Origin: a virus
Length of the DNA stretch: 25,521 bases
Virus record (IMG/VR): IMGVR_UViG_3300033064_002717
Coordinates: 1 to 25,521 of that record
Direction: 5' to 3' (one strand)
A program made the translations under genes and the position numbers. Positions 1 to 25,521 of this stretch are shown here, piece after piece. Position 1 is the stretch's first letter, and each line of letters opens with the position of its first letter. The notes beneath the pieces were generated by a model. It was not told where the DNA came from. It did no database searches and saw nothing but the letters and a program-made list of their open reading frames with translations.

Positions 1-77
1 AGTTGCGCCGTCTCATTGACAGGGTAGACGAGCGTTTGGCCGTAGACTTCCTTCTTCTTGACTATTGCTGTTTTCAT
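1..77 (-). CDS. Small hypothetical phage protein, partial (start only)
   Basis: A leftward reading frame begins with ATG at 77 (complement) and runs off the left edge of the window after 25 codons. The visible protein begins MKTAIVKKKEVYGQTLVYPV and continues NETAQ. A purine-rich ribosome binding site (AAAGGGG, complement of about 85-91) sits 7 bases upstream. A -35/-10 pair lies behind it at 103-132. The short basic start followed by a 'VYG..L.YPV.E.A..' pattern resembles a small, roughly 50-residue protein seen in many phages and of unknown role; that resemblance is from memory. It is the only minus-strand gene seen, and it marks the divergence point with the rightward structural operon. 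Confidence 0.6.
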   Translation of the reverse strand, partial: MKTAIVKKKEVYGQTLVYPVNETAQ

Positions 78-102
78 GTTGTGCCCCTTTCTAGTTAATC
101 GC

Positions 103-132
103 ATGTTATCACATCCTATTAACTTAAGTCAA
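103..132 (-). promoter_or_regulatory. Candidate leftward promoter
   Basis: On the minus strand, TTGACT (complement of 127-132) is followed after 18 bases by TAACAT (complement of 103-108). The -10 is preceded by TGA, giving an extended -10. It points at the small leftward gene starting at 77, leaving a leader of roughly 20 bases that still contains the ribosome binding site. This fits a sigma-70-type promoter, but the -10 matches consensus at only four of six positions. Confidence 0.4.
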
Positions 133-170
133 GCGCCGAATGTCTTTTCTTTTTGCGACGTTGTGTGGTG

Positions 171-187
171 CGCTACCGCAGGTAGCG
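171..187. repeat. Inverted repeat, 7-bp arms with 3-nt loop
   Basis: CGCTACC, GCA, GGTAGCG forms a perfect 7-bp stem with a three-base loop. It lies at the left edge of the 14-bp repeat array. Its right arm overlaps the direct repeat GTAGCGTGCCACG, which returns at 284-296 on the other side of the array. Confidence 0.6.
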
Positions 188-198
188 TGCCACGCCGC

Positions 199-268
199 GC
201 CGCGCTGTGCGCGCCGCGCTGTGCGCGCCACGCTGTGCGCGCCACGCTGGGCGCGCCACGCTGGGCGC
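199..268. repeat. Five tandem 14-bp GC-rich repeats
   Basis: Five consecutive 14-base units start at 199, 213, 227, 241 and 255. The first two read GCCGCGCTGTGCGC, the third GCCACGCTGTGCGC and the last two GCCACGCTGGGCGC, so copies differ by only one or two bases. Directly repeated GTAGCGTGCCACG flanks the array at 182-194 and 284-296. A 14-base period is not a multiple of three, so the array is unlikely to be coding. It lies in the gene-free stretch between the divergent gene and the terminase operon. A protein-binding array (replication, partition or packaging) is possible but unproved. Confidence 0.85.
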
Positions 269-288
269 GCCGCACCCCTGCAAGTAGC

Positions 289-302
289 GTGCCACGTGGC
301 AC
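289..302. repeat. Perfect 14-bp palindrome
   Basis: GTGCCACGTGGCAC is its own reverse complement. It overlaps the right-hand copy of the 13-bp direct repeat that brackets the 14-bp tandem array. A dimeric DNA-binding protein site is the simplest reading. Confidence 0.7.
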
Positions 303-468
303 CCCGACCTTGTTTTTATATGCCCCGGAAGCTGCGAGTTGACGGGGATAGTTATCCGGCGCGGCTTGTCGCTGTGATTATGCGGCGCGGTGTAACTTTG
401 ATCTAACGATATGAAATCTTTAGATGTCTTGCTCTATGCTTCTATGCCACATGAGTCTTGACCCCCTC

Positions 469-498
469 CGTCTCGGTTAAGTCGTCGAGACGTATAAT
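469..498 (+). promoter_or_regulatory. Inverted repeat abutting a TATAAT box
   Basis: CGTCTCG (469-475) and CGAGACG (486-492) form a 7-bp inverted repeat with a 10-base spacer. It is immediately followed by a perfect TATAAT at 493-498. No good -35 hexamer lies 16-18 bases upstream; the TTGACC at 458-463 is 29 bases away. If it is a promoter it would need an activator bound at the dyad. Transcription would run rightward toward the small terminase. Confidence 0.3.
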
Positions 499-561
499 GC
501 CCTCCCCCCCTCCAGATTTCACCAAATCAAACCTGACTCCCATCCGGTGGTCGGCAGTGTC

Positions 562-589
562 ACACAACACGCAACACACAACACGCAAC
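562..589. repeat. 14-bp tandem doublet (ACACAACACGCAAC x2)
   Basis: ACACAACACGCAAC occurs twice head to tail at 562-575 and 576-589, followed by the partial third copy ACACGCAG. The unit differs from the GC-rich array at 199-268 but has the same 14-base period. Its strand asymmetry (purine A with C, almost no T) makes a replication-related or protein-binding role plausible. Confidence 0.7.
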
Positions 590-630
590 ACACGCAGTTG
601 TCACGTTTTTCGCGTGCTCAAAAACACTCT

Positions 631-657
631 TTGAATGTTCTTTTTCAGAACATTCAA
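631..657 (+). repeat. Strong hairpin, 11-bp stem
   Basis: TTGAATGTTCT, a five-base loop (TTTTC), then AGAACATTCAA form a perfect 11-bp inverted repeat. No T-run follows, so it is not a classical intrinsic terminator. It ends 20 bases before the candidate -35 box at 677, which suggests an operator or an RNA structure. Confidence 0.6.
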
Positions 658-676
658 GTCATAGGAAATTATTACT

Positions 677-719
677 TTGCATTACTTCCTATTTATCGTT
701 ATGATTCTCATTATGAGAA
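677..719 (+). promoter_or_regulatory. Candidate structural-operon promoter with overlapping operator
   Basis: TTGCAT (677-682) and TATGAT (700-705) are separated by exactly 17 bases, a good sigma-70-like pair. The palindrome TTCTCA-TTA-TGAGAA (705-719) starts on the last base of the -10 and covers the expected start of transcription, which is where a repressor site often lies. The transcript would enter the terminase operon about 70 bases upstream of its first start codon. A further hairpin with a three-base loop (725-732 with 736-743, one G-U pair) would lie in the leader. Confidence 0.5.
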
Positions 720-785
720 AAGTTGGTGCGACAAAGTCGCGCCAGGCTCTTGATCGTAATGCTCAAACGTTCCAGGAGACCCTCG

Positions 786-1376
786 ATGCAGATTCCCGAC
801 GACGTCGCCAAGAAGATTGTTGAGATGATCGACGCGGGTGAGCCGATGAAGTTTGCGGCGGACGCGACGGGAGTACCTATTACTATGATAGAGGAGAGTC
901 TCACGATTTGGCAGGCGCAGTTTGGGTCGACGAAGTACGACCGCGCACGGGAGGCTCTTGCACTTGCCGAGAATTCTTTCACCGCGATAGAGAAGGCGCG
1001 CAAGGCGCGTGATGCGGGCGACACGGATGGTATTTACGAGGCGTTACAGCCGGACATAGCGATGGAGGAGTGTCGGATGGCGTTGACTGATCCAGACTCG
1101 CGGGTACGGACGGCGAACATCAACAGCGCATTGAACCGGAGTGGCAAGCAGGCGATGCAGCAGATCGACGTGTACAGCCACGTTGACCGGATGACGCGTG
1201 ACGAGTTGATTGCGGCAGCTCAGGGGATGTTAGCGAAGAACCCAGACCTCGCATTGACCGATGGCTCGCGCAGCGAGTTGTCGCCCCATGACGAGGGAGG
1301 GGCAACGACCGCTCTTGACTCCGCCGACGAGATCATCGAGGCGGAGCTTGCGCCTGTACTGGAGGACGACGCATGA
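786..1376 (+). CDS. Probable small terminase subunit (DNA recognition)
   Basis: A 196-residue protein. The ATG at 786 is chosen because AGGAG at 774-778 lies 7 bases upstream; an in-frame TTG at 723 has no such signal. Residues 3-45 (IPDDVAKKIVEMIDAG then a helix-turn-helix-like stretch around FAADATGVPITMIEESL) look like a DNA-binding start. A helical middle follows, with an acidic C-terminus ending in EDDA. Small terminases bind the packaging site on phage DNA and hand it to the large subunit. The stop overlaps the start of the large terminase in ATGA, so the two are translationally coupled. The assignment rests on position, length and the putative HTH, not on a diagnostic motif. Confidence 0.6.
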   Translation: MQIPDDVAKKIVEMIDAGEPMKFAADATGVPITMIEESLTIWQAQFGSTKYDRAREALALAENSFTAIEKARKARDAGDTDGIYEALQPDIAMEECRMALTDPDSRVRTANINSALNRSGKQAMQQIDVYSHVDRMTRDELIAAAQGMLAKNPDLALTDGSRSELSPHDEGGATTALDSADEIIEAELAPVLEDDA

Positions 1377-3304
1377 ACGTGAACTTCATGTCGGACAGGC
1401 AACTGAGGGAGTTGGTAAAGACTGGCGCGATGATAGAGGCAGCGCCGATGAACTACGACCCGTTCCCGGCGCAGGACAGGGCGCACCGGTCGCAGTGTCC
1501 GATCACGTTGACTATCTGTGGAAATCGGTGTCTGCGAGGAGATCAGAAGATCGTCACTCGAGAGGGTCATGTGGCCATTGCTGATATCCAGGAAAGTCAG
1601 TTGGTATTGAGTTATTATCAAAAAGCCAATCGGTTTGTGTGGAGTCGAGCAGGTGTTCCATTCGTAAAGGGATCTGACTATCTATACCGCGTAGTTCACG
1701 AAGAAGGAGAGTTTGTTGCTCACGGACTGCACCGGATTTTTTCTTCTGAAGGTAAGTATGAACGGGTGCTTGATTTGGAAGTTGGCGACACGTTAGCAAT
1801 TTCTTCTTCGACCATTGAGGACACTGACCAGAGAGGGTTGCCTTCAGGTGGGCAGCAGGTTACCGCGATTAAGTCAATAGAGAAGTTGCGGAAAAAGGAG
1901 TGGTTCTATGATGTAACAGTAGAAGGAACTCACAATTACGTCACTTCCGACGGAACAACGTCGCATAATTCCGGAAAATCACAATTTGGATGTATGGAAT
2001 TGGTTTGGAGATTACTTGGCACTCATCCGTATAAAGAGTCGAAAGTTCCGATTAAAGCGTCGGTTGGGAGTGTCGACTTTAAAGCGGGTATTCAGGATGT
2101 GATTTTAGAAAAGTTAAGAGTTGCATTGCCGAAGCGAGTAATTAAGTCGAGTCATAAAAATTCGCAAGGGATCATCGATCGAATCGAACTCATTAATGGT
2201 TCAACGGTCGGCATGTATAGCTATGATCAACCGTCAATGAAATGGGAGGGATCGGATTCCGATTTCTGGTGGTTCGACGAGCCACCACCGCGTGATCATT
2301 ACATCGCGGCGGCTCGTGGGTTAGTCGATCGCGGTGGCGACGCGCTCTTCACGATGACGCCGCTTGCGGAGGCATGGATCCACGACGAGCTATGGATCCC
2401 TGGTGTGAAGATCGGGGATCACATCAAGGACGACATCGAGGTTGAGCACAACCAGCGGATCGAGTGTCACAACTGGTCAGCGTACGACAACCCTCACATC
2501 AACCACAACGAGCTGCGCGAGTACGAGAAGCTCTTGACTCCCGAGGAGGCAGCTACTCGGATCAGGGGGGAGTTCTCGGAACTTCTCGGACGCGTGTTCA
2601 AGCAGTTCGGCAAGAAGCAGACCATCGAGTCGTACGACTGGCCGGCAAGGTGGCCGTACATCGAGGGGTTGGATCCGCATGGGTCGAGGGCGCATGCGGT
2701 GGTACGCATCGGCGTCACGCCGAGGGAAGACCTCGTGGTGTACCTTGCGGACAAGGTCCCTGGGACGATGGAGCAGCTCGCGCATGCGATGATAGCGGGG
2801 AGGCCGACAGGCAGCTCTCCGATGACGACCGTTGCGGACACGAGCTTAAACACTGAGGATCAAGAAGCGCAGGTGAACTTGAAGGACGAGCTCGAGGAGC
2901 ACGGCGTCGAGACGGAGCCTGCGTACAAGAAGGACCAGCTCATTGCGGGACTCCACGAGATGAACAAGCGGTTCGGGCTTGCAGCGCGTGGAGAGACAGG
3001 CGGGCTGTACGTGATGGACTGCTGTGTGGACTTGATCTACGAGCTAATGCATCTGCAGTGGGACGAGAAGCGGCCTGAGAAGACGAAGGGGAAGGACGAC
3101 TTGACGGACGCCACGCGGTACGCTGTGATGCGCGATCCGATCGGCATGACGAAGGAGGGCGAGCTTCCAGAGCCGAGCAAGATTGAGACGTACGGGCACG
3201 CGGTGCAACCGAAGCCGCGACCGACGGGTAAGGAGTTCGACTATGGAGATGACGACGAGGACGACGAGCCGGCGGACGTGATGAGTATTGAAGTTCGCTA
3301 TTAA
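1373..3304 (+). CDS. terL: Terminase large subunit, interrupted by a mini-intein
   Basis: The packaging motor ATPase and nuclease that pumps DNA into the procapsid through the portal. The 643-residue precursor would be 496 residues after splicing, a usual TerL length. The Walker A motif is split: GNR at residues 50-52, then SGKS at 200-203, rejoining as GNRSGKS. Walker B is FWWFDEPP with D302 and E303. A coupling motif TMTP lies at 327-330. The RNase H-like nuclease domain shows GLDPHG (D434), VADTS (D489) and KGKDDLTDA (D576, D579). It starts in a 4-base ATGA overlap with the small terminase. By eye, base composition is GC-rich except for about 1545-2270, which covers the intein and the first 100 codons of the C-extein. 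Confidence 0.93.
   Translation: MNVNFMSDRQLRELVKTGAMIEAAPMNYDPFPAQDRAHRSQCPITLTICGNRCLRGDQKIVTREGHVAIADIQESQLVLSYYQKANRFVWSRAGVPFVKGSDYLYRVVHEEGEFVAHGLHRIFSSEGKYERVLDLEVGDTLAISSSTIEDTDQRGLPSGGQQVTAIKSIEKLRKKEWFYDVTVEGTHNYVTSDGTTSHNSGKSQFGCMELVWRLLGTHPYKESKVPIKASVGSVDFKAGIQDVILEKLRVALPKRVIKSSHKNSQGIIDRIELINGSTVGMYSYDQPSMKWEGSDSDFWWFDEPPPRDHYIAAARGLVDRGGDALFTMTPLAEAWIHDELWIPGVKIGDHIKDDIEVEHNQRIECHNWSAYDNPHINHNELREYEKLLTPEEAATRIRGEFSELLGRVFKQFGKKQTIESYDWPARWPYIEGLDPHGSRAHAVVRIGVTPREDLVVYLADKVPGTMEQLAHAMIAGRPTGSSPMTTVADTSLNTEDQEAQVNLKDELEEHGVETEPAYKKDQLIAGLHEMNKRFGLAARGETGGLYVMDCCVDLIYELMHLQWDEKRPEKTKGKDDLTDATRYAVMRDPIGMTKEGELPEPSKIETYGHAVQPKPRPTGKEFDYGDDDEDDEPADVMSIEVRY
1529..1969 (+). mobile_element. 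Mini-intein in the TerL P-loop (147 residues, no homing endonuclease)
   Basis: A protein-splicing element inserted in frame between R52 and S200 of the precursor. Block A starts with Cys1 (CLRGDQKIVTREG). Block B is degenerate around residues 61-71, with His68 kept. Block F is EWFYDVTVEGTHNYV (intein residues 124-138). Block G ends in SHN, giving penultimate His146 and terminal Asn147, followed by Ser as the +1 nucleophile. At 147 residues only the splicing (Hint) domain fits and there is no room for a LAGLIDADG or HNH endonuclease, so it cannot home by itself. Removal restores GNRSGKS, so TerL should be inactive as an ATPase until splicing occurs. The block B position usually held by Thr is His here (HGLH). 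Confidence 0.92.
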
Positions 3305-3315
3305 AGGAGAACGCT

Positions 3316-5565
3316 ATGGGTAGACCGAAGAAGGTACAGACGCAGTTGGTTGATCTTGGAGTTGACCCGATCGACTTGCAACCGAAGGGGATCAGCTTCG
3401 ACGAGGACGAGCTGATGCGTTGGTTCGACAAGAAGATCAACTCGATGGAGGACGATCGCGATCAGTGGTTAGCGCGCAGGAAGCGGTACTTGCTGCAGTG
3501 GGACGACTTCATCACACCGGGGCGGAAGGGTCCATGGCCGGGCGCTGCGAACTTCCGAGTGCCGGTCACGCTCTGGATCTTGAAGCAGATGCATGCGCGC
3601 TTCATGGCGGCTCTGATGGGCGACGGGCAGGGTTGGTTGATCGTGCCGCAGGAGAAGCTTGATCGCAAGAAGGTAGAGCGGATCGATGCAACGATGCGAT
3701 GGGCGATCAACAGCTACTCGAACGAGCGACGCGGCATTCGGCTTACGATCGACGACTGGGTCTGGAACATGCTCGTCGACGGTTGGTCTGTCATGAAGCG
3801 GCAGTGGACGCAGAAGTTCCAGAAGATCTCGTTGACTGCTGAGGAGATGCGGGTCTTCAACGAGAGCCGTGACGACGGAGAGGTGTTGACGAACCTGGTA
3901 CAGATCATGCCTACGTTCGACGGGCCTGGGGTTGAGGTGTTGCAGTCGGAGGACATCCTATTCCCTGGCAAGATGATCGACCCGAGCAACCTGAACGAGC
4001 CGGAGCTCGTAACGCACACGATACCGATGTCGGAGGGCGACATCAAGCTACGCGGCGTACGCAAGTTATGGTCTCAGGATAAGGTAGACAAGATCTTGAA
4101 GAACGGGAAGTTGGAACCGTCCACGGAGACGCTTGGCAACTCAGGAGCTCTTGACGTGAAGCGGTTCAAGGACGCGCTTCAGGGTGTCGACACGATCGAC
4201 AGTGCCGAACCGAGTGAGGAGTATTGCACGCATGAGTTGTACGTGCGGAAGGACGTCGACAACGACGGGTTCGAAGAGGACTTGGTGTTCTGGTACAACG
4301 CGAAGGCTCGAGTGATCGCGAGATGGACGACGCTTGATCGGATCAGTCCGCACTTGCTTGAGCGACCGTTGCACAAGACCGACCTTGGCCGAAGGCCAGG
4401 TCGTGCCTACTCGAAGGGAATCGTGGAGGAGATGTACCCGATCCAGAACGAGGTTGATGCGATGCACAACCAACGGATCGACTTCGGTACGATCGCGAGC
4501 ATCCCGTTCTTCTTCTACAAGCCGCGCACAGGTATGAAGAAGGAGCGCATCACGCTTCGTCCTGGACAGGGCATTCCACTCAACAACCCGCAGCAGGACG
4601 TGTACATCCCGAACTTCCGAGGCGCGACTGCGTTCGGGAATCAGGAAGAGGAGAGGCTCTTGCAGTACGCCGAGCGAGTTGCTGCACTCGGACCGCTTGC
4701 GGCTGGTCAGGCACCGACTCCTGCAGGCCCTGCGTCTACCGCTACCGGCATCACGTCGTTGCTGGCGCAATCGAACATCGTGCTGGATGTTGGATTGAAG
4801 CACGTGCAGCATTCGTACGAGCAGTACCTCAAGGGGTTGCATGCGGACTTGAGCATGAAGATGCCGGACGGTCTTGAGTTCCGACTCCTTGGCTCGAAGG
4901 GTGAAGAGCTGTTCGATGAGAAGGGTGATCAGTTAACGGCGAAGTCAAGTCGGTTAGACATCTTCGCATCGTTGGACTTCACGTTACTTGCGAACTCGCA
5001 GACGTTGAATCGCGAGGTAGTGAAGCAAGACGCGCTCTTGATGGCGCAGACGCTCTTCAACCCGATGAACATCCAGGCTGGGATCATAACGCCTGAGAAC
5101 ATCTACAACATCAACAAGAACATCTTAACTACACGCGGCACGCTTGACGTCGACTCGTTCATCACGAACCCGCAACAGAACGAACGACCGTTGTCCATAT
5201 ATAATGAAGTAGCGTTGGTGTTACAGGGCGACATGCCTCGCATCATCATGGGCGATGATCACGATGGGAAGATCAAAGCGTTGACTACGTTCGTTGAAGG
5301 CCCTGTTTTTCAGCAGATGCTTTCGGACGGTAGGGCGAGCGGCGAAACGCAGAAGTTATTTGAGAGGGTGATTAAGAAACACGAGGACGTACAGAAGGCA
5401 GTGCAGGCACAGGCGATGCAAGCGAACGTGACTGGTCAACAGGTGTCACCGACGTTGGGTGCTCGCATGACAGGGGAAGTTGCGCAACAGCAGGGCCAGG
5501 GGTTGGCACAAGCGGAACAGCAGCAAGGAGCGGACCCGGGGACAATACCGTTACCTGGGGAATAG
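3316..5565 (+). CDS. Portal protein
   Basis: A 749-residue protein directly after the large terminase, with AAAGGAG 7 bases before the ATG. Portals form the dodecameric ring at one capsid vertex that docks terminase and the neck. The length and the pattern (acidic helical start, WPGAANFRVPVTLWILKQMH at about residues 73-92, a central FWYNAKARVIARW beta segment, long helical region, Gln-rich tail) fit large portals of short-tailed phages. The C-terminal 60 residues are rich in Gln and Ala and end TIPLPGE. That ending resembles FPLPGDG at the start of the scaffold-like protein two genes downstream. The family call rests on position, size and general pattern. Confidence 0.82.
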   Translation: MGRPKKVQTQLVDLGVDPIDLQPKGISFDEDELMRWFDKKINSMEDDRDQWLARRKRYLLQWDDFITPGRKGPWPGAANFRVPVTLWILKQMHARFMAALMGDGQGWLIVPQEKLDRKKVERIDATMRWAINSYSNERRGIRLTIDDWVWNMLVDGWSVMKRQWTQKFQKISLTAEEMRVFNESRDDGEVLTNLVQIMPTFDGPGVEVLQSEDILFPGKMIDPSNLNEPELVTHTIPMSEGDIKLRGVRKLWSQDKVDKILKNGKLEPSTETLGNSGALDVKRFKDALQGVDTIDSAEPSEEYCTHELYVRKDVDNDGFEEDLVFWYNAKARVIARWTTLDRISPHLLERPLHKTDLGRRPGRAYSKGIVEEMYPIQNEVDAMHNQRIDFGTIASIPFFFYKPRTGMKKERITLRPGQGIPLNNPQQDVYIPNFRGATAFGNQEEERLLQYAERVAALGPLAAGQAPTPAGPASTATGITSLLAQSNIVLDVGLKHVQHSYEQYLKGLHADLSMKMPDGLEFRLLGSKGEELFDEKGDQLTAKSSRLDIFASLDFTLLANSQTLNREVVKQDALLMAQTLFNPMNIQAGIITPENIYNINKNILTTRGTLDVDSFITNPQQNERPLSIYNEVALVLQGDMPRIIMGDDHDGKIKALTTFVEGPVFQQMLSDGRASGETQKLFERVIKKHEDVQKAVQAQAMQANVTGQQVSPTLGARMTGEVAQQQGQGLAQAEQQQGADPGTIPLPGE

Positions 5566-5581
5566 CGAAGAGGGGGTGTGT

Positions 5582-5872
5582 ATGTCAGTTGAAGATGAAA
5601 AGGTGAAAGAGTTCGGTGTAGCGTTAAACGAGCTCGAGGGAAACGTTCATTGGGATAAGTTCAAGGAGATGCTTGAAGTGAACGCTGCAGAGTTGAAGGG
5701 AGAGATTGTAGAGCTTGATCATCTCGATAGTGACTTCGAGAAGGAAGTTATTTTCAGGAAGGGCATGATTGATTGTATCACGAGTTTGTTTATTCAAATT
5801 GAAACGTACTTACAACAACATTTAGAAGAGGAGGCACAGGATGACACAGGATCAATTCCCATTACCGGGTGA
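5582..5872 (+). CDS. Small acidic helical protein of unknown function
   Basis: A 96-residue protein. The ATG at 5582 is chosen because AGAGGGGG lies 5 bases upstream and because an earlier in-frame start at 5480 would run through the portal gene. It is acidic and almost all helical (many Glu and Lys, no Cys cluster), ending DDTGSIPITG. It overlaps the start of the scaffold-like gene by 32 bases. A role as a scaffold or portal helper is possible from its place between them. I do not recognise the family. Confidence 0.7.
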   Translation: MSVEDEKVKEFGVALNELEGNVHWDKFKEMLEVNAAELKGEIVELDHLDSDFEKEVIFRKGMIDCITSLFIQIETYLQQHLEEEAQDDTGSIPITG

Positions 5873-6545
5873 TGGGCAGAACAACAATAAAGCTCCGGCA
5901 GATAATAAGACAGCAGAAGATCAACCGAAGAGTGATGCGGACATATTGAAGGTTAACGCTCGCATTGATGACATCGCGAATAAGTTCGATCGTATGATTG
6001 ATGTCACGCAGAGTTTGGCGAACAGGCAAGTTGCTGCGCCAGTCGTACAAGTGACTCCGTCTTCGACGGAGCCACAGGAAAGTTTCGCGGATAAACTTGA
6101 TGCGGATCCGGAGTCTGCGATTGAAGCGTTGGCTGATAAGCGGATTGAGGAAAAACTCAATGCTCATAACATGACGATCGAAACGAAGCAGCTTCAAGAC
6201 AAGTACGACAACAAAGCGTATGACATGTTTCCTGATTTACACGACAAGTCTTCGCAGATGTATAAGAAGACGTCGGAGGTCATTGCCAGCATGAAGACGA
6301 CTGATCCGAAAGCGGAACAGAGACCTGACCTTGTATGGGTTGCGGCGAATGTTGCGATGAACAAGATGAGTGCGAGTCCGGTCCCGGCGAACGACTCACG
6401 TCGCAATGAAGTGATCCGCGAGTCTTCGCTTGAGGGTGGTCGTCAGTCGAACGTTCAGCGCGGCGGCGCAGATGGACAAGTAAGTGATAATCAAAAGAAA
6501 TTTGCTTCGCTGTGGGGTTGTCCCGTGGATGTTTACAAGAAGTAA
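5841..6545 (+). CDS. Scaffold-like capsid assembly protein
   Basis: A 234-residue hydrophilic protein with GAGGAGG 6 bases before the start. The N-terminus (MTQDQFPLPGDGQNNNKAPA) is low-complexity. It is followed by a helical, probably coiled-coil region at about residues 30-60, a Pro/Thr/Ser linker, a second charged helical region and a basic C-terminus ending FASLWGCPVDVYKK. Scaffolding proteins guide capsid assembly and then leave or are degraded. This one has the expected place (between portal and major capsid) and composition (charged, disordered ends, basic C-terminus). No protease motif is visible. Confidence 0.6.
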   Translation: MTQDQFPLPGDGQNNNKAPADNKTAEDQPKSDADILKVNARIDDIANKFDRMIDVTQSLANRQVAAPVVQVTPSSTEPQESFADKLDADPESAIEALADKRIEEKLNAHNMTIETKQLQDKYDNKAYDMFPDLHDKSSQMYKKTSEVIASMKTTDPKAEQRPDLVWVAANVAMNKMSASPVPANDSRRNEVIRESSLEGGRQSNVQRGGADGQVSDNQKKFASLWGCPVDVYKK

Positions 6546-6595
6546 AATTATCAAAATGATAATTTTATTTGACAAACGATTCTCAAATTGAGAAT
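6544..6595 (+). promoter_or_regulatory. Two helically phased palindromes upstream of the next gene
   Basis: The first palindrome has 10-bp arms: AAAATTATCA, AAA, TGATAATTTT (6544-6566). The second is ATTCTCA, AAT, TGAGAAT (6579-6595). Their 15-bp cores (6548-6562 and 6580-6594) are 32 bases apart, about three helical turns, and share TT(A/C)TCA-N3-TGA(T/G)AA. TTGACA, a perfect -35 hexamer, lies between them (6569-6574), with GAATAT 17 bases further on. Such a promoter would start transcription after the ribosome binding site of the next gene, so RNA hairpins acting on that site or on transcript processing are equally possible. Confidence 0.5.
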
Positions 6596-6607
6596 ATGGA
6601 GGCAATA

Positions 6608-7063
6608 ATGAGCCAGCAACAGAAAAGTCCATTAACTGAATCAGCCGCGCAAGAGATGACGAAGTCGGCTTTTTTCGGTCCTATCGATAAGTACAAGGTT
6701 CCCGGAGCGAATCCGAAACGTTCGTACAAGTACATCAGTTTTAAAAATTTCAAAGACAGCGGCTTTACTGATCATCGCGGATGGATTCCGTTGACCAAGA
6801 CGACGCTCACCACAGAGAAGGTAGCTGACTCTGAAGAGTTGTATGGAATTAAGTGTGACGGTTTCTTTCACAATGGATCAGCGATTTTGGCGTGGATGCC
6901 GAAAGAGATGTACGATCGAGGTCGCAAAGAAGTTGACCGTTTAACTGAAACGAAACTTTCATCTGTTTCTTCAAGGATGAAGAGAATCGGCGGCGAAGAC
7001 ATGCGTGCGAAGTTTCATAGTGAGATGATACTCACTCAGCAAGGGAAAACTAAAATCGTTTAA
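6608..7063 (+). CDS. Hypothetical capsid-region protein
   Basis: A 151-residue protein. The start at 6608 has GGAGG (6598-6602) 5 bases upstream; an earlier in-frame ATG at 6596 overlaps that site and is unlikely. The protein is basic, with a polar start (SQQQKSPLTESAAQ), a central GWIPLTKTTL region and a helical C-terminal third. I do not recognise the family. It sits between the scaffold-like gene and the structural gene at 7075, just behind two palindromes that may control it. It is probably a virion or assembly component, on position alone. Confidence 0.65.
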   Translation: MSQQQKSPLTESAAQEMTKSAFFGPIDKYKVPGANPKRSYKYISFKNFKDSGFTDHRGWIPLTKTTLTTEKVADSEELYGIKCDGFFHNGSAILAWMPKEMYDRGRKEVDRLTETKLSSVSSRMKRIGGEDMRAKFHSEMILTQQGKTKIV

Positions 7064-7074
7064 CTGGAGGATAT

Positions 7075-7590
7075 ATGGCAAATCGTGATGCTCCCAGAGG
7101 TTTCAGGCCGGTTCGACATTTGACAGGTGGTCAGATTCGACCTGAAGTAATTACAATCGCTGCTGCGAACACTATCATTGGTACTGGAGATGTGTTGGTC
7201 CAGACCGTTGCTGGTGTTTACGATCGTGGAGCTGGTGGAGACATCATTGGTGCCGTTGCTGCGCAACCTGCAGCTGCCGCTCAAGGTGGAACGATCTTGG
7301 CGTACATCGATCCTCAGATTGTATATGTATCGCAGACAGATGATGGTACTGGAACAGGTACCATTCAGGACGCGTTGACACTCAACTTTGATTATGTTGC
7401 TGGAGACGCGGCAAATGATCAGTCAATTTTTGAGCTCGACGAGGATTCTGCTGCTGTCACGGCAACACTTCCGTGGAAGGCTGTTGGATTGCACAAGGCG
7501 GTTGACAATGCGCTTGGCGAGTTCAACAAGCTTGAAGTTATTCCGAATAATGCGCAAATCAAGGGCACGACTGGTGCACTTGGAGTGTAA
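7075..7590 (+). CDS. Capsid decoration or structural protein
   Basis: A 171-residue, Gly/Ala-rich, beta-type protein preceded by GGAGG. The N-terminus MANRDAPRGFRPVRHLTGG followed by IRPEV, with a later 'ALTLNFDYVAG...S.FELDEDSAA' and 'VDNALGEFNKLEV', matches from memory a widespread phage structural protein found next to major capsid genes. Proteins of this sort are thought to coat or stabilise the capsid. It is followed by a hairpin that may partly end transcription before the capsid gene. The function is inferred from location and pattern. Confidence 0.6.
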   Translation: MANRDAPRGFRPVRHLTGGQIRPEVITIAAANTIIGTGDVLVQTVAGVYDRGAGGDIIGAVAAQPAAAAQGGTILAYIDPQIVYVSQTDDGTGTGTIQDALTLNFDYVAGDAANDQSIFELDEDSAAVTATLPWKAVGLHKAVDNALGEFNKLEVIPNNAQIKGTTGALGV

Positions 7591-7609
7591 CTTGGATTGA
7601 ATTTACTGG

Positions 7610-7629
7610 AGCCCCCGAGAGGGGGCTTT
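7610..7629 (+). terminator. Hairpin with short T-run (weak terminator or attenuator)
   Basis: AGCCCCC, GAGA, GGGGGCT forms a 7-bp GC-rich stem with a GAGA tetraloop, followed only by TT before GG. It lies between the decoration gene and the major capsid gene. The short T-run suggests partial termination or an mRNA 3'-end stabiliser rather than a full stop. Confidence 0.55.
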
Positions 7630-7652
7630 GGTAAAAAACTTAGGAGGAGACG

Positions 7653-8564
7653 ATGGCCGTTCACAACAGGAATCAATTTCAGGACTTCTTTTTCGAAACG
7701 ATGTTGCCCGCGATTCATCACGAGGTTAATACGAACTTCGTAATGAAGGCGGACAAAATTCCTTTCATGTTCAACGTGGCTGGTTCTGATCGGTCGATTG
7801 AGCAGACGAGCGGCTCCGGTGATCTTCCGGCGGCTCCTGAGAAGGCAGAGGGGTCGAGTGTTGATTACTTCAATACTCCTCAAGGATTCGACAAGACGTA
7901 TACGCATCTCACGTATGCGTTGGGTTTTCAGTCGACTGAAGAGATGGTTGAAGACGCCAAGTTTCAGACGATCAAGAAATTGTCTGCTGGTCTTGGACGA
8001 TCGATTTTTGAGACTGAGCAGATTGTTGCCGCGAATCATTTCAATAATGGTTTCGCAGCTGGTGCAACCGCTGGCCCTGATGGGGTCGCTCTTTTTTCGA
8101 CTGCACATCCGATGCTCGGTGGCGGAACGTTATCGAACACACCGGCGGTTGGCGTTGACTTGCTGATCTCCTCGCTTGAGGATGCGATCACGAACCTCGC
8201 AAACACACGCGACAATGAGAACAAGCATGTAACGTACACCGGCAAGGTGCTTCTCATTCATCCGACGAACAAGTTTAATGCTCGTGAAATATTGAAATCA
8301 ACGCTTCAGGCGAACACGGCGCAAAACAATATCAACTCTCTTATGGAAGATGGGTTGACGATTGTTGAATGGGATTACCTCACTGACACGGGCGCTTGGT
8401 ATCTTGGTCCTGTCCCGAGTGATTCTGAATTCTGGTATTGGAAACGCAGGGCGAAGAGAGTTCAGTCTGATGTTGATTTCGACAGTGGAAACGGCAAGAC
8501 GAAAGCTGACACGCGCTTCTCGAGTGGATTCTCGGATTGGCGCGGATGGTACGCAAGCACTTGA
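7653..8564 (+). CDS. Major capsid protein (HK97-type fold likely)
   Basis: A 303-residue protein behind a strong TAGGAGGAG site, the right size for the shell subunit. Features typical of HK97-fold capsid proteins are a helical N-arm with an F..F.E.MLPAI stretch, a central GPDGVALFSTAHPMLGGG segment (about residues 142-157), a VLLIHPTNKFNAREIL strand-helix and a closing GAWYLGP...WYWKR beta region near residue 250. The motif 'DG..LFS..HP' is common in these proteins. No long N-terminal scaffold domain or protease site is visible, in line with a separate scaffold gene upstream. Confidence 0.85.
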   Translation: MAVHNRNQFQDFFFETMLPAIHHEVNTNFVMKADKIPFMFNVAGSDRSIEQTSGSGDLPAAPEKAEGSSVDYFNTPQGFDKTYTHLTYALGFQSTEEMVEDAKFQTIKKLSAGLGRSIFETEQIVAANHFNNGFAAGATAGPDGVALFSTAHPMLGGGTLSNTPAVGVDLLISSLEDAITNLANTRDNENKHVTYTGKVLLIHPTNKFNAREILKSTLQANTAQNNINSLMEDGLTIVEWDYLTDTGAWYLGPVPSDSEFWYWKRRAKRVQSDVDFDSGNGKTKADTRFSSGFSDWRGWYAST

Positions 8565-8580
8565 TTTTAAAGTAGTTTTT

Positions 8581-8600
8581 GAATTGAATTGAATTGAATT
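8581..8600. repeat. GAATT pentanucleotide repeat, four copies
   Basis: Four exact GAATT units follow the capsid stop codon, with a degenerate fifth (GAACT) joined to the ribosome binding site TGGAGG of the next gene. The tract could slip in length but would not change the spacing between ribosome binding site and start. Confidence 0.8.
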
Positions 8601-8615
8601 GAACTGGAGGCTGAA

Positions 8616-10802
8616 ATGGTAGCTTCAAATTTCCAAGACGGTATTATCACACCTTTTTTGATCACGCCGCAGATGACAGCGTCGACTGGTCAGGTCTATT
8701 TCGTTGGCAATTCAACCGCACTTCCTCCTGGTGGAGTTGGTGGGAAGGACGATTCAGCGGTTGGTTTAACTCCGCAGAATCCGTTTGATTCAATTGACTT
8801 CGCAATTGGTCAGTGTGTTGCGGATCGTGGCGACATCATCTATGTGATGCCGAACTTCAGTGACACGCATGCCGCAGCGAACGCTGGTGGAACTGCAGCG
8901 ATCACACTTGACATTGAGGGTGTGTCGATTGTCGGATTAGGCGAGGGCGACAATCGTCCGAAGCTGCTTGCGAACTTTGCGGTTTCCACGATCGATCTCA
9001 TTGAAGTCACTGCCGATTCTTGTACGCTTAAGAATCTCATTTTTTCTGCTTCTACAACTGCTGCACCTGAAGCGCGGATTGACATTGCAGACACGGACTG
9101 TTTGATTGAGAATTGTCTCTTCGAGTGCGGAGCATTTGATGCAGAGACGATCACGATTCCTGCAACTGGCAATAATGCTCTCATTCAAAACAACCTTTTC
9201 ATTGTTACTGCAGACGGTTCTGATTCGGCGATTGAGATTCAGGCGATTGTTGAAAGGGTTGGGGTTGTAAATAACTACTTCGATGGTATGTCGAACACGA
9301 ATGCCTTTGATGATGGAGCAATTGATTCTGGTTCAGCTCACACGAACTGTTTAATTGCAGACAACACTTTCGCTAATTGTGCTGGCATTGAGTTCAGTGC
9401 TGCAGCGACTGGTTTGGTTGTTGGAAACAGGGGCGGCGATCCGTACACGGTTGGATCTTGTGAATACATCGCTGCTGCGAGTGGTGGATCTGTTCAGATT
9501 GTTACTCCTGACAGTGGTGGTGAGTCGACAGCTGTTGGAACTGGCGAGAGAACGATCTACGTCTCTTCGGTTACTGGTACTGCTGGAAACGATGGATCTT
9601 CACCGACTCAGGCAACGACCACGTTGGCGCTTGCGGTTGCACTGGCAAGCGTGAACGACACGATCGTGCTTTTGCAGGACCATGTCGAGACGCTGGTTGC
9701 TGCGGTTGACGTAAACGTCGCTGGAGTAACGGTTGTTGGAGTTGGAAACGGTGTTTCGAGACCGGTATTCACGATCAACGGAACGGTTGACGGTATCACC
9801 ATGACGGCTGCTGATGTTCGTGTTTCGAACATTGTGTTTGCAGAGTCAACGGCTGTTGCTACTTCGCACATCAATATGGGTGGAGTGAACGGCAAGGTTG
9901 ACAACTGCTGGTTGTTCATGGGCGCGAGCGACACGAACTACGCCATCACGGTTGAAGATAGTGCTGGTTGTGAGATCTGCGATAACAAGGTTCGCGTGAT
10001 GGCAAACGGTCCGAAGGGTGCTGTCATCATCGAGTCTGCTGATTGTGACATCACGAAGATCAGACGCAACCTTCTCGATGGTGGAACCACCACGAACGGG
10101 TTTGATAACGGTGCTGTGTACTCGACGGTTGCACCGTCTGAGTTGGTCATCGAAGACAACAACATCATGTACTCCCCTGGAATCATCCTGACGTCCACGG
10201 CAGACGGTGTGATTAAGAACAACTCAATGTCTGAGATTGCAACGAACCCGTTGGATCCGGGATCTTGTTCTTGCTCTGGAAACACATGGAGTTCAGAGGC
10301 GCTGGACGCGAATGCGGTTCCGGTTCCGACGTACTCGGCGTACGATCCGGTGCTTGGTTACAAGTTGTCCTACACTGATGGTGATGTTCTCGATACCGTT
10401 CAGAACCCGATCTTCACCATTGCTGGTGGAAGGGTATTGGTAACTCAGCTCTCGATGGAAATTGCAACTGCCAACGCTTCAGCTGGTGCGAGCACGCTCC
10501 AGTTCCTGCATGATGCAACCGCTCCGACCGATGCTGATTATCCATTGTGTGCGGCTGGAAACGATATTGCGTCGGCCAAGATTGGATCCATCTTCTCAAT
10601 CACTGGAGTTATCACAGATGCTCCTGCTGGTGGCGATCCGGGAACTGGCGCAGCGATGGCGATGTCCACAAATGGAATCATCTTATCAGAGGGTGCCATT
10701 GATGTTGTCACCGGTGCCGATTCAGGTGCTGGTGGAGCATTGCCGGTATTTGAGATTTGGTATAAACCTCTCGATACGGGAGCTACCGTAACAGCAGCGT
10801 AA
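8616..10802 (+). CDS. Duplicated beta-helix structural protein (head fibre or adhesin candidate)
   Basis: A 728-residue secreted-enzyme-like beta protein, without a signal peptide, directly after the capsid gene. Two right-handed parallel beta-helix domains are visible, about residues 27-290 and 313-560. They align with each other: EGVSIVGLGEGDNRPKL against AGVTVVGVGNGVSRPVF, and DGMSNTNAFDDGA against DGGTTTNGFDNGA, so the gene arose by internal duplication. A separate Ala/Gly-rich beta domain closes the protein (about 575-728). No catalytic residue set of a lyase or glycosidase could be identified. Its place suggests a capsid-bound fibre or a sugar-binding appendage, but a tail spike is not excluded. 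Confidence 0.7.
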   Translation: MVASNFQDGIITPFLITPQMTASTGQVYFVGNSTALPPGGVGGKDDSAVGLTPQNPFDSIDFAIGQCVADRGDIIYVMPNFSDTHAAANAGGTAAITLDIEGVSIVGLGEGDNRPKLLANFAVSTIDLIEVTADSCTLKNLIFSASTTAAPEARIDIADTDCLIENCLFECGAFDAETITIPATGNNALIQNNLFIVTADGSDSAIEIQAIVERVGVVNNYFDGMSNTNAFDDGAIDSGSAHTNCLIADNTFANCAGIEFSAAATGLVVGNRGGDPYTVGSCEYIAAASGGSVQIVTPDSGGESTAVGTGERTIYVSSVTGTAGNDGSSPTQATTTLALAVALASVNDTIVLLQDHVETLVAAVDVNVAGVTVVGVGNGVSRPVFTINGTVDGITMTAADVRVSNIVFAESTAVATSHINMGGVNGKVDNCWLFMGASDTNYAITVEDSAGCEICDNKVRVMANGPKGAVIIESADCDITKIRRNLLDGGTTTNGFDNGAVYSTVAPSELVIEDNNIMYSPGIILTSTADGVIKNNSMSEIATNPLDPGSCSCSGNTWSSEALDANAVPVPTYSAYDPVLGYKLSYTDGDVLDTVQNPIFTIAGGRVLVTQLSMEIATANASAGASTLQFLHDATAPTDADYPLCAAGNDIASAKIGSIFSITGVITDAPAGGDPGTGAAMAMSTNGIILSEGAIDVVTGADSGAGGALPVFEIWYKPLDTGATVTAA

Positions 10803-10812
10803 GGAGTTTTAC

Positions 10813-11523
10813 ATGGCTCAAATTCATCCGATAAATGGCGAGACGATTCAGATTGCGAAGGCTGACAATATTGGCATGTGGCAAGATTACGAGTTCGGTC
10901 GGCCTGACAAATATTCTGTTCTCAACGAAGATTTCCTTAAGTACGTCGCCAATGACTGGACAGTCACTGAGACAGACGCTGGGGCAACGCAGGCACTTGC
11001 AACGACTGCTCCTGCGAACGGTGGTGTGCTTTTGATCACCAACACGAACCTTGACAACGATGCTGTCTACATGCAGCACGTTGGCAATTCGTTCGCACCT
11101 GAGTCTGGCAAGCGATTGTATTTCGAATGTAGGTTCCAGGCATCTGAAGCGACGTCGATCGATCTCGCTGCTGGCCTTGTCATCACCGACACGTCTCCAT
11201 TGGCTCATACTGATGGTGTGCTTTTCGTGAAGGCTGATGATGCTGCGACGATGGCGTTTTCTACGACATCAGGCTCGGTAACGAGCACTGAGACTGGCAT
11301 CGCGACATTCGCTGCTAGTACGTACATGAAGGTTGGCTTCAAGATGACTGGCACGAACCTCGTTGAGTATTACGTCAACGATGTGAAGCAGGGTGAGTTC
11401 AACACGAACATTCCAACAGCTCTTATGCGTCCAACGCTTGCGATAGTTGATGGCGACACTGCAGCGGCACTTGGAGCCTTAACGATGTCTGTCGATTACA
11501 TCATTGTTGCAAAAGAACGATAA
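10813..11523 (+). CDS. Concanavalin-like beta-sandwich structural protein
   Basis: A 236-residue protein with TAAGGAG overlapping the upstream stop codon. After a helical start, residues 45-236 read as a lectin-like jelly roll. Alternating strands are seen, with a SGKRLYFECRFQAS strand pair, a VGFKMTGTNLVEYYVNDVKQGEF hairpin and a final MSVDYIIVAKER strand. Similar proteins are found near phage capsid genes and are presumed virion components. A strong terminator follows it, so it closes the first structural transcription unit. Confidence 0.55.
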   Translation: MAQIHPINGETIQIAKADNIGMWQDYEFGRPDKYSVLNEDFLKYVANDWTVTETDAGATQALATTAPANGGVLLITNTNLDNDAVYMQHVGNSFAPESGKRLYFECRFQASEATSIDLAAGLVITDTSPLAHTDGVLFVKADDAATMAFSTTSGSVTSTETGIATFAASTYMKVGFKMTGTNLVEYYVNDVKQGEFNTNIPTALMRPTLAIVDGDTAAALGALTMSVDYIIVAKER

Positions 11524-11574
11524 TCACCTGGAGAAGCAATGGAGCACTAAATGGAATGACATGAGAACAAAACT

Positions 11575-11602
11575 GGCCCTTTCGTTTGAAAGGGCCGTTT
11601 TT
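11575..11602 (+). terminator. Rho-independent terminator
   Basis: GGCCCTTTC, GTTT, GAAAGGGCC makes a perfect 9-bp GC-rich stem with a four-base loop, followed by G and five T. It lies in the 117-base gap after the gene ending at 11523. This is the clearest intrinsic terminator in the window and would lower transcription of the accessory cluster relative to the capsid genes. Confidence 0.85.
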
Positions 11603-11640
11603 GTATCGGCGATAAAGACGTTTTTGAAAAAGGAGATGTT

Positions 11641-11961
11641 ATGGCTAGAGTATATACGTTAAAGAGTTTTAGGAGAGCAGTTACGACGGCAGGCGTTGCG
11701 GTTCCGTTGAGTGATACTCCAAGGACATATACGAATTTCCTTCGCGTTTATGCTCTCGGTGCGAACACGGGCGACATCTACGTTGGCGATAGTGACGTTG
11801 ATGACCAAGCAGAGCCGCTGGCTGCGACTGAAGGAAAAGAGATTAGTCAAGGATCTCGAGGTCTTGACGTTGAGGCATATGATTTAAACAGGATTTACAT
11901 TGATGCTGACACTGCTGGTGAAGGAGTAATCGTCACGTATCAGGCACGCGAGGAGGCATGA
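11641..11961 (+). CDS. Small beta-rich virion protein, unknown
   Basis: A 106-residue protein with AAAGGAG upstream. It looks like one small beta domain: ANTGDIYVGDSDVDDQAEPL in the middle and a closing IYIDADTAGEGVIVTYQAR strand pair. I do not recognise the family. It follows the strong terminator, with no clear promoter in the gap. Its stop is followed one base later by the next start codon, so the two are probably co-translated. Confidence 0.6.
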   Translation: MARVYTLKSFRRAVTTAGVAVPLSDTPRTYTNFLRVYALGANTGDIYVGDSDVDDQAEPLAATEGKEISQGSRGLDVEAYDLNRIYIDADTAGEGVIVTYQAREEA

Positions 11962-11962
11962 C

Positions 11963-12748
11963 ATGAGTGGAGTCCATAAGACTGGTGTAATAACTTCTGA
12001 CATTGAGATAGGTGCGGTTGAGATCAAGAACGCCACCACTGACGACAGAGCTGTCGTTCGAGACGCTGATACAGTTGGGGCTGGAACAGACCACGTCATT
12101 CTTGTCCAAGCTCTTGATCTTTTGGGCGGAACTTTGACGTCAACTGAAGGCACTCACGACGGTGGTGTCATCGCCACTGGCCCTCAGATCTTGCTTGAAG
12201 CGAAGGATTACGATGGAGCTGCTCTTCCGAACGCTGTTGCCGAGGGAGACTCTGTCCGCGCCGCTGGTTCGTTGAATGGTGTCACGTACGTTGCAGTTGT
12301 TAACGAGGATGGATCTGAGAGGCCAGCATACGATACTGGAACGGATTCTTTTAAAGGATTCGAAGTCAATCCTATCAGCGAACATCACGTAGAAGAGACG
12401 TTGGCTGCTGTTACAAACGGTGCGGATGATACGTTTTATTATTACGTTGACATGGACGGATATAGAAACGCTTCGTTTCAGCTTGCCATGGATTGCGATG
12501 CAGGAACAGTTACAGCGACTTGCGAAGCTAGCATTCAGGACGACGGTACTGCTCAGGCTGCTTGTACGTATCAAGATATTACGAACGATTTGTTTGGCGT
12601 TGCTTCTTTGGTTTCTGCTGCAGCTCCTGCAACGGATATGTGGATCGTAGACACTCCATTGGCTGTTAAGTTCTTGAGGCTCAAGGTTGTTGCTGCAACT
12701 GGTGCAACAACTGGCGATTGGACCATTTATCATAAACGTATGTACTAG
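11963..12748 (+). CDS. Two-part beta-rich structural protein, unknown
   Basis: A 261-residue protein with AGGAGG (11951-11956) upstream and its start one base past the previous stop codon. The first half is acidic and repetitive in Gly, Thr and Asp. The second half, from about residue 145 (ETLAAVTNGADDTFYYYVDM onward), looks like a beta-sandwich ending in KFLRLKVVAATGATTGDWTI. That ending resembles the C-terminal part of many phage surface proteins. A virion surface or adhesin role is inferred from context only. Confidence 0.55.
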   Translation: MSGVHKTGVITSDIEIGAVEIKNATTDDRAVVRDADTVGAGTDHVILVQALDLLGGTLTSTEGTHDGGVIATGPQILLEAKDYDGAALPNAVAEGDSVRAAGSLNGVTYVAVVNEDGSERPAYDTGTDSFKGFEVNPISEHHVEETLAAVTNGADDTFYYYVDMDGYRNASFQLAMDCDAGTVTATCEASIQDDGTAQAACTYQDITNDLFGVASLVSAAAPATDMWIVDTPLAVKFLRLKVVAATGATTGDWTIYHKRMY

Positions 12749-12757
12749 GAGCTTATA

Positions 12758-12859
12758 ATGCCTAGGAGTTCACAGACAAGAAATGGTGCTATATCAGACA
12801 GTGCATCTAGACCTGTGCGAATTGATTCGTCTACGCACGCACAGACGACAAAAGACTAG
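12758..12859 (+). CDS. 33-residue mini-protein
   Basis: A short frame, MPRSSQTRNGAISDSASRPV followed by RIDSSTHAQTTKD. AGGAG (12747-12751), overlapping the upstream stop codon, lies 6 bases before its ATG. Its own stop codon overlaps the AGGAGG of the next gene, so it fills the gap exactly and is likely translated. 'RIDSSTHAQTT' recalls, from memory, the start of larger phage structural proteins, so this could be a truncated remnant. No function can be given. Confidence 0.55.
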   Translation: MPRSSQTRNGAISDSASRPVRIDSSTHAQTTKD

Positions 12860-12868
12860 GAGGATGTA

Positions 12869-13120
12869 ATGGGTGTCATTAAAGATGTGGTTGCGATGAA
12901 GAAATTGGAAGACTTGGTTGTTGTGAAGCCTGCAAAGTCAGCGTTACCTGATCTGACTACTGGAAAAATAGAAGCTGCTATCCCGTTGCTCAGAGAAGTA
13001 GAGAAGAACAACGGACACCTAGCCATTGCTTCAGTTGTTGGCCTTACTCAAGCACAGGTTGCGGAAATTCACGTAGCCATGAAGGAGCAGATCAATGCCC
13101 TTACGGTATCCACAAAGTAA
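12869..13120 (+). CDS. Small helical protein with HTH-like C-terminus
   Basis: An 83-residue protein with AGGAGG 5 bases upstream. It begins GVIKDVVAMKKLEDLVVVKP. Residues 50-75 (GHLAIASVVGLTQAQVAEIH) could form a helix-turn-helix. Its last 26 bases overlap the next gene. Whether it binds DNA or is a small virion component is not known. Confidence 0.6.
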   Translation: MGVIKDVVAMKKLEDLVVVKPAKSALPDLTTGKIEAAIPLLREVEKNNGHLAIASVVGLTQAQVAEIHVAMKEQINALTVSTK

Positions 13121-14387
13121 AAGTGAACAAGTTGTCTTTCGTGATAATATGTTTAATTCTACATACACCGAGGGATTACAGGGTGTTTTGTCTGGGGCTC
13201 CTACATATTCAAACGGTCTTGTTCTTAATGGAACAGATCAATACGTCACGTATGACATTGCAGGCTTTTACGCAAAGACTGAGTTGACGTTTGAGCTTTG
13301 GTTTACGCCAGATTTTGACTATGACTACGACGCTGAGGTTGCATTTTTTTCTACGAGTAGCAATGATTACTACCTCAGAAAAAACAACAATGCTGCAAAT
13401 AACACGATTTCAATAGACGTTGGCAACGTAGCAGTCGCAACGATACCTTCTGCTTCTTATTCTGCACATTGGAATGTTGGCGTTAAGAATCACATTGTTG
13501 TTGCGTCAACATCTGGTTCTACTGATGTTTATCTCAACGGCAATCTCATACTGGATGCTGATGCGAGTGCATGGAATCCGAGGGAAATTGCTAATCTATA
13601 TGTCGGAGCTGACGACACTCCGTTGGGATTTTTTGATGGTACGATACATTCGTTTAGCATCTTGGCTTTTCATGCGACTGCAGCAGAAGTGGCTGACATG
13701 TACATCCAGCGTACGTTTAAAAAGACAGATGCTCTTGAGGCTTTAGTATCATTGCCTTTGAAGTCTCATTACGATGATGCCGGAGTTGAGAAGACTTTAA
13801 ATCTAGGGACCGGCGGCGATGTTCTTTGGGGAAATGGAGCCACTGCTGCAACCATGCCTGAGCAGGTAACTCCTCATGGCTTTAGGTCTGTCAGCAATGA
13901 TTACGTGACTTGCACGAGCGGTGTTTGCGATGGTCTGTCTGCGATTACAGTTTCTTTCGTGATAAAAGTTAATACTTTAAGCCAAGGTAATGTTAGACCT
14001 TTTACGATCAGGGAAGACGGTGGAGCATCTGGCTTTGCTGTATACAGTCCTGGCGGTGATACTTATTGGATGCTGTGGAATGCTGGTGGAGCTAATGCTG
14101 ACACTGGTGTTTTGAGAGATCGTTCGACGCAGCATATCATTATGGTTGGCAATGGAATTGGCGCTGGTGTTGGGAATGCTAATATTTATTTTTACTTGAA
14201 CGGTGAATTAGCTAATCAGAGCACTGGAACTACGCTTAACAACTTGGGCGGAGATTGTTTGTTTGGTTATACTACGGGCCTTGAGGGAGATTATTTCTTC
14301 CCAAGGATTTTCGGGTTTGAATTAACCCCCGTGCAGATAAGGGAGTTGCACGATAGGGATATGCGAAGGCTTAATTCTGCATCGTAG
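13095..14387 (+). CDS. Tandem LamG-like (lectin-like) structural protein
   Basis: A 430-residue protein starting inside the previous gene, with GAAGGAG 7 bases before its ATG. Two lectin-like jelly-roll domains are visible, about residues 35-205 and 215-425. The first has GLVLNGTDQYVTYD, LTFELWFTP, DVYLNGNLILD and ATAAEVADMY. The second has ITVSFVIK, IYFYLNGELAN and LTPVQIRELHDRDM. The pattern 'strand - FxLWF - YLNG - G.I....I....LT..E...LY' is typical of LamG domains. A phage version would bind surface sugars or decorate the virion. The DNA is AT-richer than the packaging genes by eye. Confidence 0.7.
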   Translation: MPLRYPQSKSEQVVFRDNMFNSTYTEGLQGVLSGAPTYSNGLVLNGTDQYVTYDIAGFYAKTELTFELWFTPDFDYDYDAEVAFFSTSSNDYYLRKNNNAANNTISIDVGNVAVATIPSASYSAHWNVGVKNHIVVASTSGSTDVYLNGNLILDADASAWNPREIANLYVGADDTPLGFFDGTIHSFSILAFHATAAEVADMYIQRTFKKTDALEALVSLPLKSHYDDAGVEKTLNLGTGGDVLWGNGATAATMPEQVTPHGFRSVSNDYVTCTSGVCDGLSAITVSFVIKVNTLSQGNVRPFTIREDGGASGFAVYSPGGDTYWMLWNAGGANADTGVLRDRSTQHIIMVGNGIGAGVGNANIYFYLNGELANQSTGTTLNNLGGDCLFGYTTGLEGDYFFPRIFGFELTPVQIRELHDRDMRRLNSAS

Positions 14388-14407
14388 TATCGAGATGAGG
14401 AGAAGGA

Positions 14408-15712
14408 ATGGGTATCAAGAATAAATATCAAGACAGCATAGTCTTACACCATAATTATAAAATGGGCAGCGTTTTGGACCAGTCTGGCAATGGCAATGAC
14501 GGCGGAGTTAACGGTACTCCATATTTCTCAACCGGTATTCATGGAAAATGTCTCACGTTTGACGGAGCAACGGATTATCTTAAGGTTCCTTACAACATTA
14601 GTTTGTACTGCGCAGAGACAATGACTGTCAGTTTTTGGGCGCGTTCGCGAAAGACAAATTACACTAGCAACGCATTTATTGTTTCAATGTGGGACGATGG
14701 CGGAACGAATGAGATGTGGGCAATTGCGATACCGGCCATAAGTGACAAATTTTACTACGAAACGAGAAGCGGTGGAGGTGGTGGCTACACTTCAGTTGAC
14801 ACTGGCCTTGCCGTTGATCTTGATTGGCATCACTTTTGTTTTACCGCAGACAACACAGCTACAGAGTGGACATTATACATAGACGGAATTTTCGAGGATG
14901 ACGCTGGTTTTCTGCAAGCATATGGCAATAGAAATTCTTTCCTTACAATTGGCGCACTCGACGGAAACAGTTTTTTTGAAGGAGACATTAGTGAGGTTTT
15001 GATCATCAACGCTCTACTGACACCTGCCGAGGTTTCTGAGCTTTACGCTGAAGGCTTAGTAGAGGTTGGACACAACTCAAACACGATCAATTCATTTCGC
15101 AAGACGGATCAGTCGAACAACGACACGCTCATCACAGTAGACCAGGGAATATCTGAAACGCTTGTGAACGTCACGACTGGATTACTTAGTGACTCTGGAT
15201 GGACTGTTGATAGCGGAACGTGGTCTATTGATGGTGGAAGCGATCGCTACATAGAGTGCGAAGCTGCTGGTATTCTTAGCCGTTACACAAAGCAAGCATA
15301 TGGTACATGGCAGTTTGATTTCTACAAGACATCAACCGGAGCTCTAAACATTACGATGATCGCATCTGAGATCGGAAATTCTGGTGTTACTTCCCAGGAT
15401 TGTTATTTGCTGATGATTACGGCTGCTGAGAATGTTCAGCTATGGCGTATAGACAATGCGATTGCAAGCACACAAATATATTCCAGCTCAACTGGTGTGT
15501 TTACTGCAAACGCATGGCATACGTTTAAAATAACGCGATCAGCGGCTGGTGTTTTTACAATCTACATTGATGATGTTACTCTTGACGCAGACTTGTTCGG
15601 GACGAATCCAACAACGGCAGACAATACACATACGACCAGTAGTTATTTCAATATTGATAACGATGACGGCGAACTCGTAAAAAATTTCAAGTACACGCCG
15701 GAGGGTTTTTAA
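14408..15712 (+). CDS. LamG-like protein with second beta-sandwich domain
   Basis: A 434-residue protein with GAGGAGAAGG upstream. Residues 10-215 form a clear LamG domain: DQSGNGNDGGVNGTPYFS, LTFDGATDYLKVP, MTVSFWAR, WTLYIDGIF and LTPAEVSELYAEGL. Residues 255-434 look like another concanavalin-like domain, with GTWSIDGGSDRYIECEA and WHTFKITRSAAGVFTIYIDD. It is a relative of the neighbouring tandem LamG protein. It overlaps the next gene in TAATG. A host- or particle-surface sugar-binding role is inferred. Confidence 0.75.
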   Translation: MGIKNKYQDSIVLHHNYKMGSVLDQSGNGNDGGVNGTPYFSTGIHGKCLTFDGATDYLKVPYNISLYCAETMTVSFWARSRKTNYTSNAFIVSMWDDGGTNEMWAIAIPAISDKFYYETRSGGGGGYTSVDTGLAVDLDWHHFCFTADNTATEWTLYIDGIFEDDAGFLQAYGNRNSFLTIGALDGNSFFEGDISEVLIINALLTPAEVSELYAEGLVEVGHNSNTINSFRKTDQSNNDTLITVDQGISETLVNVTTGLLSDSGWTVDSGTWSIDGGSDRYIECEAAGILSRYTKQAYGTWQFDFYKTSTGALNITMIASEIGNSGVTSQDCYLLMITAAENVQLWRIDNAIASTQIYSSSTGVFTANAWHTFKITRSAAGVFTIYIDDVTLDADLFGTNPTTADNTHTTSSYFNIDNDDGELVKNFKYTPEGF

Positions 15713-15954
15713 TGGATCAAGATAAAGTTTTGTTGGAGATAGTTGAGAAGATCGGCGCTGTTACGGCGACTGTGAAAAACATGGAATCGATGTTGGACAG
15801 AAGCCTTGATTCGTCGAAGGTGCAGCATGAAAAGATGTGGGACAAGATCGATGCGCACTCGAAGTGGATCAATCGAATGAAGGGTGTTATAATTGCAGTT
15901 GGTGCTATTTTTGGTGCTGTAATTTATTGGATTAAACACAAGTTTGGAGCGTAG
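15712..15954 (+). CDS. Coiled-coil protein with C-terminal membrane anchor (holin-like?)
   Basis: An 80-residue protein with a start overlapping the upstream stop codon (TAATG). Residues 1-55 are helical and heptad-like (VLLEIVEKIGAVTATVKNME). Residues 58-74 (GVIIAVGAIFGAVIYWI) form one membrane segment, followed by KHKFGA. This layout resembles haemolysin XhlA-type proteins, which help phage holins. No lysis enzyme is visible nearby, so a virion-attachment or membrane role is also possible. The topology is clear; the function is a guess. Confidence 0.6.
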   Translation: MDQDKVLLEIVEKIGAVTATVKNMESMLDRSLDSSKVQHEKMWDKIDAHSKWINRMKGVIIAVGAIFGAVIYWIKHKFGA

Positions 15955-15956
15955 CT

Positions 15957-16937
15957 ATGAGAAGATCTTCAGATACGAGACTCGTTGGAATTGAATCGAT
16001 GCTTACGGAGCTTTCATCTGGTGTGTTTACCGTTGCTTCAGTTGGGCAGACTATTCTTAATATCGGCTCTGCTGTCACTGCCGGGAAGAACCTTGAATTT
16101 CCAATCACTGGAAGAGACTGGTCGTTCATAGATGATTCAGGTGCGTCTACTATTATCGGTGAGCAGTTTGGTGTGACGACTGGTGTCGCATGGGGAAGTC
16201 CTCGACCGTTCTTCATTTATGCGTGCATGGAGGATTCGGATGCGGACGTGAGTGTTGCGATTTCTCCGAACTCTTGCGCGACAGTTGTTCCTGCAACAGC
16301 GAACATTGGATGGAACAGCAATCCGATGGCGACGCCATCTGATAATGGGTTCTTCTTCTTGGACGATACAGATCCTTCAACTCTTTACGATGGTAATCCG
16401 TGCGTGAAGATCGGTGCGTTGAACATGGTTATGAGCGCTGCGGACGATCATACGGTGCAAGCATTGGCGACGGTTCCTAGTGGAATTGGTCAGGACAAGC
16501 TGGACGCTCATCACGCGGCTGTTTGGACGTTTCCATTAAACCAAAATGGTGCAGAAGCAGGAAAACATTTCACCTCCACAGACGGGGCAACGGCACTTGA
16601 ATTTACAGGGACAAACACTTGTTACTTCATGGTTCATCCAGATGGTAGATCAACAACTACACATGTCCACGAAACCCAATCAACGAACGGTGCTGATGGC
16701 ACTGCAGTTCGTTGGATGTTGCCGTATGCAATAAATGCTACAATGAATACATATGGAGCGGGTGAGGGGAAAATTGCAGATACTTTTTCAGTATTCATTC
16801 CACTTGCAGAGGTTGGGGTTTCATATGTAACCCTTGCGGCAGTAAACCAGGCATATAACAGCGGAGCAATGTCAGACAACCAATTTACGCATACAAATGA
16901 TTATGCTAATTTTACGATCACATTCAAGGCATTTTGA
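15957..16937 (+). CDS. Fibre- or adhesin-like protein, paralogue of the second tail fibre
   Basis: A 326-residue protein with GGAG 7 bases upstream. After a short helical start (about 1-30), residues 70-326 form a beta-rich domain homologous to the C-terminal half of the fibre protein at 20589-22010. The two share VAW(G/A)(S/N)P, TFPLNQNG..AGKHF against EFPVSQNG..TGKHF, and a closing beta segment (FTITFKAF against IIVSVTYKV). From about 16530 the DNA becomes AT-richer and drops CG-ending codons. It probably binds a receptor or decorates the particle. It lies between two membrane-protein genes. Confidence 0.6.
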   Translation: MRRSSDTRLVGIESMLTELSSGVFTVASVGQTILNIGSAVTAGKNLEFPITGRDWSFIDDSGASTIIGEQFGVTTGVAWGSPRPFFIYACMEDSDADVSVAISPNSCATVVPATANIGWNSNPMATPSDNGFFFLDDTDPSTLYDGNPCVKIGALNMVMSAADDHTVQALATVPSGIGQDKLDAHHAAVWTFPLNQNGAEAGKHFTSTDGATALEFTGTNTCYFMVHPDGRSTTTHVHETQSTNGADGTAVRWMLPYAINATMNTYGAGEGKIADTFSVFIPLAEVGVSYVTLAAVNQAYNSGAMSDNQFTHTNDYANFTITFKAF

Positions 16938-17296
16938 TGACGACTTACTTAGAAAAGCTATTGAGGTGGTTATACCCCGGAGGCAATTGGGGTTTGGAGG
17001 GTTCCGATGATCCTTCCCAAGTTAGAGAGTGGGGCCGACTTTGGGTTCATGTGTTTCTTGGTTGTACTTGTGGTTTGCCTTGTGTTGCACTTACTCACGT
17101 CTTCGGGTGGTGGGGACTGACGTCGTTGCTCTTGCCGTTGTTCTTGCCGTTGTATCGTGAACTGGTAGTTGACCGTCATCCGTTGAAAGACCTGTGGATA
17201 GACACACCGAAGGGGATCGACTGTCGTTCTGATATTTTATCTTGCTGGCTCGGATCTGTTGTGGCCTTGCCGTTCGTGGGGATAGCGTTATGGTAG
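16937..17296 (+). CDS. Three-helix membrane protein
   Basis: A 119-residue protein starting at the ATG that overlaps the preceding stop in TGATG, with AAGG at 16926-16929. Three membrane segments are likely: LWVHVFLGCTCGLPCVALTH (about 37-56), FGWWGLTSLLLPLFLPLY (about 57-74) and DILSCWLGSVVALPFVGIAL (about 98-118). Between them lies a charged stretch, RELVVDRHPLKDLWIDTPKG. It has no recognisable enzyme motif. A holin or other envelope role is possible; lysis genes are often placed inside structural operons. It overlaps the next gene by 7 bases. Confidence 0.6.
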   Translation: MTTYLEKLLRWLYPGGNWGLEGSDDPSQVREWGRLWVHVFLGCTCGLPCVALTHVFGWWGLTSLLLPLFLPLYRELVVDRHPLKDLWIDTPKGIDCRSDILSCWLGSVVALPFVGIALW

Positions 17297-18309
17297 CGAT
17301 TAGAGTAAAGACATTCGTTGACATGCAGAACGCGGTGCTTCGCAGGAACCGGCAGCCGATCACGACTTCCACGAACGCGAACGCTCAGGTCATCGAAGAG
17401 GTGAAGGGATTCTTGAATCTTCGGTACCAGCTCGTTTGCGCAGAGGAGAAGTGGCGTTGGAGGCGCAAGCAGCGGTCGTTGACGATCGTATCGAAGTACA
17501 CCACTGGAGATGTTGACGTAACGAACGGCTCGAGGTTGGTGACGTTCAACGCAGCTGCGATAACCTCTCAGTTTCTCAACCGTAGGTTCAGGGTTGCTGG
17601 AGAGAACACGTTCTACGACATCGTCGCTGTTGACGTTGTTGCGCAGACGGCCATGTTATCGACTCTTTACGTTGGTGCTGATGCTGCAGCGACAGGGTAC
17701 GTCATCTTCAAGGACAAGTACGGTCTCTGGCCGGACGTTGAGGAGCTCGACGACACGATGAACCTCGAGCGTCCGTACGGACAACCGAGAGCTGTTGGCC
17801 CGAGGAAGATTCAGCAACTCATCAACATGAACCCGAGCCGTGAGGGTAAGGTGCGAGCGTACTCGATCGATGGATCGACTGGGTTCGACAACGTCACCAT
17901 GGGCGAGTTCTTGATGGGCTATGACTTCATTGGCGGCAACACACTTCAGACGAAGAACCTCGTGGTGTATCCTCCGATCGCAGATGAGGATCACATCATC
18001 CCAGTGACGTACATCCAGAGAGCAGACCCACTTGACGCTGATGATGACGAGCCTCTCATGGCGATCGAGGACAGGCAGTTGCTTGTCTTTGGAGCTCTTG
18101 CAGATCTTTTCGAAACTCAGACGAACGATCAAGCGTTCACCATTTGGCAGACGATGTACGACAACCATATCAATAAGATGAAGGCTGACTTCCAAGACAC
18201 GGACGACATGGCACGCCTTGTTGTCGAGGATAATTACCATCGAAACGGGGAGATTTTGCATCCTGCGTTCGGTGATCTTGGGCAAATATTCGACGATGTC
18301 GACTTTTAA
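17290..18309 (+). CDS. Head-tail adaptor-like (neck) protein
   Basis: A 339-residue protein. The ATG at 17290 has GGGGA upstream and overlaps the previous stop; an earlier in-frame TTG at 17242 lacks a site. The start is helical (DMQNAVLRRNRQ, VIEEVKGFLNLRYQLV, EKWRWRRKQRSLTI). A small beta insertion follows (YTTGDVDVTNGSRLVTFN to TAMLSTLYVGADAAATGYVI), then a helical C-terminal half (LLVFGALADLFETQTNDQAF). That layout resembles adaptor proteins joining portal and tail in short-tailed phages. It directly precedes a nozzle-like gene, which supports the call. No sequence motif is diagnostic. Confidence 0.5.
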   Translation: MVAIRVKTFVDMQNAVLRRNRQPITTSTNANAQVIEEVKGFLNLRYQLVCAEEKWRWRRKQRSLTIVSKYTTGDVDVTNGSRLVTFNAAAITSQFLNRRFRVAGENTFYDIVAVDVVAQTAMLSTLYVGADAAATGYVIFKDKYGLWPDVEELDDTMNLERPYGQPRAVGPRKIQQLINMNPSREGKVRAYSIDGSTGFDNVTMGEFLMGYDFIGGNTLQTKNLVVYPPIADEDHIIPVTYIQRADPLDADDDEPLMAIEDRQLLVFGALADLFETQTNDQAFTIWQTMYDNHINKMKADFQDTDDMARLVVEDNYHRNGEILHPAFGDLGQIFDDVDF

Positions 18310-18312
18310 ATT

Positions 18313-19911
18313 ATGGCTAAAAGAACTTCAAAACTTAAAATCTTTCCAGCCGATGGCGGGTTACAATCCGCGATCAATCCTGCACTTATAAACCACCAGA
18401 ACCTCGTACAGTGTGACAACGTTGTCTTTACGAACGACGCCACCAGGAAGAACAGACCTGGGTTACGGAACTTCGAGCAGTCTGGGATTACCGAGACGGA
18501 GTCGTTCCGGTACTTGTTTGACTTCTGGCGTCAGTCTGCAGCTGGAGCTCAGGCTCATAGCGTCATTGCAGTCGTCAACGGTAAGGCGTTCGAGGATGGT
18601 GGAGGAGATGGTATCTTCACGGACGTAACCGGAGGTGTTTCTTTAAACGCATCAGACGTCATGACCTCGGATGTTTTCGCCAGCCTTTTGCTCGTTGCTC
18701 GCACAACTGGAGCTCCTGTCAGGAAAGCAAACGCTGGAAACTTTGAATTGCTTGGAGGAACACCCCCCGAAGGATCCCTTGTTCGCGTACACAGGAATTT
18801 TGCATGGCTTGCAGGCGTTCCCAACCTCCCTCACCGCCTGTATAGAAGTGCAGTGAACGATCCTGAAACGTGGACAGGGGCAGGCACGGAATCGATCGAT
18901 ATCGACGCTGGCGATGGAGATCCTGAAGGTATTACTGCGATCTTTCCATCGTTCTACGGAGACCTCTTCGTCGCCAAGCGTCGGTCGATCTATCGTCTCA
19001 GCGTTGCATCACTTGCTCCTCTAACGTTCAGCGTTGATCAGGTTGTGCGCGGTGTTGGGTGCGTGTCGCACAATTCGGTTATTGCTCTTCAGAACGACAT
19101 CATCTTCGTTTCTGAGCGAGGCGTTCATTCGCTTGCGAAGACACAGAAGCTCGGAGACGTCGAGACGGGGTTTTTATCCGAACCAATCCACGATATTTTC
19201 ACTGACGACTTTGATTATTCGAGGGCGAGTCAGGTACAGTCGGTGTATAGTCCAGAGCTCAACTCGTATCTTATGAGTTTCCCGTCGAGAGCTTCGGCTG
19301 ATAATGATACTGTGATCGGATACAATATCGTGACTGGACAGTGGTACAGGTGGCCTGATTTTTCTTCGAGTGCAATGGCTCAGTTCGTCGATTCCGATAG
19401 TAAAACGAAGATCATGGTTGGTCAATCGGATGGAAGTCTTGGTCTTCTCGACGAGGGAAGAAACGTTGATTATTCAACGACGGCGATTAATTCGATATTT
19501 AAGACTGGCATTTTGTACCCGTTCATTGATGAGAATGGAAGACCAGATCCTTCAAAAACCGTTGCATTTAAACGACTTGTTGTCATTTACAGACCGCAAC
19601 AGACATCTACGTTCACCGTTAAGGCGAGCATCAGCGGTGGAGTCGGAAGTACATTGAGCGAGACGTTGACGTTCGACCAGAGTGGCGGAAGCGGAACTCC
19701 TCTCGGAGAGTTCATCGTTGGAAGGAGCACGCTTGGCACGTCTGGGCAGGTGAGGATTGATTCTCAGCCACTTAACGGCGCTGGGCGCGGTATTCAATTG
19801 ACCTTTTCAAGGGCTCCTACATCTGGTAATATCACCAGAGGGATGGAAATACTTGGATATATTGTAGAATTCATCGATGCGGGGGACAGTGATCTTCCGA
19901 CGGTGCAGTAG
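18313..19911 (+). CDS. Tail nozzle / stabilisation-like protein
   Basis: A 532-residue, mainly beta protein. It begins with KLKIFPADGGLQSAINPALI, then QNLVQCDNVVFTNDATRKNRPG. The first line describes the feature 'what is listed, then normalised', typical of tail proteins that open with a 'GG...N' segment. Further on are propeller-like repeats with GCVSHNSVIALQNDIIFVSE and a RGVHSL continuation, which strongly recalls nozzle or stabilisation proteins of podoviruses (T7 gp12 and P22 gp10 types). It ends in a beta-sandwich at about 400-525. The start codon lies 3 bases past the previous stop with no clear ribosome binding site, suggesting translational coupling. Confidence 0.6.
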   Translation: MAKRTSKLKIFPADGGLQSAINPALINHQNLVQCDNVVFTNDATRKNRPGLRNFEQSGITETESFRYLFDFWRQSAAGAQAHSVIAVVNGKAFEDGGGDGIFTDVTGGVSLNASDVMTSDVFASLLLVARTTGAPVRKANAGNFELLGGTPPEGSLVRVHRNFAWLAGVPNLPHRLYRSAVNDPETWTGAGTESIDIDAGDGDPEGITAIFPSFYGDLFVAKRRSIYRLSVASLAPLTFSVDQVVRGVGCVSHNSVIALQNDIIFVSERGVHSLAKTQKLGDVETGFLSEPIHDIFTDDFDYSRASQVQSVYSPELNSYLMSFPSRASADNDTVIGYNIVTGQWYRWPDFSSSAMAQFVDSDSKTKIMVGQSDGSLGLLDEGRNVDYSTTAINSIFKTGILYPFIDENGRPDPSKTVAFKRLVVIYRPQQTSTFTVKASISGGVGSTLSETLTFDQSGGSGTPLGEFIVGRSTLGTSGQVRIDSQPLNGAGRGIQLTFSRAPTSGNITRGMEILGYIVEFIDAGDSDLPTVQ

Positions 19912-19920
19912 GAGGACACA

Positions 19921-20571
19921 GTGGCGAACACGGCATTGAGCGTAACGAAAACATGGGGCGACGGGGAGTTCTGGACTGAGGCGATTCAGGATGGCGTGGT
20001 TACGGAGCTCGAGGCTGACTCTACTCAGAAGACGAATAACCTCGACCAGATGATCGCTGATCTTTTCCCAGGCACGTACACTCTCGACGGCGATGGTGCA
20101 GCGAATCTTGTGAACGCTCTATTCAACAAACAGACCGCAGCTGACACGTACGCCACGGACATCGCTCTTGGCGTAGCAGCCGACGCTGGGTTCGTTGACG
20201 TTGACGCAGTAAACGCAGCTCTTGTGTTTACTCCTGAGCTTGCTGGAGAGTACAAGCTCACGTTCCAGTTCAGCGAGTTTGTTCAATCTACCGTTGGAAC
20301 TGCGATCGACGTTGAGACGTACTTCCAGTTGACTGATGGAACTGTTGACTCGAATCCTGTTGAGACAGGCATCAAGATGGCGCTGATGGCAGCTGATCAA
20401 ACGCATCTGATACAGCAAGTGACCGTTGGTCATATCTTCACATTAGCTGCGGGAGCTCCTGTCACGATCTCGCTTCAGAAGTACGTGATTACAGCAACGA
20501 ACGTTGGTGTTCACACACTTCGAGGTTCGGCTGATATTTACGAACTCTACATGACAGCGGAGAAATTGTAG
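19921..20571 (+). CDS. Short tail fibre-like protein
   Basis: A 216-residue protein with a GTG start, preceded by AGGAGG at about 19911-19916. Residues 39-62 (NNLDQMIADLFPGTYTLDGD then GAAN) match the same residues of the next protein at 13 of 24 positions, so both probably dock to the same tail component. The rest (about 105-216) is a compact beta domain: AGEYKLTFQFSEF, HLIQQVTVGHIFTLAAG, ADIYELYMTAEKL. It is the size of a TNF- or C1q-like jelly-roll knob, a frequent fibre tip. The family is inferred, not proved. Confidence 0.6.
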   Translation: MANTALSVTKTWGDGEFWTEAIQDGVVTELEADSTQKTNNLDQMIADLFPGTYTLDGDGAANLVNALFNKQTAADTYATDIALGVAADAGFVDVDAVNAALVFTPELAGEYKLTFQFSEFVQSTVGTAIDVETYFQLTDGTVDSNPVETGIKMALMAADQTHLIQQVTVGHIFTLAAGAPVTISLQKYVITATNVGVHTLRGSADIYELYMTAEKL

Positions 20572-20588
20572 ATTAGAAAGAGGTAATT

Positions 20589-22010
20589 ATGGCTGCTTCA
20601 ACATTAAATCTTCCAGGGATGCCAGCGGACGAAGAGATTCTTTTCAACGCAGATCTTACAGCGTGGGAAGTAACTCTTGAAACTTGGGGACGTACCGTTG
20701 TAAATAACTTTAACCAGATCGCAATTGATTGCTTCGGCGCTGATTACACACTTGATAACGATGGTAATGCGAACAGAACAACGCCGATCGTTGATTCGTT
20801 TGCAGCGCTAGATGAGAACGAAACAGTAACTGGCGATTGGACGTTTACTGGAACTATTCTTGGAGGAATCACATTTGCAGGACTTGCAACGTTCAACCTC
20901 AATATACGCCTTCTTAGCACAGGCGGAACTGGCTACGTCACAGTAGCATATGCGAACAGTAACAACGATCGCACAGCGACATGGCAGGATGTTGGCGAGG
21001 ACTTCACTCCAGCGACTATGACGTTGAAGCATATGCCTGCAGGCACAACGATGAACCTTGCGATCGACCTTACTGCTAACGTGCTTTCCGTTGTCGACGG
21101 AGAAGGCGGAGCTCTTTCAGCAACGAACCTAGGATGGGCTGTCATTCCAAGTGCAACTGCAGGATTAAATACTGTCGTGACGATAGATGAACCTAAGACC
21201 GTAGAAGACGATGGTCATGGGACAACGACGTTAAACATGGGGTTGCTTGGAACTACAGCAAGCGTTGCATGGGCCAATCCAATGCCTCTGTATAAGTATC
21301 TTTATGAAGATCCGAATAATCCTGGAGAAGGATTGGTTTTTCTGTGTAGGATTCCAAACCTAGCGACAACCCCTGCGAACGCAAATAACATTGGAATAAA
21401 GGGTGATGATCCAACGACGTCAGATCAAGGGAATATTTTCATTCTTGAATCAGGCCTTACTAAGGCTGATCATGTTTCGTTGCCGTGCATATGTATTGGT
21501 GCTGTTCATGTTACTCGTGGCGCTGACGCGACTGACGATTGGACATTTGAAGCTCTTTTAGATTCAGATGGAATTGGAGGTGATCGTCTAGTTAAAACGT
21601 GTGCAACTATTTACGAGTTTCCAGTAAGTCAAAACGGTAATGATACTGGGAAACATTTCGATGTTAGCGGCGGCGTTGCTGGAACACTTGCATTTGGTTC
21701 TTACGAGGCACAATACACAATTTCAATGGATGGTCAGATTGTTTATATGTTGGATCAATTTAATTGTACTGCAAATGGAAACCAGACTGCAGTTGTTGAA
21801 TGTTATCCTCCTTTATTTATAACAGCAACTACAGAATCAACTGCAAATACAGCACTTGCAGATGTTGGTGGTATTTATGCGTATTGTGCTTACTACACAT
21901 CGGCTACTGATTTTTTTCAATTCAGAGATTTGACCACGAGAAATCAGATAAAAGATGATGAATTTGCAGTAACTGATTCAATTATTGTATCAGTTACCTA
22001 TAAAGTTTAG
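20589..22010 (+). CDS. Tail fibre protein with shared N-terminal module
   Basis: A 473-residue protein with AGAGG upstream. Residues 39-62 (NNFNQIAIDCFGADYTLDND then GNAN) carry the docking module seen in the preceding gene. ENETVTGDWTFTG (about 76-88) is a typical fibre shaft motif. The middle is beta-rich, and residues 215-473 are homologous to the product of 15957-16937. From about 21600 the DNA becomes AT-rich, a sign that the receptor-binding end was exchanged. It probably recognises the host surface. Confidence 0.7.
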   Translation: MAASTLNLPGMPADEEILFNADLTAWEVTLETWGRTVVNNFNQIAIDCFGADYTLDNDGNANRTTPIVDSFAALDENETVTGDWTFTGTILGGITFAGLATFNLNIRLLSTGGTGYVTVAYANSNNDRTATWQDVGEDFTPATMTLKHMPAGTTMNLAIDLTANVLSVVDGEGGALSATNLGWAVIPSATAGLNTVVTIDEPKTVEDDGHGTTTLNMGLLGTTASVAWANPMPLYKYLYEDPNNPGEGLVFLCRIPNLATTPANANNIGIKGDDPTTSDQGNIFILESGLTKADHVSLPCICIGAVHVTRGADATDDWTFEALLDSDGIGGDRLVKTCATIYEFPVSQNGNDTGKHFDVSGGVAGTLAFGSYEAQYTISMDGQIVYMLDQFNCTANGNQTAVVECYPPLFITATTESTANTALADVGGIYAYCAYYTSATDFFQFRDLTTRNQIKDDEFAVTDSIIVSVTYKV

Positions 22011-22018
22011 GGAGCAAC

Positions 22019-22483
22019 GTGGCCTACAACCTAGAAAAACACAAAGAGTTCCTCTCGCTTGCATCGAACGGCAACGAAGATGCGTACCAGTTCTTATGCA
22101 CGATGGCGAGGACGTTCAGGTTGTGGGACGATTGTTATGACCAAGACAGGGATATCGACAAGGAAGCGGCTGACGAGGTCTTCTGCGATCTCAATTTTAC
22201 GTTGTCTCGGAACGAGTTTTATCGAAAGAACCAGGACGCGTTGTCCGCGTTCATATTCGTTGCTTGGAATGCGTGGAAGGATTCGAATGCGTGGAAGGGA
22301 AGCGAGAGCAAGTTGAAGGGCACGTGTGCGTGGTTTATCAGAGACACGTGCAACGAGATCGTTCCGCTTGTGGCGTTCCTCACTGGTGGAAGAGCTAAGG
22401 CAAGAGCCTTCGCTCTTCCCTACCGAGAGTTTCTCTTGAACAGACTTGCCGAGCAGGGCATGGACGGATTCGTAAAGGAGTAA
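22019..22483 (+). CDS. All-helical phage protein with Asp-rich motif
   Basis: A 154-residue protein starting with GTG, with TAGGGAG overlapping the upstream stop codon. It is predicted all-helical. Residues 36-45 read WDDCYDQDRD, and later parts read FVAWNAWKDS and AFLTGGRAKARAFALPYREF. From memory this matches a common family of uncharacterised phage proteins with a 'DDx(I/Y)DxD' motif, usually found near tail or ejection genes. The Asp cluster looks like a metal site, but the protein is too short for a prenyl synthase. Function unknown. Confidence 0.65.
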   Translation: MAYNLEKHKEFLSLASNGNEDAYQFLCTMARTFRLWDDCYDQDRDIDKEAADEVFCDLNFTLSRNEFYRKNQDALSAFIFVAWNAWKDSNAWKGSESKLKGTCAWFIRDTCNEIVPLVAFLTGGRAKARAFALPYREFLLNRLAEQGMDGFVKE

Positions 22484-22485
22484 TT

Positions 22486-24096
22486 ATGGGTTATTTCGGA
22501 GGTTCTAGTACAAGCAGCACGAGCATCCCGGACGCGACGCCTGAAGAACTCGAACAGATGGGCACGTTCAACGCCATATCCGATGCCTTAATCCAAGAGA
22601 TCGGCTACGATCGTACGTCAGAGACGATAGACGAGTTCGAGAATCCGGCACGGATTGAGAGTCTTCAGTCGAACATCGCCGGAACCGAGGAGCAGATCGC
22701 GGATATCAACGCACGCCTCCAGGACACGAAGGGCATGTCTCAAGGGCAAGTCGCACAACTTCGGTCGCAGCTGTCCACGCTCAACAACTCTCTGTCGTCT
22801 GATCGAAGAGCGCTTGCGAACGAGCAGGACAACGTCACGCAGCGTGTGGACGTCACACTCACTCGTCGGCCTGACCCGAGGGTTCAGTCCCTCCGCGATC
22901 AAGGCCGTGAGGACGAGGCCGTGAAGATGGAGCAGGAGCTCGAAGAGCGAGAGCTTGCCCAGCTCGATGCAGAGGACGAGCTCACAACGCTCTTCACAGA
23001 CGCCGCGAGGAAGTACCTCTCAGGCGACCTGTCGATCACTCCGCAGCAGCAGGCAGAACTCGACAACTCGTTCAGCCGCATCAAGGACCCTGTGTTCCGC
23101 ATGCTCGACGAGGTCGAGGCGGGCATCGGTGAGACGGAGGCTGGTCAGCTTGGAGAGATCGAGAGGACGAAGCAAGGGCAGTTCGCTGCACTGACGTCGT
23201 TATCCGACAGGATCAACCAGACCGGCATGGACGTCGACGGGGCCCTGTTCGAGCTCGAGTCGAGAATCAAGAAGACTGGCGTTGGTTTGAGCGCTGCCCT
23301 TGACGAGAGCGTCGCGGCGAGCAGGGCGCTTGCCAAGAACGGCCTTCTCAAGCAGACCGCTGACATGCGGCGTAACATCGCGGAGTCGGCAGCGCTTCAG
23401 GGCCGGTCGGATCTCGACCCTCGGTTCGTCCGGGAGCTGCAGGACAAGACGCTCGAGTCAGCTGAGAGGATGGAGCTCAACCTTGCCGTACAGGAGCAGA
23501 ACGCACGGCTAGGCATAGTAGAACGCACTGGAGCTGGGTTGGAGACCGTACAACAGCTCAGGGCGAACCTTCGTGAGGCTACAGGCCAGAGGCTCGAGGA
23601 CGTCGAGGAGGCCAGGGTAGGGATCGAAGGAGAGACTGGGCTTCGTCGTGAGGGTGCGGTTGGATCCGCTGGGTTGCGTCGTGAGGAGCTGTCCGCGCAG
23701 CGTGCGGGCTTCCTCGGAGAGCTCAACCAACGCAGAGAGACACAGCGGATGGCGCTCGGTCAGGGACTCCCGGTACAGCAGATGCAAGCTGGAGCAGGAG
23801 CTCTTGGGTTCACGTCGGGCTTAAGGCAGCAGGGGTTGGCGAACCTACAAGGAGCACAGAGCGGTCCGCAGGTTGCGGCGGCAGGTCTAAGGCAAGAGCG
23901 CCTCGCGCAGCCTACGACCACGACCACGCAGAGTCCGAGCACGTTCAGCTCGTTTCAGGACGTCCTTGGAACTGCTACTGATATTGCAGGTGGCGCGTTT
24001 GGTGCAGCTGGTATGTTACGACGATCCGGTGGTAGTGGCGGCGGTGGATCGTCAGGTGGTGCAGATCCGTTTAGTCAGTTTCTTGGTGTGGTGTAG
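22486..24096 (+). CDS. Large coiled-coil internal virion (ejection) protein candidate
   Basis: A 536-residue protein with AAGGAG upstream. The start is Ser/Gly-rich (MGYFGGSSTSSTSIPDATPE). Long coiled coils follow (about 55-165 and 195-440), rich in Gln, Glu, Arg and Leu. A hydrophobic Gly/Ala patch (TATDIAGGAFGAAGM) and a Gly-Ser tail complete it. This layout fits proteins packed in the phage head and injected with the DNA by short-tailed phages. The glycine-rich tail may be flexible. No lytic transglycosylase motif was seen. Two further helical genes follow in the same operon. Confidence 0.55.
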   Translation: MGYFGGSSTSSTSIPDATPEELEQMGTFNAISDALIQEIGYDRTSETIDEFENPARIESLQSNIAGTEEQIADINARLQDTKGMSQGQVAQLRSQLSTLNNSLSSDRRALANEQDNVTQRVDVTLTRRPDPRVQSLRDQGREDEAVKMEQELEERELAQLDAEDELTTLFTDAARKYLSGDLSITPQQQAELDNSFSRIKDPVFRMLDEVEAGIGETEAGQLGEIERTKQGQFAALTSLSDRINQTGMDVDGALFELESRIKKTGVGLSAALDESVAASRALAKNGLLKQTADMRRNIAESAALQGRSDLDPRFVRELQDKTLESAERMELNLAVQEQNARLGIVERTGAGLETVQQLRANLREATGQRLEDVEEARVGIEGETGLRREGAVGSAGLRREELSAQRAGFLGELNQRRETQRMALGQGLPVQQMQAGAGALGFTSGLRQQGLANLQGAQSGPQVAAAGLRQERLAQPTTTTTQSPSTFSSFQDVLGTATDIAGGAFGAAGMLRRSGGSGGGGSSGGADPFSQFLGVV

Positions 24097-24110
24097 ATCA
24101 GTTTGATCTA
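24094..24110 (+). promoter_or_regulatory. Palindrome TAGATCA-GTT-TGATCTA before a ribosome binding site
   Basis: A perfect 7-bp inverted repeat with a three-base centre that includes the stop codon of the upstream gene. It lies 4 bases before the GGGAGG (24115 region) of the next gene. It shares the TCA-N3-TGA core with the sites at 705-719, 6548-6562 and 6580-6594. It has no associated -35 box, so an RNA hairpin is at least as likely as a repressor site. Confidence 0.45.
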
Positions 24111-24124
24111 TTCGGGAGGTTATA

Positions 24125-24772
24125 ATGGGTGGAAGAGAGTCGTTGAGTGCAGGGTTGAAGTCGTTACGTGAAGGAGTAGGCGAGTTCGTGCAGGCCGGTT
24201 CGGATGTCAAGTCCGCAGAGACCATCCGTGGCTCGGAGCTCGGGTCGGCTGACCTGCGAGAGGCTCTTGCCTCTGACGTGCGGTCCGGGAGGATCACTCC
24301 GTCGGCCGCGCAGAAGCAGCTCGAGCCGAACGGGTTCAACCAGATGGCGTTCAGCATCTTCAGGCAGATCCAAGATCCGAGCACGGATCCGCAGCGCAAG
24401 AAGGAGCTGATGAAGACGTTCGGCGAGATGATGACGTTCATGAAAGCGTTCGCTGAGGCTGGAAGATCCGCGAAGGATTCTGGTGGTAAGGAAAAAAGCG
24501 ATTGGGAAATGATCCAGAAGAAGCTCATCGATGGCATTCCACTCACTACAGGAGAGCTGAACTTCTACGACTTCAAGCTGACAAACGCAGCAAGTGCTTC
24601 GAAGTCTGACATTGGCGCGTTCACTACGATTAAAGATAAGATGCTTGCGAGAGCGAGAGCTGGATCTGGTAAGGCAACGCCTACGAAGACAACTCCAACC
24701 GGCGAGCGTGGCAAGGTGTCGAAAGGAAAGAGCAGGATAAGTTCAACAATGAGCTCTGCGGGTATAAAATAA
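24125..24772 (+). CDS. Hypothetical helical protein of the ejection region
   Basis: A 215-residue protein with GGGAGG upstream. It is helical and basic, with an N-terminal half rich in Ser, Gly, Glu and Arg (about 1-65), a helical core (FNQMAFSIFRQIQDP, KELMKTFGEMMTFMKAFAEA) and a disordered basic C-terminus (KTTPTGERGKVSKGKSRISS). I do not recognise the family. Placed between two probable internal virion proteins, it may be a companion or a head-DNA binding protein. Confidence 0.6.
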   Translation: MGGRESLSAGLKSLREGVGEFVQAGSDVKSAETIRGSELGSADLREALASDVRSGRITPSAAQKQLEPNGFNQMAFSIFRQIQDPSTDPQRKKELMKTFGEMMTFMKAFAEAGRSAKDSGGKEKSDWEMIQKKLIDGIPLTTGELNFYDFKLTNAASASKSDIGAFTTIKDKMLARARAGSGKATPTKTTPTGERGKVSKGKSRISSTMSSAGIK

Positions 24773-24773
24773 C

Positions 24774-25521
24774 ATGGTACTCTCACTCGGAAGTTTTTTT
24801 GCTGTAGCGAAGAAGGAAGAGCCAAAGCCCGAAGAAGTCGAGGACTTGGCGTTGTTGAAGTTTAACAACAAGCCGTTCAGTCAGAAGAGAGTTGATCGAG
24901 AGCTCTCCCTCCTCAAGTCAGACGTCGTCGAAGACATTGCAGACAACCTGGAAGTGGCTGAGAAGGCCGGCGAGGACGTGCCGAAGGCGCTTGAGAAGAT
25001 GATTCTCATGGCGCGGTTCAACGAGCTTCCTGAGCCTGCTCAGAAGCAGGCCATCCGTGCGATGAACGATAACAACCTCGAACAACCAGAGAGACTCCAA
25101 GTCATTAAGAACGCCATTAAGCGACCGAACACGACGTTCTCGAAGGTACTTGATGCGGTTGGTGTGAGCCCGGAGGCCGTACGAGAAGCTGGCATACGCT
25201 TCAAGCGTGGTCGGAAGGCGGCTGAGGAACAAGAGGAGATCGCTGCGAGTCAAGAGCCTACGATCAGAGAGCAGGTTGCTGGGTTTCAGGAGAAGGTCAC
25301 TGAAGAGTTCATTACCGGCGACGTCGACATCGCGCAGCTGTACATCGATGCGACGTTCGGATTGCCTAAAGCGATCGTCACGAAGCCAGTTGAGTTGTCG
25401 GTCAAGGCTCTCTTCTCTCTCGCCGAGCGAGAGCAGGCGTGGCTCGCAACTGGCGTGCAGGCTGTAAGAGCTGCGGTGACGAACGACCCTGGGAAGCAAT
25501 CAAGGATCTTGCGCCAGATGG
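24774..25521 (+). CDS. Helical internal virion protein candidate, partial (runs off window)
   Basis: Starts with ATG at 24774, one base after the upstream stop codon, and is open for 249 codons to the end of the window. It begins MVLSLGSFFAVAKKEEPKPE and continues EVEDLALLKFNNKPF. The visible part is helical and rich in Glu, Lys, Ala and Val, with DIADNLEVAEKAGEDVPKAL at about 53-72 and AGFQEKVTEEFITGDVDIAQ later. No ribosome binding site is clear, so translational coupling is likely. Large last genes in such operons are often ejection proteins. The missing 3' end prevents a firmer call. Confidence 0.65.
   Translation, partial: MVLSLGSFFAVAKKEEPKPEEVEDLALLKFNNKPFSQKRVDRELSLLKSDVVEDIADNLEVAEKAGEDVPKALEKMILMARFNELPEPAQKQAIRAMNDNNLEQPERLQVIKNAIKRPNTTFSKVLDAVGVSPEAVREAGIRFKRGRKAAEEQEEIAASQEPTIREQVAGFQEKVTEEFITGDVDIAQLYIDATFGLPKAIVTKPVELSVKALFSLAEREQAWLATGVQAVRAAVTNDPGKQSRILRQM

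What the first reader, a model, noticed from the sequence alone, without database searches (positions are those of the whole stretch)
1529..1969. Endonuclease-free mini-intein splits the P-loop of the packaging ATPase
The intein sits inside Walker A (GNR/SGKS), so every TerL molecule must splice before it can hydrolyse ATP. Seen directly: Cys1, block F, terminal His-Asn, and Ser+1. Known: P-loops of NTPases, including phage terminases, are recurrent intein sites. Inferred: packaging could be timed or conditioned by splicing (redox, temperature or metal), since only the splicing domain is kept.
Basis: partly seen in the sequence, partly recalled or inferred. Interest (0 to 1): 0.6.

Follow-up and report, generated by a model that had tools for sequence, protein, structure and literature searches.

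The report
Packaging-motor intein with antisense endonuclease fossil
A self-removing protein insert sits in the ATP-binding site of this phage's DNA-packaging motor, and the remains of its lost DNA-cutting enzyme lie on the opposite DNA strand, which places it in a widespread family of phage inserts whose mobility gene is written backwards across the splicing gene.

Summary
TerL (1373-3304) carries a 147-residue class-1-like mini-intein at 1529-1969, splitting the P-loop GNR|SGKS. Intein profiles and a confident HINT-fold model support it. 'Endonuclease-free' is only half the story. The relatives I found, 71 phage loci with the same P-loop site, mostly have 275-300-residue inteins. Each encodes an HNH endonuclease, or its remains, on the antisense strand; the C-terminal third of that gene overlaps the splicing domain. 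Codon-position variation shows selection on both strands: the fast position moves from sense position 3 to sense position 2 exactly where only the HNH is coded, and all three slow down in the overlap. 32 of 40 HNH starts have a Shine-Dalgarno-like site, against about 10 expected. The window's intein still carries the HNH C-terminus on its minus strand; none of 6000 synonymous recodings reached its score. It is a deletion derivative, the end of a decay series. A co-conversion-like AT-rich tract covers the intein and about 300-370 bp of C-extein. I found no published antisense endonuclease in an intein in the searchable library. Timed or conditional packaging has no support.

The parts
1373..3304 (+). 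TerL precursor ORF, 643 aa (496 aa after splicing)
   Evidence: PF03237 E 1.5e-11, phrog_2 E 7e-18
1373..1528 (+). N-extein, ends ...TICGNR; GC3 0.81
1517..1519 (+). Cys at -4 in place of the first Walker A Gly
   Evidence: Gly in 78 of 80 intein-free relatives, Ala/Ser in the other two, never Cys
1529..1969 (+). Mini-intein, 147 aa, C1 ... H146 N147
   Evidence: PF14890, TIGR01443, AF2 pLDDT 92.5, Foldseek to DnaB/RecA inteins
1730..1732 (+). Block B His68 (invariant in the family; the usual Thr three residues before is His here and seldom Thr in the family)
1805..1867 (+). Linker between the two splicing half-domains, the low-confidence part of the model; what is left of the endonuclease insertion
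   Evidence: pLDDT 66-67 in the blocks for residues 91-110; alignment A1
1611..1856 (-). Fossil of the C-terminal part of an antisense HNH endonuclease gene (family residues about 137-223)
   Evidence: tblastn Taid HNH E 4e-8, 40% identity; HMM 34.4 bits, 0 of 6000 synonymous recodings reach it
1554..1799 (-). Antisense open frame left of the HNH fossil, same register to the sense frame as in the family
1910..1936 (+). Block F core (D128 ... H135 N136)
1964..1969 (+). Block G penultimate His and terminal Asn
1970..1981 (+). SGKS, rest of Walker A; Ser+1 is the second nucleophile
   Evidence: contiguous GGNR|SGKT in intein-free relatives
1511..2335 (+). AT-rich tract (GC3 about 0.44 against about 0.79 around it): intein plus about 300-370 bp of C-extein, read as a co-conversion tract
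   Evidence: change-point fit, log-likelihood gain 49.7 nats; ends 1490-1523 and 2236-2347; control in 41 relatives

Best explanation
It is a cis-splicing mini-intein in the P-loop of TerL: Cys1 and Ser+1 act as nucleophiles, Asn147 cyclises, and TerL gets a continuous P-loop only after splicing (inferred from conserved residues and fold; splicing not shown). It descends from a phage intein family in which mobility comes from a separate HNH endonuclease gene on the antisense strand, nested in the intein and sharing its last third with the N-terminal splicing half-domain. In the parent form the splicing domain makes the insertion harmless to TerL and the antisense HNH nicks or cuts intein-free terL so that the intein is copied in (inferred from motifs, selection and filled/empty alleles). 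In the window the helix-turn-helix and HNH core have been deleted, so it no longer homes; the splicing domain is kept because TerL needs it. The AT-rich tract running about 300-370 bp into the C-extein is most simply the conversion tract of the invasion that brought it here from an AT-richer terL.
For: Intein identity and fold. Family: 69 IMG/VR loci plus phages Taid and PHS3, same TerL site, each with an antisense HNH hit in or over the intein. HNH_3 over cut-off in four of the five tested and below it in the fifth; I-HmuI is the best PDB match (prob 0.99, E 0.012). Dual selection on 41 non-redundant inteins: diversity at sense positions 1/2/3 is .31/.20/.68 (residues 1-13).29/.32/.35 (overlap 15-92).37/.61/.30 (linker 93-246).32/.23/.57 (blocks F/G); position 2 minus 3 in the linker is +0.31, 95% interval 0.27 to 0.35. 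Antisense HNH identity is 0.59 in the region where the sense linker has 0.27. Shine-Dalgarno-like sites at 32 of 40 HNH starts, 9.8 expected. Fossil in the window. Decay series: L034 (premature stop), L013 and L054 (N-terminal part deleted), L076, window. Mobility of the family: Enterobacter cloacae prophage filled, E. coli ET729 empty with GFG|SGKT joined, flanks 84% identical over 2.2 kb. All 80 P-loops scored in the nearest TerL relatives are empty. Tract.
Against: No splicing, homing or antisense expression was measured. The window intein is a long branch (29-47% identity) and its place in the family is unresolved. Counting only residues 1-92, 70 of 2000 synonymous recodings match the antisense score, so the decisive fossil signal depends on the linker segment. 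The tract is compositional evidence only: TerL trees for tract and rest are not resolved, and GC3 varies elsewhere in this mosaic genome. No intein-free close relative of this very virus was found.
Confidence: 0.86

Rival explanations
1. An ordinary primary mini-intein that never carried an endonuclease; the antisense similarity is a by-product of sense-strand homology.
For: The splicing domain alone explains the sense-strand protein; on residues 1-92 alone the antisense signal is weak, 70 of 2000 recodings match it.
Against: Over the whole intein 0 of 6000 synonymous recodings reach the observed antisense score. The segment AAHLKATLSGQCPQWS lies in the linker, where sense identity is low even within the family, yet matches HNH residues about 137-152.
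Confidence: 0.06
2. The intein is retained as a post-translational switch that times packaging (redox, temperature or metal).
For: P-loop position makes TerL activity depend on splicing; a Cys four residues before Cys1 replaces a near-invariant Gly (78 of 80 relatives), so a disulfide trap is conceivable.
Against: No condition-dependent feature was tested or seen; mycobacteriophage TerL inteins splice quickly when assayed (PMC5050341); loss of the endonuclease is explained by decay, and phages cannot easily lose an intein precisely from an essential gene.
Confidence: 0.08
3. The antisense HNH of the family is a packaging co-factor (as HNH proteins beside terminase genes can be), not a homing endonuclease.
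For: HNH genes next to terminase genes are known packaging parts (general knowledge; cited in PMC11855218); here it lies inside terL.
Against: It is nested in the intein and absent where the site is empty, as in E. coli ET729, which still has an intact TerL; best structural match is the homing enzyme I-HmuI; it decays in several members while TerL stays open.
Confidence: 0.08
4. The AT-rich tract is not a conversion tract but local codon preference or an older recombination unrelated to the intein.
For: GC3 varies across this mosaic genome (0.32 to 0.74 between large genes); amino-acid trees do not resolve a donor.
Against: 41 intein-bearing relatives show no GC3 drop in the same TerL segment (mean -0.008, s.d. 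0.069, minimum -0.19, against -0.343 here); the 5' edge falls within about 40 bp of the insertion point.
Confidence: 0.3

Closest known systems
TerL P-loop inteins of mycobacteriophages (TerL1-a, TerL1-b; Kelley et al. 2016, PMC5050341)
   Same: Inteins in the P-loop of phage TerL, requiring splicing for ATPase function; there shown to splice, and BAKA/Bethlehem inteins shown to cut intein-free terL.
   Different: TerL1-a lies between the Lys and Thr of GKT, TerL1-b one residue from it; here the site is GxxG|SGK[ST], three residues N-terminal of the TerL1-a site. Their endonucleases are in-frame LAGLIDADG domains; this family uses an antisense HNH gene and the window has lost it.
ShiLan domain and Pacc40 insertion: hidden out-of-frame HNH endonucleases in phage methylases (Arsenault, Gosselin, Gogarten 2025, PMC11855218)
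   Same: An open in-frame insertion in a phage gene that hides an HNH endonuclease in another reading frame and spreads by homing.
   Different: There the HNH is described as an alternate frame of the host-gene transcript, with no detectable ribosome-binding site and no splicing domain; here it is on the opposite strand, mostly with a Shine-Dalgarno-like site, and overlaps a real intein splicing domain.
Antisense homing endonuclease genes in group I introns (e.g. nuclear rDNA introns of Porphyra, PMC2585584)
   Same: Endonuclease gene on the strand opposite to the self-splicing element; degenerate copies common.
   Different: Those are RNA introns, whose sequence need not stay open as protein; here the opposite strand must be read through as part of an essential protein.
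[quoted passage not shown]
   Same: Best structural match of the antisense protein (prob 0.99, E 0.012), HNH core with helical DNA-binding parts.
   Different: Intron-encoded; 18% identity; the family here has an N-terminal helix-turn-helix and a C-terminal helical region coded over the splicing domain.
DnaB, DnaX and RecA mini-inteins (e.g. 4O1R, 6FRH, 7CFV, 2IMZ)
   Same: HINT fold and catalytic Cys1, His, His-Asn set of the mini-intein.
   Different: About 18-22% identity; other host proteins.

Membership tests
Intein (HINT splicing domain) | HINT fold | tested here: met
   AF2 pLDDT 92.5; 65 PDB matches at E <= 0.001, the top ones inteins
Intein (HINT splicing domain) | Cys/Ser at position 1 | tested here: met
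   C1 at 1529-1531, invariant in 43
Intein (HINT splicing domain) | Block B TxxH | tested here: inconclusive
   His68 invariant, but the Thr position is His in the window and Thr in only 2 of 43 family members
Intein (HINT splicing domain) | Block G His-Asn and Ser/Thr/Cys at +1 | tested here: met
   H146 N147 | S+1
Intein (HINT splicing domain) | Profile match over curated cut-offs | tested here: inconclusive
   TIGR01443 over cut-off; PF14890 32.6 bits against 35.8 required, E 8e-8
Intein (HINT splicing domain) | Protein splicing activity | not testable with these tools
   needs expression
Antisense-HNH TerL intein family (described here) | Insertion at GxxG|SGK[ST] of TerL | tested here: met
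   GNR|SGKS in the window; GPVG, GGAG, AGFG etc. | SGK/TGK in the family, five members with |STKT
Antisense-HNH TerL intein family (described here) | Sense-strand homology of the splicing domain | tested here: met
   29-43% overall identity to 42 members; best tblastn E 2e-22
Antisense-HNH TerL intein family (described here) | Antisense HNH homology in the fixed register | tested here: met
   fossil only, 34.4 bits
Antisense-HNH TerL intein family (described here) | Intact antisense HNH endonuclease | tested here: not met
   HNH core and helix-turn-helix absent from the intein; no other credible HNH match in the window. The window is therefore filed as a decayed descendant, not as an active member
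HNH homing endonuclease (the antisense gene in relatives) | HNH motif residues | tested here: met
   H94 R95, D113 H114 D116 G117, N122, N126 invariant in 38, E93 nearly so; HNH_3 over cut-off in 4 of 5
HNH homing endonuclease (the antisense gene in relatives) | Cuts the intein-free allele and drives homing | not testable with these tools
   filled and empty alleles with 84% identical flanks are indirect support

The most novel reading that the evidence does not exclude
A whole family of phage inteins keeps its homing endonuclease as an independent gene on the opposite strand, with promoter and timing of its own, so that homing is uncoupled from TerL expression; because the HNH C-terminus and the splicing domain share DNA, neither can drift or be lost freely, and losing the HNH (as in this window) both ends mobility and releases the splicing domain to evolve fast, which would explain its long branch.
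Probability: 0.4. Interest if true: 0.85.

Novelty: new variant of a known kind. Interest (0 to 1): 0.72.

Why it matters
Mobile inteins are described with the endonuclease as an in-frame domain of the spliced protein. Here mobility and splicing are coded on opposite strands of the same DNA in dozens of phages and in prophages, and both frames are under measurable selection in the overlap. That is a clean natural test of antisense dual coding and of how selfish elements delay endonuclease loss. It also explains recurrent annotation errors: E. coli MEI003 terL is called a pseudogene and its antisense HNH a plain gene, and PHS3 TerL is annotated without its N-terminus. The window adds a late stage of the homing cycle, a fossil that shows where the endonuclease was.

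Tried and rejected
Split intein or trans-splicing: rejected, the ORF is continuous. Endonuclease elsewhere in the window: tblastn and HMM found only the relic. Phylogenetic proof of the conversion tract: tract and rest rank TerL relatives differently (rank correlation -0.41 against a median of 0.76), but the relative set was picked with the whole query and the window is a long branch in both trees, so not claimed. Plasmid relatives: none. The uncultured-phage hit LR745208 is an intein in a DnaX-like protein, not this family. PDB hit 4cnl is a pneumococcal surface protein repeat, a chance match. E. coli MEI003 against ET729 flanks show no clear conversion tract: mostly 60-80% identity along the 1.5 kb downstream, with no step near the site. 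Literature searches for an antisense or opposite-strand endonuclease in an intein returned none; [quoted passage not shown]

Full report
WHAT IS IN THE WINDOW. The window is a viral contig, probably a genome fragment (IMG/VR record, 25,521 bases). The ORF 1373-3304 is a terminase large subunit (PF03237 E 1.5e-11, phrog_2 E 7e-18), followed by an SU10-like portal and, further on, a major head protein. Its P-loop is interrupted after GNR by 147 residues beginning with Cys and ending His-Asn before SGKS. Intein profiles match (PF14890 E 8e-8, slightly under its curated cut-off; TIGR01443 over cut-off). AlphaFold2 on 43 family members gives a HINT fold at pLDDT 92.5, weak only at residues 91-110, and Foldseek returns DnaB and RecA inteins. 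A near-identical contig (99.5% over 6.1 kb, intein protein 100%) carries the same intein.

THE FAMILY. A search with an alignment of the window intein and two phage relatives found 71 IMG/VR hits: the near-identical contig, one with a C-terminal match only, and 69 others. All 69, plus Pectobacterium phage Taid and Pseudoalteromonas phage PHS3, have the intein in TerL at the same place, GxxG|SGK[ST] (five have |STKT), and most are 275-300 residues long. PHS3 annotators called an 'HNH endonuclease' on the other strand inside this ORF and trimmed TerL accordingly. An antisense frame homologous to that HNH occurs in or over the intein in all 69 loci and in Taid, 38-83% identical to PHS3 over most of its length in the full-size inteins, and in one register to the sense frame. 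Pfam HNH_3 is over cut-off in four of five tested; the HNH signature residues are invariant or nearly so in 38; I-HmuI is the best PDB match. The predicted protein has an N-terminal helix-turn-helix, the HNH core, and a well-predicted C-terminal helical region; the last part is coded opposite the N-terminal splicing half-domain.

BOTH STRANDS ARE SELECTED. In 41 non-redundant full-length inteins, nucleotide diversity at sense codon positions 1/2/3 is .31/.20/.68 in residues 1-13 (sense only).29/.32/.35 in residues 15-92 (overlap).37/.61/.30 in the linker 93-246 (HNH only; sense position 2 is the HNH wobble position) and .32/.23/.57 in blocks F/G (sense only). The position 2 minus position 3 difference is -0.48, -0.03, +0.31 and -0.35, with bootstrap intervals that exclude zero except in the overlap. 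The antisense protein is 59% identical on average where the sense linker is 27%. 32 of 40 HNH starts have a Shine-Dalgarno-like site, 9.8 expected by shuffling. The antisense frame is therefore a real gene.

THE FAMILY MOVES. Enterobacter cloacae DSM 26481 and E. coli MEI003 prophages have the intein with the antisense HNH. E. coli ET729 has the empty site, GFG|SGKT, with flanks 84% identical to the E. cloacae locus over 2.2 kb. All 80 scored P-loops among the nearest TerL relatives of the window are uninterrupted.

THE WINDOW'S INTEIN IS A DELETION DERIVATIVE. On its minus strand, 1856 down to about 1611, it still reads AAHLKATLSGQCPQWSKKK...APVHTYLQKKKSGAVREQQ, matching residues 134-197 of the Taid HNH (40% identity, E 4e-8). 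The family HMM gives 34.4 bits; none of 2000 synonymous recodings under each of three schemes reaches that. With residues 1-92 alone, 70 of 2000 do, so the linker carries the decisive part. The HNH core and helix-turn-helix are gone. Other members show intermediate states: L034 with a premature stop, L013 and L054/L056 (203-207 aa) without the N-terminal part, L076 (173 aa) with a short decayed remnant.

A CONVERSION-LIKE TRACT. GC3 is 0.81 in the N-extein, 0.435 in the intein, 0.44 in the first 104 codons of the C-extein and 0.785 after that. The best change points are 1511 (1490-1523) and 2335 (2236-2347), with a gain of 49.7 log units. In 41 relatives the same TerL segment differs from the rest by -0.008 on average (s.d. 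0.069), here by -0.343. This fits one-sided co-conversion of the 3' flank during invasion. It is inference: trees of the two segments are unresolved and no sister allele is known.

HOW IT WORKS. Shown: anatomy, fold prediction, conservation, two-strand selection in relatives, relic in the window, empty and filled alleles in relatives. Inferred: splicing by the class-1 pathway, nicking or cutting by the HNH, homing, loss of homing in the window. The block B Thr is missing here and nearly family-wide, so it is not a sign of decay. Regulation by redox or temperature is not supported; a Cys at -4, unique among 80 relatives, makes a redox test reasonable but no more.

WHAT IS KNOWN. TerL P-loop inteins with in-frame LAGLIDADG endonucleases are known and splice (PMC5050341). 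Out-of-frame hidden HNHs in non-splicing phage insertions were described in 2025 (PMC11855218). Antisense endonuclease genes are known in group I introns (PMC2585584). I found no report of an antisense endonuclease gene in an intein; one preprint on non-canonical intein architecture could not be read. Hence: new variant of a known kind, with the window as a decayed descendant.

Noticed in passing
L163:2101-3096 (-) and 3084-4388 (+); L005:3041-3751 (-): Automatic annotation misreads these genes: the intein-bearing terL of E. coli MEI003 is flagged as a pseudogene missing its N-terminus, and PHS3 TerL starts after the intein, while the antisense HNH is annotated as the gene.
   Followed up: yes
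L009, L011, L030, L031, L033: In these members the residues after the intein are STKT instead of SGK[ST], so the Walker A of that TerL lineage deviates while the intein site is kept.
   Followed up: partly
196-271: Tandem array of a GC-rich 14-mer (CGCGCCACGCTGTG, 5.4 copies) upstream of the packaging genes; the near-identical contig L003 aligns in two overlapping pieces here, so copy number may differ.
   Followed up: no
561-593: CACACAACACGCAA repeat in the stretch before the TerS-like ORF.
   Followed up: no
13095-14384: 430-aa protein with a Laminin_G_3 (concanavalin-A-like) domain, E 5.8e-21, in the structural gene block; a possible host-binding or decoration protein.
   Followed up: no
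18313-19908: Matches phrog_3287 (virion structural) and phrog_5107 (amidase); possibly a virion-linked lytic enzyme.
   Followed up: no
700-25521: Strong GC3 mosaicism between genes (about 0.73-0.79 in TerS-like, TerL flanks and portal, 0.32-0.42 in several other genes), suggesting module exchange.
   Followed up: partly
1517-1519: Walker A first Gly replaced by Cys at -4 of the intein, not seen in 80 relatives.
   Followed up: partly
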